Source: Streptomyces phaeoluteigriseus (GTDB lineage: Bacteria; Actinomycetota; Actinomycetes; Streptomycetales; Streptomycetaceae). From it: a DNA stretch of 64,000 bases. The position numbers and the translations under genes are program-made. The notes under the pieces are model-generated. The model was not told the DNA's origin and did no database searches. It saw only the letters and a program-made list of their open reading frames with translations. This document shows positions 1 to 64,000 of this stretch, piece after piece; positions within the stretch are counted from its first letter, which is position 1; the number at the start of each line of letters is the position of its first letter. The stretch covers positions 1,236,858-1,300,857 of the forward strand of contig NZ_MPOH02000011.1 in assembly GCF_001896135.2 (NCBI RefSeq), read 5' to 3'.

Positions 1-1344
1 GCCTGGGGCGCCGGTGTGGCTCGGGGCCGCCGCGGGGCCGCGTACCGCCGCGCGGGCGGCTGCCGCGCCGACGCCCGGTGGGACGGGGGCGCCGGTCGGG
101 GCCGGGGCGGCCACCGCGTGTGCCTCGGGTCCGGGGACGTAGCCGACGGCGGGCATTCCGGCCGGGGCCGCGCCCGCGGAGAAGTTCACGCCGCGCTCGA
201 TCCGGTCGAGGCGGGCCATGACGGAACGCTCGTCGCCGTAGGCGGCCGGGAGCAGTACGCGGGCGCAGATCAGCTCGAGCTGGAGGCGGGGCGAGTGGGC
301 GCCGCGCATCTCGGTGAGGCCCTGGTTGACGAGGTCGGCGGCGCGGCTCAGCTCGGCGGCGCCGAAGACGCCCGCCTGGGCCTGCATCCGCTCGATGACG
401 TCGGAGGGGGCGTCGATGAGCCCCTTCTCCGCGGCGTCCGGGACGGCGGCGAGGATGACGAGGTCGCGCAACCGCTCCAGCAGGTCGGCGACGAACCGCC
501 GCGGGTCGTTGCCCCCCTCGATGATCCGGTCCACGACCTCGAAGGCGGCGGCCCCGTCACCGGTCGCGAACGACTCGACGACGGAGTCGAGCAGCGAGCC
601 GTCCGTGTACCCGAGGAGGGAGGTCGCCATGGCGTATGTCACACCGGCCTCGCCCGCGCCCGCGAGGAGCTGGTCCATGACGGACATGGAGTCACGCACG
701 GAGCCGGCGCCGGAGCGCACGACGAGCGGCAGGACCCCCTCCTCGACCGGGATGTTCTCCTTCTGGCACACCTCGCCGAGGTACTCCCGCAGCGTCCCCG
801 GCGGCACGAGCCGGAAGGGGTAGTGGTGGGTCCGGGACCGGATGGTGCCGATGACCTTCTCGGGCTCGGTGGTGGCGAAGATGAACTTGAGATGCTCCGG
901 CGGCTCCTCGACCACCTTGAGCAGCGCGTTGAAACCGGCCGACGTGACCATGTGGGCCTCGTCGATGATGTAGATCTTGTAACGGCTGCCCGCGGGCCCG
1001 AAGAAGGCCTTTTCCCGCAGGTCACGGGCGTCGTCCACACCACCGTGCGAAGCGGCGTCGATCTCGATGACGTCGATGGAACCCGGGCCCGTACGCGCCA
1101 GGTCCTGACACGACTGGCACTCGCCGCACGGCGTGGGCGTGGGGCCCTTCTCGCAGTTCAGGCATCGGGCCAGGATGCGCGCGCTGGTCGTCTTGCCACA
1201 TCCGCGCGGCCCGCTGAACAGGTACGCGTGATTGACCCGGTTGTTCCGCAGCGCCTGCTGCAACGGGTCGGTGACATGCTCCTGCCCGATGACCTCGGCG
1301 AACGACTCCGGGCGATAGCGGCGGTACAGCGCGAGAGACGACAC
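1..1344 (-). CDS. dnaX: DNA polymerase III subunit gamma/tau, N-terminal part (cut by window edge)
   Basis: Clamp-loader ATPase of the replicative polymerase, acting in the cytoplasm to load the beta clamp. The gene runs leftward off the window; the 448 codons present are open throughout. A GTG start at 1342-1344 gives the family N-terminus VSSLALYRRYRPESF. Walker A is GPRGCGKTTSAR. Four zinc-ligand cysteines follow in CLNC and CGECQSC, and Walker B is IIDEAHM. The sensor-1 region FIFATTEPEKVIGTIRSR is also present. After about residue 365 the sequence becomes Ala/Pro-rich, as in the tau linker of Streptomyces DnaX. The SRP RNA gene lies directly upstream on the same strand, a common actinobacterial arrangement. 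The C-terminus is not visible. Very sure of identity. Confidence 0.97.
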   Translation of the reverse strand, partial: MSSLALYRRYRPESFAEVIGQEHVTDPLQQALRNNRVNHAYLFSGPRGCGKTTSARILARCLNCEKGPTPTPCGECQSCQDLARTGPGSIDVIEIDAASHGGVDDARDLREKAFFGPAGSRYKIYIIDEAHMVTSAGFNALLKVVEEPPEHLKFIFATTEPEKVIGTIRSRTHHYPFRLVPPGTLREYLGEVCQKENIPVEEGVLPLVVRSGAGSVRDSMSVMDQLLAGAGEAGVTYAMATSLLGYTDGSLLDSVVESFATGDGAAAFEVVDRIIEGGNDPRRFVADLLERLRDLVILAAVPDAAEKGLIDAPSDVIERMQAQAGVFGAAELSRAADLVNQGLTEMRGAHSPRLQLELICARVLLPAAYGDERSVMARLDRIERGVNFSAGAAPAGMPAVGYVPGPEAHAVAAPAPTGAPVPPGVGAAAARAAVRGPAAAPSHTGAPG

Positions 1345-1397
1345 GCATACGAGGTTATAGGCGCCCACCGACAACCGGCCCCGCCCCGGAACGCAAG

Positions 1398-1491
1398 CGC
1401 CCCCCACGCACCCGCCAGAGCCGACCTACCCTTGCTGCCTTCCGGCCCTGGGGGAGTTCAGTCAGATAGCGCCGCGTGAGGGGCTGCGCCA
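1398..1491 (-). ncRNA. ffs: Small signal recognition particle RNA (4.5S-like)
   Basis: The minus strand contains the SRP domain IV signature GGCCGGAAGGCAGCAAGG, the GGAA tetraloop and asymmetric loop that bind Ffh. The flanks of about 35 nt pair with each other (GCGCAGCCCC near the 5' end, GGGGGGCGC near the 3' end), giving the single long hairpin of small bacterial SRP RNAs. It targets nascent membrane and secreted proteins with Ffh. It lies between dnaX and the tRNA gene. The exact ends are estimated from the pairing limits, not from known transcripts. Confidence 0.93.
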
Positions 1492-1560
1492 ACAGTACCC
1501 GATGGCGGCCGGGGGGAACGAGTTCGCGAGCACTCCTCAACGTCTTGTATTGTTTGCCGC

Positions 1561-1648
1561 GGAGGATTCGCCTAGTGGCCTAGGGCGCACGCTTGGAAAG
1601 CGTGTTGGGGGCAACCCCTCACGAGTTCGAATCTCGTATCCTCCGCCA
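1561..1648 (+). tRNA. tRNA-Ser (anticodon GGA)
   Basis: A full class II tRNA cloverleaf is visible. The 7-bp acceptor stem GGAGGAT (1561-1567) pairs with ATCCTCC (1638-1644). The anticodon loop CTTGGAAAG carries GGA, which reads UCC serine codons. There is a long variable arm, a T loop with GTTCGAATC, and discriminator G at 1645. CCA is encoded at 1646-1648. It is followed by a strong terminator and by recombinase remnants, so the gene probably served as an integration site. Confidence 0.96.
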
Positions 1649-1670
1649 GTGCCTCACCGGGCACGATGTC

Positions 1671-1700
1671 GAAGGGCCCCACCTCAGGGTGGGGCCCTTC
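1671..1700 (+). terminator. Rho-independent-type hairpin after tRNA-Ser
   Basis: A perfect 13-bp inverted repeat: GAAGGGCCCCACC (1671-1683), loop TCAG, GGTGGGGCCCTTC (1688-1700). It begins 22 nt after the tRNA CCA and is followed by a T-rich stretch (GTCGTTGTCC). A factor-independent terminator of the tRNA transcript is the simplest reading. Confidence 0.85.
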
Positions 1701-1710
1701 GTCGTTGTCC

Positions 1711-1860
1711 TCAGACCTCGTTGTCCTGGTTTCTGTCCACAGCGGGTGTCTCCGGGGTCCCCCGGATCGCATCGGCGATCTTCCGGGCGACGTCCTTGAG
1801 CAGGGCGTCCGGCACGTGGAGGTACCGGGCCCGCATGCTCGCGGAGGTGCCCGGCTCCCA
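1711..1860 (-). pseudogene. C-terminal remnant of a tyrosine recombinase (integrase)
   Basis: About 48 residues in one minus-strand frame look like the last part of a phage/ICE tyrosine integrase. The segment SASMRARYLHVPDALLKD matches the family pattern in which the catalytic Tyr sits in M-x-x-R-Y-x-H-V and is followed by a short helix. The His-x-x-Arg box, the first Arg and the N-terminal domains are missing. Upstream codons in the frame (to about 1986) no longer resemble the family. It lies 65 bp from the 3' end of tRNA-Ser, where such integrases usually sit. I infer a scar of a lost integrative element. No duplicated tRNA 3' end was found within the window. Confidence 0.6.
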
Positions 1861-2059
1861 CCCCCAACGGCGTGGACGAAGAGGCAGTCGCCGCCCTGAG
1901 CCGCCAGCAGGTGTCGCGCCCTGAGGAGCTTCGGCATCGAACGCAGTCATGCCCCGGCATCCGTCGATGCCTGATTCACCCATCACGGGTTGGCCTGCGG
2001 CGACTCTGGTCTCGGCGGATCCACGCGGATCTGTCCATGGTCCCGGGACGATGTCGCGG

Positions 2060-2290
2060 TCATAGCCCGATCATCCGGACCTTGCTCCCGCACAGCCGGG
2101 TCATGTCATCGACATCCGACGTGAGGATGGCGACCGGGCCAGGCTGACGCAAGGCCGCTTCCGCGACGGTGGCGTCGATCGCGTACTTGTGTCCGTGCAG
2201 ACCGGCGCCCTTGAGCAGTTGGGCCGCCGCCTTGGCCGCTGCCTCCGTGATCGGCTCCACCTTGACCCGGGAGAGCGCCCGTGGGGACCT
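2060..2290 (-). pseudogene. C-terminal remnant of a PIN-domain (VapC-like) protein
   Basis: The minus-strand frame carries SRVKVEPITEAAAKAAAQLL, then HKYAIDATVAEAAL and ILTSDVDDMTRL. This is the pattern of the C-terminal half of a PIN-domain ribonuclease toxin: the conserved Asp in the D-A-x-V-A-x-A helix and the T-S-D-x-D-D motif. The N-terminal half with the first catalytic Asp is absent, because the frame runs into the end of the response-regulator gene at 2304. No antitoxin is recognisable. It is probably another leftover of the element that used tRNA-Ser. The 200 bp between the two remnants hold nothing I recognise. Confidence 0.55.
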
Positions 2291-2303
2291 CCGGTGCCGC
2301 CCC

Positions 2304-2930
2304 TCACGGCAGCAGGCGTTGTTCCTTCGCCACCGATACCGCTCCTGAGCGGGTGTCGACGCCGAGTTTGTCGTAGATGCGGCGGAGGTGGGTCTTCACG
2401 GTGGTCTCGCTGATGAACAGGGCTCGGGCGATGTCTCGGTTGGGGAGGCCTCGGGAGAGCTGGGCGAGGATGTCCCGTTCCCGGGGGGTGAGGGTGGGGC
2501 GGGGGCTGCGCAGGTGGGAGAGGACGCGGCCGGCGACGGGGGCGGAGAGGGACGGGCGGCCCTGGGCGGCGGCGTGGAGGGCGGTGAAGAGGTCCTCGGG
2601 GCGTTCGGCCTTCAGGAGGTAGCCGGTGGCGCCGGCTTCCACGGCTCGGGTGACGTCGGCGTCCGTGTCGTACGTGGTGAGGACCAGGACGTGCGGGGCG
2701 GGGTTCCCGGCGCGCAGGCGGCGGGTGGTCTCGACGCCGTCGATGCCCTCGCCCAGCTGGAGGTCCATCAGGACGACGTCGGGACGCAGTCTGCGCGCCA
2801 GCGCGAGGGCCTCCTCGCCGCTGCCCGCCTCACCGACCACCTCGATGTCCGGGGCGCTGCCGAGCAGGGCCAGCAGGCCGGCCCGTACGACGGCGTGGTC
2901 GTCGCAGACCAGGATGCGGATCGGGGTCAT
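2304..2930 (-). CDS. senR: NarL/LuxR-family response regulator, SenR-like
   Basis: Cytoplasmic transcription regulator of 208 aa. The receiver domain (about residues 5-120) has the acidic pair DD near the start (LVCDDHAVVRAG), the phospho-acceptor Asp in DVVLMDLQL and the conserved Lys in GYLLKAERPEDL. The LuxR HTH (about 145-205) shows LTPRERDILAQLSRGLPN and TVKTHLRRIYDKLGV. It overlaps the kinase gene by 4 bp (ATGA), so the two are translationally coupled. Across the promoter region lies an HbpS-type gene; in Streptomyces reticuli the same trio forms the HbpS-SenS-SenR redox/heme sensing system. Family and pairing are seen directly. The Sen name is inferred from context. Confidence 0.8.
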   Translation of the reverse strand: MTPIRILVCDDHAVVRAGLLALLGSAPDIEVVGEAGSGEEALALARRLRPDVVLMDLQLGEGIDGVETTRRLRAGNPAPHVLVLTTYDTDADVTRAVEAGATGYLLKAERPEDLFTALHAAAQGRPSLSAPVAGRVLSHLRSPRPTLTPRERDILAQLSRGLPNRDIARALFISETTVKTHLRRIYDKLGVDTRSGAVSVAKEQRLLP

Positions 2931-4129
2931 CTCGGCTCCAGGGGGATCGACGCCGACAGGGCCGTGCCCTCGCCGGGGGACGACTCGATCGTGAGGGTGC
3001 CGCCCAGCTGGCGGAGGCGGGCCCGGATCGCGGGCAGGCCGTGCCCGCGGACGCCGGTGGGGTCGGCGGTGGTGGCCGGTACGTCGAAGCCCTGGCCGTC
3101 GTCCGTCACGTCCAGCACAATCTGGTCGTCCAGGCAGGTCAGGGTCAGGGCCGCCGTGGTCGCGCCGGCGTGTTCGCGGACGTTGGCCAGGGCGCCCTGG
3201 GCGATGCGGAGCAGGGCGGACTCGACCGGGGCGGGGAGCGGCACGGACGGCGTGCCCTCCGTGTGGACCCGGACGGTGAGGGCGGGGGTCGTGTCGCGGT
3301 CGGCCAGGGCCCGCAGGGCCGCTTCCAGGCCGCCGCCGTCCGCGAGGTCGGCCGGGGTCAGGTCGTGGACGAAGCGGCGGGCCTCGGCGAGGCTGCGTTC
3401 GGCGATCGTGGCCGCGGTGCGCACGTGGTCGCGGGCCGTTCCGGGCGAGGTGTCCCAGAGGCGGTCCGCGGCCTGGAGCAGCATGCGCTGGCTGGACAGG
3501 CCCTGGGCGAGGGTGTCGTGGATCTCGCGGGCGAGGCGTTCGCGTTCGGCGAGGGTGCCCTCGCGACGTTCGGTGGCGGCCAGTTCGCGGCGGGTGCTGA
3601 CCAGGTCGTCGATCAGGGCGTCCCGGCGGGCCGACTGGCGGCGCATCACGACGAACACGGTCGTGGCGACGGCGGCCACGGCCGGGGGCGCCAGCAGGAC
3701 GTTGGGGTCCGGCCAGCCCGCCAGCCTCAGCTGGGCCACGACCGTGAGGGCGGTGAGCAATACGACCAGGGGGATCGCGGCGCCGGGCGCGAGGCTGCGC
3801 AGACCGGCGTAGAAGAGGGGGACCGCACACCACGCGAAGCTCGGGGCGAGCAGGACCAGCACCGCCCACGCGGCGACCGTGGGGCCGAGCCAGGCCAGGC
3901 GCGTGAGGCGGGCGCCGAGGGCCGGGCCGAGGACGTACAGCACCGCGAGGAGGGCGGAGAGGGCGATGATCCACGGGGTGCGGGGGTCGGCGGCGTGGCG
4001 GGCCAGGTAGCGGGCCAGGGAGGCGGCCAGGAGGACGAAGAAGGCCGCGTGCATGACGAGGGCGAGGATGCGGGTCTCGTCCCGGTCGCCCGGCCGGCTT
4101 CCCTCGGCGCGGTTACTCGTCGTCGTCAC
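2927..4129 (-). CDS. senS: Membrane sensor histidine kinase, SenS-like
   Basis: 400-aa sensor kinase of the NarL-partner class. Residues about 25-185 hold five or six hydrophobic membrane segments. A short coiled-coil region precedes the HisKA_3 H-box REIHDTLAQGLSS (about residue 200), with the phospho-accepting His. The HATPase domain has the N box in NVREHAGAT, DDGQGFD, and a G2 box in RGHGLPAIRARL. It autophosphorylates and passes phosphate to the adjacent regulator, whose start codon overlaps its stop. The divergent HbpS-like gene 240 bp away suggests the extracellular HbpS octamer modulates this kinase, as shown for S. reticuli SenS. Confidence 0.8.
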   Translation of the reverse strand: MTTTSNRAEGSRPGDRDETRILALVMHAAFFVLLAASLARYLARHAADPRTPWIIALSALLAVLYVLGPALGARLTRLAWLGPTVAAWAVLVLLAPSFAWCAVPLFYAGLRSLAPGAAIPLVVLLTALTVVAQLRLAGWPDPNVLLAPPAVAAVATTVFVVMRRQSARRDALIDDLVSTRRELAATERREGTLAERERLAREIHDTLAQGLSSQRMLLQAADRLWDTSPGTARDHVRTAATIAERSLAEARRFVHDLTPADLADGGGLEAALRALADRDTTPALTVRVHTEGTPSVPLPAPVESALLRIAQGALANVREHAGATTAALTLTCLDDQIVLDVTDDGQGFDVPATTADPTGVRGHGLPAIRARLRQLGGTLTIESSPGEGTALSASIPLEPR

Positions 4130-4208
4130 CCTCTTTCACCTTTCCCGCCTGTCTCAGGCGCCTCTGAACTGGGCAAACACCTCCATTGTCGCCCGCCACG
4201 GGGGTGCG

Positions 4209-4232
4209 GGGGTCGTCCGATCGGACGACCCC
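4209..4232. promoter_or_regulatory. Perfect 24-bp palindrome between the sen pair and hbpS, candidate SenR operator
   Basis: GGGGTCGTCCGA is followed immediately by its exact reverse complement (centre between 4220 and 4221). A further GGGGACGACCGG follows at 4233, echoing one half-site. The palindrome sits between divergent starts at 4129 and 4372. Operator function is inferred from symmetry and position; SenR is known to bind inverted repeats in the senS-hbpS intergenic region of S. reticuli. Confidence 0.6.
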
Positions 4233-4314
4233 GGGGACGACCGGACCGTCGACCCGGATCGGCCGGTCCCGGCCACAGGATGGATTCCGGGGGACGCTCC
4301 GGCGCTCCCGCCCC

Positions 4315-4352
4315 ACTCCACGCGACTCCACTCCACGCGACTCCACTCCACT
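4315..4352. repeat. Short tandem repeat in the hbpS leader
   Basis: Two and a half head-to-tail copies of a 15-bp unit CTCCACGCGACTCCA end just before the hbpS ribosome-binding site (GGAAGG at about 4355). The repeat lies in the presumed 5' untranslated leader. It could be slippage-prone; no function is visible. Confidence 0.6.
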
Positions 4353-4371
4353 CAGGAAGGCCGAACCAGCC

Positions 4372-4947
4372 ATGCGTCACACCCGCGCCCGCCGCACCTC
4401 CCGCAACCGTCTCCTCACCGGCGGAGCCGTCCTCGCCGTCCTGACCGCCGGAGGCCTCGGCACGGTGGCCGCCAACGCCGCCGACTCCCCCGCCCAGGCA
4501 TCCGCCACGACGGCCGCCGTCTCCGGTCCCGCCAGGGGTGAGCTGACGAGGACCACGCATCTCACCCTCACCGCCGCGACCGAGGCCGCGCAGGCCGCGG
4601 TGGACGCCGCCGAGAGGGAGAACCAGCACGTGTCCGTGGCCGTCGTCGACCGGAACGGCAACACCCTCGTCACCCTGCGCGGCGACGGCGCCGGCCCGCA
4701 GTCGTACGAGTCCGCCGAGCGCAAGGCCTTCACCGCGGTCTCCTGGAACGCGCCCACGTCCGAGCTGGCGGAGCGGCTGAAGCAGGCGCCGAACCTCAAG
4801 GACATCCCGGGCACGCTGTTCCTCGGCGGCGGCGCCCCCGTCACCGCGCAGGGCGCCCCGGTCGCGGGCATCGGCGTCGCGGGCGCGCCCTCGGGCGACC
4901 TGGACGAGAAGTTCGCGCGGGCGGGCGTCGCGGCCCTCGGCCGCTGA
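4372..4947 (+). CDS. hbpS: Secreted HbpS/GlcG-family heme-binding protein
   Basis: 191-aa protein with an N-terminal export signal: a twin-arginine-like RRTSRNRLL followed by a hydrophobic core, and a likely cleavage near ANAADS. The rest is a single GlcG/HbpS domain with the family markers HVSVAVVDRNGNTLV, SAERKAFTAVSW and FLGGGAPV. HbpS assembles into extracellular octamers that bind heme and iron and control SenS. A D-A-A-E in the first helix fits the D-x-x-E iron-binding motif described for HbpS. The ATG at 4372 has GGAAGG about 12 nt upstream. Divergent from the sensor kinase gene. Confidence 0.85.
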   Translation: MRHTRARRTSRNRLLTGGAVLAVLTAGGLGTVAANAADSPAQASATTAAVSGPARGELTRTTHLTLTAATEAAQAAVDAAERENQHVSVAVVDRNGNTLVTLRGDGAGPQSYESAERKAFTAVSWNAPTSELAERLKQAPNLKDIPGTLFLGGGAPVTAQGAPVAGIGVAGAPSGDLDEKFARAGVAALGR

Positions 4948-5149
4948 CCCGAGCGCCACTGGCCCCGGCTGTATCGACCCGCCGGCTTCGGCGCCGCCGA
5001 CCGGAGCGTCGCTGGCCCGAGCGTCGTTGGCCAGAGCGCCGCCGACCAGAGCGCCGCCGACCAGAGCGTCGTTGGCCCGAGCGCCGCCGACCCGCCCGTT
5101 CAGCCTGCGGCGCCCGTAGCCTGCGGCGCTCGTTCAGCCTGCGGCGCCC
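4948..5149. repeat. Intergenic degenerate 15-bp repeats
   Basis: From about 5003 to 5095 there are six near-identical 15-mers of the type GAGCGCCGCCGACCA / GAGCGTCGTTGGCCC. Three copies of AGCCTGCGGCGC follow (about 5103-5146). No gene or promoter is recognised. The block separates the end of hbpS from the convergent copper gene, so it is non-coding. Confidence 0.65.
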
Positions 5150-7109
5150 TCAGCGCGTGATGCGTACCGACTTCGTCTCCGTCACCTGGTCGATCTCCGA
5201 GGCCCGCACGGTCACGCTCATCTCCCAGGTGCCGGGGAGGGGCAGGTTGACGGCGTCGGCGGCCCAGTAGCCGCCCCGGTCGGTGATCCTCGCGTCGAGC
5301 GGGCCGATGTCCTGGCCGGGGAGGCTGAAGGACATGCGGAGTTCGGGCACGGTGGCGAAGCCGCCGTCGGGGCCGTAGACCACGGCCTGCACCGAGTTCT
5401 CGCCGACCCGCCCCGGGTCGAGGGTGATCTGCACGGTGCCCCGGGCGCCGGGGGCACCGGGGGCGCTCATGTCGAAGGGAACCGTGGTCACGGAGGCGAC
5501 GGGCAGCCCGACCGACTGCTCGGACGTCGCCGCCTCCGCCTGTGCCCGGCCGGGCAGGGTGCCCGTGAGCACGGTCGTGAGACCGAGTACGACGACGGAG
5601 ACCGCGACCTCCGCGAGGACGGACCGGCGCAGGGCACGGCGATGCGCGTGCTCGGCCGGGGTGAGGGGCGGACCGTCACCGGACCGGGGCCCGCCGGGCA
5701 GGGAGGGGCCGTCCGCGGGTGTCCGAGCGGCGACCCCCGCCTTCGCCGGAGCACCGACCCCTGCCGCCACCTTCACCTTCGCCCCTGCCATCGCTTCGTT
5801 CTCCTCGCCCTCCGGCACCTGCGCCTCCTTCGAGTCCGTCCCGCCGGTCCCGTCCGTCCTGTCCGTCCCGTCCGCGTGTTTCGCCTCCGTTCTCACCAGC
5901 CGCCCCGTCCACTGCCGCGACCACGCGCCCGCCAGGAGCAGCAGGCCCACCGCCACCAGCTTGGCGAGCAGGGTCCGGCCGTACGTCGTGTCCGTGAGGG
6001 CGTCGAGGGTGCCGAGGCCGCGCAGGCCTGGTAGACGCCGTCACCGCGAGGACGGTGACCGAGGTGGTGGCGAGCCGGGAGAAGCGGGCGGCCACGGCGG
6101 CCGGGAGGGAGCCGTGCCGGAGCAGGGTGAGCAGGGCGGTGAGGCCGCCGAGCCACACCGCCATGGCGACCAGGTGCAGCACCGAGGAGGCCATCGCGGC
6201 GGGGACCTGGATGCCGGCCGACGCGTGCTCGGCGGCGGCCCAGGTCAGGGCGAGGCCCACGGCCAGGGCGGTGCCGGTGACGAGGGTCGCCCGGGTGGGC
6301 CGGGGCCGGCCGCGCTGCCGGAGCAGCAGGGCGCCGGCCGCGACCAGCAGGAGCAGCCGGGCGGCCAGGGCGATGCCGGGGCGGTCGGAGAGGGTCCGGG
6401 TGAGGCCGGAGGGGTCGAGTGCCTGGGCGGGGCCGGCGCCGGTCTCGTAGGGGGCGCGCAGCAGGAGCAGCAGGACCGTCGACGCGGTGAACGTCCACCA
6501 GCCGGCCACGAGGAGCCCGCGCAGCGGGCGGACGTCCGGGGGGCGGCACAGGGCGACGAAGGCGGCCGTACCGATGAGCAGGGCGGCGGCACCGTACGCC
6601 AGATAGCGGCCGAGTTTGTGCAGTCCGGCGACGGCCGGGTCCTCGACGGGGCCGCTGGGGACGGTGGCCAGGGTCGGGGAGGGGGCGCCGATCGAGAAGG
6701 TGAACGCGCCCGCGATGGGGTGGCTGTCCGCCGACACGACCCGCCAGGCCACCGTGAAGGTGCCGGTGTCGAGCTTCGCGGGGAGGGTGACGCGGGCGGT
6801 GTCGGACCGGCCGTCGGCGTGCTGTGCCTCGCCCGTCCCGACGCGCCCGTTGTCGGGGCCGAAGACGCGGAAGGTGTCGTCGATGAGGCCGACGGACTCG
6901 GTGAAGGTCAGGGTGATGCTGCGGGGAGCGGTCTTGAGGACGGCCCCGTCGGCGGGGTCGGCGCCGCGGAGGGCGGCGTGCGCGGACGCCTGGCCCGCGC
7001 CCCCGAGGAGGAGCAGGACGAGCGTGGTGCCCAGCAGCACCAGCGCCCGAAGCCGCCGGGTGCTCCCGCCCGCACCGCTCCGCCGTCCGCCGTCGCGCCC
7101 TGCGTTCAC
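5150..7109 (-). CDS. CopC-CopD copper protein with C-terminal YtkA/FixH-like domain (two frameshifts)
   Basis: After repair this is a 653-aa membrane protein (YcnJ-like). A signal peptide ends at ASAHAALRGADP, placing the CopC copper-binding His near the mature N-terminus; SADSHPIAGAF supplies the second CopC His. Eight or so hydrophobic segments of a CopD domain follow. After a charged Lys/Glu/Gly-rich stretch and one more helix comes a beta-rich domain (from about VPFDMSAPG to the end) resembling YtkA/FixH. It probably binds and moves copper across the membrane. The frame breaks twice within 20 bp near 6030-6045 (one G missing in ACGGGCGTC, another in GCCTGGCGC). Two inserted bases restore a single frame. 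GTG start at 7109. Confidence 0.75.
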
Positions 7110-7173
7110 GTCACCGCTCCGTATGTCGGACTCCCCTGCTCGGGGATACGTACGGACCGCGGGCCGGTCCTGC

Positions 7174-7947
7174 TCACCACGCCGGCCGTGCCGACACTCC
7201 GCCGTCCACCACCAGATCGTGCCCGGTGATCCAGGAGGAGAGCGGGGAGGCGAGGAAGACGCAGGCGTCGCCCACGTCCTCGGGGCGGCCGAGCCGGCCG
7301 ACGGCGACCGCCTCACGCCAGCGCCGTACGCCCTCGGGCCAGGCCTCGGCCAGGCCGTCCCGTTCGATCAGGCCGGGCGAGACGGAGTTGACGCGGATGC
7401 CGTGGGGGCCGTACTCGCGGGCCGCCGCGCGGGCGTGCAGGACGACCGCCGCTTTGGAGGCGGCGTAGTGGGCGTGACCCTCGCCGGGCGTCGCCGCCTC
7501 CACCGAGGCGATGTGGGTGATCGTGCCGCCGCGCTGGCCGCGCATGACCTCGGCGGCGGCCTGGGTGCAGGCGAAGACGCTGGTCAGGTTGGTGTCGACG
7601 ACCTCCCGCCAGTCGGCCGCCGTCATGCCGGGCAGGGGCTGCACGGGCTGTACGCCCGCGTTGTTGACGAGGCTGGTCAGCCGTCCCCCGCCACCTCCCC
7701 CGGCCCACTCGGCGGCTTCCCGGACGAGTAGCCGGCATTCCTCCTCGGCCCTCAGATCGGCCTGGAGGACGACGGCCCGGCCGCCCGCCGCCACGATGTC
7801 CGCGGCGACGGCCCGGGCCGCCTCCACCGCCGTACGGCAGTGCAGTGCCACCGCCGCGCCCTCCTCGGCGAAGCGCAGCGCGATGCCTCGGCCGAGGCCG
7901 CCGCCCGCGCCTGTGATCAGGGCCGTCCGGCCCGTCAGCAGGGTCAT
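7174..7947 (-). CDS. SDR-family NAD(P)-dependent oxidoreductase
   Basis: 257 aa, classical short-chain dehydrogenase. The nucleotide-binding motif is TGAGGGLGRG. NNAG is at about residue 89, and the catalytic Ser-Tyr-Lys appear as IASVEA and YAASKAAV. WITGHDLVVDGG marks the C-terminus. Likely a cytoplasmic alcohol/ketone oxidoreductase with unknown substrate. Its ATG overlaps the stop of the upstream cupin gene (ATGA), so it is the last gene of the operon that begins at the acylase near the iron box. Confidence 0.85.
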   Translation of the reverse strand: MTLLTGRTALITGAGGGLGRGIALRFAEEGAAVALHCRTAVEAARAVAADIVAAGGRAVVLQADLRAEEECRLLVREAAEWAGGGGGGRLTSLVNNAGVQPVQPLPGMTAADWREVVDTNLTSVFACTQAAAEVMRGQRGGTITHIASVEAATPGEGHAHYAASKAAVVLHARAAAREYGPHGIRVNSVSPGLIERDGLAEAWPEGVRRWREAVAVGRLGRPEDVGDACVFLASPLSSWITGHDLVVDGGVSARPAW

Positions 7948-8417
7948 GGACGGCACAGTTCCGCGATCTCGGCGGCCCGGTCCGGGTGACGCGCCGTGAG
8001 GGTGGCCGCGTCGCCGTGTTCGTAGCCCGCGTAGGTGAAGCCGGGGGCCATGGTGCAGCCGAAGAAGGCCCAGGCTCCGCCGGACGTCACCCGCGCGCCC
8101 ATCCAGGTGCGCGCGGGGACGGTGAGCTGCGGGTGCTGTCCGCCGAGGACGTCCGGGCCGAGGACGGCCGTGCGGGAGGTGCCGTCGGGGGCGAGGAGCA
8201 GCAGTTCCAGCGGGTCGCCGAGGTAGAAGTGCCAGACCTCGTCGCCGGGGAGGCGGTGCAGGGCCGAGAAGTCGTCCGCGGTGAGCAGGGCGACTATCGC
8301 GGACCCGGCGGGGGTGCCGTCCGGGAGTGGGGGGCCGCTCCAGGTACGGCGGAACAGGCCGCCCTCGCGGGGGATCGGCTCCATGCCGTAGTGCGCGACG
8401 AGGTCCTCGGGGGTCAC
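7944..8417 (-). CDS. Cupin (DUF985-type) protein
   Basis: 157 aa, a single beta-barrel cupin. Family marks are EGGLFRRTW, DEVWHFYLGDPLELLLL and the Gly-rich segment GPDVLGGQHPQLTVPARTW. DUF985 proteins are small cupins of unknown activity; some bind sugar nucleotides or act as isomerases. It overlaps its neighbours by 4 bp on both sides, showing tight coupling with the GNAT upstream and the SDR downstream. The substrate cannot be read from sequence. Confidence 0.8.
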   Translation of the reverse strand: MTPEDLVAHYGMEPIPREGGLFRRTWSGPPLPDGTPAGSAIVALLTADDFSALHRLPGDEVWHFYLGDPLELLLLAPDGTSRTAVLGPDVLGGQHPQLTVPARTWMGARVTSGGAWAFFGCTMAPGFTYAGYEHGDAATLTARHPDRAAEIAELCRP

Positions 8418-9006
8418 CCGGGGAAGGCTACCTCCCGCCTGAGGAACGCGAGTTGGGCCGTCTTCTCCGGCAGGTACACGTCCGGCAGGTCGATCTCCGG
8501 GAGGGTGACGACCGGTCCCGGTTCGAAGCCGTGGCGGAGGAAGCGGGCCAGGGCCTTCTCGTTGCGCACGTCGGGGTCGACCACGACCCGCCGCCGGTCC
8601 CTCCCCACCAGCACGTACGAAGTGAAGGCGCGCAGCAGCGCCGCGGACCAGCCCGGCCGCGCGCCCCGCTCCCCGGCGGCGCGATCAGCACATGGACGCC
8701 GATGTCCCCGGGCTCGACCTCGTAGCACTCGCTGACGCGGTCCTCCGACGGCTCGTACGTCTGGAGTACGGCGACGGGCTCGCCGTCCAGCTCGACGAGG
8801 TAGGCGTGGTGGCTGTCGAGGCCGGCCATGTGGGCGTAGATCTCGGCGACCTGGTCCCGCGTCAGGCCGTTCATGCCCCAGAACACGGCGCGTTCCTCGC
8901 TCACCCAGCCGTGCACGACCTCCGCGTCGGCCTCGGCGTCGAGGGGCCGGATACGGACGGTGCCGAAGCCCTCGGTCTTCTCCTCGTGGACGTACGGGTC
9001 AGTCAT
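8414..9006 (-). CDS. GNAT acetyltransferase of the siderophore-biosynthesis type (frameshifted)
   Basis: Repaired length is 197 aa. The N-terminal part (TVRIRPLDAEADAEVVHGWV, FWGMNGLT, YLVELDGEPVAVLQTYEP) and the C-terminal part (PGWSAALLRAF, VVVDPDVRNEKALARFLRHG) together match the acyltransferase domain used in hydroxamate siderophore assembly (AlcB/IucB type). They lie in different frames. One G is missing from the GGGG run near 8676. Adding it gives GVHVLIAPPGERGARPGWS. The gene overlaps the acylase gene upstream and the cupin downstream. With the iron box and a siderophore-interacting flavoprotein nearby, a role in siderophore acylation or processing is plausible. Confidence 0.7.
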
Positions 9007-11136
9007 CGCTCTCCTTCGTCAGGCGCGCCCAGTCGGTGACGACCGGGGCCAGCTCGCCCGTGAGCCAGAGGGGGAGCTGGTCGTGGTGGTGGGGGCTGTC
9101 GGGGTGGCCGGAGGCGCCGTGGGGCACGATCCAGCGGCTGTCCTCGCGGCGGGCCAGGTCCCAGACGTAGCGGGCGGCCGGGCCGCGGGCGGCCAGGTCG
9201 GTCCAGCCGGGCACGGCCGAGGTGCACAGGACGCAGTCGTGGTCGCCGGAGAGGGCGGGAGCCTCCTGGGAGGGGTCGGGCAGGGCGCGCCAGGGGGCGA
9301 GGCGGTGGGTGTCGCCCCAGCGGGCGGCCGGCTGCCCGGCGACCTCTTCGAGGGCTTCCTTCACGAGTTCCGGCCGGTCGATGCCGTACAGATCCTCGGC
9401 GCGCAGGAGGTGTTCGAGGGCGAAGCCGATGCGCGGGAGGAGGGCCAGCCAGGGGAGGAGGACCTCGGGGTAGGCGGGCGGGGCGGTGAGGGCGGCGAAG
9501 GCGGGCTCGGCGGCGAGGCGGCGCACGAGCGCGCTGCGCACGGCCGCGAACCGCGCCGCGTCCCGACTGTCCGCGTCCATACGGCGGTCCCAGCGCAGGA
9601 GTCGGTCGCGCAGGTCGCGGCCCCCGCGGTGAGGCCGTCGAGGGCGGCCAGGTGGTCCAGCAGGGGTGCGGCGGAGGCGAGGTGGGTGTCGGTGTGGATG
9701 GCGGACATGTCGGACGAGGCCCACTTCCGGCGCTCGTCGAGCAGCGCGCGGATGCGGTCGGCGCGGTGCGGCGGGGCGAACTCGACGCCCAGCCCGGCGG
9801 CCGGTCCGCGCTGGTTGGCCATGACGGCGACGCCGTCGGTGAGTCCGGCGCGGGGCATCTCGTGCCAGCCGGTCCACTCGTGGCCGGGTTCCCAGGCGGG
9901 GACCAGGCGGGTGCGGTTGGCCCGCGCGCGTTCGGGGACGCGGCCCGCGACCCGGTGCAGCAGGCCACCCTCGGTGTCGGCGGCCTGGACGACGTTGACC
10001 GGCTCGACCCAGACGTCGAAGGCGCGGTCGACGTCGGCGACCCGGCGCGCCCGCAGGAGGGGGAGCAGGGCGGAGAAGCCGAGGTCGCCGGTGACGCGGG
10101 GCGGGTAGCGCAGGGCGAGGGCGAGCGGGGTGCCGTCGTCGGTGCCGTCCGGGTTCCCGTCGTCGAGGCCCTCGGGGCCGCCCGCGACGACCGGGCCGCG
10201 CTCGGTCTCCAGCACCTCCACCTCGACGGTCTCCTCCCCCGCCACCCGGACGAGTTCGGTGTGCCGGGCGACCCGCCGCCAGCTGCCGTCCGGGCCGAGG
10301 GCCTCGACGCCGGCGCCGGTGCGGCGCAGGCGTTCACGGTAGAGGTCCTGGTAGTCGGCCATGGCGTTGGTGATGGCCCAGGCGACCGTGCCGGTGTGCC
10401 CGAAGTGGGCGATGCCGGGGATGCCGGGCACGGCGAGTCCGACGACGTCGAACTCGTCGCAGGCCAGTCTGATCTGCTGGTAGACGCCGGGGTCCTCGAT
10501 GAAGCGGTGCGGGTCGCCGGCGATGACGGCCTGCCCGGTGACCGTGCGTTCGCCGCAGACCAGCCAGCCGTTGCTGCCGGAGGTGCCGGGCCCGTCGGCG
10601 GCGAACAGGCCGACGGCGTCCTCGCCGAGGTGGCGGGCGGCCTCCTCGCGCCACAGCTTGGCGGGGAAGCCGGCGAAGAGGATGTGGGTGGAGAGCCAGA
10701 CGGCCAGCGGGGTCCAGGGCTCCCAGCGGCCGGGGGCGAGGCCGACGCGCTCGAACTCGGGGGTCACGCGCAGGCCCGCGTTGACGCCGTCGACGTACGC
10801 CCGTACCCAGTCGGCGGTCTCGGGGTCGCGCTCCTCCAGGGTGGTGAAGCAGCGGCGGGCGGTGTCGTCCAGGCGGACGCGGCGGACGAAGCGGTCCCAG
10901 GGGAGGGACTCGGGGCCGAGGAAGGACGCCGAGGTGCCCTGCGCGCGGTGCCGCTCGATCTCCAGCTGCCAGGCGCGGTCGTGGGCCGTGACCCGGCCCT
11001 GGAGGCGGGCGAGGGCGCGGGCGCTGCCGGCCCGCAGGTGCGGGATGCCCCAGGCGTCCCGGTAGACCTCCCCTTTGTCCTCCTCCGCCTTTTCTCCCTC
11101 CGCCTGCCGGGCGGCTCCGTCCGTCTCGCTCGTCAC
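8999..11136 (-). CDS. Penicillin-acylase-family (S45) N-terminal nucleophile hydrolase (frameshifted)
   Basis: Repaired length is 712 aa, normal for a single-chain S45 precursor. The alpha part (about 1-180) begins VYRDAWGIPHLRAGS. The autoprocessing site is GTSGSNGWLV, with the nucleophile Ser at about residue 188 becoming the beta-chain N-terminus. Later markers are GDPHRFIEDPGVYQQ and PGIPGIAHFGHTGTVAWAIT. S45 enzymes hydrolyse amide-linked acyl groups, including lactams, N-acyl homoserine lactones and siderophore precursors. No signal peptide is seen, so it is probably cytoplasmic. One C is missing near 9622. The GTG start at 11136 has AGAGGGG upstream and lies 20 bp from a perfect iron box. 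First gene of a four-gene overlapping operon. Confidence 0.75.
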
Positions 11137-11155
11137 CCTGCGACCCCTCTGACCT

Positions 11156-11174
11156 TTAGGTTAGGCTCACCTAA
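11156..11174. promoter_or_regulatory. Iron box (DmdR/IdeR operator)
   Basis: The 19-bp sequence TTAGGTTAGGCTCACCTAA matches the consensus of the IdeR/DmdR1 iron repressors of Actinobacteria at essentially every position. It lies 20 bp before the acylase start (minus) and 39 bp before the siderophore-interacting protein start (plus). One bound dimer pair could therefore shut both promoters when iron is sufficient. Function is inferred from the consensus. Confidence 0.92.
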
Positions 11175-11213
11175 TTAATCGGTGCAGGAATCGTACGCGA
11201 GAGGTGAAGAGGC

Positions 11214-11924
11214 ATGGCGCAGGGGAGGGGTTGGGAGGGCGCGGTGCTCAAATTGATGCGGGCGAAGGATTTCACCCTCACCGTGACCGGAGCCGAGCAG
11301 GTCACCCCGGAGTACCGGAGGCTGCACCTCACCGACGGCGGGCTGCTCGCCGCGACCGGCGTCCACCCCACGATGTGGGTACGGCTGTGGTTCACCAACG
11401 CGGGCAAACCGCACCAGCGGGCCTACACACTGGTCGACCCCGACCCCGCCGCCGGCACCTTCTCCCTGGAGTTCGCCCTGCACGAGGGCGCCGCCAGCGA
11501 CTGGGCGCGGGCAGCGAAGCCCGGTGACACCATCGAGGCCACCGTCCAGGGCACGGGCTTCGCCGAACCCGCCCCGGCCCCCTCCCACATCCTCGCGATC
11601 GGCGACCCGGCCTCGCTCCCCGCGATCAACTCCCTCCTCGACGCCCTCGACTCCGCCCCGGCCACCATCTGGTTCGAGGGCGGCGGGGACGACCTCCCCT
11701 TCCGCACCGACCCGGCTCGGCACGACCTCCGCCGCACCCCCCGCACGGAACTGATCGACCGGGTGAGGACCGAGCTGCCCGCCCTCCTGGCGGCCACCGC
11801 GGACCCGTACGTCTGGATCGCCTGCGACACCCGGACCACCCGCGCCCTGTCGGCGTACGTCCGCAAGGACCTGGCGGTCCCGAAGGAGCGGACGCACGCG
11901 CTGGGGTACTGGCGGGCCGAATGA
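11214..11924 (+). CDS. Siderophore-interacting protein (ferric-siderophore reductase, ViuB/YqjH type)
   Basis: 236 aa, a ferredoxin-reductase-like flavoprotein that releases iron from ferric siderophores in the cytoplasm. The FAD-binding segment is QRAYTLVDPD. It continues with DWARAAKPGDTIEA, ILAIGDPASLPAINSLL and WIACDTRTTRALSAY, the NAD(P)-side motifs of the family. The ATG at 11214 has GAGAGG upstream. A GTG at 11241 behind a purine-rich stretch is a weaker alternative. The iron box 39 bp upstream predicts derepression under iron starvation, together with the divergent acylase operon. Confidence 0.92.
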   Translation: MAQGRGWEGAVLKLMRAKDFTLTVTGAEQVTPEYRRLHLTDGGLLAATGVHPTMWVRLWFTNAGKPHQRAYTLVDPDPAAGTFSLEFALHEGAASDWARAAKPGDTIEATVQGTGFAEPAPAPSHILAIGDPASLPAINSLLDALDSAPATIWFEGGGDDLPFRTDPARHDLRRTPRTELIDRVRTELPALLAATADPYVWIACDTRTTRALSAYVRKDLAVPKERTHALGYWRAE

Positions 11925-12110
11925 CGGGCCGGACGTTCCGGACCGTCTGACGGCGAGGGTGACGAGCGGGGCGGATGACGAGCGGGGCGGATGACGGGCT
12001 GGACGGTCCGACAGCGAGGGTGACGGGCAGGCCGAGCGGGGCGGATGACGGGCCGGTCGGCCCGACAGCGAGGGTGACGGGCGGGGCGGAACGGGGCCGG
12101 GCCCCGGGGC
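11925..12110. repeat. GC-rich tandem repeats after the siderophore-interacting gene
   Basis: The block is built from near copies of GAGCGGGGCGGATGACGGGC and CCGACAGCGAGGGTGACGGGC alternating with a period of roughly 60-70 bp. The repeats continue into the start of the LuxR-like reading frame and supply its odd Thr/Gly/Asp-rich N-terminus. They look like expansion of intergenic sequence, not protein evolution. Confidence 0.65.
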
Positions 12111-12466
12111 GGGCCGGAACGGAGGCCGGGCCGCTCCGCGCCGCCCGGGAGACGGCCGTACGGCTGCGGGCGGCGCCGCTGCTGGAGCGGGTGGACGCCC
12201 TCATCCGGCGCGGCCGGCTCGCGCCCGCGCCGCCCGGCCGGGAGGGACCGGCGGCCCTCACGGCCCGTGAGCGGGACGTCCTGCGGCTGCTCGGCCTGGG
12301 CCGCAGCAACCGTCAGATCGGCGAGGAACTGTTCATCAGCGGGAAGACGGCCAGCGTCCACGTCTCCAACATCCTGGCGAAGCTGAGCGCGTCCAGCCGT
12401 ACGGAGGCGGTGGCTGTCGCCCATCGGGAGGGGCTGCTGGAGCCGGGGGCGGGGGCCTCGGGCTGA
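11975..12466 (+). pseudogene. C-terminal remnant of a LuxR-family regulator
   Basis: Only the last 100 or so residues look real: RAARETAVRLRAAPLLERVD, then the LuxR HTH LTARERDVLRLLGLGRSN and GKTASVHVSNILAKL. This ending is typical of the large ATPase-containing LuxR regulators of Streptomyces (about 900-1000 aa). The ATPase and TPR-like parts are missing and are replaced by translated GC-rich repeats. I infer a deletion remnant. A short stand-alone HTH protein cannot be excluded. Confidence 0.55.
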
Positions 12467-12560
12467 GGTCGGGCGGCCCCCGGGGGGAACGCCTCCGCTC
12501 CGCCGTCCGTTCTCCCCGCAAGGCTCCGTGAGGGTCGGGCCGGGACAGCGGGGCGGCGGG

Positions 12561-13888
12561 ATGAGCGAGTTGGTTGCCGGGGCCAATGTGGCGCTGCCGG
12601 AGGGTGCCCTGGCCGTCCGGGTGTCGGGCCCCTTCGATGTGTGCGCGCTGGTCACGGACGACAGCGGCAAGGTGGGCGGGGACGGCGACTTCGTGTTCTA
12701 CAACCAGCCGACGGCGCCGGGGGCCGGGCTGCGGGGCGGCACGCTCACGCTGGAGCCGGCGCGGCTGCGGGCCGGGGCGACCCGGGTCACGGTGGTCGTC
12801 AGCGCGGTCGAGCCGGGCACCTCGCCGGGCGGACTGCCCGCGCCCACGCTCCAGGTCACCGACCGGCAGGGCCGTCCGCTCGCCCGGTTCACACCCCCGC
12901 CCGCCCGGCAGGAGACGGTCCTGCTGCTCGCGGAGGTGTACCGGCGCGGCGACGTCTGGAAGCTGCGGGCACTGGGGCAGGGGTACGCGGACGGACTGGC
13001 CGGGCTGGCCCGGGACTTCGGGGTGGAGGTCGCCGACGAAGGGACCGCCGCCCAGGGGTCTCCCGCGCCCCGAACCGCTGCCGCGCCGGCGCCCGCATCC
13101 GTTCGCGCCCCCGATCCGGAGGGGCTTTGGGGACCGGTCAACTCCGCTCGTGCCGGGGCCGGGTCACCGCCCGTCTCGCTGGACGCCCGGCTGGTCTCGG
13201 CGGCCCGCGCCCACGTCACCGCGATGGCCGCGGCCGGCCGGCTGGGCACCATGGGCGCCGACGGCGTCTCCGTCCACCAGCGCGTCACGGCCGCCGGCTT
13301 CCGCTACCTCGCCGTGGGCGAACACCTGGTCTCCGGTCCCCGCACCCCGGCCGAGTTCCTCGGGTACTGCCTGCGCACCGACCAGGCCCGGCGCACCCTG
13401 CACGATCCGGCGTTCACCCACGCCGGCCTGGCCCGGGCGGAGGACGGCCGCACCGGTGACGTCCTGTGGACGGCCCTGTGGGCGAGCCCGCTGACACCGG
13501 CCGGGCTGGCGGGGACCGAGGCGGAGGTCGTCGACCGCACCAACCGGGAGCGGGCGCGGGCGGGACTGCGGCCGCTCGCCGTCGATCCGCTGCTCGCCAC
13601 CGCCGCCCGGGCGCACAGCGCGGACATGGTCGCCCGTTCCTTCTACTCGCACACCTCGCCCGAGGGCGGCCGCCGTGGGACCGCGCCGCCGCCGCGGGTT
13701 CGGCGCGGCGGACGATCGGCGAGAACATCGCCTGCGGCCAGCGCTCCCCGGCCGAGGCGGTGGAGGGCTGGATGAACAGCCCCGGCCACCGCGCCAACAT
13801 CCTCGAGCCCGACTTCACCCACATCGGCGTCGGCTTCGCGGGCGGCGGTCCGTCCGGGACGTACTGGACCCAACTCTTCGGCGCCTGA
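12561..13888 (+). CDS. TerD-domain protein fused to two CAP/SCP domains (frameshifted)
   Basis: Repaired length is 442 aa. Residues about 1-175 form a TerD domain: SELVAGANVALPEG, then DFVFYNQPTAPG, and ETVLLLAEVYRRGDVWKLRA, the calcium-binding tellurite-resistance fold. After an Ala/Pro linker come two CAP (cysteine-rich secretory protein-like) modules. The first is diverged (AHVTAMAAAGRLGTMGADG). The second is canonical: LLATAARAHSADMVARSFYSH, then IGENIACG and GWMNSPGHRANIL. There is no signal peptide although CAP proteins are normally secreted. One C is missing near 13664. Calcium-linked stress function is inferred from the TerD part only. Confidence 0.75.
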
Positions 13889-14055
13889 CGCCCGATGGCC
13901 CCCGCCCGCCCGCTTCGGCCCGCCGAGTGATCTGCGCCTCACAGGCAACCCGGCCCGCCGTACGCACGTCTTGACCGGCGACACCACAGAGCATCCGGTG
14001 ACGCCCGCCCCGGCCACCCCACGGCCGGGGCACATTCCGGGCGCACTATACACGC

Positions 14056-14080
14056 CATGTATACACATAGCGTATACATG
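14056..14080. promoter_or_regulatory. AT-rich palindromic operator candidate before the TPR gene
   Basis: CATGTATAC (14056-14064), a 7-nt spacer, then GTATACATG (14072-14080): perfect 9-bp arms. A related TATACAC occurs just upstream at about 14047. It stands out sharply in 70%+ GC sequence and ends 18 bp before the start codon of the TPR gene, so it overlaps either the promoter or the leader. Symmetry suggests a dimeric repressor (TetR/GntR-like). The regulator is not identifiable here. Confidence 0.65.
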
Positions 14081-14097
14081 GTGGCCGAAAGGAATCG

Positions 14098-15168
14098 ATG
14101 TACGGCAAGGCTTCCGCCCCCGAGTATCAGGGCGCCCTCACCACCCTGTCCGTGAACTCCTCCCTGGTCGACGTACTGGCCGCCGGCACCGAGCGGTTGG
14201 CGGCCGCCGAGCGGGCCGGGGAGCGTGCCGAGGTGGCCCGCTCCGGGCTCGCCGTCGCCGAGGCCCACCGTCGGCTGGGCCAGGTGCGGGAGGCGGACCT
14301 GGCCTGGAAGGCGAGCTATCGCGCGGCCCGGGACGCGGGCGACGTGGCGGCGATGGCGTGGGCCCTGTGGAGCGGCGGCACACTGGCCCGGCAGCGGGGC
14401 GCCTTCCCGCTGGCCCGACGGCTGCTGGGGCTGGCGGCCGACCTCGGCGAGCGCGGCGGGGACGTCGTCGTCCGCGGGTACTCGCTGGCCGGGCTCGCGG
14501 AGACCGGCCGTATCCAGGGGGACTACGAGGCCGTCGGCCGGCTGCACGAGCAACTGCTCGCCGAGGCCCGCCGGCGCGGCGAGGCGCGGCACACGGTGTG
14601 GGCGCTGGAGGGCATCGCGCAGATGCACCGCAACTCCGGGGATCTCGACACCGCTCACGCCCTGTTCGAGGAGGCGGCCGAGATCTCGGCGCGCGCCGAC
14701 GACCGGCGGGGACACGCCTGGGCGCTGCGCGGCCTGGCCGACGTGGTCTCGACACGGGACGGCGACACCGAGCGCGCCCTCGCGCTGCTGTCCGAGGCGG
14801 AGACGACCTGCCGTGCGATGAACCTCACCGGAGCGCTGGCCTACAACCACAAGATGCGCGGCAACGTCCTGTACCGCGCCGCCCGTTACGCCGAGGCCCG
14901 GGACCTCTACGAACGGGCCCTCGCCGAGTTCGGCGCGATGAGCGAGCCGCGCGGGAAGGCCCTCGCCCGGCTCGGGCTCGCCAAGTCGCTGGCCCGCCTG
15001 GGCCGCGACCGCTCCGAGACGGCCAAGGAACTGACGGCCCTGGCCGGTGAGTTGGAGCGGATCGGGCTGCGGCACGCGCGGGAGATGGTGGGCCGGGCCG
15101 AAGAGGAACTGGGCATCGGGACGGACCCGGCCGGTCCGCGCGGCGAGACCGCGGAGGCCGTACGGTGA
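14098..15168 (+). CDS. TPR-repeat protein
   Basis: 356 aa, helical throughout, with repeated TPR-like pairs. Examples are SGDLDTAHALFEEAAEIS, TERALALLSEAETTC and ARYAEARDLYERALAEFG. Such proteins act as protein-binding scaffolds; no enzymatic domain or membrane segment is present. The ATG at 14098 follows GAAAGGAATC, a suitable ribosome-binding site. Its TGA stop overlaps the GTG start of the polyprenyl synthase (GTGA), so the two are made together. The palindrome just upstream suggests the pair is switchable. Confidence 0.75.
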   Translation: MYGKASAPEYQGALTTLSVNSSLVDVLAAGTERLAAAERAGERAEVARSGLAVAEAHRRLGQVREADLAWKASYRAARDAGDVAAMAWALWSGGTLARQRGAFPLARRLLGLAADLGERGGDVVVRGYSLAGLAETGRIQGDYEAVGRLHEQLLAEARRRGEARHTVWALEGIAQMHRNSGDLDTAHALFEEAAEISARADDRRGHAWALRGLADVVSTRDGDTERALALLSEAETTCRAMNLTGALAYNHKMRGNVLYRAARYAEARDLYERALAEFGAMSEPRGKALARLGLAKSLARLGRDRSETAKELTALAGELERIGLRHAREMVGRAEEELGIGTDPAGPRGETAEAVR

Positions 15169-16256
15169 CGCCCCTGTCCACCACGTTCTCCACGGGGTTC
15201 CCCCCGGCCGCGGCGGACCCCGCCGCGGCCTCGGCGGTGCGTCCGACTCCACCGGTCGCGCCGGCCGTTCTCGACCGCTGCCGCGCGCTGGTGCGGCCCG
15301 CGCTGGCCGAGGCGGTCGGCCGGCTGCATCCGTGGGTGGGAGAGATGGCCGCGTACTCCCTCGGCTGGTGCGAGGTCGGCGGAGCCCCTGCCGCCGCGTC
15401 CGGTGGGAAGGGGCTGCGGCAGGCCCTCGCCGTGCTCGGCGCGGAGGCGGCGGGGGCGCCCGCGCGGGCCGGTGTCGCCGCGGCCGTCTCCGTCGAACTC
15501 GTGCACACCTTCTCCCTGCTGCACGACGACATCATGGACGGCGACCCCACGCGAAGGAGCCGCCCCACCGTCTGGAAGGCCTACGGCACGGGACCCGCGG
15601 TCCTCGCGGGCGACGCCCTGTTCGCGCTGGCCGTGGAGACGCTCGCCGCGGCCCCGGGCGGCGCGGGCGGCGTACGGCTGCTGTCCGGGGCGCTCGCCGA
15701 GCTGGTGCACGGGCAGGCCGACGACCTGCTGTTCGCCGCGCGGCCCTGGTCGGGGCCCGAGCGGGTGCGGCCGGAGGCGTACCGGGCGATGGCCGAGGGC
15801 AAGACCGGCTCACTGCTGGGTTGCGCCGTCGCGCTGGGCGCCGTGCTCGGCGGTGCCCCGGAGGCGACCGTCATCGCCCTGGACCGGGCCGGGCGGCATC
15901 TGGGGATCGCCTTCCAGGTGGTCGACGACCTGCTGGGGATCTGGGGTGATCCGGCCGTGACCGGCAAGCCCGTCCACGGCGACCTGCGCGCGGGCAGGAA
16001 GACGTTCCCGGTGCTGGCGGCACTGGAGTCCCCCGCACCGGCGGCCCGACGCCTGGCCCGGCTGCTGGAGTCGGGGGGCGACCCGGCCGAGGCGGCCGTA
16101 CTGGTCGAGGAGGCCGGGGGCCGGACGGCGGCGCTCGCCGAGGCGCGCCGACAGGTGTCCGCCGTGGAGTCGGCGCTCGCCGGGGTGCCGCTGCGGACGC
16201 GGGCCGCGGGCGACCTGCGGTCGCTGCTCGACTTCCTGGTGCGGCGCGACCTCTGA
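15165..16256 (+). CDS. Polyprenyl (geranylgeranyl-type) diphosphate synthase
   Basis: 363 aa, all-alpha trans-prenyltransferase. The first Asp-rich motif is HDDIMDGDPTRRSRPTVW. The second is reduced to QVVDDLLGIWGDP, a form seen in many Streptomyces synthases of 15-20 carbon chains. GKGLRQAL at about residue 82 is the substrate-binding G-K-x-x-R region. It condenses isopentenyl diphosphate with allylic diphosphates in the cytoplasm, feeding terpenoids, quinones or carotenoids. There is no terpene cyclase next to it. The GTG start overlaps the TPR stop codon. Confidence 0.85.
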   Translation: MTPLSTTFSTGFPPAAADPAAASAVRPTPPVAPAVLDRCRALVRPALAEAVGRLHPWVGEMAAYSLGWCEVGGAPAAASGGKGLRQALAVLGAEAAGAPARAGVAAAVSVELVHTFSLLHDDIMDGDPTRRSRPTVWKAYGTGPAVLAGDALFALAVETLAAAPGGAGGVRLLSGALAELVHGQADDLLFAARPWSGPERVRPEAYRAMAEGKTGSLLGCAVALGAVLGGAPEATVIALDRAGRHLGIAFQVVDDLLGIWGDPAVTGKPVHGDLRAGRKTFPVLAALESPAPAARRLARLLESGGDPAEAAVLVEEAGGRTAALAEARRQVSAVESALAGVPLRTRAAGDLRSLLDFLVRRDL

Positions 16257-16344
16257 CCACCGTCCGGACCCGGTTGACCTGGGCCACCGACGCGCGACAG
16301 GGTGCAAAGAGCGCGCGGCACAGCGCGCGGGAAAGGTGGTCGTC

Positions 16345-17304
16345 TTGATCGGCATCACGGACATCGAAGCCGCGGCGGAGCGGATCGCCGGGCACGTCGT
16401 CCGCACCCCGACCCTCCCGAGTCCCGGACTCTCCGGGCTGCTCGGCGTCCCCGTCACCGTGAAGCTGGAGCTGCTCCAGCGGACCGGCTCCTTCAAGGCG
16501 CGCGGGGCGGCGGCGAAACTGCTCTCGCTGGGCGAGGCGGAGCGCGCGGCCGGGGTGGTGGCGGTGAGCGGCGGCAACCACGGGATCGCGGTGGCGGTCA
16601 TGGCCGCCGCCCTCGACGTGAAGGCCACGGTCGTGATGCCGCGTTCGGCGCCCGCCCGTGCCATCGAGATCGCCGAGGAGGCGGGCGCGTCGGTGCGGCT
16701 GACGGACGGGATGGGCAGTGCCTTCTCGCTCGTGAACGACCTGCGGGACGAAGGGCTGACGCTGGTCCACCCGTTCGACGACCCGGTGGTGATCGCCGGG
16801 CAGGGCACGGTCGGCCTGGAGTTCGCGCGGGACGCCGACGAGCTGACGGACGTCCTGGTCAGCGTCGGGGGCGGCGGGCTGATCTCGGGTGTCGCCACGG
16901 CCCTGCGGGCGCTACGGCCGCAGGTGCGGATCTGGGGTGTGGAGACCGAGGGCGCGGAGGCGATGGCGGAGGCGCTCAAGGCCGGCGGTCCGGTGCCGGT
17001 GGAGGTGTCGTCCATCTCCACCACGCTGAGCGCGCCGGCCGTCGCACCGCTGACGTACGAGCATGTCGCGGCGTTGGTGGGCGAGGTGCTCGTGGTGCCG
17101 GACCGGGAGGCCGTACGGGGCTGTCTGGAGCTGGCCGAGCACGCCAAGGTGTGGACCGAGCCGGCCGCCGGATGTCTGCTGCCGGCCGCCCGGCGGGTCG
17201 TGGAGCGGGTGGGCCCGGACGCCCGGCTGGGGCTGGTGGTCTGCGGGGGCAACGCGTCGGCCGTGGACATGGCGTCCTGGGTCGAGCGTTTCGGACTGCG
17301 CTGA
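16345..17304 (+). CDS. PLP-dependent threonine/serine dehydratase-like protein
   Basis: 319 aa, fold-type II PLP enzyme. The PLP lysine lies in TGSFKARGA, the cofactor Asn in SGGNHGIAVAV, and the phosphate-binding loop is VGGGGLISG. There is no C-terminal regulatory domain, so it resembles catabolic dehydratases. It would deaminate serine or threonine, or a hydroxy amino acid, to the keto acid. Start choice: GAAAGG (16331-16336) sits about 8 nt before TTG at 16345, whereas a GTG at 16336 would overlap that site. I therefore prefer TTG. It lies 88 bp after the prenyl synthase and may be cotranscribed. Confidence 0.8.
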   Translation: MIGITDIEAAAERIAGHVVRTPTLPSPGLSGLLGVPVTVKLELLQRTGSFKARGAAAKLLSLGEAERAAGVVAVSGGNHGIAVAVMAAALDVKATVVMPRSAPARAIEIAEEAGASVRLTDGMGSAFSLVNDLRDEGLTLVHPFDDPVVIAGQGTVGLEFARDADELTDVLVSVGGGGLISGVATALRALRPQVRIWGVETEGAEAMAEALKAGGPVPVEVSSISTTLSAPAVAPLTYEHVAALVGEVLVVPDREAVRGCLELAEHAKVWTEPAAGCLLPAARRVVERVGPDARLGLVVCGGNASAVDMASWVERFGLR

Positions 17305-17591
17305 CGTTTCGGTGTGCGCGGGGCCGAGGAAAACGCCCGCGGCGGCCGTAGTCCTGGAATGGACCGACGCCCGTCGCGGGCGATTCCGTGGCCGCCCGGC
17401 AGCCGTTTACCGCTGGTTACACCCCTGGACGGCCCGAAGCAATTTCCTTTCCTCGCACATTTGATCGGCTTTCTCGCCGCCATTTTTGAATGAAAGACAG
17501 AAATCACGGCGGAGTTGCGGATCTCTTGAACGCACACCCTCTCGATCGCCGTACCACTGGGAAAGGTGAGCAGCCGGGGTTTCAGCGAGGG
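17305..17591. promoter_or_regulatory. AT-richer intergenic region before the kinase-like gene
   Basis: This stretch of 287 bp contains a GC-rich inverted repeat (GCCCGCGGC near 17335 against GTCGCGGGC near 17375) that may end the dehydratase transcript. A markedly AT-richer stretch follows (about 17440-17500, including ATTTTTGAATG) and probably carries the promoter of the next gene. No precise -35/-10 pair is claimed. Confidence 0.4.
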
Positions 17592-19254
17592 ATGACCATG
17601 GTCAAGGCGCACGTCTCCGAGCACGAGTTGGTCGCCGGTCGGTACCGGCTCCTCGACGTCGTCCACCGCGAGACGAACCGCGTCGGCTGGTACGGCGAGT
17701 ACGCCGACGACTCGGCCGGCACCCGCCCGTGTCTGATCACCCGGATCGGGCTGCCCACGGGCCTCGGCGAGGAGGACGCGCACCGGGCCGCCGAGCGCGT
17801 CGTACGGATGTCCGAGACGATGGCCCGGGTGTGCCCCGGCCGGGTCGCCACGGTCCTCGACGCCCTCGCTGAGACGGGGTCCCTGTGGACCGTGACCGAG
17901 TGGATCGACGGCCTCCCCCTGGGCCAACTGATCGAGCAGCGGCGCGTGTTCCCGCACGCCCGCGCCGCGCGCATCGGGCTGGAGCTGCTCGACGTGCTGG
18001 AGGTCGCGCACGGCCAGGGCATCACCCACGGCGAGCTGAGCCCCGGTCAGGTGTTCGTGCGGGCACACGGCCCGGTCGTCGTCACCGGCTTCGGCCTCGC
18101 GGGCGTGGCCCTGGCTCCCCGCCTCGCGGCCCCGTCGTACGCCTCCCCCGAGCAGGCGCGGGACGAGCGGATCGGGCCTGCGGCGGATCTGTGGGCGGTG
18201 GGCGCGATCCTCTACACGATGGTCGAGGGCCGGCCGCCGTACCGGGACCGGGACCGGCCGGAGGCCACGCTGAAGGGCGTGGACCGGCTGCCGTTGCGCA
18301 CTCCGCTGCGGGCCGGTCCGCTAGGACCCGCCATCCAGGGCCTGCTGCGCAAGGACTCGCGGGAGCGGATGACCCGGCCGGCGGTGCGCCACAGCCTCGC
18401 CCGCGTCCTGGACGAGGACACGCACGGGGTGCCCGAGCCCCGACTGCGGCGCGCGTACGCCGTCGAGCGGGTCGCCGGTCGGGGGTGGAACGGGCGGGCC
18501 GTGGCGGGCGGGACCGCGCTGGCCGTGATCGCCATGACGGTCGCCGTCCTGGCCGCGACGGGCCAGTTGCCCGGGACCGAGAGCACGTCGTCGGACAGCG
18601 CGCGGACCCGCCCGACCGCGCCCAGCGCCCCGCCCGGCGAGGACCGCGCCGACGAAGTCACGGACGTGCCCGACGCCGGCCCCGAGCCCGCCGGCCGCGT
18701 CCTCACCGCCCGCGGCCTCCGCCGGCCCCACCCCGACCTCGGCCCCGACTCCCACTGCCGCCTCCCCGTCGGCCACCGCCGGGGCCCTGCCGGCCGGCTT
18801 CCGGGTGTTCCGGGCGCAGGAGGGCTTCTCCGTCGCCCTCCCCGAGGACTGGAGCCGGCTGGACACCTCGCGCACCGGGGACCTCGCCTACCGGGTCACG
18901 TTCGGCGCCGAGGGCGATCCGCGCACCCTCGCGGTCACCTACAGCGAACGCGTCGGCCCGGACCCGGTGGCGGTCTGGCGCGACGACGTGGAGCCGGGCC
19001 TGCGCCGGGCCGACGGGTTCGCGCGCATCGGGGCGATCGAGGCGACGACGTACCGGGGCTACGAGGCGGCCGACATGGAATGGGTCGTCGACGTCGACGG
19101 CACCCGGGTACGCACCTTCGGCCGCGGCTTCCTCCTCGGCGACCACCGGGGCTTCTCCCTGCGCTGGACGACCCCCGCGGCCGACTGGGACGAACCCGCC
19201 AACGACCGGGCCCTGGACACCTTCCTGAGCACCTTCCGGCCGGGTTCGCCCTGA
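17592..19254 (+). CDS. Membrane-anchored serine/threonine pseudokinase with extracytoplasmic domain (frameshifted)
   Basis: About 553 aa after repair. Residues 1-275 have a protein-kinase fold (VAGRYRLLDVVHRETNRVGW, SYASPEQARDERIGPAADLW, GAILYTMVEGRPPY) but the catalytic residues are gone. The HRDxKxxN loop reads THGELSPGQ, DFG reads GFG, and no VAxK lysine is present. A single transmembrane helix (ALAVIAMTVAVLAA) is followed by an Ala/Pro/Thr linker. A C-terminal domain (FRVFRAQEGFSVALPEDWSR to the end) recalls the lipoprotein-like sensor domains of Streptomyces kinases. The frame changes in the linker near 18690, consistent with one extra base or two missing. ATG at 17592 follows AGCGAGGG. 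Confidence 0.75.
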
Positions 19255-19332
19255 GCCGTCCCCCTCGGAGGCCGGCGAACCGGGCCGCCGGTCGTGCGGA
19301 ACGACGGAGCGCCGGACCCCGGCCGGGGCCGA

Positions 19333-19515
19333 GGGCCTGTCGTTCGGATCGGGCCACAGGAAATCGACTGTGCTGTTCAGCGCGGTGAGCGGGGCCTGGT
19401 GCGTGCAACCGCGAGGCGAAGGAGGGCGTCGACGCGGAGCGTCGGCGAGTGACGACAACGCGGCAGATGTGCGTGACGGGCCCCGCGTCTGCGGCGTGAT
19501 CCAAACGACAGGCCC
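19333..19515. mobile_element. Candidate MITE / internally deleted insertion sequence (183 bp)
   Basis: The ends are inverted repeats of 18 bp: GGGCCTGTCGTTCGGATC on the left (19333-19350) and GATCCAAACGACAGGCCC on the right (19498-19515), with one mismatch. The inside has no coding capacity. The GGCCTGTCGTTTGGATC-type end resembles termini of IS5-family elements in Streptomyces. No clear target duplication is visible. It sits directly at the 3' end of the serine-hydrolase gene, whose stop codon follows 4 bp later. Confidence 0.6.
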
Positions 19516-19518
19516 CAG

Positions 19519-20958
19519 CTAGGACCGCGGCGCGCGCCGCATGTGCAGGGAGCCGCCGTGCAGGGGCTGTGTGGCCCAGCGGGCGGTGAAGGTCCTGGCA
19601 GGGAGGGAGCAGGTCACCCGGAGCCGGTGCGGGGTCTCCAGGAAGGCCAGGTCCACGGCGAGGGTGTCGCCGTCGCTCCAGCCGCCGCTCGCCGCGACGG
19701 GCACGGGTTCCTCGGTCACGGTCCAGCCGCCGGGGCCCAGGCGCGGTGCGAGGCGCTCGTCGCCCTCGGCGAGGGTCAGTGTCCAACCGTCCCCGTCCGC
19801 CGTGACGCGCACGCCGGTGAGGCTCGGCTGGTCGGCGCAGACACCGCCGTCCGGAGTGAAGGCGGTCCCCGACCATGCGCGCGGGCGGTCCGGCGGGGCG
19901 GGCTTGCCCGGGGCGGGCGGGAGTGCGAGGCGGGTGAGGCGGTCGGCGAGGGCCGCGTCGGCGTCCTGGCGACCGGACAGCGGGGCCGGGCGGAACGCCG
20001 GCAGGAGGTGCTCCCAGACGAGGTCCAGCAGGCCCTGCATGTCGGGGGTCGCCGCGGTCGTGGCGATGACGGCGTCGTGCTCGGGCAGGACGAGGCAGAA
20101 CTGGCCGTAGGCTCCGTCGCCGCGGTAGCCGTGCCGGGAGCGCCAGAACTGGAAGCCGTACCCGCAATCCCAGTCCTGCCGGTCGGTGTCGCCCATGGCG
20201 CCCGCCGTCGGGATGTGCTCGCGGGTCGCCTGCGCGATCCACTCCCGCGGCAGCAGCCGCCGCCCGTCCGCCTCGCCCTCGCGCAGGTACAGCCGGCCCA
20301 GCCGGGCGATCGCGTCGGTGGTGCCGTGCAGGCCGCTGAAGCCCAGCTCCCGGCCGGTCCGGTCGGTCAGCCAGGCGACCTCGCCGAAACCGAGCGGGTC
20401 CAGCAACCGGGGCCGTAGGTAGGCGGTGAGGGACTGACCGGTGACGCGCTGGACGATCGCGGCGAGGGTGTAGGTGGCGGGCTGGTTGTACGCGAACACC
20501 GTGCCCGGATCGCGGTCCGGCGGCAGCAGCAGGAAGCCGCGGACGAGGTCGTCGCGGTCGAGCGCGCGGGCCCGGTCCAGGGTCTCGGCCTCGTGTCCGC
20601 TCGCCATCGACGCCACGTGCCGCACCCGCATCGCGCGGCTGCGCGGGTCGGTGATGTCGGCGTCGAACTCCGGGAAGTACGAGATCACCGGGTCGTCCAG
20701 CCCGATCAGCCCCTCGGCGACGGCGAACCCGGCGGCCGTCGAGGTGAAGCTCTTGCTGAGGGAGTACAGCAGGTGGAGGCGGTCGGGCGTGTACGGCGCC
20801 CACCAGCCGGCGGCGACGACATGGTCGTGCCGCAGGACCATGAGGCTGTGTGGCTCGATGGCGTCGGCCGCGTCGACGGCGTCGAGGAAGGCGAGGACGC
20901 CCGAGGCGTCGACGCCCTGGGCGGACGGGGTGCTGTCAGGCAGTGGACGGGCGCTCAT
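19519..20958 (-). CDS. Beta-lactamase-family serine hydrolase (class C/esterase type)
   Basis: 479 aa. The N-terminal 370 residues form the beta-lactamase/DD-peptidase fold. The active site S-x-x-K is SLSK at about residues 66-69, and the YxN-type motif appears as AYNQP. The C-terminal 110 residues form a separate beta-rich domain. No signal peptide is seen, which favours an intracellular esterase or amidase over resistance to beta-lactams. ATG at 20958. The gene is convergent with the kinase-like gene and ends against the MITE-like element. Confidence 0.85.
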   Translation of the reverse strand: MSARPLPDSTPSAQGVDASGVLAFLDAVDAADAIEPHSLMVLRHDHVVAAGWWAPYTPDRLHLLYSLSKSFTSTAAGFAVAEGLIGLDDPVISYFPEFDADITDPRSRAMRVRHVASMASGHEAETLDRARALDRDDLVRGFLLLPPDRDPGTVFAYNQPATYTLAAIVQRVTGQSLTAYLRPRLLDPLGFGEVAWLTDRTGRELGFSGLHGTTDAIARLGRLYLREGEADGRRLLPREWIAQATREHIPTAGAMGDTDRQDWDCGYGFQFWRSRHGYRGDGAYGQFCLVLPEHDAVIATTAATPDMQGLLDLVWEHLLPAFRPAPLSGRQDADAALADRLTRLALPPAPGKPAPPDRPRAWSGTAFTPDGGVCADQPSLTGVRVTADGDGWTLTLAEGDERLAPRLGPGGWTVTEEPVPVAASGGWSDGDTLAVDLAFLETPHRLRVTCSLPARTFTARWATQPLHGGSLHMRRAPRS

Positions 20959-21065
20959 GTCCGCATCCTTCCCCGAATGCCGGGCGGACGGCGAGGGAGG
21001 TCCGGGCTTTTTCCGGTCCCGCCCGCGGCCGGTTTCCTGCCCCGTTCCCCGGGGACCCGTCACAC

Positions 21066-22037
21066 ATGGTGCGAATCGGATACACGATGATGACCGAACA
21101 GGCCGGCCCTCGTGACCTGGTCGACCACGTGGTGCGGGCCGAGGAAGCCGGTTTCGACTTCTCGGTGACCTCGGACCACTACTTTCCGTGGCTGCGGTCA
21201 CAGGGCCACTCCCCCTACGCGTGGAGCGTGTTGGGCGCCGCCGCCCAGGCCACCTCGCGCATTCCGCTGATGACGTACGTGACCTGCCCGACGGTCCGCT
21301 ACCACCCGGCGGTCGTGGCGCAGAAGGCCGCCACCATGCAGCTGCTGTCCGAGGGGCGCTTCCGGCTGGGGCTCGGCTCCGGGGAGAACCTCAACGAGCA
21401 CGTGGTGGGCGGTGGCTGGCCGGCCGTGGACGTGCGGCACGAGATGCTCGAGGAGGCCGTGGAGATCATCCGGGCGCTCTTCGAGGGCGGCCACGTGACG
21501 CATCACGGCACACACTTCGACGTCGACTCGGCCCGGCTGTGGGACCTGCCCGACGCGCCGCCCGAGATCGGCATCGCCGTCTCCGGGGAGCAGTCGTGCG
21601 CGCTCGCGGGGCGCCTCGCCGACCTGGTGATCGCCACCGAGCCGAAGGCCGGGCTGCTGGACGCCTTCGACCGGCACGGCGGATCGGGCAAGCCGCGCGT
21701 GGGCCAGCTGCCGGTCTCCTACGACCCCGACCGGGACACGGCGGTGAAACGGGCACACGCCCAGTTCCGCTGGTTCGGCAACGGCTGGAAGGTGAACGCC
21801 GAGCTGCCGCATCCGGACTCCTTCGAGTCGGCGACCCAGTTCGTCACCCCGGACGACGTGGCCGCGTCCATCCCGTGCGGCGACGACCCGGACGCCTTCG
21901 TCGAGGCGGTCCGTCCGTACGCGGAGGCCGGCTTCACGGAGATCGCCCTGGTGCAGATCGGGGGCGACACGCAGCCGGCGTATCTGGACTGGTCGGAGAA
22001 GACGCTGCTGCCCGCCCTGCGCGACGCGTTCGGCTGA
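21066..22037 (+). CDS. LLM-class F420-dependent oxidoreductase
   Basis: 323 aa, luciferase-like TIM barrel. It begins MVRIGYTMMTEQAG and carries the family segments FSVTSDHYFPWLRSQGHSP, VTCPTVRYHPAVVAQKAAT and FRLGLGSGENLNEHVVG. It resembles F420-dependent glucose-6-phosphate dehydrogenase-like enzymes of Actinobacteria, which transfer hydride between F420 and an unknown substrate. The promoter lies in the 107 bp shared with the divergent serine hydrolase. The ATG at 21066 lacks a strong ribosome-binding site. Confidence 0.85.
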   Translation: MVRIGYTMMTEQAGPRDLVDHVVRAEEAGFDFSVTSDHYFPWLRSQGHSPYAWSVLGAAAQATSRIPLMTYVTCPTVRYHPAVVAQKAATMQLLSEGRFRLGLGSGENLNEHVVGGGWPAVDVRHEMLEEAVEIIRALFEGGHVTHHGTHFDVDSARLWDLPDAPPEIGIAVSGEQSCALAGRLADLVIATEPKAGLLDAFDRHGGSGKPRVGQLPVSYDPDRDTAVKRAHAQFRWFGNGWKVNAELPHPDSFESATQFVTPDDVAASIPCGDDPDAFVEAVRPYAEAGFTEIALVQIGGDTQPAYLDWSEKTLLPALRDAFG

Positions 22038-22098
22038 CTCCCCCCGGCCCCCCACCGGCGTGACGGGTTACGGGCGGCGCCCACCTGCCTGTCCTAGG

Positions 22099-22143
22099 CT
22101 GCGGGAACCGCGCATCCCGTTCCGGGGCGTGCGGTTCCCGCAG
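22099..22143 (+). promoter_or_regulatory. Perfect inverted repeat in the leader of the next gene
   Basis: CTGCGGGAACCGC (22099-22111) and GCGGTTCCCGCAG (22131-22143) form perfect 13-bp arms around a 19-nt loop. The repeat ends 20 nt before the GTG start, just ahead of the ribosome-binding site AGGAG at 22151. Either an mRNA hairpin that governs the downstream gene or the terminator of the oxidoreductase gene is possible. Its closeness to the start favours regulation. Confidence 0.6.
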
Positions 22144-22163
22144 TCTGCACAGGAGAGTCATCC

Positions 22164-23201
22164 GTGACCGTAGCGATCGACCCGTCCGAGACGTCCGCCG
22201 CGGCGGCGTCCCCCGCTCCGCTGTCCGACCTCGTGGCGCGCGACGCCCGCGAGTTCGGCGTGTACGCGCGGACCGGTGGCTGGGCCTTCGGGCTGATGGT
22301 GGCGCGCAGCGTCCGGCCGGGCGGGCAGAGCGCGCAGGAGACGCCGAAGGTGTCGGCGAAGGAGTTCGCCGAACTGGCCGGCTGCTCCGCGGAGCGCGTC
22401 ATGCGTCACTACAAGGCCTGGGACCGGGCCGCCGACGACGGTCTCGTCCCGCACTTCGAGGAACTGGCGCCGGGACAGGAGGTCGAGCTGCCGGACGCCG
22501 ACGTATGGCTGACCTACTACGTGTCGCGCTCCAGCGCCTCCTCCGAGCGCGGCACCGCGATCGCCGAGGCCGCCGAGGCCGAGGGCATCCGGCCGACCAA
22601 GGCGCTGGAGGTGGCCGAGAACCCGACGGCCCTGCGCGCGGCGATCCTCGCCGACCCGTCGACCGCGCGGGCGGCGCGTGCCGCGCTCCTGGACCGCATC
22701 AAGGAGGACCCGGAGCTGCAGAGCGAGCTGGCGCGGGACGTGGTGCGCACCGACGACCTCAAGAAGGCCGTCGCCAGCGAGAGCCGCTCCGCGGACCGGA
22801 TCGGCTACGTCCGTCAGATCGCCGAGTCGGGTCGGATCAAGACGCCCGCCGGGCAGACCGTGGACGCGCCCGCCGACCTGCGCCAGGAGGCCGAGCGGCA
22901 CCTGTCCCTGCTCGACGAGCTGGAGGAGGGCGAGGACTCCGGTGAGTGGGCGACGGAGGCGTACGACACGCTGAAGACCCTCGTCGTGGAGGCCGTGGAG
23001 GCCGACCCCGAGCTGCGGGTGCAGGAGCGGCGCACGAAGTTCTACAGCGGTCTCCAGAAGGCGACGAAGGTGTTCGAGGAGCTGACCTTCGACGACGCGC
23101 AGGACTTCTACGAGGACGACATGGTCAAGCAGCTGGAGGAACTCCAGCAGGCGATCGGCGGCTGCATCGCGGCCCTGCGCGGGGCCCGCGCCACGGACTG
23201 A
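22164..23201 (+). CDS. Conserved Streptomyces protein of unknown function (helical, possible HTH)
   Basis: 345 aa, hydrophilic, rich in Glu and Ala. Residues about 65-90 (SAKEFAELAGCSAERVMRHY) read like a helix-turn-helix that would bind DNA. The middle (about 125-230) is a long helical stretch with SADRIGYVRQIAESGRI, and the C-terminus is acidic. There are no membrane segments or recognised catalytic motifs. The GTG start at 22164 follows AGGAGAG. A perfect hairpin stands in the leader. A DNA-associated regulatory role is a guess from the HTH-like segment only. Confidence 0.7.
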   Translation: MTVAIDPSETSAAAASPAPLSDLVARDAREFGVYARTGGWAFGLMVARSVRPGGQSAQETPKVSAKEFAELAGCSAERVMRHYKAWDRAADDGLVPHFEELAPGQEVELPDADVWLTYYVSRSSASSERGTAIAEAAEAEGIRPTKALEVAENPTALRAAILADPSTARAARAALLDRIKEDPELQSELARDVVRTDDLKKAVASESRSADRIGYVRQIAESGRIKTPAGQTVDAPADLRQEAERHLSLLDELEEGEDSGEWATEAYDTLKTLVVEAVEADPELRVQERRTKFYSGLQKATKVFEELTFDDAQDFYEDDMVKQLEELQQAIGGCIAALRGARATD

Positions 23202-23211
23202 GCCGTGCGCG

Positions 23212-23262
23212 CCGGGCGGCGGACGGGCGGCCGTACCAGTGGCCCGCCCGCCCGCCGCCGCG
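23212..23262. terminator. Convergent GC-rich hairpin
   Basis: An imperfect inverted repeat: the stretch GGGCGGCGGACGGGCGGCC is answered by GGCCCGCCCGCCCGCCGCC after the loop GTACCAGT. It lies between two genes that end toward each other (stops at 23201 and 23276), so it probably terminates both. Confidence 0.65.
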
Positions 23263-23275
23263 GGAAGTGGACCTC

Positions 23276-23770
23276 TCAGCGGGACGAGTAGCGGCGCCGG
23301 GTCCACAGGGGAACCCCGAACCAGAACACCAGGTACCACACGAGCACCCCGGTCACCAGGTACGGCACATAGCCGTCGTGGGTGGCCACCCGCAGTATCA
23401 GCAGCAGTGCCGAGGTCATCGTGGCGAGCAGCAGCATCAGCCCGACGAACGTCATCCGGGAGGCCCAGGTGACCGCCTGCGACTTCACCCGCCGCCCGGA
23501 GACCAGCCGGTGCAGGGAGACCGGGCCGATGAGGGCGCCCGTCGCGCAGGCGCCCAGCACCACCGTGACGATGTAGATGGCCCGGTCGACGTCCTCGAGG
23601 CTCGCGTAGCGCGGGGTGAAGACGACCGTGAGCAGGAAGCCGAAGAGGATCTGGACGCCTGTCTGGGCGACCCGGACCTCCTGGATCAGCTCCCCCCACA
23701 TCCGGTCGGCCCGCTCCTCCTCGGTCTCGTTGCGACCTCTGCGACGCTCGTCCCCCACTGCGGTGGCCAC
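23276..23770 (-). CDS. DUF6328-family membrane protein
   Basis: 164 aa. A charged N-terminus (RNETEEERADRMWGELIQEV) is followed by four hydrophobic helices in two pairs (VQILFGFLLTVVF, IYIVTVVLGACATGALIG, MTFVGLMLLLATMTSALLLI, YLVTGVLVWYLVFWFGVPL). The RVAQTGVQILFGFLL segment is characteristic of the family. Function is unknown. The GTG start at 23770 has a near-perfect GGAGGAC ribosome-binding site, which fixes the start. Monocistronic, between two divergently or convergently placed genes. Confidence 0.8.
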   Translation of the reverse strand: MATAVGDERRRGRNETEEERADRMWGELIQEVRVAQTGVQILFGFLLTVVFTPRYASLEDVDRAIYIVTVVLGACATGALIGPVSLHRLVSGRRVKSQAVTWASRMTFVGLMLLLATMTSALLLILRVATHDGYVPYLVTGVLVWYLVFWFGVPLWTRRRYSSR

Positions 23771-23852
23771 GTGTCCTCCCCGGTTCGATTACGTGTTCTC
23801 ACCGGCGTGTACCCGCTGATCGGCGTTTTTCTCCGGCTGATCGCGGGCCGGA

Positions 23853-24836
23853 CTACCAGCGGCCCTCGACCTGCTCCTTGATCCGCCGCTCGTAGAGGTC
23901 CCGGATCGCGGCCAGGGTCTCCTCGGACAGCTCGGGCAGGCGGGCGGCGGCCGCGTTGGCGCGGGCCTGCTCGGGCGAGCGGGCGCCGGGGATCACCGTG
24001 GTCACGCCGGGCTGCTGGACGATCCAGCGCAGCGCCAGCTGGGCCGGGGTGCAGCCCTCGGGGGCGAGGGCGGAGAACTCGGCGGCGGCCTCGACGCCGG
24101 TGGCGTAGTCGACGCCGGAGAACGTCTCGCCCTGGTCGAAGGACTCGCCGTGCCGGTTGTAGGTGCGGTGGTCGTTCTCCGGGAAGACGGTGTCCTTGGT
24201 GTACTTGCCGGACAGCAGGCCGGAGGCGAGCGGAACGCGCGCGATGATGCCGACGCCGGCCTCGCGGGCCGCCGGGAGGACCTCGTACAGCGGCTTCATG
24301 CGGAACGGGTTGAGGATGATCTGCACGCTGGCCACACCCGGCCGGGCGATCGCCGTGAGGGCCTCGGCGCAGGTCTCCACGCTGACGCCGTAGTGGGCGA
24401 TGCGCTCCTCCTCCACCAGGGTGTCGAGGGCGTCGAAGACCTCGTCCGTGGAGTAGACGGGGGTGGGCGGGCAGTGCAGCTGCACGAGGTCGATGCGGTC
24501 GACGCCGAGGTTGCGGCGGGAGCGGTCGTTCCAGGCGCGGAAGTTGTCGAGAACGTAGTTCTCGGGGATCTGGTCCACGCGGCGGCCCATCTTCGTGGCG
24601 ACCAGTACATGCAGGTCGGGCCGTCCGCCGAGGAAGCCGGCGATGGTCTGCTCGCTGCGGCCGTCGCCGTACACGTCGGCGGTGTCGAAGAAGGTGACGC
24701 CCGACTCGGCGGCCGCCTCCAGCACCGCCAGCGCCTCCTTGTCGTCGACGTCGCCCCAGTCGGCGCCCAGTTGCCAGGTGCCGAGACCGATGACGGATGC
24801 GTGCTGACCAGACCTGCCGAATTCGCGCTCGTCCAT
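23853..24836 (-). CDS. Aldo/keto reductase
   Basis: 327 aa, TIM-barrel NADPH-dependent reductase. The catalytic tetrad is visible as D51 and Y56 in FFDTADVYGDGRSE, the Lys in VATKMGRR and the His in LVQLHCPP. The cofactor-binding C-terminal part reads TTVIPGARSPEQARANAAA. It resembles the YakC/PdxI-like reductases that act on aldehydes. The ATG at 24836 opens the gene. The substrate is not predictable from context. Confidence 0.88.
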   Translation of the reverse strand: MDEREFGRSGQHASVIGLGTWQLGADWGDVDDKEALAVLEAAAESGVTFFDTADVYGDGRSEQTIAGFLGGRPDLHVLVATKMGRRVDQIPENYVLDNFRAWNDRSRRNLGVDRIDLVQLHCPPTPVYSTDEVFDALDTLVEEERIAHYGVSVETCAEALTAIARPGVASVQIILNPFRMKPLYEVLPAAREAGVGIIARVPLASGLLSGKYTKDTVFPENDHRTYNRHGESFDQGETFSGVDYATGVEAAAEFSALAPEGCTPAQLALRWIVQQPGVTTVIPGARSPEQARANAAAARLPELSEETLAAIRDLYERRIKEQVEGRW

Positions 24837-25002
24837 GGGGGCAGTCTGTCATCGTTCCGGCCGGGCGCGGAACCGCCCGGTCCGGCCCGCCACCTGCGGT
24901 TCGTCCACGCGGCGGCCGGCCGGTCGGATCCGCCCGCACCGTGGCCGCGGCGGTCGGCGATCTCCTCGGTGCGGGCCCTTCCCCGCTCGGCCGGGCGGTC
25001 CG

Positions 25003-26240
25003 CTACTTCCGGGAGGCCGGGGTCCCGGCCTGCGCGGTTCTCGCGGTCTGTGCGCTCTGCGCGGTCCTGGCGAGCCTCGGTCCGAGCCAGCGCTTGAGCC
25101 TGCGCATGGACTCCAGCCGCCCGGCGGCCTTGTCGAGCCGGTAGTACAGCTGGGGCGGGACGTACGGCAGCAGGGGCGAGTGGCGCTGCCCGAGCAGGGC
25201 GAACATCTGCTCCGGCGGCAGGTCGATGTAGCGGGCGAGGTTCTCGTACCACTGGGCGCTGTGGCGGGCGGCGCTCTGCGGGGTCAGCAGGGCCGCCGTA
25301 CGGTCGCGCTCGTAGCGGGCGAGGGCCTGCGGCAGGACGGGGCACTCCCGCAGGGCGTCGGCGAGGGCGAAGGCGTCCTCCAGGGCGAGGGTGGTTCGCG
25401 CCGCATGGAGTAGTGGGTGGTGTGGGCGGCGTCGCCGAGGAGGACGACGTTGTCCCGGTACCAGGTGCGGTTGGTGAGGGTGCGGAAGGTCAGCCAGGGG
25501 GCGCCGCCGTCGCCGGAGGCGCGGCCGATCAGGGGGTGGCCGTCGAGGATGTGCGCGAAGAGTCCCTCCAGCCGTGCCGTTCCGTCCGCGTCGTTCGCCC
25601 GGTCGAGGCCGAGACCGGTCCGGGTTTCGGGGGCGCATTCGATGACGCAGGTGCTCCGATCGGCGCTGAACGGATAGCCGTAGCACCAGATCCAGCCGTG
25701 GCCGGTCTCCACGAAGGCGAAGGTGAAGGAGTCGAAGACCTTGGTGGTGCCGAGCCAGACGTAGGGGTTGCGGCCGGGCGTGAGCGCGGCGCCGAAGTGC
25801 TGTGCGTGACGGGTGCGCAGGGCGCTGTGCACGCCGTCGGCCGCGACGACCAGGTCCGCCTCGGGCAGTTCGTCGGGCGTGATCTCGCGCTCGAACTCCA
25901 GGCGTACGCCGAGTGCGCGGGCGCGTGCGGTGAGGATCTCCAGCAGTTTGTGGCGGCCGATGCCGTGGCCCGCGTCGCCGGGCTGACGGGTCACCAGGTC
26001 CCGTACGTGCGCGACCCCCTGGTTCCAGCGCACCGAGTGCTCCTCCACGGCGCGCGCCGACTCGGGGTCGCGGGCGTGGAGTTCGTCGAGGAGACCGCGC
26101 CAGTACGTGACGCCCCAGCCGTAGGTCGAGCCCTCCGGGTCGCGTTCGTGGACGGTGATGTCGTGGGACGGGTCCTGCCGCTTGAGCAGGATGGAGAGAT
26201 ACAGGCCGGCGGGCCCGCCGCCGACGCAGGCGACCTTCAC
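25003..26240 (-). CDS. FAD-dependent monooxygenase (frameshifted)
   Basis: Repaired length is 412 aa. The Rossmann motif VACVGGGPAGLYLSILLKR at the N-terminus and the second FAD motif GDAAHTTHYSM are in one frame; the rest (TTLALEDAFALADALRECP to the end) is in the next. One G missing near 25402 explains this: with it the sequence reads SMRRGTTLALEDA. The N-terminal region TYGWGVTYWRGLLDEL recalls salicylyl-CoA hydroxylase-type enzymes and VioD-like hydroxylases. It probably hydroxylates an aromatic compound. GTG start at 26240 behind GGGGGTG. It is divergent from the melanin genes. Confidence 0.75.
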
Positions 26241-26595
26241 GCACACCCCCAGAAATGACGAACTGTGGCTGATTGACGACGCACAGTAGCAGCGGGCGGG
26301 GGTGGTCACGGTGGGCCCTTCTTCGTAATTCCGTCACTTTCTCCACGTGAGCCACACCACTGGCGGAGCCGTCGCCCGCCAGAGATCACCGAAAGGGCCC
26401 CTTCCAGGGCAAGGAATTGCCCGTTCCGCTCGACGGGGCCCGCACCGGAGAGCAAGATCATCTTCATTTAAGATTGCACGGCTTGTTATCGATTGTCCGG
26501 ATCGCAGCCAACCCGTTCCGTGGGATTTCTCCCGCCCTCCGGTCGGCCGATAGGCATGCGGGGTCGTCAACCGAACGCACCCCAGGAGGTCCCGC
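26241..26595. promoter_or_regulatory. Divergent promoter region of monooxygenase and melC
   Basis: 355 bp without a gene. About 26455-26500 is strikingly AT-richer than the surroundings (TTCATTTAAGATTGCACGG and TTGTTATCGATTG) and probably holds the melC promoter. A smaller AT-rich patch at 26320-26345 may serve the monooxygenase. No operator palindrome was identified. Confidence 0.45.
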
Positions 26596-26991
26596 ATGCC
26601 GGAACTCAGCCGACGTCGCGCACTCACCACCGCGGCCGCCCTCGCCGCGGCCGCCACCGCCACCGGCACGGCCGCGGCGCACTCCATGCACGCCACCCCG
26701 TCCGACTCCCCAAACTCCCCCGGTTCCCCGGCCTCGTTCGACGAGGTCTACAAGGGACGCCGGATACAGGGCCGGCCCGCTGCCGGGGGCGGGCACCACG
26801 GCGGCGGTCACCACGGCGGTGGCTACGCGGTGTTCGTCGACGGTGTGGAGCTGCACGTGATGCGCAACGCCGACGGCAGCTGGATCAGCGTGGTCAGTCA
26901 CTACGCCCCGGTGCCGTCCCCGCGGGCCGCCGCCCGCGCCGCGGTCGACGAACTGCAGGGCGCACGGCTACTGCCGTTCCCCACCAACTGA
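26596..26991 (+). CDS. melC1: Tyrosinase copper chaperone / export helper MelC1
   Basis: 131 aa. The Tat-type signal ([20 protein letters not shown]) leads into a His-rich linker ([13 protein letters not shown]) and the conserved core [20 protein letters not shown]. MelC1 binds apo-tyrosinase, delivers copper to it and carries it out of the cell, since MelC2 has no signal of its own. The AGGAGG ribosome-binding site 13 nt before the ATG is unusually strong. It lies 33 bp before melC2 in the classical melC operon. Confidence 0.95.
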
Positions 26992-27024
26992 CCGACCAGC
27001 AAGCACACTTGGAGCACCACGCAC

Positions 27025-27849
27025 ATGACCGTCCGCAAGAACCAGGCGTCCCTGACCGCCGACGAGAAGCGCCGTTTCGTCGCCGCCCTCCTCGAACTCA
27101 AGCGCAGCGGCCGCTACGACGCCTTCGTCACCACGCACAACGCGTTCATCATCGGCGACACCGACAACGGCGAGCGCACCGGCCACCGTTCACCGTCCTT
27201 CCTCCCCTGGCACCGCAGATTCCTGCTGGAGTTCGAGCGGGCGCTCCAGTCGGTGGACGCATCGGTGGCGCTGCCCTACTGGGACTGGTCCGTCGACCGG
27301 TCGCCGCGATCCTCGCTGTGGGCGCCGGACTTCCTCGGCGGCACCGGGCGCAGCCGGGACGGGCAGGTGACGGACGGCCCGTTCGCCGCTTCTTCCGGCA
27401 ACTGGCCGATCACGGTGCGGGTCGACGGGCGGACGTTTCTGCGGCGCGCGCTCGGAACCGGCGTGCGTGAGCTGCCGACGCGGGCCGAGGTCGACTCGGT
27501 GCTGGCGATGTCGACGTACGACATGGCGCCGTGGAACAGCGGGTCGGACGGTTTCCGCAACCATCTGGAGGGGTGGCGGGGCGTCAACCTGCACAACCGG
27601 GTGCACGTCTGGGTCGGCGGCCAGATGGCCACCGGGGTCTCCCCCAACGACCCGGTGTTCTGGCTGCACCACGCCTACATAGACAAGCTGTGGGCGGAGT
27701 GGCAGCGCCGGCACCCGCAGGCCGGGTATCTCCCGGCGGCGGGGACGCCGGACGTGGTGGACCTGCGCGAGACCATGAAGCCGTGGAACGACACCACTCC
27801 GGCCGACCTGCTCGACCACACCCCGCACTACACCTTCGACACCGCCTGA
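27025..27849 (+). CDS. melC2: Tyrosinase MelC2
   Basis: 274 aa, normal length for Streptomyces tyrosinase. It oxidises tyrosine and DOPA to dopaquinone, giving melanin outside the cell. The CuA ligands are His38, His54 and His63 (TTHNAF, GHRSPSFLPWH). CuB ligands lie in NLHNRVHVW and FWLHHAYID. The PYWDWSVD motif is also present. It has no signal peptide, as expected for a partner of MelC1. No residue needed for activity appears lost, so the strain should make melanin if the operon is expressed. Confidence 0.96.
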   Translation: MTVRKNQASLTADEKRRFVAALLELKRSGRYDAFVTTHNAFIIGDTDNGERTGHRSPSFLPWHRRFLLEFERALQSVDASVALPYWDWSVDRSPRSSLWAPDFLGGTGRSRDGQVTDGPFAASSGNWPITVRVDGRTFLRRALGTGVRELPTRAEVDSVLAMSTYDMAPWNSGSDGFRNHLEGWRGVNLHNRVHVWVGGQMATGVSPNDPVFWLHHAYIDKLWAEWQRRHPQAGYLPAAGTPDVVDLRETMKPWNDTTPADLLDHTPHYTFDTA

Positions 27850-27925
27850 CAGAAGCCGGGTTGGCCGCCGAGGCCTCGGGTACCCGGGTGCCACGTACCC
27901 GAGGAGAACGAGGAGGAGACCGACC

Positions 27926-28378
27926 GTGACGCAGGTCGAGGAATCCATCGAGGTCGGTGTCCCGGTGCACACCGCCTACAACCAGTGGACGCAGTTCGAG
28001 ACGTTCCCCGAGTTCATGGACGGGGTGGAGCGCGTCGAACAGCGCTCCGACACACTCACCCACTGGGTCACCGACGTGAACGGGGTGCACCGGGAGTTCG
28101 ACGCGGAGATCACCGAGCAGATCCCGGACGAGCGGGTCGCCTGGACGACGGTGAGCGGCGAGGCCCGGCAGTCCGGCGTGGTGACCTTCCACCGGCTCGA
28201 CGACGAGCACACGAAGGTGATGCTCCAGATGGCCTTCGAGCCGGAGGGCCTCGCCGAGACCGTCGGCGACAAACTCGGCTTCGTGAAGCGGCAGACCAAG
28301 GGCGATCTCCAGCGCTTCAAGAAGTTCATCGAGGAGCGCGGCCTCGAGACCGGCGGCTGGCGCGGCGCGGTCGTCTGA
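27926..28378 (+). CDS. SRPBCC-family (polyketide cyclase-like) protein
   Basis: 150 aa, START/SRPBCC fold. The start (VEESIEVGVPVHTAYNQWTQFETFPEFMDG broken here into VEESIEVGVPVHTAYNQW and FETFPEFMDG) and HWVTDVNGVHREFDAEIT are typical of the broad cyclase/dehydrase-like family. Such proteins bind hydrophobic ligands in a deep cavity. GAGGAGG before the GTG at 27926 gives a very strong translation start. It is 76 bp after melC2 on the same strand, so it may share that transcript. A link to melanin is not established. Confidence 0.82.
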   Translation: MTQVEESIEVGVPVHTAYNQWTQFETFPEFMDGVERVEQRSDTLTHWVTDVNGVHREFDAEITEQIPDERVAWTTVSGEARQSGVVTFHRLDDEHTKVMLQMAFEPEGLAETVGDKLGFVKRQTKGDLQRFKKFIEERGLETGGWRGAVV

Positions 28379-28390
28379 CCGGCGCCACCG

Positions 28391-28423
28391 CCTCGGCCCG
28401 TACGGCAGCCGTACGGGCCGAGG
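28391..28423. terminator. Bidirectional hairpin between convergent genes
   Basis: A perfect 13-bp inverted repeat: CCTCGGCCCGTAC, loop GGCAGCC, GTACGGGCCGAGG. It lies right after the SRPBCC stop (28378) and against the stop of the RNase H gene (28424), serving both strands. Confidence 0.82.
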
Positions 28424-29158
28424 TCACCCGGCGGCCGCGGTACGGCACTCCGGGTGGCCCCAGCCCTGATCGTTCTTGGCGATCGGCTCGCCCTGCGCGT
28501 AGGGGCGCCCGCACACGCAGCGGCCGGGGAACTTGGCCTTGATCGTGCGGGCGGACGAACCGCCGGGCCGCCGGGCCGAATTGCCCCCGGTGGCCCCTCC
28601 GGCGCCGTTCCCGCCGTTGCCTTGCGGCGTACTGCGGCCTTCGCCGGGACGTCGGGGGGCCGACGGCGGCTCGGGCGAACCGAGGGCGCTGCCCGCCGGC
28701 TCCTGCACGATCGCCGCCTGACTGGCGGCCCGGTCCGCGAAGTCGTTCAGCCTGTCGCCGTCGACCTGGTGGGCGGGCACGTAACGGAACTCGACCGTGC
28801 GGCCGCCGAGCAGTTCGTCGATGCGCACGACCAACTCCCGGTTGGCGACCGGCTTGCCAGCGGCGGTCTTCCAGCCGTTGCGCTTCCAGCCGGGCAGCCA
28901 GGTGGTGACGGCCTTCATGGCGTACTGCGAGTCCATGCGGATCTCCAGCGGTACGTCGGCGTCGACGGCCGCCAGCAGGCGTTCCAGGGCGGTGAGTTCG
29001 GCGACGTTGTTGGTGGCCCTGCCGAGCGGACCCGCCTCCCAGCGGGCCGGGGCCTCGGAGGCGTCGGAGATCACCCAGGCCCAGCCCGCAGGACCGGGGT
29101 TTCCCTTCGAGGCCCCGTCGCACGCGGCCACCACTCGTTCACGCATGCGCACGATCAT
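28424..29158 (-). CDS. rnhA: Ribonuclease HI with C-terminal zinc-knuckle extension
   Basis: 244 aa. The RNase HI domain (about 5-150) keeps the four acidic catalytic residues: D14 in CDGASKGNPG, the Glu in NNVAELTALE, the Asp in EIRMDSQYAM and the Asp in NDFADRAA. It cleaves RNA in RNA-DNA hybrids. After a Gly/Pro/Ser linker the last 40 residues form a small CxC...HxxC module (GRCVCGRPYAQGEPI, GHPEC) that could bind zinc and perhaps nucleic acid. ATG at 29146 is an alternative start; neither has a clear ribosome-binding site. Confidence 0.85.
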   Translation of the reverse strand: MIVRMRERVVAACDGASKGNPGPAGWAWVISDASEAPARWEAGPLGRATNNVAELTALERLLAAVDADVPLEIRMDSQYAMKAVTTWLPGWKRNGWKTAAGKPVANRELVVRIDELLGGRTVEFRYVPAHQVDGDRLNDFADRAASQAAIVQEPAGSALGSPEPPSAPRRPGEGRSTPQGNGGNGAGGATGGNSARRPGGSSARTIKAKFPGRCVCGRPYAQGEPIAKNDQGWGHPECRTAAAG

Positions 29159-29188
29159 GCCATGGCCCGGCGGTGCGCCCGCCCAGGC

Positions 29189-29986
29189 CTAGACGACGTC
29201 CCTGGTCTGCGGCATCTCGCCCTCGGTGGTGGTGACGTCGATCACCGAGAAGTCCGCCCCCTGCGGGTCGGTGAGGGCGGCGAACCGGCCGAACGGCGTA
29301 CCCATCGGGCCCAACCTGAGCCGGCCGCCGAGTTCGGTGGCCTTGGCGACGGCCTCGTCGCAGTCGGGGACGGTGAAGTAGACGTTGACGTAGGACGGGA
29401 CCTGGGGCGGGAAGTCGTCGCCCATCTCCATCCGGCCGAGGACGGGGTCCTCGCCCAGGTCGTAGAGGCGGAAGTCGCCCCCCTCGTCCTCCATCTGCTT
29501 CTGTCCGTACCCGTAGACGGCGGAGAAGAAGGTGTCGGCCTTCTCCGGCTCGCGGGTGAAGACCTCCGCCCAGGCGTACGCGCCGGGCACGCCCATCGCG
29601 TCGAAGCCCTCGTGGCTGCCCGCCTGCCACACGCCGAACACGGCGCCACCGGGTTCGCGGGCCAGGCACATGGTGCCGAACTCGCCGACCCGCATCGGCC
29701 CCATCAGCACCTCGCCGCCGTTCTCGCGGATCCTCGCCGCGGTGCCGGCGGCGTCCTCGGCGGCGAGATAGAGGCACCAGGCGGACTGGCCCTCCTGTCC
29801 GGGCATCGGCGGTACGACGGCGGCGACCGCCTTGCCGTCCGCGTAGGCCTGGGTGTAGTTGCCGTACTCCGACGACGACTCGCCGAAGGTCCAGCCGAGG
29901 ACGTCGCCGTAGAAGCGCTTGGCCCCTTCCACGTCACTGAACATCGCGTCGGCCCAGCAAGGGGTTCCCTCGGGTTGCACGGCCAT
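29189..29986 (-). CDS. VOC-family protein with two glyoxalase-like domains
   Basis: 265 aa in two similar halves. The first begins PCWADAMFSDVEGAKRFYGD with GWTFGESSSEYGNY; the second begins AWAEVFTREPEKADTFFSAV. Both end in a G-P-M-x-x-x-G-x-F/G-x-x-A/C-L strand pattern. Streptomyces proteins of this type include hydroxylase and resistance-like variants, but most have unknown ligands. Cytoplasmic. The metal-ligand set cannot be confirmed by eye. ATG at 29986. Confidence 0.82.
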   Translation of the reverse strand: MAVQPEGTPCWADAMFSDVEGAKRFYGDVLGWTFGESSSEYGNYTQAYADGKAVAAVVPPMPGQEGQSAWCLYLAAEDAAGTAARIRENGGEVLMGPMRVGEFGTMCLAREPGGAVFGVWQAGSHEGFDAMGVPGAYAWAEVFTREPEKADTFFSAVYGYGQKQMEDEGGDFRLYDLGEDPVLGRMEMGDDFPPQVPSYVNVYFTVPDCDEAVAKATELGGRLRLGPMGTPFGRFAALTDPQGADFSVIDVTTTEGEMPQTRDVV

Positions 29987-30079
29987 GGTCGCGGCCCTTT
30001 CCGGTGAGAGCTGTCGGGTGTCCGGTTCCTCACGCTAGTCACCCGGCCGACCCGTCGCGCGCCGAGCATCGGCCAGGCC

Positions 30080-31087
30080 CTATGTGCCGCCGGGCGGACC
30101 GTCCTCCGTGTCCTTCGGGGTCCTGCCGTAGGGGGCCTCGCCCGCGGTGAGGTGCTCCAGGACCTCGACCAGTTCCTGACAGGCCTGTTCCACCGAGCGG
30201 CGCGTGTTGCGCTGTTCGGTGATGACGGCCGAGAGCAGCAGGGCGGTCAGGGCCATCGTGCCGTTGAAGGCCTGGAGTTTGCTCATGACCTCGACGCGGG
30301 TCAGCCCGGCGAAGGGGCCCACCCCGTCGGTGGCCGCGACGGTGGCCAGGACCGAGGTGACCAGGGCGCACAGCATGCTGCCGGCGAGCTGGAAGCGCAG
30401 GGCCGTCCAGATCAGCAGCGGGTAGACGAGGAAGAGCAGGCTGACGTGGCTGTTGGTGGCCAGGGGGATGAGCGCGAGGGCGATGACGGCCAGGCTCACG
30501 GCCTCCTTCCAGCGGGTAAGGGGCGGCGGTCGGCGGGCGGCGTGCACGACGAGCAGGACGGGCGTGACGATGAGGACGCCCATCGCGTCGCCGACCCACC
30601 AGGCCAGCCAGACGGGCCAGAAGGCGTGTGCGGGCAGCTGGTCGGTGATGAAGAGGACGCCGACGCCCACCGTCGAGCTGAGCAGCATCGCGGTCAGCGC
30701 CCCGAGGAACACCAGGGCGAGACCGTCGCGTAGGCGGGCGAGGTCGTTGCGGAAGCCCACCCTGCGCAGCATGAGGTAGGCGCAGACGGGGGCTGCGGTG
30801 TTGCCCGCCAGGTTGAAGACGACGGACGGGCTGAGCGAGGTGAGCGACAGGATGACGAGCAGCGCCCCGAGGGCGATGCCCGCCCAGCAGCGGAGCCCCA
30901 GGATCAGCAGGCAGGCCACGGCGACGCCCGAGGGCGGCCAGATGGGGGTGAAGATCGCGCCCTCGACGACGAGCTGACGCAGCAGGCCCAGCTTTCCGGC
31001 CGCGTAGTAGCCGACCGCGACCGCCGCCGTCTCCGCGGCGAGGACGGCCGGCCGACGCAGATCGCTGGTGCCCACCACAGCAGCCAT
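30080..31087 (-). CDS. MASE1-domain integral membrane protein
   Basis: 335 aa with about eight membrane helices forming a MASE1 sensor domain. Markers are FTPIWPPSGVAVACLLILG (family W-P-x-S-G), FNLAGNTAAPVCAYLMLRR and FWPVWLAWWVGDAMGVLIVTP. MASE1 is usually an input domain for kinases or cyclases. Here only a short cytoplasmic helical tail follows (VEQACQELVEVLEHL), with no output domain. It may act with the SpoIIE-type phosphatase encoded next door. The start at 31087 has no convincing ribosome-binding site. Confidence 0.8.
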   Translation of the reverse strand: MAAVVGTSDLRRPAVLAAETAAVAVGYYAAGKLGLLRQLVVEGAIFTPIWPPSGVAVACLLILGLRCWAGIALGALLVILSLTSLSPSVVFNLAGNTAAPVCAYLMLRRVGFRNDLARLRDGLALVFLGALTAMLLSSTVGVGVLFITDQLPAHAFWPVWLAWWVGDAMGVLIVTPVLLVVHAARRPPPLTRWKEAVSLAVIALALIPLATNSHVSLLFLVYPLLIWTALRFQLAGSMLCALVTSVLATVAATDGVGPFAGLTRVEVMSKLQAFNGTMALTALLLSAVITEQRNTRRSVEQACQELVEVLEHLTAGEAPYGRTPKDTEDGPPGGT

Positions 31088-31129
31088 CAGACACCGGGCC
31101 GGTGCCGACGGCGAGGCGGGAGGCGGACG

Positions 31130-31611
31130 GACCGGCCCTATGGCTGAACGGGTCGCCGCATCGACCAGGGCCCCGCCGGTCCCCTACCCGGCGCACGTGC
31201 CGGGTCGACCAGGGCCCCGCCGGTCTCTACCCGGCGCGCGTGGCGCAGTGCCCCGACGTGCGCGTCGACCGGGACGGCCGCTCGGCCCCATGGCTGTACG
31301 GGCCCGCCTCCTCGACCAGGGCTCCGCCCGCCCCCTACCCGGCCGTGCCCGACGACCAGCACGGCGCTCGGCCTCATGGCGGTAGGGGCCGCCGCCTCGA
31401 CCCGGGCCCCGCCGTCCCCTACCCGGCGCGCGTGCTGTCGTGCCCGACGACCAGGACGGCCGCGTCGTCCTCGTGCCCGACGACCACGATCACCGCTCGG
31501 CCCCACAGCCGCACGGGCCGCCACCTCGACCAAGGCCCCGCCGTCCCCTACCCGGCGCGCGTGCCGTCGTGCCCGACGACCAGGACGGCCGCGTCGTCCT
31601 CGTGCCCGACG
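31130..31611. repeat. Degenerate tandem duplications of the 3' end of the phosphatase gene
   Basis: The 76 bp at 31536-31611 (last codons and stop region of the phosphatase gene) recur almost unchanged at 31407-31482, a period of 129 bp. More decayed copies appear near 31325-31380 and 31170-31290. Shared blocks include CCGTCCCCTACCCGGCGCGC and CGACGACCAGGACGGCC. Outside the gene itself the copies are non-coding. This fills the space between the phosphatase and MASE1 genes. Confidence 0.75.
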
Positions 31612-32375
31612 CGCTCGGCGCCCTTCATCACGGCGGTGGCGAGGGCATGGGCCTCCAGGCCGGCGACTGCGGCGATGCCCGCGAGGCGCACCACCTGGTC
31701 CAGGCCCTCCTCGACGCTCATCGACGGCCCTTCCACGACGCCGTCGGTGAGCAGCACGAACACCCCGCCCTGGGTGAGCCGGTAGCGGGTGACCGGGTAC
31801 TCCATCCCCTCCTGGACGCCGAGCGGTGGTCCGCCCTCGTCCTCGGCCACGCCGGACCTGCCGTCCGCGGTGGCCCACACGCACGGGATGTGACCGGCCC
31901 GGGCGCTCTCCAGTACGCCGGTCGCCGGGTCGAGGCGCATGAAGGTGCAGGTGGCGAAGAGTTCACCGCCGAGGGAGATCAGCAGATCGTTGGTCAGGGC
32001 GAGGAGTTCACCGGGCTCGCTGGTGACGGAGGCGAGGGCGCGCAGGCCGACGCGGACCTGGCCCATGAAGGCGGTCGCCTCGATGTTGTGGCCCTGGACG
32101 TCACCGATGGACAGGGCGATACGGCCGTCGGACATCCGGAAGGCGTCGTACCAGTCACCGCCCACGTTGAGGCCGTGGAACGCAGGCGCGTAGCGGACGG
32201 CGATCCGGTAGCCGGACGCGGTGGGCAGGTCCCTGGGGAGCATGCCGCGCTGGAGGGCGATGGCCAGTTCGACGCGGGAACGTTGCAGCTCCGCCCGTTC
32301 GCGCGCCTGGGCGGTGAGCGAACCGAGCCTGGCCAGCAGCTCGTCGCCGTCGTCCATCGGGCGCTTGCGGGACAT
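31548..32375 (-). CDS. SpoIIE/RsbU-type PP2C serine phosphatase
   Basis: 275 aa. A helical N-terminus (LLARLGSLTAQARERAELQR) leads into the PP2C-SpoIIE domain. Motifs are LQRGMLPRDLPTASGYRIAV, VGGDWYDAF, the metal Asp in SIGDVQGHNIEATAFMGQV, and FVLLTDGVVEGP near the end. Such phosphatases act on anti-sigma-factor antagonists in partner-switching. No GAF or PAS domain is fused. ATG at 32375 follows GGAG. The last codons and stop lie inside the tandem repeat block, so the C-terminus (VLVVGHDGTRAG) may be recent. Confidence 0.87.
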   Translation of the reverse strand: MSRKRPMDDGDELLARLGSLTAQARERAELQRSRVELAIALQRGMLPRDLPTASGYRIAVRYAPAFHGLNVGGDWYDAFRMSDGRIALSIGDVQGHNIEATAFMGQVRVGLRALASVTSEPGELLALTNDLLISLGGELFATCTFMRLDPATGVLESARAGHIPCVWATADGRSGVAEDEGGPPLGVQEGMEYPVTRYRLTQGGVFVLLTDGVVEGPSMSVEEGLDQVVRLAGIAAVAGLEAHALATAVMKGAERVGHEDDAAVLVVGHDGTRAG

Positions 32376-32764
32376 GGCCTCACTCCGGAGAGGACGGTAC
32401 CCCCTTCGGGGCGAACCTCGCGTTTTACGTTTACTGGATGATACCGACATATCCATCAACGCTGACGGTCCGGAACCGTCCGGGGCAATGACCAGGGGAC
32501 CGGTCGTGGTCGTGGCTCGCAGGCGTGCGCGCACGGCCTGCGGCGGCTTCCACGCCGGGTGCACGAGAGGCGCAAGCCGGTCCGGGCTGCCATCGAGGGC
32601 CGGAGCGGGAGGGACGGGACGTGTGGCTGCGGCTCCCGGTCCGGGCTGCCATCGAGGGCCGGAGCGGGAGGGACGGCACATGTGGCCGGGGCTCGGGCGA
32701 CGGCGCGTTCCGCTCGCTGCACCGTCGCCCGATGCCGCAGCACGAGGCTGCGTGGGCCTGTGCG
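32376..32764. repeat. 389-bp intergenic region with a direct repeat
   Basis: Two 41-bp copies of a sequence starting CCGGTCCGGGCTGCCATCGA occur at 32577-32617 and 32636-32676, 59 bp apart, differing hardly at all. The first part (32415-32460) is AT-richer (CGTTTTACGTTTACTGG) and may carry the phosphatase promoter. No gene is supported here. Confidence 0.6.
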
Positions 32765-34404
<1,640 letters not shown>

Positions 34405-34527
34405 GGTCCGTTCCTCCGCATAGGTTGATCCGTCGCTCGCCGTCTTATCTTTCCTCGTCAGGAGGCCGGTCCGCGAGGGGGCCCCGGTCCGCGGCGGGGG
34501 GCGGGGCGGCGCGCGGGGCGGCGCGGA

Positions 34528-34875
34528 TCAGTGTCCCGAACCGTGCCGGCCGCCGAGCTGGTCACGGTGGCGGGGGTCGCCCAGGAACCTGTCCACGTCG
34601 AAGACGGGAGCCGACCGCACCTCGTCCTTCGTCCGGGAGACCTGCACGATGCGGGCCTCGTGGTCGATGCCCATGACGGAGTCCGCCGGGAGCACCACGT
34701 CCTTGCCGAGGAACCAGATCCCGGTGTGCACCACCATGTGCAGCCGGCCGAGGTCCTTGGTGTACTTGCTGACCTTGCCCACATGGCCGTCCGTGCCGTC
34801 CACCTGGTATCCGGTCAGGTCGTCGTCCGGCGTGTGCCCGGCGGTCGGGACGCTGTGCCCTCGGTACTCGCTCAC
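34528..34875 (-). CDS. PRC-barrel domain protein
   Basis: 115 aa. A short N-terminus leads into a PRC barrel (DLTGYQVDGTDGHVGKVSKY, VVLPADSVMGIDH, FDVDRFLGDP). PRC barrels of this type bind RNA-processing or photosynthetic partners; in Streptomyces the role is unknown. Start choice: GTG at 34875 is preceded at 5 nt by GGAGG, while the in-frame ATG at 34887 overlaps that same ribosome-binding site. GTG is therefore preferred. It stands alone between pgm and a TG-rich leader. Confidence 0.8.
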   Translation of the reverse strand: MSEYRGHSVPTAGHTPDDDLTGYQVDGTDGHVGKVSKYTKDLGRLHMVVHTGIWFLGKDVVLPADSVMGIDHEARIVQVSRTKDEVRSAPVFDVDRFLGDPRHRDQLGGRHGSGH

Positions 34876-34887
34876 GGTGTCCTCCAT

Positions 34888-34985
34888 GGGGTTTGTTTCT
34901 GCGCTCTGCGCTTCTGTGCTGTGTGCTGTGTGCTCTGTGCCGTGTGCTTCTGTGCTGTGTGCTTCTGCGTGTGCCCGGTGTGGCT
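34888..34985. repeat. TG-rich low-complexity tract upstream of the PRC gene
   Basis: The plus strand shows a run of short units such as TGTGCTG, TGTGC and TTCTGTGC from about 34897 to 34980. The composition is unlike anything else in the window: roughly half T, nearly no A. On the minus strand it is a CA-rich leader in front of the PRC gene. Simple-sequence expansion is likely; a role in the leader is possible. Confidence 0.6.
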
Positions 34986-35125
34986 CGCGGCAGGCGTTTC
35001 GGAGAACGGCTTCGCTGTTTTCGCCCGCTCTGCTCGCGTGAGCGATTCGGCAACGGTTGCCGAAGTTTCCGCCGAGGCGTTTCCGGAAGCGGTTCCCCGC
35101 GTCTCCCGTTCTCCCGCGGCCGGGA

Positions 35126-35443
35126 TCAGACGTCGGAGTCGATGCCGGTGACCGCCGCCGGCCCCAGCGGGGCGTCGCTCTCGTCCAGGCCGGACTCGCG
35201 CAGGGCCGACTGAGCGAGCAGTCGTGCGCTCTCCTCTGCGTGCGGCGCGGTGTCCGCCTCCACGGTGAGCCGGATGGTGAACGTGTCGTCGTCGTTCAGC
35301 GAGAGGGTGTCGAGGTCCTCGCTGTTCCCCATCTGCGTGCGGTGCGGGTCGGCCGGACTCAGGGAGCGGCTGATCCGGGACCGGGTGTCCGCGTCGACGT
35401 CGGTGGTGAAGGTGCCGGGAACGCTGATCACGTAGGTCGTCAT
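35126..35443 (-). CDS. Small conserved protein of unknown function
   Basis: 105 aa, acidic, no membrane segments. It begins MTTYVISVPGTFTTDV and contains DADTRSRISRSLSP and TIRLTVEADTAPHAEESARL. The alternation of strands and helices suggests one small alpha/beta domain. The ATG at 35443 has AGGAAAGG about 6 nt upstream, so expression is credible. I do not recognise the family beyond similarity to small Streptomyces hypothetical proteins. It is on the same strand as the PRC gene but separated from it by 250 bp of simple sequence. Confidence 0.65.
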   Translation of the reverse strand: MTTYVISVPGTFTTDVDADTRSRISRSLSPADPHRTQMGNSEDLDTLSLNDDDTFTIRLTVEADTAPHAEESARLLAQSALRESGLDESDAPLGPAAVTGIDSDV

Positions 35444-36112
35444 GACGATCCTTTCCTGGGTTCTCTCCCGCCTACCCCGACTCCCCGCAGCCATGGGAAA
35501 AAGCGGCGGAACCCGCCGGATGGCGGGGCGTTGCGCGGAGGTCGAGCCACACCTGACAGGTGCCGGCCGGGGCGGTGCCCATGACGCGGCGAGCGGCCGG
35601 GACGGCTCCCGTGACGCGGCGAGCGGCCGGGCCGTCGCCGCCCTGGCCGATCACCGCGATCCCGCCCCTGCCCGCCTCTCGCCACGCCCACTCACGCTGG
35701 CCACTTCGACACTTCGACCCTTCGACGTCACCGTGCCCGTCACCGTCCTCACCGCCCCTGTCCCCGCCGTCCCCCCGTCCCCCGTCCCCTTCATCGACGC
35801 CGCCTCCCGGAGCGGCTCGACCTGCCGTGCACCTGGGGCCTCCTGCCCTCCGGGGCGACCGCTTCATCGGTCCCGACCGGTACGGCATTCCCGGCCCGCG
35901 CACCGCCGAGCCGTCCCTGACCGTCACCGGGCGGTCCGGCGACGCCCCCGCTGGTCCGGAGAGGACGCGGGGGGAGACGGCGTCCGGGACACCGCCGCCT
36001 CGACCGCGGGAGCCGCACCTTCCGACCGCCCGCGCACACGCCCGAGCGGCCGCCCCGGCACATCGGGGCGGCCCGCTCCACGCGGTCGGCGGGGCCGGGC
36101 CCGCGCTCGGTT
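35444..36112. other. 669-bp intergenic region with simple repeats, no supported gene
   Basis: About 35570-35640 holds two and a half copies of a roughly 33-bp unit (CCCATGACGCGGCGAGCGGCC type). The rest is rich in short CCGTC/CCC repeats. Several long frames cross it on both strands but none has a credible start, family motif or consistent third-position bias. No RNA gene was recognised. Confidence 0.5.
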
Positions 36113-36289
36113 TCAGCGTCTGCGGCCGCGCGCCGACCAGCCCGCGCCGATCCCGCCGAGACGGAGGGCGAGCAGGGTCAGACCGAGCAGCATGATGTTG
36201 GTGGAGGTGAAGGTGTCGTTGGTCGAGATCTCCGCCGCGTTGATCAGGAAGGCGATGAAGAACCCCACCGCCGCGATGATGGCCAGCAC
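36113..36289 (-). CDS. Small two-helix membrane protein
   Basis: 58 aa starting at GTG 36289, with GAAGGGAC about 8 nt upstream. Two hydrophobic segments (LAIIAAVGFFIAFLINAA and NIMLLGLTLLALRLGG) are linked by a polar turn (EISTNDTFTSTN), and the tail is basic (GWSARGRRR). Proteins with this layout are common single-gene units in Streptomyces and have unknown function. The open frame continues upstream of the GTG but loses all resemblance to a protein there. Confidence 0.62.
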   Translation of the reverse strand: MLAIIAAVGFFIAFLINAAEISTNDTFTSTNIMLLGLTLLALRLGGIGAGWSARGRRR

Positions 36290-36517
36290 GATGTGCGTCC
36301 CTTCGGGGGCAATTGGGTGCGGGTGGTGTCGTGGGATGCGGAGGTCGGCTCGTCGGGGTCGGTCGCCTTCCTGATGCCCCGTCCGGGCCGGGACACCGCG
36401 AACCACGCGGAACCCCACGGAGGTCGTACGGGTGTCTGAGTAGGCGTACTCAGGCGCGGTCGCCGTGCCGCCACCAGACTGGGCCCACTCACCCTCCCCG
36501 ACCGGAAAGGGCCCTCC

Positions 36518-37186
36518 GTGCTGACCCGTGCCGCCTCCGTCCTGGTGCCCTTGTTCGGACGCCTGACCGTGACCAGCGAACTCAGGATGCGCCTCTCCGC
36601 GGGGACCATCTTCGCGGCGAACCACGACTCCCTGGCCGACCCCGCGGTCGTGCTGGCCGCGCTGCGCGGGCTCGGCGTGGAGCCGGTGGTGATGGCGACC
36701 GCGGGGCTCTGGCGGGTGCCCGTGCTCGGGCGGGCTCTGGCCCGCGAGGGCCATATCCCCGTCCACCGCCGCTCGGCACGCGCCGCGTACGCCCTCGACG
36801 CCGCCGCCGATGCCCTCGCCGGGGGACGGCACGTCCTGCTCTACGGCGAGGGCGGGCTGCCGGACCGCAGGGACGCCGCGCCCGGCCCGCCGGAGGCGTT
36901 CCGCACCGGACTGGCCCGGCTGGCGCAGGTCTCCGGCGCGCTGGTGGTGCCGGTGGGTCACGCCGGTGCCCGGCGGATCACCTCGGGCTCGACCGCCAAG
37001 CAGCTGGCGGGCGCCCTCACCGCCCCGGTACGCCGTCCCCGCTGCCACGTCCACGTCGGCGCCCCGCAACGACTCCCCGCGGAGGCCCACACCGGCACGG
37101 TGGCCGCCCGCACCGCCGTCACGGTCGCCTGGCGCACGGCGGCCCGAGCGGTGGGCGAACGGGACGTGGAACTGCGGCTGGTGTAG
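36518..37186 (+). CDS. 1-acyl-glycerol-3-phosphate acyltransferase-like protein (PlsC family)
   Basis: 222 aa. The acyltransferase motif HX4D appears as NHDSLADP (about residue 35). The glycerol-phosphate-binding block is HIPVHRRSARAAY, and later motifs are LLYGEGGLPDRRDA and ALVVPVGHAGARR. It transfers an acyl chain to a lysophospholipid or related alcohol at the membrane; secondary acylations in natural products are also possible. GTG start at 36518 with AAAGGGCC upstream. It stands alone, divergent from the small membrane protein. Confidence 0.8.
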   Translation: MLTRAASVLVPLFGRLTVTSELRMRLSAGTIFAANHDSLADPAVVLAALRGLGVEPVVMATAGLWRVPVLGRALAREGHIPVHRRSARAAYALDAAADALAGGRHVLLYGEGGLPDRRDAAPGPPEAFRTGLARLAQVSGALVVPVGHAGARRITSGSTAKQLAGALTAPVRRPRCHVHVGAPQRLPAEAHTGTVAARTAVTVAWRTAARAVGERDVELRLV

Positions 37187-37404
37187 GGAGCGATCCCGGC
37201 GGACCCGGGGCGGGGGCTCAGGTCGCCGAGTCCGCGGCCGCCGGCGACGTGCGCCTCGCCTCACGCGCCCGAGTCGCCGCACGCGCCGCGGATGGCGCCC
37301 CGGCCAGGGGCATCGCCGACCGCCCTCCCCTACCACCCCCGGGAACCGTGCCGCCGCGGGCAGGGCGTCCCCAGCCCGCCGACGGCACCTCCGCCCCCTC
37401 GACC

Positions 37405-38526
37405 TCAGCTCTCCCGCCGACCGCCCCCCGGCGGTGGCGCCGTGCTGTCGCGCAGGACCAGGCGAGTGGGGACCAGGGTCGTGCCGCGTTGGGGGCCGTC
37501 GCGGCGCATCTTGCGGAGTACGGCCTGCACGCAGAGACGGCCGACCTCGGCGAAATCCTGGTGGAGGGTGGTCAGCGGGGGCAGGAAGGAGCCCGCCTCG
37601 GGGATGTCGTCGAAGCCGATCACGCTGACGTCCTCGGGGACGCGCCGGCCGCGCTCGTGCAGGGCGCGCAGCAGGCCGAGGGCCATCTGGTCGTTGGCCG
37701 CGAAAACGGCGGTGCAGTCCTCTTGGGCGGCGAGTTCTAGACCGGCGTGGTAGCCGGATTCGGCCGACCAGTCGCCGCGGACGACGGGCGGCGTGGGGCG
37801 GCCCGCGTCGGTGAGTGCTCCGCGCCAGGCGTCGGCGCGGCGCTGGGCGGCGAAGGAGTCCTCGGGCCCCGCGAGGTGATACACCGTCAGGTGGCCCAGG
37901 TCCAGGAGGTGTTGGACGGCCGTGCGGGTGCCGCCGGACTGGTCGGTGTCGACGACGGTGTAGTGGCTGCCGGCGTCGGAGTCGACGACCACGACCTGGA
38001 CGTGCGGCGGCAGGGTGACGGTCGCCGCGTCCAGCAGGTGGACCTCCATGATGACGATGACCGCGTCGACGGCGAGTTCCTCGAGGCGGGAGAACGCGCC
38101 GCGCACCTCGTCCGTCGTGGGCACGGCGACCGGCAGCAGCGTCACCGCGTACCCCTCGGCGGCGGCGGAGGTCGCGATGGCTTCCAGGGTGCGTACGTTG
38201 CCGGTCGTGGACAGCGTGAAGGTGATCACGCCTATGGTGCGGAACTCTCCGCGCTTGAGGGCGCGGGCCGCGCTGTTGGGCCGGTAGCCCAGCTCCTTCA
38301 TGGCGGCGAGCACCTGCTGCCGGGTTTCCTCGTTCACACCGGCGTAACCGTTGGAGACCCGGGACACCGTCTGCGAGGACACCCCGGCGAGGCGTGCCAC
38401 GTCCGCCATCGAGGCGGTGGTGCGGCCCCGGCCGCGAGCCCGGCGTACCGCGCCGTCCGGGCCTTGAGCACCCCCGGCCGGGCCCATGGCCGTCCCGGTT
38501 CCGTTCGCCGGGGCTCTTTCAGCCAT
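37405..38526 (-). CDS. LacI-family repressor of the galactan locus
   Basis: 373 aa. After a disordered Gly/Ala/Arg-rich N-terminus of about 35 residues comes the LacI HTH (SMADVARLAGVSSQTVSRVS) with the hinge NSAARALKRGEF. A periplasmic-binding-like effector domain follows (TIGVITFTLSTTGN, FAANDQMALGLLRAL, VSVIGFDDIPEAG). It faces away from the sugar import operon, and two palindromic operators lie between them. It should repress both its own gene and the operon until a galacto-oligosaccharide binds. ATG at 38526; GTG at 38532 is possible. Confidence 0.88.
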   Translation of the reverse strand: MAERAPANGTGTAMGPAGGAQGPDGAVRRARGRGRTTASMADVARLAGVSSQTVSRVSNGYAGVNEETRQQVLAAMKELGYRPNSAARALKRGEFRTIGVITFTLSTTGNVRTLEAIATSAAAEGYAVTLLPVAVPTTDEVRGAFSRLEELAVDAVIVIMEVHLLDAATVTLPPHVQVVVVDSDAGSHYTVVDTDQSGGTRTAVQHLLDLGHLTVYHLAGPEDSFAAQRRADAWRGALTDAGRPTPPVVRGDWSAESGYHAGLELAAQEDCTAVFAANDQMALGLLRALHERGRRVPEDVSVIGFDDIPEAGSFLPPLTTLHQDFAEVGRLCVQAVLRKMRRDGPQRGTTLVPTRLVLRDSTAPPPGGGRRES

Positions 38527-38628
38527 CTCCACGCGTTGCCCCCATCTTTCTGTCGCCGTAGCTTTCAGGGTCTCCGCAGATGACCCTTGACCATGGTTAT
38601 CGGGGCAGTGTAGACATGCCGCCATCAG

Positions 38629-38644
38629 ATGTTTACGTAAACAT
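38629..38644. promoter_or_regulatory. LacI-type operator O1
   Basis: ATGTTTACGTAAACAT is a perfect 16-bp palindrome with the central CG step usual for LacI/GalR sites. It is 103 bp upstream of the repressor gene start and 45 bp centre-to-centre from O2. Between O1 and O2 sits a small hairpin (CCACCGC, 6-nt loop, GCGGTGG; 38651-38670). Confidence 0.88.
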
Positions 38645-38673
38645 AACAGCCCACCGCCTCTTCGCGGTGGCTG

Positions 38674-38689
38674 ATGTTTGCGTAAACAT
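38674..38689. promoter_or_regulatory. LacI-type operator O2
   Basis: ATGTTTGCGTAAACAT differs from O1 at a single position. It lies 68 bp before the first permease start codon, where it would overlap the promoter of the transport operon. Two nearly equal sites about four helical turns apart suggest cooperative binding of the adjacent repressor. Confidence 0.88.
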
Positions 38690-38756
38690 CGTGGCGGTGC
38701 GCACGGCACGTCGGCGCGACACCGCGGGTTCCAGGACTGGATGAGCGAGGAACGAC

Positions 38757-39683
38757 ATGACGACGCTGCAACCGCCGGTGGCCGCCGAGCCGCGGCCGGC
38801 GCCCCCTCCGGCGAACCGGGACCGCCGCTCCTGGATGGGCTGGGGCTTCATCGGTCCCTTCGTGGCCGTATTCGCCCTGGTCTTCCTGGCCCCGATCGCG
38901 TATTCGATCTACCTCAGCCTCTTCCGTGACCAGCTCATCGGCGGCACGCAGTTCGTCGGCTTCGACAACTACACGCAGGCGCTGAAGGACGACCAGTTCT
39001 GGGGCGCGCTCGGGCGGGTGTCGCTGTTCCTGGCCATCCAGGTGCCGATCATGCTGGGCATCGCCCTGCTGGTGGCGCTGGCGCTGGACAGCGGCCGGCT
39101 CTACGGCAAGAGCTTCTTCCGCATCACGATCTTCCTGCCGTACGCGGTGCCCGCCGTGGTCGCCACCCTCATGTGGGGCTTCATGTACGGCACGAAGTAC
39201 GGCCTGGTCGGTGACGTCAACGAGGCGTTCGGCGTCTCGCTGCCCGACCCGCTCTCCCCCGACCTGGTGCTGGCGTCGATCGGCAACATCGTCACCTGGG
39301 AGTTCGTCGGCTACAACATGCTGATCTTCTACTCGGCGCTGCGCGTCATCCCGCACTCGCTGTACGAGGCGGCGGAGATCGACGGCGCCGGACAGATCCG
39401 CGTGATCACGGCGATCAAGTTGCCCGCCATCCGGGGCGCCCTCGTCATCGCGACGATCTTCTCGATCATCGGCAGCTTCCAGCTGTTCAACGAGCCGAAC
39501 ATCCTGCGGCCGCTGGCCCGCAACGCCATCACCACCGACTACACGCCGAACTTCTACACGTACTCGCTGTCCTTCAACGGCCAGCAGCACAACTACTCCG
39601 CGACGGTGGCCATCATCATGGGCCTGATCACGATGGTGATCGCCTACGTCGTGCAGCTGCGCGGCATGCGCAAGGGAGCGTGA
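38757..39683 (+). CDS. ABC sugar transporter permease 1 (MalF type)
   Basis: 308 aa with six membrane helices (GWGFIGPFVAVFALVFLAP first). The cytoplasmic EAA loop that docks on the ATPase is EAAEIDGAGQIRVITAIKLP. It forms a heterodimer with the next permease and imports oligosaccharides delivered by the lipoprotein. The ATG follows GAGGAACGAC. No ATPase gene is present in the operon, so the shared ATPase MsiK is expected to energise it, as for other Streptomyces CUT1 importers. Confidence 0.92.
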   Translation: MTTLQPPVAAEPRPAPPPANRDRRSWMGWGFIGPFVAVFALVFLAPIAYSIYLSLFRDQLIGGTQFVGFDNYTQALKDDQFWGALGRVSLFLAIQVPIMLGIALLVALALDSGRLYGKSFFRITIFLPYAVPAVVATLMWGFMYGTKYGLVGDVNEAFGVSLPDPLSPDLVLASIGNIVTWEFVGYNMLIFYSALRVIPHSLYEAAEIDGAGQIRVITAIKLPAIRGALVIATIFSIIGSFQLFNEPNILRPLARNAITTDYTPNFYTYSLSFNGQQHNYSATVAIIMGLITMVIAYVVQLRGMRKGA

Positions 39684-39687
39684 CCCG

Positions 39688-40635
39688 ATGAGCAGCCCTC
39701 TCACCACCGCCTCCCCGTCCGTACCCGCGAAGACCTCAGGTCCCGGCCGGAACACCCCGCGGCTGCGCAAGCCGGGCAAGCCCTCCGCCGGAAAGCCCAG
39801 GCGCAGCGTGCTGCTGACGGTGCTGACCTCGCTGATCGTCATCTACACCGTCGTACCGCTGATCTGGCTGGCCATCAACGCCACCAAGACGCAGACGGGT
39901 CTGGCCGACTCGTCCGGGATGTGGTTCGCCGACGACTTCGCGCTGTGGGACAACATCCGTGACACGTTCACCTACGACGACGGCGTGTTCACGCGCTGGC
40001 TGCTGAACACCCTGATGTACGTGGTGCTGGGCGCCGGCGGGGCCACCTTCCTCGCGGTGCTCGGCGGTTACGCGCTGGCGAAGTTCGACTTCCCCGGCAA
40101 GCGCGGCATCTTCGCCACGGTCATCGGCGCGGTCGCGGTCCCCGGTACGGCCCTGGCGGTGCCCACCTTCCTGATGTTCAGCAAGATGGGTCTGACCGAC
40201 ACCCCGTGGGCCGTGATCATCCCCTCGCTGGTCTCGCCGTTCGGCCTGTACCTGATGTGGGTGTTCGCCACCGAGGCGATCCCCACCGAACTGCTCGAGG
40301 CCGCCCGCATCGACGGGGCCGGCGAGGCGCGGATCTTCTTCACCGTCGCCCTGCCGCTGCTCGCCCCGGGCATCGTGACGGTGCTGCTGTTCACCACGGT
40401 CGCCACCTGGAACAACTACTTCCTGCCGCTGATCATGCTCAAGGACTCGGACTGGTATCCGCTGACGCTCGGACTGAGCGTGTGGAACTCCCAGGCCGAG
40501 ACCATCGGCGGCGACGTCATCTTCAACCTGGTGATCACCGGTTCGCTGCTCACCATCCTGCCGCTCATCGCCGCGTTCCTGCTGCTCCAGAAGTACTGGC
40601 AGTCGGGTCTCGCCGCGGGCAGCGTCAAGGAGTGA
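39688..40635 (+). CDS. ABC sugar transporter permease 2 (MalG type)
   Basis: 315 aa. A basic, Pro/Ser-rich cytoplasmic N-terminus of about 40 residues precedes six helices (VLLTVLTSLIVIYTVVPLIW first). The EAA loop is EAARIDGAGEARIFFTVALP. It starts 4 bp after the stop of permease 1 and is partner to it. Shared regulation through the two LacI operators upstream of the operon. Confidence 0.92.
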   Translation: MSSPLTTASPSVPAKTSGPGRNTPRLRKPGKPSAGKPRRSVLLTVLTSLIVIYTVVPLIWLAINATKTQTGLADSSGMWFADDFALWDNIRDTFTYDDGVFTRWLLNTLMYVVLGAGGATFLAVLGGYALAKFDFPGKRGIFATVIGAVAVPGTALAVPTFLMFSKMGLTDTPWAVIIPSLVSPFGLYLMWVFATEAIPTELLEAARIDGAGEARIFFTVALPLLAPGIVTVLLFTTVATWNNYFLPLIMLKDSDWYPLTLGLSVWNSQAETIGGDVIFNLVITGSLLTILPLIAAFLLLQKYWQSGLAAGSVKE

Positions 40636-40724
40636 CCCCTCGGCCCAGCGGCCGTCCCCTCAGCCCCACACCGCGCACCACCACCCTCACCCCGTCCCGC
40701 CCACGAAGAAGTGGAAGCACCTCC

Positions 40725-42062
40725 ATGCGCAGAAAGACCAGCCGCCTGCTTCGCGGCATCGCCCTCCTGTCCACGCTCGCCCTGGGCGCCACCGCCTGCG
40801 GCGGCTCGGACGACGACTCCGCCGGCAAGGCGGTCTCCGCCTCGGACATCCAGGCGGCCCTGAAGAAGGGCGGCACGGTGACGGTGTGGTCCTGGGAGCC
40901 CACGCTGAAGACGGTCGCCGCCGACTTCCAGAAGAAGTACCCGAAGGTCAAGATCAACCTCGTCAGCGAGCGGTCCGGCGACAAGCACTACACCGCGCTG
41001 TCGAACGCGATCTCGGCCGAGAAGGGCGTCCCGGACGTCGCGCAGGTCGAGTACTTCGCGGTGAGCCAGTACGCCCTCACCAAGGGCCTCTCGGACCTGG
41101 CCCCCTTCGGCGCCGACAAGCTGGCGTCCAAGTACACGCCGGGTCCGTGGAACGCCGTCAGCGAGGACAAGGCGGTCTACGGCCTGCCGATGGACTCCGG
41201 CCCCATGGCGATGTTCTACAACAAGAAGGTCTTCGACAAGTACAAGATCGCCGTCCCCACCACGTGGGACGAGTACGTCGATGCCGCGCGGGCCCTGCAC
41301 AAGGCCGACCCCAAGGTCTACATCGCCAACGACGCCGGTGACGCGGGCTTCACCACCAGCATGCTGTGGCAGGCCGGTTCGCGGCCCTACCAGGTCGACG
41401 GCACCAACGTGAAGATCGACTTCGCCGACGCGGGTGCCAAGAAGTACACGGACACCTGGCAGAAGCTCATCGACGAGAAGCTCGTCTCGCCGATCAACGG
41501 CTGGACCGACGACTGGTACAAGGGCCTGGGCGACGGCACCATCGCCACACTGACCAGCGGCGCCTGGATGCCCGCCAACTTCGCCACCGGTGTGCCGAAC
41601 GCGGCCGGCGACTGGCGCGCGGCCCCCATGCCGGCGTGGACCAAGGGCGAGAAGGCCAGCGCGGAGAACGGCGGCAGCTCGCTGACCCTGCCCTCGCTCG
41701 GCAAGAACAAGGAACTCGCGTACGCCTTCGTCGAGTACGCGAACTCCGGTGACGGCGTGCAGACCCGCGTCAAGCAGGGTGCCTTCCCGGCGACCACGGC
41801 GGAGCTGCAGTCCTCCGAGTTCCAGAGCACCAAGTTCGAGTACTTCGGTGGCCAGGAGGCGAACAAGATCTTCGCCGACTCCGCCGCGAACGTCGCCGAC
41901 GACTGGTCGTACCTGCCGTTCCAGCAGTACGCCAACTCGATCTTCAACGACACCGTGGGCAAGGCCTACGTCTCCGGCACGAAGCTGTCGGACGGTCTGA
42001 AGTCGTGGCAGGACGCCTCGGTGAAGTACGGCGAGGAGCAGGGCTTCACCGTCGAGAAGTAG
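40725..42062 (+). CDS. Sugar-binding lipoprotein of the galacto-oligosaccharide importer
   Basis: 445 aa. The signal peptide ends in a lipobox (LGATAC, Cys25), giving a lipid-anchored extracellular protein. The type 1 solute-binding fold is recognised from TVTVWSWEPTLKTVAADFQ, the conserved SGAWMP region, and aromatic-rich strands (GWTDDWYKGLGDG) that likely stack on sugars. It lies 90 bp after permease 2. A GC-rich hairpin directly after the stop codon probably stabilises this message relative to downstream genes. Confidence 0.92.
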   Translation: MRRKTSRLLRGIALLSTLALGATACGGSDDDSAGKAVSASDIQAALKKGGTVTVWSWEPTLKTVAADFQKKYPKVKINLVSERSGDKHYTALSNAISAEKGVPDVAQVEYFAVSQYALTKGLSDLAPFGADKLASKYTPGPWNAVSEDKAVYGLPMDSGPMAMFYNKKVFDKYKIAVPTTWDEYVDAARALHKADPKVYIANDAGDAGFTTSMLWQAGSRPYQVDGTNVKIDFADAGAKKYTDTWQKLIDEKLVSPINGWTDDWYKGLGDGTIATLTSGAWMPANFATGVPNAAGDWRAAPMPAWTKGEKASAENGGSSLTLPSLGKNKELAYAFVEYANSGDGVQTRVKQGAFPATTAELQSSEFQSTKFEYFGGQEANKIFADSAANVADDWSYLPFQQYANSIFNDTVGKAYVSGTKLSDGLKSWQDASVKYGEEQGFTVEK

Positions 42063-42078
42063 GACAGCGACAGACGAT

Positions 42079-42107
42079 GGGCGGCGCGGGCGATGTCCGC
42101 GCCGCCC
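42079..42107 (+). terminator. Hairpin after the lipoprotein gene
   Basis: GGGCGGCGCGG (42079-42089) pairs perfectly with CCGCGCCGCCC (42097-42107) over a 7-nt loop, 17 nt after the stop codon. There is no U-run, so partial termination or 3' end protection is more likely than a full stop before the GH42 gene. Confidence 0.65.
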
Positions 42108-42134
42108 CGTGCACCACACCCCGGAAGGACCGCC

Positions 42135-44186
42135 ATGATTTCCACCCTCCACTCCCGCCGCCGCGGGGCGGACGGTGACCCCGCCCCGCGTCTGGCCTAC
42201 GGCGCCGACTACAACCCCGAGCAGTGGCCCCGGGACGTGTGGGAGGAGGACGTACGGCTGATGCGCGAGGCCGGCGTCACCGTGGTGTCCGTGGCGATCT
42301 TCTCCTGGGCCCGGATCCAGCCGGACCGGGACACCTGGGACTTCGGCTGGCTCGACGAGGTCATGGACCTTCTGCACGCGGGCGGCATCGGCGTCGACCT
42401 GGCCACCGCGACCGCCTCCCCGCCGCCCTGGCTGACCACCGCCCACCCGGAGATCCTGCCGGTGACGGCGAGCGGCGAGACGGTGTGGCCGGGTGCCCGC
42501 CAGCACTGGCGGCCCACCTCCCCCGTCTTCCGCGAGCACGCCCTGCGGCTGGTGCGCGAGCTGGCGTCCCGGTACAAGGACCACCCCGCGCTGGTGGCCT
42601 GGCACATCTCCAACGAGCTGGGCTGCCACAACGTCTACGACTACTCCGACGACGCGGCCCGCGCCTTCCGCGGCTGGCTGCGCGCCCGCTACGGCACGCT
42701 GGAGGCCCTCAACCACGCGTGGGGCACGGCGTTCTGGTCGCAGCGCTACAGCGACTGGGAGCAGATCCTGCCGCCTCGGCTGGCCGCCTCGCACCCCAAC
42801 CCGACGCAGCAGCTGGACTTCAAGCGCTTCTCCTCCGACGCGCTGAAGGACCACCTGCGCGCGGAGCGGGAGGTCCTCCGCGAGATCACCCCGGACGTGC
42901 CGGTCACCACCAACTTCATGGTGATGGGCAACACCAAGGGCATGAACTACCCGGACTGGGCCGCCGAGATCGACTTCGTCTCCAACGACCACTACGTGCA
43001 CCCCGGACCGCAGGACCGCGACGAGCTGTCGTTCTCCGCGAATCTGACGAGCGGCATCTCCGGCGGGCGGCCCTGGTTCCTGATGGAGCACTCCACCAGC
43101 GCCGTGAACTGGCAGCCGGTCAACGTGGCCAAGCGGCCCGGCGACCTCGCCCGCGACGCGCTGCTGCACGTGGCGCACGGCGCGGACGCGGTCTGCTACT
43201 TCCAGTGGCGGCAGTCGGCGGCCGGCGCCGAGAAGTACCACTCGGCGATGGTCCCGCACGCCGGCGCGGACAGCGACCTGTTCCGGGCCGTGACCGCGCT
43301 CGGCGACACCCTCAGGACTCTCGCGCCGGTGGCCGGGACCGAGCGGGAGACCGCCCGGGTCGGCATCCTGTACGACTGGGAGTCGTGGTGGGCCAGCGAG
43401 CAGGACTCGCACCCCACCTCCCTGCTCGACTACCGGCAGGAGGCGCTCGACTGGTACTCGGCGCTCCTCGCCCTCGGCGTCCGCGCCGACCTCGTCACCA
43501 CCCGCGCCGACCTCTCCCGCCACCAGGTGCTGATCGCCCCGGTGCTGCACGTGGTGCCCGCCGAGCTGGCCAAGGAGCTGACCCGGTACACCGAGCGGGG
43601 CGGCCACCTGATCACCACGTACTTCTCCGGCGTGGTCGACGAGAACGACCACGTCTGGCTGGGCGGCTATCCGGGGGCCCTGCGCGAGCTGCTCGGCATC
43701 CGGGTCGAGGAGTTCGGGCCGCTGCGGGCCGGGGAGAGCGTGGAGCTGGACGACGGGGCCACGGGCACCCTGTGGACCGACCAGATCACCGCCGCCGACG
43801 CCGACACGCAGATCCTGGCCCGCTACCGCACCGGTGTGCAGGCCGGCCGCCCCGCCGTCACCCGCCGTCGCACGGGCGAGGGTTCGGCGTCCTACGTCTC
43901 CACCCGCCTCGGCGTCGACGGGCTCGTGTCCCTGCTGCCGCGGCTGCTGGAGCCCGCCGGGGTCGGCAGCGAGCTTCCCGAGGAGGCCCGCGGCCGGGTC
44001 GAACTGACCGTCCGCCGCGGGGACTCGGGGCGGTTCCTGTTCCTGGTCAACCGGACCGACGACACCGTGCCCGTCACCGGACTCGCCGGGGAGGTCCTGG
44101 TCGGCACGGACGGCACGGACGGCACCGACGGTGCTCTGGTCCTCGGGCCGCGCCAGGTCGCCGTACTGCACCAGCCCGCGGGCTGA
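42135..44186 (+). CDS. Beta-galactosidase, GH42 (GanA-like)
   Basis: 683 aa, intracellular (no signal peptide). The TIM barrel starts LAYGADYNPEQWPRDVWEED. The acid/base Glu161 lies in AWHISNELGCH and the nucleophile Glu318 in WFLMEHSTSAVNW. The beta-galactosidase trimerisation domain and a small C-terminal beta domain follow. It releases galactose from imported galacto-oligosaccharides. ATG at 42135 has GGAAGGA about 6 nt upstream; an in-frame ATG further up lacks one. Near the C-terminus a short G-T-D triplet repeat (GTDGTDGTDG) interrupts a loop. Confidence 0.93.
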   Translation: MISTLHSRRRGADGDPAPRLAYGADYNPEQWPRDVWEEDVRLMREAGVTVVSVAIFSWARIQPDRDTWDFGWLDEVMDLLHAGGIGVDLATATASPPPWLTTAHPEILPVTASGETVWPGARQHWRPTSPVFREHALRLVRELASRYKDHPALVAWHISNELGCHNVYDYSDDAARAFRGWLRARYGTLEALNHAWGTAFWSQRYSDWEQILPPRLAASHPNPTQQLDFKRFSSDALKDHLRAEREVLREITPDVPVTTNFMVMGNTKGMNYPDWAAEIDFVSNDHYVHPGPQDRDELSFSANLTSGISGGRPWFLMEHSTSAVNWQPVNVAKRPGDLARDALLHVAHGADAVCYFQWRQSAAGAEKYHSAMVPHAGADSDLFRAVTALGDTLRTLAPVAGTERETARVGILYDWESWWASEQDSHPTSLLDYRQEALDWYSALLALGVRADLVTTRADLSRHQVLIAPVLHVVPAELAKELTRYTERGGHLITTYFSGVVDENDHVWLGGYPGALRELLGIRVEEFGPLRAGESVELDDGATGTLWTDQITAADADTQILARYRTGVQAGRPAVTRRRTGEGSASYVSTRLGVDGLVSLLPRLLEPAGVGSELPEEARGRVELTVRRGDSGRFLFLVNRTDDTVPVTGLAGEVLVGTDGTDGTDGALVLGPRQVAVLHQPAG

Positions 44187-44287
44187 GGCGGAGCGCCGGC
44201 CGGGGCATGCCGCCCGCCGAGGCCGGCGCGCACACCTCCCCGCCCCGCACGACTCCTCGGCACGGCACGCAGCCGTGCGAGGGCCAT

Positions 44288-44314
44288 CCCCTCCCGCCCC
44301 CTCGGCGGGAGGGG
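44288..44314 (+). terminator. Hairpin between GH42 and GH30 genes
   Basis: CCCCTCCCGCC and GGCGGGAGGGG form a perfect 11-bp stem with loop CCCTC, 36 nt before the GH30 start. It may attenuate read-through or mark the end of the GH42 message; a separate GH30 promoter is possible in the 160-bp gap. Confidence 0.6.
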
Positions 44315-44349
44315 CCCACGCAGCGACCGCACCGCAGTTGGGAGAACAG

Positions 44350-46392
44350 ATGGCACGCCGTACCCGCACCGGACGGACCCTCGGGGCCGCCGGACTGACC
44401 GCTCTGGCCACAGCAGGCGCCCTGCTCGCCGTTCCGGCGCAGGCCGAGGCCGCCGCGTCCGTCACCGTGCAGCCGGACCCGTCGTACCAGCAGGAGAAGT
44501 TCGAGGGCTGGGGCACCAGTCTCGTCTGGTTCGCCAACGCGACCGGCGACTATCCGCCGGAGATACGCGAGAAGCTGGCGCGGCTCCTCTTCGGCGACGA
44601 CGGGCTGGCGCTCAACATCGCCCGGTACAACATCGGCGGCGGCAACGCCCCGGACGTCAAGGACTACCTGCGCGCCGGCGGTGCGGTCGAGGGCTGGTGG
44701 AAGGCGCCCGCGGGCACCACCCGCACGGACACCGACTGGTGGAGCGCCGACGACCCGGCGGACTGGAACAAGGACGCCGACGCCGGCCAGCGCTGGTGGG
44801 TCGACCGGATCAAGGACGACATCGACCACTGGGAGACGTTCAGCAACTCCCCGCCGTGGTTCATGACCGTCAGCGGCTATGTCTCCGGCGGGTTCGACTC
44901 CAGTGCGGAGCAGTTGAAGCCGGAGTCCGTCGACGACTTCGCCGCCTACGTGGCGGGGGCGACCAAACTGCTGGAGAAGGCCGAGGGCATCAAGGTCGAC
45001 ACGGTCGACCCGTTCAACGAGCCGAACACCAACTACTGGGGCACCCGTCTCGGTGCGGACGGCCAGCCGGTCGGCGGCCGTCAGGAGGGTGCCCACATCG
45101 GCCCCGAGATGCAGCAGAAGGTCCTCGCCGCCCTGGCGCCGGCGCTGAAGAAGGCCAAGGTCAAGGCCGAGATCTCGGCGATGGACGAGACCAACCCGGG
45201 CATCTTCGCGACCAACTGGAACGCCTACTCGCAGGCCTCCCGCGACCTCGTCGACCAGATGAACGTCCACACCTACGGCACCGGGCAGCGCACCACCGTC
45301 CGGGACCTGGCCAAGGCCGCCGACAAGCCGCTGTGGATGAGCGAGGTCGAGGGCGACTGGGGCGACGGCCAGAGCTTCACCGACATGCGGCCGGGTCTCG
45401 GTCTCGCCCAGCAGATGGTGAACGACCTGCGCGAACTCGAGCCCAGCGCCTGGGTGTTCTGGCAGCCGGTCGAGGACCTCGACAACATGAGGCCGGGCGG
45501 TGAATCGGCGAAGGGCGGCAACTGGGGCAGCATCCAGCTCCCGTTCAGCTGCACCTCGACGGACACCCTCGAGTCCTGCCCGATCCACACCAACACCAAG
45601 TTCGACACCGCGCGCAACTTCACGCACTTCATCAAGCCCGGCGACAAGCTGATCAAGGTGGACGACACCTCCAGCGCCGCCGCCGTCACCGCGGACGGCA
45701 AGGGCGCCTCACTCGTCCACGTCAACAGCACGACCGAGGCCCGCACCGTCACGATCGACCTGTCGAAGTTCCGCAAGGTCGGTAAGAACGCGACCGTCAC
45801 GCCGGTGGTCACCAGCGCCGACGGCAAGCTCCAGCCGCAGGCGCCGATCGCGGTCAGCGACCGCCGGGCCACCTTCACCGTGCCCGCCCAGTCGGTGACC
45901 TCCTTCGCCGTCAGGGGCGTGTCCGGTGTCGCCAAGGACGCCCCGCTGATCCGCAAGGGCCACACCTACACGCTGACCGGCGTGCAGAGCGGCAAGGCGG
46001 TCACCGTCGCCGCGAACGGCACCAGCCTGGTGATCGGCACCGGCAACGGCACCGCGGCCCAGCAGTGGCAGCTCGACGCCCGGTACGGCGGGACCGGCGC
46101 CCGCCAGCGGTACGTGTTCGCCAACCCGGCCGAGGGCAAGCGGCTGGCCGTCCGCGACAACGTGCCCGTGGTCGAGCCCGACACGGGCGAGCGCGACCCG
46201 GCCACCGAGTGGGTCATGTCGACCACCGGTGACGGCACCTGGACCCTGGTGAACCCGGCCACCAGCCGGGTCCTGGAGGTGGGCGGCCAGGCGACGAACG
46301 AGGGCGCCGCCGTCACGACCTGGCAGCCCAACTCCGGCTCCAACCAGCGCTGGAGGGTGACGGACGTGACGGACGTGACGGACGCGTCGTAG
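44350..46392 (+). CDS. Secreted GH30 endo-beta-1,6-galactanase with ricin-type lectin tail
   Basis: 680 aa. A signal peptide (cleavage near AEAAAS) shows export. The GH30 catalytic domain starts KFEGWGTSLVWFANATGDYP; the acid/base is Glu224 in DPFNEPNTNYWG and the nucleophile Glu332 in MSEVEGDWG. A beta-sandwich closes the catalytic unit. The last 135 residues resemble a ricin B/CBM13 lectin (QWQLDARYGGTGARQRY, QRWRVTDV). The subfamily look is that of Streptomyces enzymes cutting beta-1,6-galactan side chains of arabinogalactan. Products would feed the ABC importer and GH42 encoded upstream. Confidence 0.85.
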   Translation: MARRTRTGRTLGAAGLTALATAGALLAVPAQAEAAASVTVQPDPSYQQEKFEGWGTSLVWFANATGDYPPEIREKLARLLFGDDGLALNIARYNIGGGNAPDVKDYLRAGGAVEGWWKAPAGTTRTDTDWWSADDPADWNKDADAGQRWWVDRIKDDIDHWETFSNSPPWFMTVSGYVSGGFDSSAEQLKPESVDDFAAYVAGATKLLEKAEGIKVDTVDPFNEPNTNYWGTRLGADGQPVGGRQEGAHIGPEMQQKVLAALAPALKKAKVKAEISAMDETNPGIFATNWNAYSQASRDLVDQMNVHTYGTGQRTTVRDLAKAADKPLWMSEVEGDWGDGQSFTDMRPGLGLAQQMVNDLRELEPSAWVFWQPVEDLDNMRPGGESAKGGNWGSIQLPFSCTSTDTLESCPIHTNTKFDTARNFTHFIKPGDKLIKVDDTSSAAAVTADGKGASLVHVNSTTEARTVTIDLSKFRKVGKNATVTPVVTSADGKLQPQAPIAVSDRRATFTVPAQSVTSFAVRGVSGVAKDAPLIRKGHTYTLTGVQSGKAVTVAANGTSLVIGTGNGTAAQQWQLDARYGGTGARQRYVFANPAEGKRLAVRDNVPVVEPDTGERDPATEWVMSTTGDGTWTLVNPATSRVLEVGGQATNEGAAVTTWQPNSGSNQRWRVTDVTDVTDAS

Positions 46393-46413
46393 CGTCCGGT
46401 CCGGCAGTCCGAA

Positions 46414-46454
46414 GGCCCGCGCGCACCGTGTCGTCCACGGTGCGGGCGCGGGCC
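46414..46454. terminator. Bidirectional hairpin between convergent genes
   Basis: GGCCCGCGCGCACCGTG and CACGGTGCGGGCGCGGGCC pair around a 5-nt loop TCGTC with one small bulge. The hairpin separates the end of the galactan locus (stop 46392) from the end of the CYTH-CHAD gene (stop 46479). Confidence 0.8.
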
Positions 46455-46478
46455 TCGCCGCGTCGGGTGCTCCGACCG

Positions 46479-48050
46479 TCAGGTGCGCAGCGCCTTGCGC
46501 GCGTCGCCGCGCGTGGCGGCCCGCCACAGCTGCGGCAGCTCCCGTTCCCGGCCGGCGGCCCCGGCCTGCTCCCGGCCGTACAGCAGGCCCCAGGTGAACC
46601 CGGGTTCGCCGACCCGGTGGGCGGCGACGGCCTGGCGGCGCAGGGTCTCGCGGGCCACGACGCTGTCGTGGTGGTCTCCGAGCGCCTCCTGCACGGCCTT
46701 GACGCGCTTGGCGAGGCGTTTCGCGGCACCGCCGAGGGCGGGCCGGGCCACCTCGGCCGCGTACCGGACGCGCTTGGCTCCCTTGCGGGCCTCGTGGAAG
46801 GCGGCGTCGCGCTCCGGCCCCGCAGGCGTCCGCAGCGCGCGCTCGACGCGGTGGGCGAGGCGGTCGTGTTCCTTCAGAAGGGCCCGGGGCAGCACCTTGG
46901 CCGGCTTCCTGGCGGCCTTCGCACGCAGCGGCGGGTGGGTGGTGAGCCGGTCCAGGGCTTCCAGGAGGGCCACGTAGCGGGGCGAGGACAGCGCCGCGAG
47001 GGTGCGGTCGCGGGCCTCGGACGAGCGGGCGGCGTCCCATGCCTGGAGGCGGGCGGAGACCGGGCCGAGGACGAGTTCGCCGGGAAGAGCGTCGACGCCG
47101 CCGCGCAACCGTGCCAGCAGTACCTCCTGGTCCCGTTCGGCGCCCAGCTCGCCGCCGAGCCACTTCAGCTCCGCCCGGACCGGCTCGGTGACCTCCCGGT
47201 CGAGGAGCGGGCGGTAGGAGCGCAGGCAGCTGCGCAGCCGACGGCAGGCGACGCGCATCTGGTGGACCGAGTCCGGCAGGCCGCGTCGTACGGCCGGATC
47301 GAGGTCCACGACGGCACGGGCCTGTCGGGTCAGGTAGGCGAGCACGTGCTCGCCGGCGGTGCCGGACGCGGTGCCGCACGCTGTGCCGACGGGTCGCGGC
47401 GCGGCGGGCACCGTGCCGGGCGTGGTTTCGCTCAGGGCGCGGGCCGCCTTGGACGGGGCGTCCGAGCGGGTGAAACCCTCCTTGCCGAGCGCCTTCTCGA
47501 CGCGTTTGAGGACGGTGGGGGCGGTGTCCTCGGTGACCGCTTCGACCTCCAGCTCCGTCCAGGCGGCGTGGCCGTGGTCGCCGCGCAGCGAGTCCGCGCG
47601 GACCCGGTCGAGGGTCAGCTCGGCGAGGAGGCCGCCGTCGGCGTCGACCAGTTCCCGCACGGTCCGTTCGGTGCGCAGGCGCACCACCGGTTCGAGGCGG
47701 GCGCCGCGGGTCCGGGAGAGCGCCAGGTCACGCAGGCCCTCCGGAATGTCGTGCGGGTTTCCGCGATCGTGCGTCCCGAGGGGTACGCGGATCTCCTCGC
47801 GGGTGTCCTCGCCGAGCGGCAGTTTCAGGTGCCAGCCGGCGTCGGGGCCGCCCTCGCGGCGGCGCAGGGTCGCGGAGGCGCGGAGCAGGCGCAGGTCAGC
47901 GGTGTCGTAGTACACCGCGTCCAGGTCGTGGGCGCCCCCGTCCACGAGTGACCAGTCCTTGCCCGAGCCGGTCAGTCCTGGCAGGCGTGGGGCGTCGCCC
48001 GATGCCGGCACCTCGTATTTCCGTTCCGTCTCCCGCGTCGACTGCGTCAT
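46479..48050 (-). CDS. CYTH-CHAD domain protein
   Basis: 523 aa. The CYTH domain (about 1-210) has the E-x-E-x-K signature TERKYEV plus DAVYYDTADLRLL and LRRREGG, a tunnel fold that binds triphosphate or polyphosphate with metal. The CHAD domain (about 235-520) is helical and His/Arg-rich (VHQMRVACRRLRSCLRSYRP, GAKRVRYAAE, ALGDHHDSVVA), a polyphosphate-binding fold. It probably binds or hydrolyses inorganic polyphosphate. It begins only 28 bp after STM4011 and looks like the last gene of that operon, an unusual partner for it. Confidence 0.88.
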   Translation of the reverse strand: MTQSTRETERKYEVPASGDAPRLPGLTGSGKDWSLVDGGAHDLDAVYYDTADLRLLRASATLRRREGGPDAGWHLKLPLGEDTREEIRVPLGTHDRGNPHDIPEGLRDLALSRTRGARLEPVVRLRTERTVRELVDADGGLLAELTLDRVRADSLRGDHGHAAWTELEVEAVTEDTAPTVLKRVEKALGKEGFTRSDAPSKAARALSETTPGTVPAAPRPVGTACGTASGTAGEHVLAYLTRQARAVVDLDPAVRRGLPDSVHQMRVACRRLRSCLRSYRPLLDREVTEPVRAELKWLGGELGAERDQEVLLARLRGGVDALPGELVLGPVSARLQAWDAARSSEARDRTLAALSSPRYVALLEALDRLTTHPPLRAKAARKPAKVLPRALLKEHDRLAHRVERALRTPAGPERDAAFHEARKGAKRVRYAAEVARPALGGAAKRLAKRVKAVQEALGDHHDSVVARETLRRQAVAAHRVGEPGFTWGLLYGREQAGAAGRERELPQLWRAATRGDARKALRT

Positions 48051-48078
48051 GTCTACCTGGTTGACACTCTGCGCCGGA

Positions 48079-48981
48079 TCAAACGCCCGGAGCGCCGGCC
48101 GGCACGGGACCCGGCAGGTCGACGGCGTGCCGCGCGGGCACGGTGGCCGGGACGCGCTCCAGCACACCGCCCGCGAAGACGTCGTACAGGGGCAGTGTCT
48201 CCAGGTGGACGTAGCCGATGTGGCAGTCGCAGACGGCCAGCGGGCAGGCGCGGGGACGCAGTGCCGCGCGGTAGGAGCCGTCGTAGAGGTTGCCGAGCGG
48301 GGCGGGGACGAAGTGGCAGCGGCGGACGGTGCCCTCGCCGTCGACGGAGACCACCGAGTCACCGGTGCGGCAGGGCAGGCCGGCGCTGGTGTGCGGGTGG
48401 CGGCTGTAAGGGAACAGCGGGTCGAGGTCCGTCCACCGGGCGGCGTCGGCGTCGCTGTAGGTGTGGCCCTCGGCGGCGTTGATCCACAGGTACACGTGCT
48501 CGGGGAGGTCGGTGCGCAGCCGGCGGGCCGCGTCGAGGTGTTCGGGCAGGCCGACGACGCCGACGCTGAAGCGGATGCCGCGCGCGGTGAGGTCGCGGCA
48601 CTTGGTGAGGAAGCGGTCGTAGGGGGTCTGGCCGGGGTGGTAGGTGCACCACAGGGCGAGGGTGTCGGGGTCGGCCTCGGCGAGCCAGTCGGTGCGGCAG
48701 CTCAGGTTGGTCTGGATGGCGACCCGGCGGACGTGCGGGAGGCGGGACAGGTCGGCGAGGGTTCGCCGGTACCAGGAGCGGACCAGGCCCTCGCCCCAGG
48801 GGGTGAACAGCAGGGAGAGACGGTCGTCGGTCTGCCGTGCGGCCCAGTCGGCGAAGCGGTCCAGGGCGTCGCGGTCGGCGCGCAGTTGGGCACCGGTGTC
48901 GCGCCGCTTCGCGAACGGGCAGTAGGGGCAGTCGTAGTCGCAGGAGGCGAGGGGGCCGCGGTAGAGCAGTGTCAGGTCCAT
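48079..48981 (-). CDS. STM4011-family radical SAM protein
   Basis: 300 aa. The [4Fe-4S] cluster motif is CDYDCPYCPFAKR (C-x3-C-x2-C) at the very N-terminus. Further markers are LLFTPWGEGLVRSWY, QTNLSCRTDWLAE and a Cys-rich C-terminal part (CHFVPAPLGN, ACPLAVCDCHIGY) that may hold a second cluster. Radical SAM enzymes split S-adenosylmethionine to start radical chemistry. The family is named after a Salmonella gene of unknown function that occurs beside the same partners. It starts 9 bp after STM4012. Confidence 0.85.
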   Translation of the reverse strand: MDLTLLYRGPLASCDYDCPYCPFAKRRDTGAQLRADRDALDRFADWAARQTDDRLSLLFTPWGEGLVRSWYRRTLADLSRLPHVRRVAIQTNLSCRTDWLAEADPDTLALWCTYHPGQTPYDRFLTKCRDLTARGIRFSVGVVGLPEHLDAARRLRTDLPEHVYLWINAAEGHTYSDADAARWTDLDPLFPYSRHPHTSAGLPCRTGDSVVSVDGEGTVRRCHFVPAPLGNLYDGSYRAALRPRACPLAVCDCHIGYVHLETLPLYDVFAGGVLERVPATVPARHAVDLPGPVPAGAPGV

Positions 48982-48990
48982 GACGGGCGG

Positions 48991-50373
48991 TCACTTCCTC
49001 TCGTAGGCGGCCATGGCGGCCCGCACGGCCGGGGAGAACAGGCCGGGGCCGATCGCGTCGGAGTGGGCGAGGCCCTCCGGGGTGAGCCGGAGGACGGCCG
49101 GGTCGTCGGCCAGCCAGCCGTGCTCGGCGAGGCGCTCCAGTTCGGGGCCGAAGTCGTCGGCGGGGGCGGCGCCGAAGCGGGCCCGGTAGTCGTCGGTGCG
49201 CAGGCCGTCGGCCTGGAGGAGGGACTGGAGGAGGTGGCGGCGGCGCGCCTCCTGGGCGTCCATGGCGTGGCCGACCTCGGCGTGGGAGAAGTCGGCGGTC
49301 GTGACGTAGTCGTCGATGATCGCGCGGATCTCGTGCATGTCGACGGCGTAGTCGAAGGAGTAGTGCAGGCGGGCCGTGTAGGAACGGGCGCCGCAGCCGA
49401 GGCCGATCATGCCGTCGGTCTGGCAGGCGTAGTCGTCGGCGCCCTGGGAGGGGGCGTCCGCGCGGCGGAACATGCGCATGGACTGCTGGGTGTAGCCGTG
49501 CGCGAGGAGGTGGTCGCGGCCCGCCCGGTACAGGCGCAGCCGCTGCTCGTCCCAGTCGGGGTCGGGGCCGGTCCGGCGGCGGTCGAGGCCGGTGAGGGGG
49601 CGGATGTACAGCGGGTAGAGGTACAGCTCCTCGGGGCGCCAGTCGAGGGCCGCGTCCAGTGAGTGGCGCCAGGTGTCCTCGGTCTGGCCGTCGATGCCGT
49701 AGATGAGGTCGATGTTGAGGACCGGTACGCGGGCGTCGCGGACGCGGCCGAGGGCGGCCTCGACATCGGCGCGGCGCTGCGGGCGTACGGCGGCACGGGC
49801 CTCGGAGTCGATGAAGCTCTGCACGCCGAGGCTGAGCCGGGTGGCACCGCGCCCGGCCAGGACGGCGAGCCGGTCGGCGGTGGCGGTGGCGGGCGAGGCC
49901 TCGACGGACAGCGGGACCGCGCGCAGGTCGGCGCCCATGCGGTGCTCGGCGATGTCGCAGAGGCGGTCCAGTTCGGCGGCGGTGAGGAAGGTGGGGGTGC
50001 CGCCGCCGAAGGCCGCGGTGGCGAAGCGGACCTCGTCGCTGTCCCCGAGCGCCGCGCGTACGGCGTCCGCCTGGCGTTCGAGCGCGTCGAGGTAGGCGCC
50101 GGTCAGGCCGTCGGGTGCGCCGATGCGGGTGAAGAGGTTGCAGAAGCCGCAGCGGACCTCGCAGAACGGGATGTGCAGATAGAGGGAGAGGGCGTCCTTC
50201 GGTTCGGCCGCCCACAGGGTGCTCAGCGGGGGGCGGTCGGGGAGCGTGCGGTAGGCGGTCTTGTGCGGGTAGGCGTAGACGTAGTGCTGGTAGGGGCTGG
50301 GGCGGGTGGTCGGCTCGGCGCTGGTCGGCTCGGCGCTGGTCGGCTCGGCGCTGGTCGGCTCGGCGGTGGTCAT
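48991..50373 (-). CDS. STM4012-family radical SAM protein (HemN-like)
   Basis: 460 aa. The cluster motif LHIPFCEVRCGFCNLF has the C-x3-C-x2-C spacing and layout of HemN-type radical SAM enzymes. AFGGGTPTFLTAAEL, ATRLSLGVQSF and NIDLIYGIDGQTEDTW are the family's SAM-binding and barrel motifs. A HemN C-terminal-like domain follows (GLGCGARSY). The substrate is unknown. Its N-terminus begins with four tandem S-A-E-P-T units from a 15-bp repeat. ATG at 50373 should overlap the stop of STM4013 as ATGA once the upstream frameshift is repaired. Confidence 0.87.
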   Translation of the reverse strand: MTTAEPTSAEPTSAEPTSAEPTTRPSPYQHYVYAYPHKTAYRTLPDRPPLSTLWAAEPKDALSLYLHIPFCEVRCGFCNLFTRIGAPDGLTGAYLDALERQADAVRAALGDSDEVRFATAAFGGGTPTFLTAAELDRLCDIAEHRMGADLRAVPLSVEASPATATADRLAVLAGRGATRLSLGVQSFIDSEARAAVRPQRRADVEAALGRVRDARVPVLNIDLIYGIDGQTEDTWRHSLDAALDWRPEELYLYPLYIRPLTGLDRRRTGPDPDWDEQRLRLYRAGRDHLLAHGYTQQSMRMFRRADAPSQGADDYACQTDGMIGLGCGARSYTARLHYSFDYAVDMHEIRAIIDDYVTTADFSHAEVGHAMDAQEARRRHLLQSLLQADGLRTDDYRARFGAAPADDFGPELERLAEHGWLADDPAVLRLTPEGLAHSDAIGPGLFSPAVRAAMAAYERK

Positions 50374-51340
50374 CGGGTGGCCGTCCGTCGGGACGGGGTG
50401 CGGGGTCGGGTGCCGGGTCGGCTGTGGGGTCGGGTGCCGGGTCGAGGACGAAATGGGCGTAGGGCACGGTCCACACGGACTCGTGGCCGAGGCGGTGGCC
50501 CGTGTAGCCGTCGTCGCCGTAGGCGGTGCCGTGGTCGGAGCAGACGATCGCGAAGCAGCGGCGCCGACTGCTCGCCGCCGCGAACAGCCGCCCGATGTGC
50601 CGGTCGACGTACTCCAGCGCGGCGGCGTGCGTCTCGCGGGTGTCGCCGGACTCGCGGGTCGCGCCGGGCAGGTGGAACCAGTTCGGCTGGTGCAGCGCGG
50701 AGACGTTGACGAACAGGAACAGGCGCTGTTCGGCCGGGAGTTCGCGTACGACGCGTTCGGCGCGGGCCACCTGGTTCTCGAAGGAGTGGGGCGAGGTGAC
50801 GCCGAACTCCGTCTCCCAGTGGGACTCGTGGAAGAGGCCGGGCAGCACCGAGCCCAGCGGGCCCTGCTTGTTGAAGAACCCCACTCCCCCGACGCACACG
50901 GTGTGGTAGCCCGCCTTCGCCAGGCCGGACACCAGGTCGGGGGTGTCGTGGACGAAGGTTTTGTCGGCGGTGGTCTCGCTGCCGGCGAAGCTCGCGGCGA
51001 ACAGGCGTGGGTGCGGTCCGGGGGCGGCCGGGGTGGGCAGGAAGCCGGCGAAGATCGCCTGGTGGGAGGCGTAGGTGAAGCTGCCGGGGGCGTGCCGCTT
51101 CTCCCAGCGGCCGCCGGGGAGGTGGCGGGCGAGGTTCGGCAGGCGGCCGGCGGCGGCGAGTTCGGCGGCGACGTCGTGGCGCAGGGTGTCGAGGGTGACG
51201 AGCAGGAGGTCGTGGCTGCCCACCACCTCGTTCATGTCCGGTCCGTCTGCGTCCGGCTGGTTCCTGTCCCGCTCGATCATGTCCGGTCCGTCTGCGTCCG
51301 GCTGGTTCCTGTCCGGCTGGATCATGTCCGGCTCACGCAT
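50370..51340 (-). CDS. STM4013/SEN3800-family hydrolase (sulfatase/phosphatase fold, frameshifted end)
   Basis: About 323 aa after repair. The alkaline-phosphatase-like fold is seen in DLLLVTLDTLRHDVAAEL, with the metal Asp pair and Thr nucleophile, and in FAIVCSDHGTAYGDDGYTGH near the end. SFTYASHQAIFAGFLPT is typical of the superfamily. It would cleave a phosphate or sulfate ester. The frame should shift near 50395 in a C run: adding a C gives a stop whose bases overlap the STM4012 start (ATGA). The start at 51340 overlaps the STM4014 stop by 8 bp. The first 36 residues are two copies of a 14-residue unit (DRNQPDADGPDM). Confidence 0.78.
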
Positions 51341-52467
51341 GAGGTGTTCCTGTTCTGTGCCGGGCGTGGGCGCCGCCCAGGGCTGCGGCCACCTGGGTGG
51401 CGTAGGTGTCGAGGCCCTCGGCGCCGCTGCCGGGGAGGCCGGTGAGCCGGGGCAGCAGGTCGCCGAAGGCGTTGACCTCTCCGACGGCGGATCTGCGCCA
51501 GTCGACGGCCGGCAGCAGGTCGACGCCCACGCAGAGGGTGCGCGGGAAGCAGGCGGCCGCCCGTTCGCACACGTCCAGCAGGTCGGACCAGCGGGCGCCC
51601 GCCGCCTCGACGGCCTGCCGGGCCGTGTCGAGGTCGCCGCGGCTGCCGCCGAGGTGGAGGTTCGTCAGGGGCGAGCTGCTGGTACGGACCACCGCGTGGG
51701 TGCCCGGCCGGCCACGACGACGACCCGCAGGTCGGCGGCGCGGCCCCGCTGGGAGGCCTTCGGCAGCCAGCGCTCCAGGTGCAGGCCGTCGGGGGCGAGC
51801 GCGTCGACGATGGTCGCGATGTCCCGCTCGTCCTCGTAGCGACGCACCCTGAGCGAGTTGAACAGGCTGCCGTCGGCGGTGAGTTCCACCGAGGTGGTGG
51901 CCCTGATCCGCCCCGGTCCGCCCGTCTCCACGGCCAGCACCCCCGACGCGGACGAACCGTGCGCGGGCTTGACGAACAACCGCGGCATCCGGTGCTCCCG
52001 CATCAGCGCCCGTACGTCGTCCCAGCCGCGCACCGTGGCGGCCGACGGACCCGAGGTGGGCGAGGCGGGAACCGGTACACCGGCCGAGTGGAGGACGGCG
52101 TGGCAGCGCCGCTTGTCGAACAGCACGGGAAGGTCGTCCGGGTCGTCGAGCCGGACGCCGCCGCGCAGTCCGGCGAGCGCGGCGGTGAACCCGGCGTACC
52201 AGCGGGCCGAGCCCTCGACCCGGGTGGGGTCGCCGGTGCCGCGCAGCAGCCGGTCGACCTGCGTGTTCTCCCCCGGTGAGTCGATCCGGACGATCTCCTC
52301 GGGGCCGAACTCGGCCCGCCCGCGCGAAGGACGTCCGTCCAGGCGACGACGCGCGGAGCGGGGAGTCCGGCCGCGAGCACGGCCTCCGCGAAGAGGGTGA
52401 CGCGACGGTTCTCGGGGTTGCCGACGACCGCGAAGCGCGGCCGCCGACGGGGGGCGGGCCGCTGCAC
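51333..52467 (-). CDS. STM4014-family protein, ATP-grasp-like (two frameshifts)
   Basis: 378 aa once two bases are added. The three segments are PRFAVVGNPENRRVTLFAEA; then, in the next frame, EIVRIDSPGENTQVDRLL, FDKRRCHAVLHSAGVPVPA and RLFVKPAHGSSASGVLAVE; and last RTSSSPLTNLHLGGSRGD. The middle and end look like the lysine and Mg-binding Asn regions of a RimK-type ATP-grasp ligase. Missing bases: one near 52319 in a GGGC run, another near 51706 (CGGGGC read as CGGGC). It likely joins a carboxylate to an amine or peptide using ATP. GTG start at 52467 with ACAGGA upstream. Confidence 0.72.
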
Positions 52468-52504
52468 GGCGTCCTGTCGTGAGGTGTTCGCGGTCAGGGG
52501 GTGT

Positions 52505-53464
52505 TCACTCCCCCACGGCCACGTACCGCCACACCGTGCCGTCGTCTTCCTGTTCCTCGTCGGCGTCGTCGCGGTCCAGGTCCACCTCGACGCCCTCGGT
52601 CTCGATGGTCCGGCGGATCCGGTCCTGGAGAGCCTCGCTGAGGTAGTGGTGGTGCAGGTCGAGCTTCTTCAGATGGGTGAGCGGCTGTCCGGCGAGGAGC
52701 GCGGCGGCGCCCTCGTCGGTGAGGATGCCCATGGACAGGTCCAGGACCTCCAGGCGGGCGACCACCGGCGCGGAGGCCACCGCGGCGGCGACGGCGTCCT
52801 GCATCTCGCTGTTGCGCAGCGCCAGGTGGCGCAGGCGCGGCAGGCGGGCACCGGACAGGATCGGCTCCAGGTCGGCGGCCTCGCTGTCGCCGCCGTAGTC
52901 CGGGGTGCCCAGCCACAGGTCGAGGTGCTCCAGCGCGGGCAGGTCGCTGGCGCCGACCCCGCGCACGACCTCGGCGGGCAGGCCGCCGGCCTCCATGGTG
53001 AGCCGGCGCAGGGCGCGGTGCTCCAGCGCGGGGAAGCGCAGTCCCGAGCCGCCACGGACGCCGAACTCCTCCAGGTCCGGGTAGGCGACGAGGAGGGGGG
53101 TCAGGTCGGTCTGGTTGATCCAGGAGATCTCGCACTCCTCGACGACCATGTCCCCGACGAACAGCGCCCGCAGCGCGGGAAAGCGCTCCCGGGCCGCCAC
53201 CAGCGCCGCGACGACGGACGAGGGATCACTGTCGTACGCCTCCTCCCAGGCGCCGACGATCAGCGCGCGCACCCGGGTCGTGTCGACGGCTTCGCAGAAG
53301 CGGGCGAAGGCCTGCGTCCACTCCTCCTCCGCGTCGTACACGCCACCGCTGATCCGCCAGGCGAAGGCGTCCGGCTCGGGCAGGTCGTCGGTCCGCGCGT
53401 CGGGGCCCGGGAAGTTGTAGGCGGGCAGCCGGTACAGCGCGTCGAGGTGGTCACCGATCGTCAT
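52505..53464 (-). CDS. STM4015-family leucine-rich-repeat protein
   Basis: 319 aa, acidic. The N-terminal third has the family start (DHLDALYRLPAYNFPGP, AFAWRISGGVYDAEEEW). From about residue 120 leucine-rich repeats follow (LEEFGVRGGSGLRFPAL, LEHLDLWLGTPDYGG, LRHLALRNSEMQDAV, LTHLKKLDLHHHYLSE). It has no catalytic motif, so it is probably a binding or recognition subunit for the rest of the system. First gene of the operon; ATG at 53464. Intact, unlike its paralogue at 62823. Confidence 0.85.
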   Translation of the reverse strand: MTIGDHLDALYRLPAYNFPGPDARTDDLPEPDAFAWRISGGVYDAEEEWTQAFARFCEAVDTTRVRALIVGAWEEAYDSDPSSVVAALVAARERFPALRALFVGDMVVEECEISWINQTDLTPLLVAYPDLEEFGVRGGSGLRFPALEHRALRRLTMEAGGLPAEVVRGVGASDLPALEHLDLWLGTPDYGGDSEAADLEPILSGARLPRLRHLALRNSEMQDAVAAAVASAPVVARLEVLDLSMGILTDEGAAALLAGQPLTHLKKLDLHHHYLSEALQDRIRRTIETEGVEVDLDRDDADEEQEDDGTVWRYVAVGE

Positions 53465-53647
53465 GCGGCTGCTCCTGTGGAGGAAGAGGGTGCGTTGCGT
53501 GTGACCGCAGTTCTACCAACAGGCACTGACAGGGCCGGTGGCGGGGCGGCGGTCGGGCCCTGCGCCGGGGCCGTTGTCAGTGGGTGCCCCTACGGTCTGC
53601 GCCATGAGTCCGGTGCGGTCCCGCGCCGGTGGGAGGGAGGGCCGTTC

Positions 53648-53974
53648 GTGTACCGGCAGGGAGACGTACTGATCGTTCCGGTGGCCGAGGGGGCCGTGCC
53701 CGCGCATGTCGCCGCCGCGCCGAGGGAGCCTCGTGACCGGCGGGGCCGGCTGGTGCTTGCGCTGGGCGAGGTGACCGGGCACGCCCACGCGGTCGTCGGA
53801 CCGGGGGAACTGGTGCGGGAGCCGGGGCCGTTCGGCCCGATGTTGCTGCACCTGCCGCAGGGCGGCCAGGTGGTGCACGAGGAGCATGCGGTGATCTCCC
53901 TGCCCAAGGGGTGGTTCCGGGTGATCCGGCAGCGGGAGTACGTGCCGGGGTCCGTGCGGATCGTGGCGGACTGA
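53648..53974 (+). CDS. Small protein of unknown function upstream of DUF6745 gene
   Basis: 108 aa, starting at GTG 53648 behind GGGAGGGAGG. The sequence is well ordered: YRQGDVLIVPVAEGAVPAHV, LALGEVTGHAHAVVGPGEL, then LHLPQGGQVVHEEHAVISLP and a closing RQREYVPGSVRI. A beta-rich fold with a G-H-A-H and a later H-E-E-H motif is suggestive of metal binding. I do not recognise a named family. It is divergent from the STM4015 operon (183 bp between starts) and lies 32 bp before the DUF6745 gene, likely cotranscribed. Confidence 0.7.
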   Translation: MYRQGDVLIVPVAEGAVPAHVAAAPREPRDRRGRLVLALGEVTGHAHAVVGPGELVREPGPFGPMLLHLPQGGQVVHEEHAVISLPKGWFRVIRQREYVPGSVRIVAD

Positions 53975-54006
53975 GCGGGGTGGCGGCGAAGATGACGGAG
54001 GAGCGG

Positions 54007-55251
54007 ATGGCAGGCACGGACGGTACGAGCGCGACCGGTCCGCGGGGCACGGACGGTACGAGCGCAGCCGGACCGCGGGACACGGCCGTCGGGGACGTCG
54101 GGTTGTGGCGCGCGTGCGCGGCGGCGGCCGTCCCCGCCGATCGGGTGGCCGCCGAGGCCGGTGTCCGGCGCGCCTACCGGCGGGCCGGTCTGGCGGAGCC
54201 GGAGCGGGTGCTGTGGGCCGCCTCCCCGCGCGAGGCGGTCACGCTGATACGCGCGCTGGACGACCCGGGACCCAGTGTCCGGGAGGCGGTCCGCACGGCC
54301 CCCTGGGCACGCGAACGGGCTCGGCTGCACGCCGAGTTGGGGCCCGCCGGCTGGGCGGCGCACTGGGCGGCGACGGGTGGCCGCCTGTGGGAGACCACGC
54401 AGGTGCTCGTCGAGCGGATCCGGCGCGGCGTGCTGGACGAGATGACCGACGGGACGGGGACAGCGGGGGCGGGGCCGGGGACTGGGACCGCGGCTCGGAC
54501 CGGGGCTGGGACCGGGACCGGCACGGGGACAGGGACTGAGGCTCGGACCGGGGCTGGGACCGGGACCGGCACGGGGACAGGGACTGAGGCTCGGACCGGT
54601 GCGGGGACCGGTGGCCGGGCCGCCGAGGCCGAGTTGCGGCTGCTCCTGCTGGACGCCGTGCTCGGGCAGCACGACGCGCCGTGGCTCGCCGCGTTCCCCA
54701 CCGACCGGGAGCCGCTCGACGGGCTGGCCGCGGTGTGCCGCAACGCCGGCTGGTGGTGGCCCTTCGCCAGGGTCGCGGTGGTGTGTGAACGCCCCGTCGC
54801 CCTGCACCGCGACGAGGCGGGCCGCCTGGACCGCGGGGACGGCCCGGCACTGGCCTACCCCGACGGTTTCGCCCTGTACGCCTGGCGTGGCATGCCGGTC
54901 CCCGCCGCGTTCCTCGCGGAGCTGACCGCTCTGACACCGGACCGGATCCGGGCCGAGGAGAACGCCGAGCTGCGCCGGGTGATGCTGGAGCACTACGGCT
55001 ACGACCGCTATCTCGCCGACTCCGGCGCACGGCCGCTGCACCGGGACGAGACGGGCACCCTGTGGCGGATCGACCTGGACGGCGACGAGCCGGTGGTGAT
55101 GGTGGAGGTCCTCAACTCCACACCGGAACCGGACGGCACCCGGCGCACCTACTGGCTGCGGGTGCCGCCGTCGACCCGGACGGCCCGCGAGGGGGTCGCC
55201 TGGACGTTCGGACTGCGACCGGACGTGTACGCGCCGGTGCGCGAGACCTGA
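54007..55251 (+). CDS. DUF6745-family protein with internal repeat insertion
   Basis: 414 aa. The C-terminal half carries the family blocks NAGWWWPFARVAVVCERP, then DGPALAYPDGFALYAWRGMP, VMLEHYGYDRYLADSG and VMVEVLNSTPEPDGTRRTYW. No enzymatic motif is evident. In the middle (about residues 160-200) lies a Gly/Thr insertion translated from a 48-bp tandem repeat. The N-terminus has another small repeat (GTDGTSA). Start at ATG 54007, preceded by GGAGGAG; an ATG at 53992 lacks one. Divergent to the STM operon, so co-regulation with it is possible. Confidence 0.78.
   Translation: MAGTDGTSATGPRGTDGTSAAGPRDTAVGDVGLWRACAAAAVPADRVAAEAGVRRAYRRAGLAEPERVLWAASPREAVTLIRALDDPGPSVREAVRTAPWARERARLHAELGPAGWAAHWAATGGRLWETTQVLVERIRRGVLDEMTDGTGTAGAGPGTGTAARTGAGTGTGTGTGTEARTGAGTGTGTGTGTEARTGAGTGGRAAEAELRLLLLDAVLGQHDAPWLAAFPTDREPLDGLAAVCRNAGWWWPFARVAVVCERPVALHRDEAGRLDRGDGPALAYPDGFALYAWRGMPVPAAFLAELTALTPDRIRAEENAELRRVMLEHYGYDRYLADSGARPLHRDETGTLWRIDLDGDEPVVMVEVLNSTPEPDGTRRTYWLRVPPSTRTAREGVAWTFGLRPDVYAPVRET
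54493..54606 (+). repeat. 48-bp in-frame tandem repeat
   Basis: Two identical 48-bp units (54493-54540 and 54541-54588) begin GCTCGGACCGGGGCTGG, followed by an 18-bp partial third copy. Each encodes 16 residues (ARTGAGTGTGTGTGTE), so changes in copy number keep the reading frame. The repeat lies within the DUF6745 gene. Confidence 0.85.
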
Positions 55252-55392
55252 CGACAGGGCGCGGGCCCGCTCCACCGGGCGGGCGCGCGGGCGTCATCCT
55301 CCGAACACCCTCCGGACACAGCGGTGCCCGCGGCGAGTCGGCCTCGGTACCGGCAGGTCCGACCGGGGCCTCGCACCGCCCAAGGCCCCGGC

Positions 55393-56115
55393 TCAGCCCT
55401 CGGCGGAACGGGCCAGGACGTCCGTGACCTGCCGGTGGACGACCTCCCTGGCCTCTGCGGGCAGGGCGCCGAACTCCGTGCGGTCCAGGGTGCCCAGCGC
55501 CTCCTCGGGGCCGGCCCCGCACGGGACGCTCTCGTTGAGCACCTCGTAGCCGTCGCGGGCGGCGACCCGCAGCAGCCTGCGACCGTCGCCGTCGGCGTGG
55601 ACGGCGGTCGCCACGACGAAGGGCGGCGGGCCGCCCGCGTCCGCGGGAACCTTGTGGTATCCGCTCACGACGGGTTCACGCCAGCGCAGGCCGAGCAGGA
55701 GATGCCGCTTGGCCACGACCTCGGCGAGGTCGGTCTCGTACACCCGGTCGGTCTCGAGCACCGTGGCCCGCGCGTCCAGGACGAGGGCGGCGGGCAGCAG
55801 ACAACGCAGGGTGCTGCCGACGATGTTGCCGCCGACGGTGGCGGTCCTCCGTACGGCTCCGGTGCCGACGGTGGAGGCGGCCCGGCGCAACACCTCCGGC
55901 ACCTCGGCGTCGATGCGGTGCAGCACCACGGCCGCGCCGAGCGTCCCGCGCCCGACCGCGTTGGCCGCGGGCAAGTCACGCAGGGACATGGCCAGTTCGG
56001 GGAAACCGTCCCGCTGCCAGGTGGCCCACACGAGAGTGGCCCCGCCTATCGGTACAGCACCCTCAGCGAGGCATTCCTGCGCTTCGGACATGGAGGTGGG
56101 AAGACGCAACAACAC
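55393..56115 (-). CDS. FAD-binding subunit of a xanthine/CO dehydrogenase-type enzyme
   Basis: 240 aa, medium subunit (CutM/CoxM type). The FAD-binding motifs are PIGGATLVWATWQRDGFPE and RRTATVGGNIVGS, the latter matching the T-I-G-G-N signature as TVGGN. The C-terminal domain has DAGGPPPFVVATAV and DRTEFGALPAEAREVV. No molybdopterin or iron-sulfur subunit is encoded beside it, so it is an orphan or pairs with a distant operon. GTG start at 56115. Confidence 0.8.
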   Translation of the reverse strand: MLLRLPTSMSEAQECLAEGAVPIGGATLVWATWQRDGFPELAMSLRDLPAANAVGRGTLGAAVVLHRIDAEVPEVLRRAASTVGTGAVRRTATVGGNIVGSTLRCLLPAALVLDARATVLETDRVYETDLAEVVAKRHLLLGLRWREPVVSGYHKVPADAGGPPPFVVATAVHADGDGRRLLRVAARDGYEVLNESVPCGAGPEEALGTLDRTEFGALPAEAREVVHRQVTDVLARSAEG

Positions 56116-56371
56116 GGCGACCGACCTGCCTTCCCGGGGAAGTTGGCGGTGCGGACCGACGCCTCCGCCATGTGATCACTGGCAGAGCGCATTCTGCCCA
56201 CGCCTCTGGGGGCGCGTACAGGGCTCACTGACGCGCTGTGTGCGCCCCTCGTGTGGGTGGCGACCGTGGGTGGCAGCCGTGGCCCCGTGGGCGCCGGCCG
56301 TCGGTACCGGCCGTCGGTACCGGCGCGCAAAATCCGTTGCGGCCCGTGTCTCCTCCCCGGACCCTGCCTTC
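56116..56371. other. 256-bp divergent promoter region
   Basis: Contains a 13-bp direct repeat GGCCGTCGGTACC in tandem near 56296-56321, flanked by GGC-rich runs. AT-richer sequence at 56330-56345 may be part of the GNAT promoter. Nothing else is recognised. Confidence 0.45.
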
Positions 56372-57298
56372 ATGTCCTACGTCCTTCGTTCGGCCACGCT
56401 CGCCGACGCACCCGCCGTCACCGACCTGCTCAACGCGGTCGACCTGATCGAGATCGGCCGTCCCGAGACGGACCTGCACACCGTCGAGGCCGATCTGAAG
56501 CACCCGGAGACGGACCTCGCCCAGGACTCCTGGCTCGCCTTCGACGGGGATCGACTGGTGGCCTACGGCCTGCTGTGGGACGAGTCGTCCGGCGAGCGCG
56601 TGGACATCGACCACTACGTCCTGCCCGAGCACCAGCAGGCCGGCCGGCTCCTGTTGGAGGCGATGGAGGCCAGGGCGCTGCGCAAGGCCGTCGAGAACGG
56701 TTGCGCGCGAGCGGTGGTCCATCTGCACCTCAACGTGCGGCCCACCCTCGACACCGAGGTGATCCGCGGTCGCGGCTGGTCCGTCGTACGGCGTTACCAC
56801 GTGCTGCGCCGCCCCCTGGACCGGGCCGCGGACCTCGCGCCCGTGCCGCCCGCGGGCGTGCGGGTGCGGGCCTGCGCCGACGAGGCCGACCGCAGGCGGG
56901 TGCACGAGCTGTACCAGGCGAGCTTCGCCGGGCACTTCGACTTCCAGCCGCGCGGCTACGAGCAGTGGCTGCACGACGTCGACGCGCAGGGCCTTGACTG
57001 GTCACTGGTGTGGATCGCCGCCACGGACGGACTCGGCGACACCGGTTTCCTGCTGGCGCGCGACGACCGTGAGGCCATGGCCTGGATCCGCAGCATCGGT
57101 GTGGTGCGCGAGGCCCGCGGCCGGGGTCTCGCCGGACTGCTGCTGCGGCACGCCTTCGCGGCCTTCGCCGCGCGGGGCCGGGACACGGTGGGCCTGGGGG
57201 TGGACACCTCGAACACCACCGGCGCACCCGAGCTGTACGCGCGCAACGGGATGACCGTGCACTACGCCGTCGACACGTGGGAGGCGGTACTGACGTGA
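56372..57298 (+). CDS. GNAT-family N-acetyltransferase with two GNAT folds
   Basis: 308 aa in two halves: a first domain (SYVLRSATLADAPAVTDLL, ESSGERVDIDHYVLPEHQQAG) and a second, more complete one with the acetyl-CoA loop VVREARGRGLAGLLLRHAF. GLGVDTSNTTGAPELYARNG is the typical C-terminal end. The arrangement resembles MshD-type enzymes (mycothiol synthase) but the gene is not clearly MshD. It acetylates an unknown small molecule. ATG at 56372. Confidence 0.82.
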   Translation: MSYVLRSATLADAPAVTDLLNAVDLIEIGRPETDLHTVEADLKHPETDLAQDSWLAFDGDRLVAYGLLWDESSGERVDIDHYVLPEHQQAGRLLLEAMEARALRKAVENGCARAVVHLHLNVRPTLDTEVIRGRGWSVVRRYHVLRRPLDRAADLAPVPPAGVRVRACADEADRRRVHELYQASFAGHFDFQPRGYEQWLHDVDAQGLDWSLVWIAATDGLGDTGFLLARDDREAMAWIRSIGVVREARGRGLAGLLLRHAFAAFAARGRDTVGLGVDTSNTTGAPELYARNGMTVHYAVDTWEAVLT

Positions 57299-57320
57299 GC
57301 GCGTCTCCCCTCCGTCCGGT

Positions 57321-58505
57321 TCAGTCCCCGAGGGCCAGCCAGGGCCGCGGGTCGGCGTAGTAGCCGTCGTGGACGACCTCGAAGTGCAGGTGCGGGCCGG
57401 TGGACAGGCCCGTCGAGCCGACCCTGCCGATCGGGGTGCCGGTCCGCACGCTCTGCCCGGCGGCGACGCCGAGGACGGAGAGGTGGCTGTAGGTGGTCTC
57501 CAGCCGTTTGCCGTCGATGGTGCCGTGGTCGATGACGATGCGGTTGCCGTACGCCCTGGTCATGGCCGCGAAGACGACCCGGCCGTCGCGGGCGGCCGCG
57601 ACCTGCGCTCCCTGCGGCGCGCCGAAGTCCACTCCGGTGTGCAGCTTGGTCACGCCGGTGAGGGGGTGCTGGCGGGAGCCGTAGGGGGAGGTGATGAGGA
57701 GGGTGGTCACGGGTGGGGCCAGGATCGCGTCGGCGGGGCCGCCGCCGGCCGGAGTCTCACGGTCGAACGCCTCGTAGCGCGGGAGGAGTCGCTTCACCTC
57801 GGCGAGGTAGGTCCGGGCCCCGGCGGGCACGCGGCCGGCCGCGGCGACCTCCCGGCCGCCCACGGCGAACGCGGCGAGGGTGAGGTCCACCAGGTCGCCG
57901 GTGACGGTGCCGTCGGTCCTGAGGTCGGTGACCTCCCCGGCGAGGGCACAGTCCTGGCGACCGAGCGCCATGATGGCGTCGGCGGGGTCGCGGGGCGAGG
58001 AGTTCCCGTTGCCGTCGTCGTCCTTGCCCCAGGTCCGCCACTCCGCGTCCGTGAATCCGGCGATGCCCTGCTCGCCGGAGAGCCGGCCGGTGTCGTCCCG
58101 CCAGCCGGAGAGCTGGTCGATCTGCGCGGCGAGCACGGACGGCGTGACCACGGTGCATCCGGCCGCGGCCTTGCGCAGCCACGGCACGTAGGTCTCGTTC
58201 ACCCCCGGCACGGTGACCTGCTGCCCGTCCGCCCCCGGTGTCCGGTCGGAGGGCAGCCCACCGGTCAGCGCGAGGAACCCGGCCACCCCGGACAGGGTGA
58301 GCAGACCGGGCAGCACCAGGAAGGTGAAGGCTCCGGGGCCACGTCTGCGGGGGCGGGGGGTGGACTGCGGCGGCGGGGGTTGCGGCGGCGCGGACTGCGG
58401 CGGGGTGAGGGCGGCCGGATCTGCGGCGACACCGGGAGACCGCTCCCCCGCCGAGCCCTCCTCCGGGCGCTCCGGGCGCGTCTCGACGGCCCCGCTCTCG
58501 CTCAT
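57321..58505 (-). CDS. M23-family peptidoglycan endopeptidase with lytic-transglycosylase-like module
   Basis: 394 aa. A cytoplasmic Pro-rich tail of about 55 residues, one membrane helix (FTFLVLPGLLTLSGVAGFLAL), then an extracellular SLT-like domain (VPWLRKAAAGC, SGEQGIAGFTDAEW, DAIMALGRQDCAL). The M23 metallopeptidase ends the protein, with zinc ligands in KLHTGVDFGAPQG and GPHLHFEV. It cleaves peptide cross-links in the cell wall. The transglycosylase part lacks an obvious catalytic Glu in the usual E-S motif and may only bind glycan. ATG at 58505. Confidence 0.87.
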   Translation of the reverse strand: MSESGAVETRPERPEEGSAGERSPGVAADPAALTPPQSAPPQPPPPQSTPRPRRRGPGAFTFLVLPGLLTLSGVAGFLALTGGLPSDRTPGADGQQVTVPGVNETYVPWLRKAAAGCTVVTPSVLAAQIDQLSGWRDDTGRLSGEQGIAGFTDAEWRTWGKDDDGNGNSSPRDPADAIMALGRQDCALAGEVTDLRTDGTVTGDLVDLTLAAFAVGGREVAAAGRVPAGARTYLAEVKRLLPRYEAFDRETPAGGGPADAILAPPVTTLLITSPYGSRQHPLTGVTKLHTGVDFGAPQGAQVAAARDGRVVFAAMTRAYGNRIVIDHGTIDGKRLETTYSHLSVLGVAAGQSVRTGTPIGRVGSTGLSTGPHLHFEVVHDGYYADPRPWLALGD

Positions 58506-58549
58506 GCGACGGGCCGTCGGGGGGAGTTGCTCGTGCTCACGGGCGGACG

Positions 58550-59674
58550 CTAGCGCGGGGAGCGGACGGAGTCATCGGACGGGGAGGCAGAGGCGGATGT
58601 TCCCAGGGGCAGACCTGGTGCGTCCGGGCGGGCGCCGTGGGGGACGGGGAAGCCGGGTGCCGGTGACGTGGGCGGTATCCGGGCCGGGGTGGGCGGGCCC
58701 GGTGCCGGGACGGACGAGAGCGCTGCCGGGGCGGTGCGGGCGGGCCGGTGACGGCGGGCCAGCCACAGCACGGCGGCGGTGTACAGGGCGACTCCGGTCA
58801 GGTCGAGGGCGACGAGTTCCCAGGGCGCGTCGGCGGCGGTGTCGTCGCTCTCGAGGCCGTCGACGACGAAGGCCGCGGCGGCGAAGGCGAAGAGGTTGTT
58901 GACGGCGTGCAGCCCGATGGCCGCCTCCAGCCCGCCGGTACGCACGGTCAGCCAGCCCGCGACGGCCCCGAAGACCACCAGGTCGGCGAAGCCCCAGGGG
59001 GTGCCCCAGCCGTGGGCGGCGGCGAACAGCACCGCCTGGGGCACGATCGCCGGCCAGGGTGAGCGCAGGAAGGCGCCGACGGCCTGGATGAGCCAGCCAC
59101 GGAAGGCGTACTCCTCGGCCGCCGCCTGAAGGGGCACCAGCACGACCAGCATGGCCAGGGCCGGCCCGAAGACCGCCCAGCCCGCCCACTGTTGCTCCGG
59201 CCCGTCCTGCGCGGGCAGCAGGAGCATCGCCCCGGTGGTCAGGGCGAGGATCGGCAGCGCCACGAGCAGGCACCGGCCGAGCCACCGCCACCGCAGTCCG
59301 CCCGTCACGGAGGAGACCGTGCCGGCCGGGCGGCGGCCGATCCAGCGGACCGCGAGCAGCACGAGGGGGATGGCGACGGCGAGCATCGTCAGATCGACGG
59401 CGGTGGTCGTCACCGGGCCGAACTCCACGGTTCCGTCCGGGCCTTCACGGTAGCCCCGGGCCACTCCCACGGCGGAGACGAGGACGTAGAGCAACCCGAC
59501 CGTCACCGTGTACGTCACCGCCACGAACAGCGTGCCCAGCACGGGCCGCCACCATCGGTGACGTGCCGAGATCCGGGCCAGCCGGTGATAGCCGAGCGGT
59601 TCGGCGGGCAGGCCCGGCGGCGGGGCGGGAAGGAATCCGGGGAAGTACGGTGCGGTGGCGGACGGGTTCGTCAT
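58550..59674 (-). CDS. CPBP-family intramembrane metalloprotease
   Basis: 374 aa with seven or eight membrane helices. The metal-binding motifs are AAAEEYAFRGWLIQ (E-E-x-x-x-R), FAAAHGW and LHAVNNLFAF. Bacterial CPBP proteases process lipids or bacteriocin-like peptides and give self-immunity in some systems. The C-terminal 55 residues are Pro/Ala/Ser-rich and disordered. ATG at 59674. Divergent from the sensor kinase gene. Confidence 0.86.
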   Translation of the reverse strand: MTNPSATAPYFPGFLPAPPPGLPAEPLGYHRLARISARHRWWRPVLGTLFVAVTYTVTVGLLYVLVSAVGVARGYREGPDGTVEFGPVTTTAVDLTMLAVAIPLVLLAVRWIGRRPAGTVSSVTGGLRWRWLGRCLLVALPILALTTGAMLLLPAQDGPEQQWAGWAVFGPALAMLVVLVPLQAAAEEYAFRGWLIQAVGAFLRSPWPAIVPQAVLFAAAHGWGTPWGFADLVVFGAVAGWLTVRTGGLEAAIGLHAVNNLFAFAAAAFVVDGLESDDTAADAPWELVALDLTGVALYTAAVLWLARRHRPARTAPAALSSVPAPGPPTPARIPPTSPAPGFPVPHGARPDAPGLPLGTSASASPSDDSVRSPR

Positions 59675-59815
59675 GGCGGCAAGCCTCGCCGACCGCCCGT
59701 CCCCGGTCATCGGTCCGGCGCAGGAAGGGCACCTCCATCGCAGGGTGGAGAGCGGCTTCGTACCGGGGGGGGGCGGGTGCAGCCCGGTCGTGGCGCGACC
59801 TACGCTCGCTGCTAC

Positions 59816-61779
59816 ATGGAGACGATACGCAACTGGGTGCTCCCCGCCCTGCTCGCTGCCGGACAGCTCGCCTGGCTGGGGACCGGCGCGGAACTGGCCG
59901 GCGAGGAGGTGCCCGGGTCGCCCGGCTCGCCGCCGTCCTGGCCGCCCTGGCCGTCGAGACCGTCGCGCTGGGCCGTCGGCGGCAGGCGCCGGTCCGGACC
60001 CTGGCCTGGACGCTCGGCACGCTCGTCCTCGGCCAAGTAGTTTGGCAGGACGGCTACTTCGGGCTCGGTGCGCTGGTCTCGCTGTACTCGGTCGCCGTCC
60101 GCCGGCCCGTGCCCGTGACCCTCCGCGCGGTCGCCGCGGTCGTGGCCGCCGAGTGGCTGCTGTCGCTCGTCCATGTCGGGATACGGCCGGCGCTCGCCAC
60201 CGAATGGGCGCTCGGCGCGCTGGTGTACGTGGCGTGCGCGGGGCTCGGCGAAGCCCGCCGCCAGTGGGTCGGAGGGCGGGCGGCCGCGGCCCGTCGGCTG
60301 GCAGGCGCGCAGGAGACGCGGCGGCGTGCGGCCGAGACCGAACGGCGGCGCCTGGCCCGCGAGTTGCACGACGTGAGCGCCCACCATCTGACCTCCGTCG
60401 TCATCACCGCCGACGCCGCCCGCCGACTGGGCGACCGCAGACCCGAGTTGACGGCGGAGGCACTGTCGTTCGCGGAGCGCACCGGCATCGAGACGCTGAC
60501 CACGCTGCGGCGGCTCGTCGGGCTGATGCGGGACGCCGACGGCGCCGACACCCGTCCGATGACCGCGCGCATCGAGGAACTCATGGCCGGGTTCGGTCGG
60601 TTGGGGAGGCCGATAGATGCCGATCTCCCCGACGACCTGGCCGGTCCGGCGGCGGAGGCCGTGTACGGCATCGTCCGCGAGGCGCTCACCAACGCCCTGC
60701 GTCACGCGCCGGGTTGTGCCACGCACGTGGGCGTCCGGCGCGGGGTCGGCCTCCTTGAGCTGACCGTTGACAACGCTCCGCCGCGCGGCAGCGTGACGTC
60801 CGGGGCGGGCGGTCTCGGATCGGGCCGCGGGCTCGTGGGGATGCGGGAGCGGGCGGCGGCCGTCGGCGGGGAGCTGACGGCCGGACCGCGGCCGGACGGC
60901 GGCTGGCGGGTCCGGGCCACTCTCCCCGACCTCACCGGGCCCTGGGACCCGCCCGGGGGAACGGACCGGCCGGGGCTGCTGCGGGAGCAGCGGCTGGCCG
61001 ATCCGGCCCTGGTGTTCGCCGGAGCGGTGCTGCCTCTGGCGTTCGCCCTGGTCGTCGCGGAGGACTGGACGGCCGCGAGCCTGCGCGGCGCGCTGCCCGG
61101 TCTACTCGTCCTGGCCGCGCTGCTGACCGTCCACGCGCTGCCGCTGCTGTGGCGGCGGCGCGCCCCCTGGGCGGCTCTCCTCGGGGTGCTGGCCACGTCC
61201 TGGCTGTGGCCGTCGGCGGTCGTCCTGGGTGTCATACCGGCGCGGGTGTCCGAATTCCTCGACGCGGGAGCCCTCACGGAGCTGCTGGCCGTGTACGCGA
61301 TCGGGGTCTACGGCGGTGGCGCCGACCGTACCTGGCCGGCCTGGGTTCTGTCGGCGGTGTCGCTCTCCTCGGTTCTGGTGGTCACGGCCGCCGCCGAGGG
61401 CAGTCTGACGGGGGCGGGCTCGGTACGGCTCACCGCCGTGATGCTGTTCCTGCTGCTGGTCGTCATGGCGGCCGCGGCGCTGGCGGCCCTGTGGGGGGCC
61501 GGGCTGGCCGTGCGCCGCCGGCGCCTGCGGATGCTGGCCGTCGACGACCACGAGCTGACCACCTGGCTGTGGCACGCGGAGCGGGCGGCGGACGCCGAAC
61601 GGTGGCGGCTGGCGGCGAAGTTGCGCGACGCGGTGCTGAGGCACACGTCCGCCGTGGTCGAACACGCCCGGCAGGGGCGGCTGGAGGAGGTGGCCGCCGA
61701 GGCCCGCTCGGCGCTGGCCGCCATGCGCGAACTCCTGCACGGCCTGAACGCGTCGGAGCGACGGGGCGGGGAGGAGTAG
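59816..61779 (+). CDS. Sensor histidine kinase with a degenerate second DHp module (frameshifted)
   Basis: 654 aa after repair. First module: five hydrophobic helices, then the H-box RRRLARELHDVSAHHLTS with the phospho-His, and an HATPase domain (EALTNALRHAPG, GRGLVGMRERAAAVGGEL). Second module: five more helices (FAGAVLPLAFALVVAEDW onward) and a C-terminal segment ERWRLAAKLRDAVLRHTSAV that mimics an H-box but has Arg for the key His and no ATPase domain after it. One C is missing near 59910 (CCC read in GTGCCCGGG). ATG at 59816. The cognate regulator follows 304 bp downstream. Confidence 0.8.
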
Positions 61780-62083
61780 GCACGCCTCGCACCGCTTCTC
61801 ACCGCCTCCCGAGGCACCGCAATGCCGCTGCCGCCCCCCGTCCGGCACGGGAGCGGTCACCGCGTCCACCGCGAGGATGCCCGCGTGGAGGTCGGCACGG
61901 CTGCCCCGGGTGGGGTACTCGTCCGCGACACAGGCCCCGGGCTCTCGGTCCCCTGACCGTCCGCGCCGTACGCCTGTGCCCCTCCGCTGCGTGGTCCCCA
62001 CGAACCGGCCGGTATCGTGACCGTGTTGCTGTCGGTCCGGGGAAGTCCGGGCCCGTTCAGGAGGTGGCCCCGTCGTCACGCGT
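61780..62083. other. 304-bp gap between kinase and regulator
   Basis: The gap is long for a kinase-regulator pair. On the minus strand about 61860-61960 there is a short stretch with codon-like third-position bias (it reads ADEYPTRGSRADLHAGILAV) that could be a gene relic. No start, stop or family confirms it. AGGAGG at 62058-62063 sits about 20 nt before the regulator start chosen below. Confidence 0.4.
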
Positions 62084-62743
62084 GTGATGGTCGTCGACGA
62101 CCAGGCGGTGGTCCGTGCCGGATTCGCCGCCATCGTGGACGCCGAGCCCGATCTGACCGTGGTCGCCGAGGCCGGTGACGGGGCGTCGGCCGTGGCGCTG
62201 GCCGCCGACGAGCGACCCGACCTGGTGCTGATGGACATCCGCATGCCCGGCATGGACGGCCTCACCGCGACCCGTCTCGTCACCGCGGCGCCGAACGGCC
62301 CGCGGGTGCTGGTGCTGACCACCTTCGACCTGGACGCCTACGTGTACGAGGCGTTGCGCGCCGGGGCGTCCGGGTTCCTGCTCAAGGACGCCCATCCCGA
62401 GGATCTGCTGTCCGCGATCCGGGTCGTGGCCGCCGGGGAGGGCATCCTGGCCCCGACCGTGACCCGCAGGCTGATCGACACCTTCGCGCAGGGTGCGCCC
62501 CGGCCGCCCTCCGTCACCGGTTCGCTGTCCACGCTCACGCCCCGTGAGAAGGAGGTCCTGCTGCATATCGCGGCGGGGCTGGCCAACGCCGAGATCGGTG
62601 CCGCGCTCGGGGTGACCACGGGCACGGTGAAGACCCATGTGAACGCCCTGCTGTCCAAGTTGGGGCTGCGCGACCGGGTGCAGGCGACGATCCTGGCGTA
62701 CGAGAGCGGGCTGGTCCGGCCGAGCGGCACCTCCGAGGCGTAG
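62084..62743 (+). CDS. NarL/LuxR-family response regulator
   Basis: 219 aa. The receiver domain (MVVDDQAVVRAGFAAIVD, phospho-Asp in LVLMDIRMPGMDG, Lys in GFLLKDAHPEDLL) is complete, and the LuxR HTH is intact (LTPREKEVLLHIAAGLAN, GTVKTHVNALLSKLGL). It should be the partner of the kinase upstream on the same strand. Start uncertain: GTG at 62084 (or ATG 62087) is 20 nt from AGGAGG, while codons VTR just before them are not a start; a small sequence error could hide the true start. Confidence 0.85.
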   Translation: MMVVDDQAVVRAGFAAIVDAEPDLTVVAEAGDGASAVALAADERPDLVLMDIRMPGMDGLTATRLVTAAPNGPRVLVLTTFDLDAYVYEALRAGASGFLLKDAHPEDLLSAIRVVAAGEGILAPTVTRRLIDTFAQGAPRPPSVTGSLSTLTPREKEVLLHIAAGLANAEIGAALGVTTGTVKTHVNALLSKLGLRDRVQATILAYESGLVRPSGTSEA

Positions 62744-62822
62744 GGCTGTCCGTGGTCCCTGCTAGAAAGGGCGCCCCGGCCGGCACCACGTCGGCCGTCG
62801 TGCGAGCCGGAGGCTCTTGAGC

Positions 62823-63790
62823 ATGGACCACATAGCGGAACTGCACGGCCTGCCCGTCCACCACTTCCCGGCCCCGGGGCAGGACGCGGGGACGTTACCG
62901 GCGGCGGAGACGGTCGCCTGGCGGCTGTCCGCGGACGAGGACCGGGGCGGTGAGTCGTTCGAGGAGGGCTGGGAGCGCTTCCTGCACACCGTGGACCCCG
63001 CGCGGGTGCGGGCCCTGGTGCTGGGGGTCGGCGCCTACGGCAGCGAATTGGACGCCGCCGATCCCGCGACGACGGCGAAACTGCTCGCCGACGCCGCCGG
63101 CCGCCTGACCGGGCTGGAGGCCCTCTACCTCGCCGACCTCACCTTCGAGGAGTGCGAGCTGTCCTGGATCGTCCAGGGCGACGTGACCCCGATCCTCGCC
63201 GCCTACCCGCGGCTCGAGGAACTCGCGGTGCGCGGATCGAACGGCGGGTTCGACGGCGAGCCGGGGCTGGACTTCGCCCCGATCCGTCACGAGCGTCTGC
63301 GCACACTGCGGTTCGAGAACGGAGGTCTGCCCTCCTCGGTGGCCCGCGGTGTCGCCGCCTCGGATCTGCCCGCGCTGGAACGGCTGGACATGTGGCTCGG
63401 CACGGAGGACTACGGCCGTTCCGCCTCCGTCGCCGATCTCGCGCCCGTCCTGGACGGCGGCCGGCTGCCGCCCTGCGCGACCTGGGCCTGCGCAACGCGG
63501 ACATCCAGGACGAGATCGCCGCGGCCGTCGCGGCCGCTCCCGTCGTGGCCCGGCTCTCCACGCTGCGGCTGAGCCTGGGCACCCTCGGCGACGCCGGCGC
63601 CGAGGCGCTGCTCGGCGGCCAGCCCCTGACGCACCTGGCGGAACTCGACCTCCACCACCACTACCTGTCCGAGCCGATGACGGGCCGCCTGCGTGAGGCG
63701 CTGGAGCCGTCCGGCGTGCGGGTCGACCTCGACGACCGCCAGAGGGCGGACGCCGAGGGCCACGGGCGGTACGTGTCAGCCGGGGAGTGA
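62823..63790 (+). CDS. Second STM4015-family leucine-rich-repeat protein (frameshifted)
   Basis: 322 aa after repair. It shares the layout of the STM4015 gene at 52505: the N-terminal DHIAELHGLPVHHFPAPG, then ECELSWIVQGDVTPILAAYP, LERLDMWLGTEDYG and LTHLAELDLHHHYLSEPM at the end. One base is missing near 63469 (GGCTGCCG reading into CCCTGCGC); adding it joins GGRLP to ALRDLGLRNADIQD. It has no STM4011-4014 partners beside it; pyc is convergent next door. ATG at 62823 (GGAGG about 10 nt upstream); TTG at 62817 is possible. Confidence 0.82.
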
Positions 63791-63796
63791 CCGGCT

Positions 63797-63831
63797 GCCG
63801 GCCGGGGCGGACCGCGCCCGCCCCGGCCGGC
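63797..63831. terminator. Convergent terminator hairpin
   Basis: A perfect 14-bp stem: GCCGGCCGGGGCGG (63797-63810) and CCGCCCCGGCCGGC (63818-63831), 7-nt loop. It lies directly between the stop of the LRR gene (63790) and the stop of the carboxylase gene (63832). Confidence 0.85.
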
Positions 63832-64000
63832 TCAGCCCACCTCGACGAGCAGGTCGCCGCCCTCCACCTGCTGGATCCGGTTGATGGCCAGCCGGTTGAC
63901 CCGGCCGCCCTGCGGGGCGGTGATGGTGGCCTCCATCTTCATCGCCTCGATGGTGGCGACCGTGGCGCCCGCCGCCACCTCGTCACCCTCGGCGACCGCC
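63832..64000 (-). CDS. pyc: Pyruvate carboxylase, C-terminal biotinyl domain (cut by window edge)
   Basis: Only the last 55 residues are present. The biotin-carrying lysine lies in TIEAMKMEATITAP, and the ending RLAINRIQQVEGGDLLVEVG is that of pyruvate carboxylase, not of acetyl- or propionyl-CoA carboxylase BCCP proteins. Pyruvate carboxylase makes oxaloacetate from pyruvate, CO2 and ATP for anaplerosis. The catalytic domains are outside the window. Confidence 0.8.
   Translation of the reverse strand, partial: AVAEGDEVAAGATVATIEAMKMEATITAPQGGRVNRLAINRIQQVEGGDLLVEVG

Follow-up and report, generated by a model that had tools for sequence, protein, structure and literature searches.

The operon examined here raises a question that its gene content alone does not answer: what is built or modified by an ATP-grasp-like enzyme, two radical SAM enzymes, a hydrolase and a leucine-rich repeat (LRR) protein that are encoded side by side? 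The genes lie in a stretch of 64,000 nucleotides from Streptomyces phaeoluteigriseus, analysed as a whole and called the window below, and an earlier interpretation drawn from the letters and open reading frames (the sequence-only reading) had joined them with a CYTH-CHAD gene into one tightly packed minus-strand operon of six. Each of the six named genes is borne out by a family model, those of the STM4011–STM4015 set by all five NCBIfam families and CYTH-CHAD by Pfam (Table 1), and the coordinates agree with four of the proposed gaps, 37, −8, 9 and 28 bp; the remaining one, an overlap of 4 bp between STM4013 and STM4012, requires that one base is missing there. In the literature searched, we found no functional study of the STM4011–STM4015 operon, only two incidental mentions.

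Table 1. Genes and other features of the window, with positions counted from its first letter
Feature	Position	Strand	Family match
STM4015-family LRR protein, 319 aa, C-terminus ...DDGTVWRYVAVGE	52505..53464	−	NF038076, 416 bits
STM4015 C-terminal tail ...DGTVWRYVAVGE, then stop; proposed site of modification or attachment	52505..52543	−	
STM4014-family ATP-grasp ligase gene, two one-base deletions	51333..52467	−	NF038074, in two pieces
STM4013-family alkaline-phosphatase-superfamily hydrolase, core 51340–50446	50370..51340	−	NF038075, 430 bits
STM4012-family radical SAM protein, HemN/HemW/HutW-like	48991..50373	−	NF006067, 652 bits
STM4011-family radical SAM protein, SPASM/twitch-like Cys-rich C-terminus	48079..48981	−	NF038073, 415 bits
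CYTH-CHAD protein, local neighbour outside the conserved system	46479..48050	−	PF05235/PF01928 (Pfam)
up108, unnamed protein of about 108 aa, divergent from STM4015	53648..53974	+	without Pfam or NCBIfam match
DUF6745 protein, GTG start 53911, in-frame ATG 53992	53911..55251	+	PF20530, 393 bits
Second, orphan STM4015 paralogue, one frameshift, tail ...GRYVSAGE	62817..63790	+	

The clean reading frames that had been assumed do not hold for two of the genes. STM4014 is divided among three frames: next to the intact copy in a related genome (L047), it lacks one base near 52322 and another near 51702, and it meets its family model in two pieces, one above the cut-off (253 bits) and one below it (127 bits); in relatives, the gene is unbroken. 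STM4013 has an intact conserved core, covering positions 1–260 of the 261 in the profile, and its frame stays open past the core down to 48359, across STM4012. STM4014 and STM4013 are the members of the STM4011–STM4015 system that lack an intact frame in this assembly. In comparison with L047, broken and intact genes have equally low dN/dS and similar synonymous and nonsynonymous divergence, and the breaks are therefore either recent or errors in the assembled sequence.

Beyond the window, the five genes form a unit. We assembled 107 loci, of which 20 come from genomes of the relatives and phylum of the window strain (L045–L064), 7 from plasmid records and 80 from genome contigs spread over many phyla, and all five STM genes are found together in 96 of them, mostly in the same order. 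Such linkage is far beyond chance, and the operon is a widespread system: the five-gene set occurs in Actinomycetota, Proteobacteria, Myxococcota, Planctomycetes, Chloroflexota, Bacteroidota, Deinococcota, Acidobacteria and Bacillota, with a range that includes Streptomyces, Salmonella and Bacteroides. In the 20 related genomes, the order STM4015-4014-4013-4012-4011 is colinear nearly throughout, STM4015 being missing or partial at two contigs, and across the collection a locus carries between one and six STM4015 copies, arranged in tandem and diverged from each other. That a ligase, two radical enzymes, a hydrolase and an LRR protein belong to one pathway, as originally proposed, gains support from this very wide and ordered conservation. 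As to a viral origin, one IMG/VR contig (L204) holds the whole operon, with Bacteroides-like proteins. The PADLOC defence models returned a weak partial match to STM4012 only, and an anti-phage defence system was set aside for want of a convincing match.

The CYTH-CHAD gene, on the other hand, is no part of this system. The sequence-only reading took it as a link to triphosphate or polyphosphate chemistry, and beforehand named a lack of linkage between CHAD and the STM genes elsewhere, with separate transcription here, as the finding that would count against it; CHAD stands beside the STM genes at none of the 107 loci, which rules it out as a component and refutes the link as a general feature. 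In the relative L047, the gene directly after STM4011 encodes a GH30 protein. Co-transcription of CYTH-CHAD with the STM genes across the 28-bp gap is possible in the window strain alone. Clustering of neighbouring ORFs of at least 70 residues gave no further recurrent partner family beyond the seven found, the other clusters listed being mostly limited to one genus or a close group, and among the recurrent families of this size there was no precursor-peptide gene, no protease or peptidase and no exporter or transporter. As no such family recurs at this ORF length of 70 residues or above, the hidden short precursor gene once envisaged as the substrate gives way to a likelier candidate, the C-terminal tail of STM4015 itself.

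STM4015 varies in length and in its body, with some 31–60% identity across lineages, and it ends, after a variable and often acidic linker, in the motif R-[YF]-[VIT]-A-[VL]-[SGAT]-Glu. The final Glu is present in 150 of the 155 copies studied; of the five exceptions, three belong to a paralogue type in the f3 family that ends in GIGA, a fourth is a short overlapping ORF, and the fifth continues for four residues after AVSE. Among 50 representatives of less than 60% identity, the residue stands exactly at the end in 47, while of 415 sequences of the enzymes STM4011–STM4014, taken for comparison, 7 have a final Glu. In the same 50 representatives, the last position carries 3.9 of 4.3 bits of information, the six preceding positions 2.0–3.0 bits, and the linker just before them about 1 bit. 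The terminal Glu is invariant in two STM4015 alignments (A9 and A11), and the tail is retained in strongly diverged LRR proteins (L079). In the structure predicted for the window protein, the body is modelled with high confidence and pLDDT is 60–67 over residues 301–319, suggesting that the tail is probably flexible. A solved structure of the same family exists, 2ra8, an uncharacterised LRR protein of Bacteroides fragilis with no function assigned; we found no paper on it in the literature searched.

A tail of this kind fits poorly with a metabolic interpretation, in which a free small molecule is the product of STM4011–STM4014 and STM4015 is no more than a sensor or regulator, its tail being structural. 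Metabolites are often built by ATP-grasp, radical SAM and phosphodiesterase-like enzymes, and the enzyme content of the operon would suit such a role; a conserved, lower-confidence tail following a variable linker is, however, unexpected for a purely structural element, and the frequent tandem amplification of STM4015 also speaks against it. We consider this interpretation very unlikely.

The enzymes indicate what may happen at the tail. Compared with solved structures, the STM4014 profile matches LysX best (1uc8/1uc9, 7e-7), along with 3vpd and RimK (5zct/4iwx), the matches to LysX and RimK being weak; against Pfam, the matches are weaker still and mixed within the ATP-grasp group, and more members match ATPgrasp_ST than RimK. 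Conserved Lys, Asp, Glu and Asn residues occupy typical ATP-grasp positions. Speaking against a ligase of the LysX kind, the GSWGR loop with which LysX reads the tail of LysW is replaced by a GSSASG-like sequence. STM4013 aligns with nucleotide pyrophosphatases/phosphodiesterases, sharing their NPP Thr motif, and its nucleophile position is occupied by Thr in all 26 sequences compared; the Cys or Ser that sulfatases carry there for formylglycine is absent. Because this Thr is invariant, the substrate is likelier a phosphoester or phosphodiester than a sulfo-ester, and of the phospho/sulfo-ester hydrolase suggested earlier, the first half is favoured and the second is not. For the same reason, STM4013 is unlikely to be a sulfatase that an anSME-like STM4011 would mature.

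Of the radical SAM proteins, STM4012 has its nearest solved structures in HemN (1olt, 1.7e-59) and in the radical SAM methyltransferase NocN (9p2u). STM4011 has invariant Cys residues at positions 14, 18, 21, 204, 222, 246, 251 and 253, that is, the radical SAM triad and five more in a SPASM/twitch-like pattern; no SPASM Pfam model matches, and the C-terminus gives a weak match to that of SkfB (E=0.001), a peptide-modifying enzyme. The likeness to SkfB and the matches of STM4012 to HemN and NocN would suit a system resembling that of ribosomal peptides (RiPP-like), with the tail as a core modified mainly by radical SAM chemistry, the terminal Glu, whose side chain is propionate-like, being the target of STM4012, and Tyr or Val that of STM4011. 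Yet neither a peptidase, an exporter nor a short precursor gene recurs among the neighbours at the ORF size considered, and the STM4015 body is a folded protein of 300 residues rather than a leader peptide; we judge this arrangement to be distinctly unlikely.

Given the conserved Glu-ending tail and the ligase-related enzyme encoded next to it, it is probable that the operon modifies its own LRR protein at the tail, or builds something there. In its fuller form, this proposal sees STM4011–STM4015 as a system for protein-tail modification or protein-tethered synthesis, in which STM4015 is the substrate or carrier and STM4014 ligates to the terminal Glu, and we give it an even chance of being correct. 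The sequence of STM4015 shows a folded LRR body, a linker and a C-terminal heptapeptide, and the terminal Glu would be the point of chemistry. Ligation, the order of the steps and the product are what we infer from the gene set, the tail and the family matches: STM4014 would couple an amino compound or amino acid to the terminal Glu after activating one of its carboxylates, STM4012 and STM4011 would follow with radical chemistry on the tail or the adduct, and STM4013, with its Thr nucleophile, would cleave off a phosphate or phosphodiester group or transfer it. As neither a peptidase nor a transporter is conserved nearby, whatever is made may remain attached to the LRR protein.

Known systems offer partial parallels. 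LysX couples its substrate to LysW through the gamma-carboxylate of Glu54, the C-terminal residue, within an EDWGE motif (PMC10433800), and the carriers of the LysW/LysX and ArgW/ArgX systems resemble STM4015 in having an acidic tail on which a final Glu is obligatory (PMC10433800, PMC9303977); amino-group carrier-type proteins are recognised via negatively charged residues (PMC9303977). LysX is, as proposed for STM4014, an ATP-grasp ligase, and the best of its solved matches, although a weak one and with Pfam favouring ATPgrasp_ST. LysW differs in being a small zinc protein, with Zn-binding Cys residues and the ending EDWGE, whereas STM4015 is an LRR protein with another tail, and the LysW/LysX partners are a kinase, a reductase, a transaminase and a peptidase, in place of which the STM operon has radical SAM enzymes; no release hydrolase and no LysZ, LysY, LysJ or LysK was seen among the recurrent neighbour families (ORFs of at least 70 residues). 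RimK, which adds Glu to the C-terminus of RpsF/S6 (PMC7343187), resembles the proposed STM4014 as an ATP-grasp ligase extending a protein C-terminus, but the polyglutamylation by RimABK has a ribosomal protein as its target and lacks radical SAM partners. The Pearlin (PEARL) pathways, like the proposed system, perform chemistry at the C-terminus of a gene-encoded carrier, and a radical SAM enzyme participates in their 3-thiahomoleucine synthesis (PMC9303977); there, an aminoacyl-tRNA-dependent ligase loads the carrier and a protease releases the product, neither of which is seen at the STM operon.

Five of the families considered here had already been named by NCBIfam, with STM4013–STM4015 labelled as hypothetical equivalogs and the names taking in neither the tail, the kinship to ligases nor up108 and DUF6745; what is new is the STM4015 tail and the corrected list of partners. 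Singling out the last Glu of STM4015 together with STM4014 turns an obscure operon into a simple question for mass spectrometry. If the proposal is true, it could mean a new class of protein-tethered chemistry. A more specific version, to which we attach little probability, is a new class of carriers, LRR proteins bearing a covalent group on an obligatory C-terminal Glu; a LysX/RimK-type ligase would build this group together with two radical SAM enzymes, and it would be retained as a built-in cofactor or signal.

Natural controls come from 61 relatives that we scanned for STM4015 and STM4011 with the family cut-offs. Both are present in 24 of them, and the sole genome with STM4015 but without a STM4011 match (G336) has lost the tail, its copy ending in ...SISVGPLTY (L193). 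Two other genomes weigh against the proposal: one (G342) has the operon and, in addition, an orphan STM4015 without a tail (L192), and another (G027) keeps the tail and has only a fragment of STM4011. Several genomes have a second locus of two genes, a tail-bearing STM4015 and a diverged STM4014-like protein without the catalytic residues, so that the tail persists with no evident active partner beside it; most of these genomes carry the full operon as well. Such cases connect the tail with STM4014-type proteins but are no proof of ligation, and the pairing with catalytically degenerate partners suggests that the tail may be bound without being ligated. It could even be that the tail is a docking or recognition peptide rather than a substrate, and STM4015 an LRR adaptor that brings the enzymes to some other target: LRR domains are in general binding domains, and the several diverged copies per locus would agree with such a role, as would the degenerate two-gene loci. 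Nevertheless, no position is under stronger constraint than the last residue, right at the terminus, a better fit to chemistry at the carboxyl end, and ligases of protein C-termini are among the best solved matches of STM4014, so we hold docking to be rather unlikely.

The recurrence of DUF6745, about which the sequence-only reading had asked, is confirmed: together with up108, it is found at 64 of the 96 complete loci, and the pair is an accessory module of about two thirds of them. The pair is divergent and upstream in Streptomyces, convergent and downstream in Deinococcus and others, and in Methylobacterium runs in the same direction ahead of STM4015; as orientation and placement differ by lineage, several independent linkages are suggested. 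Salmonella and Bacteroides are without up108 and DUF6745 and have a HAD-type hydrolase adjoining STM4011 or fused to it, and the pair can occur where the STM enzymes are absent, Deinococcus ficus being one example. The C-terminus of DUF6745 is [QE]T in 64 of 67 cases. The predicted structure of up108 is a beta fold of good confidence except for a low-confidence tail, with no significant match among solved structures; the protein has conserved His and Glu residues and ends in ...RIVAD, the final Asp being present in 66 of 67 sequences. With a conserved acidic end of its own, up108 may be a second substrate.

Outside the full operon, the tail-bearing LRR protein STM4015 is paired with an STM4014-like protein at two-gene loci in several relatives (L186-L191, L194, L200 and L201), and in the five of these STM4014-like proteins that were aligned the catalytic residues of the ATP-grasp family are gone. 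Some of these loci have a small lipoprotein-like gene next after the pair. Single STM4015 genes occur as well, one of them in the window (see table); a comparable orphan lies near the operon in L137, its tail reading ...DRYVSAGE.

The complete five-gene operon is present on an IMG/VR contig (L204), where the proteins are Bacteroides-like and include a fusion of STM4011 with the HAD-type hydrolase; the N-terminal part of an STM4015 protein there resembles a WGR domain.

The accessory pair of up108, a protein of about 108 aa, and DUF6745 stands without STM genes at its Deinococcus ficus locus, with a glutathionylspermidine synthase-like protein farther along. The N-terminal part of DUF6745 proteins from Deinococcus and Methylobacterium (L068, L069, L070) resembles LRR repeats, a part that the Streptomyces proteins lack.

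Coordinates of STM4015, hydrolase, accessory-pair and GH30 features
Feature	Source	Position	Strand	Remark
Second STM4015 gene, non-operon	window	62817-63790	+	conserved tail ...GRYVSAGE; one frameshift
HAD-type hydrolase-STM4011 fusion	Bacteroides, L065	9965-11530		
HAD-type hydrolase	Salmonella, L066	10834-11568		adjoins STM4011
Locus with up108 and DUF6745	Deinococcus ficus, L072	6989-12477		pair adjoins VWA-domain protein
GH30 gene	window	44344-46392		CHAD gene between GH30 and STM4011
GH30 gene	L047	13280-15304		directly after STM4011, no gene between
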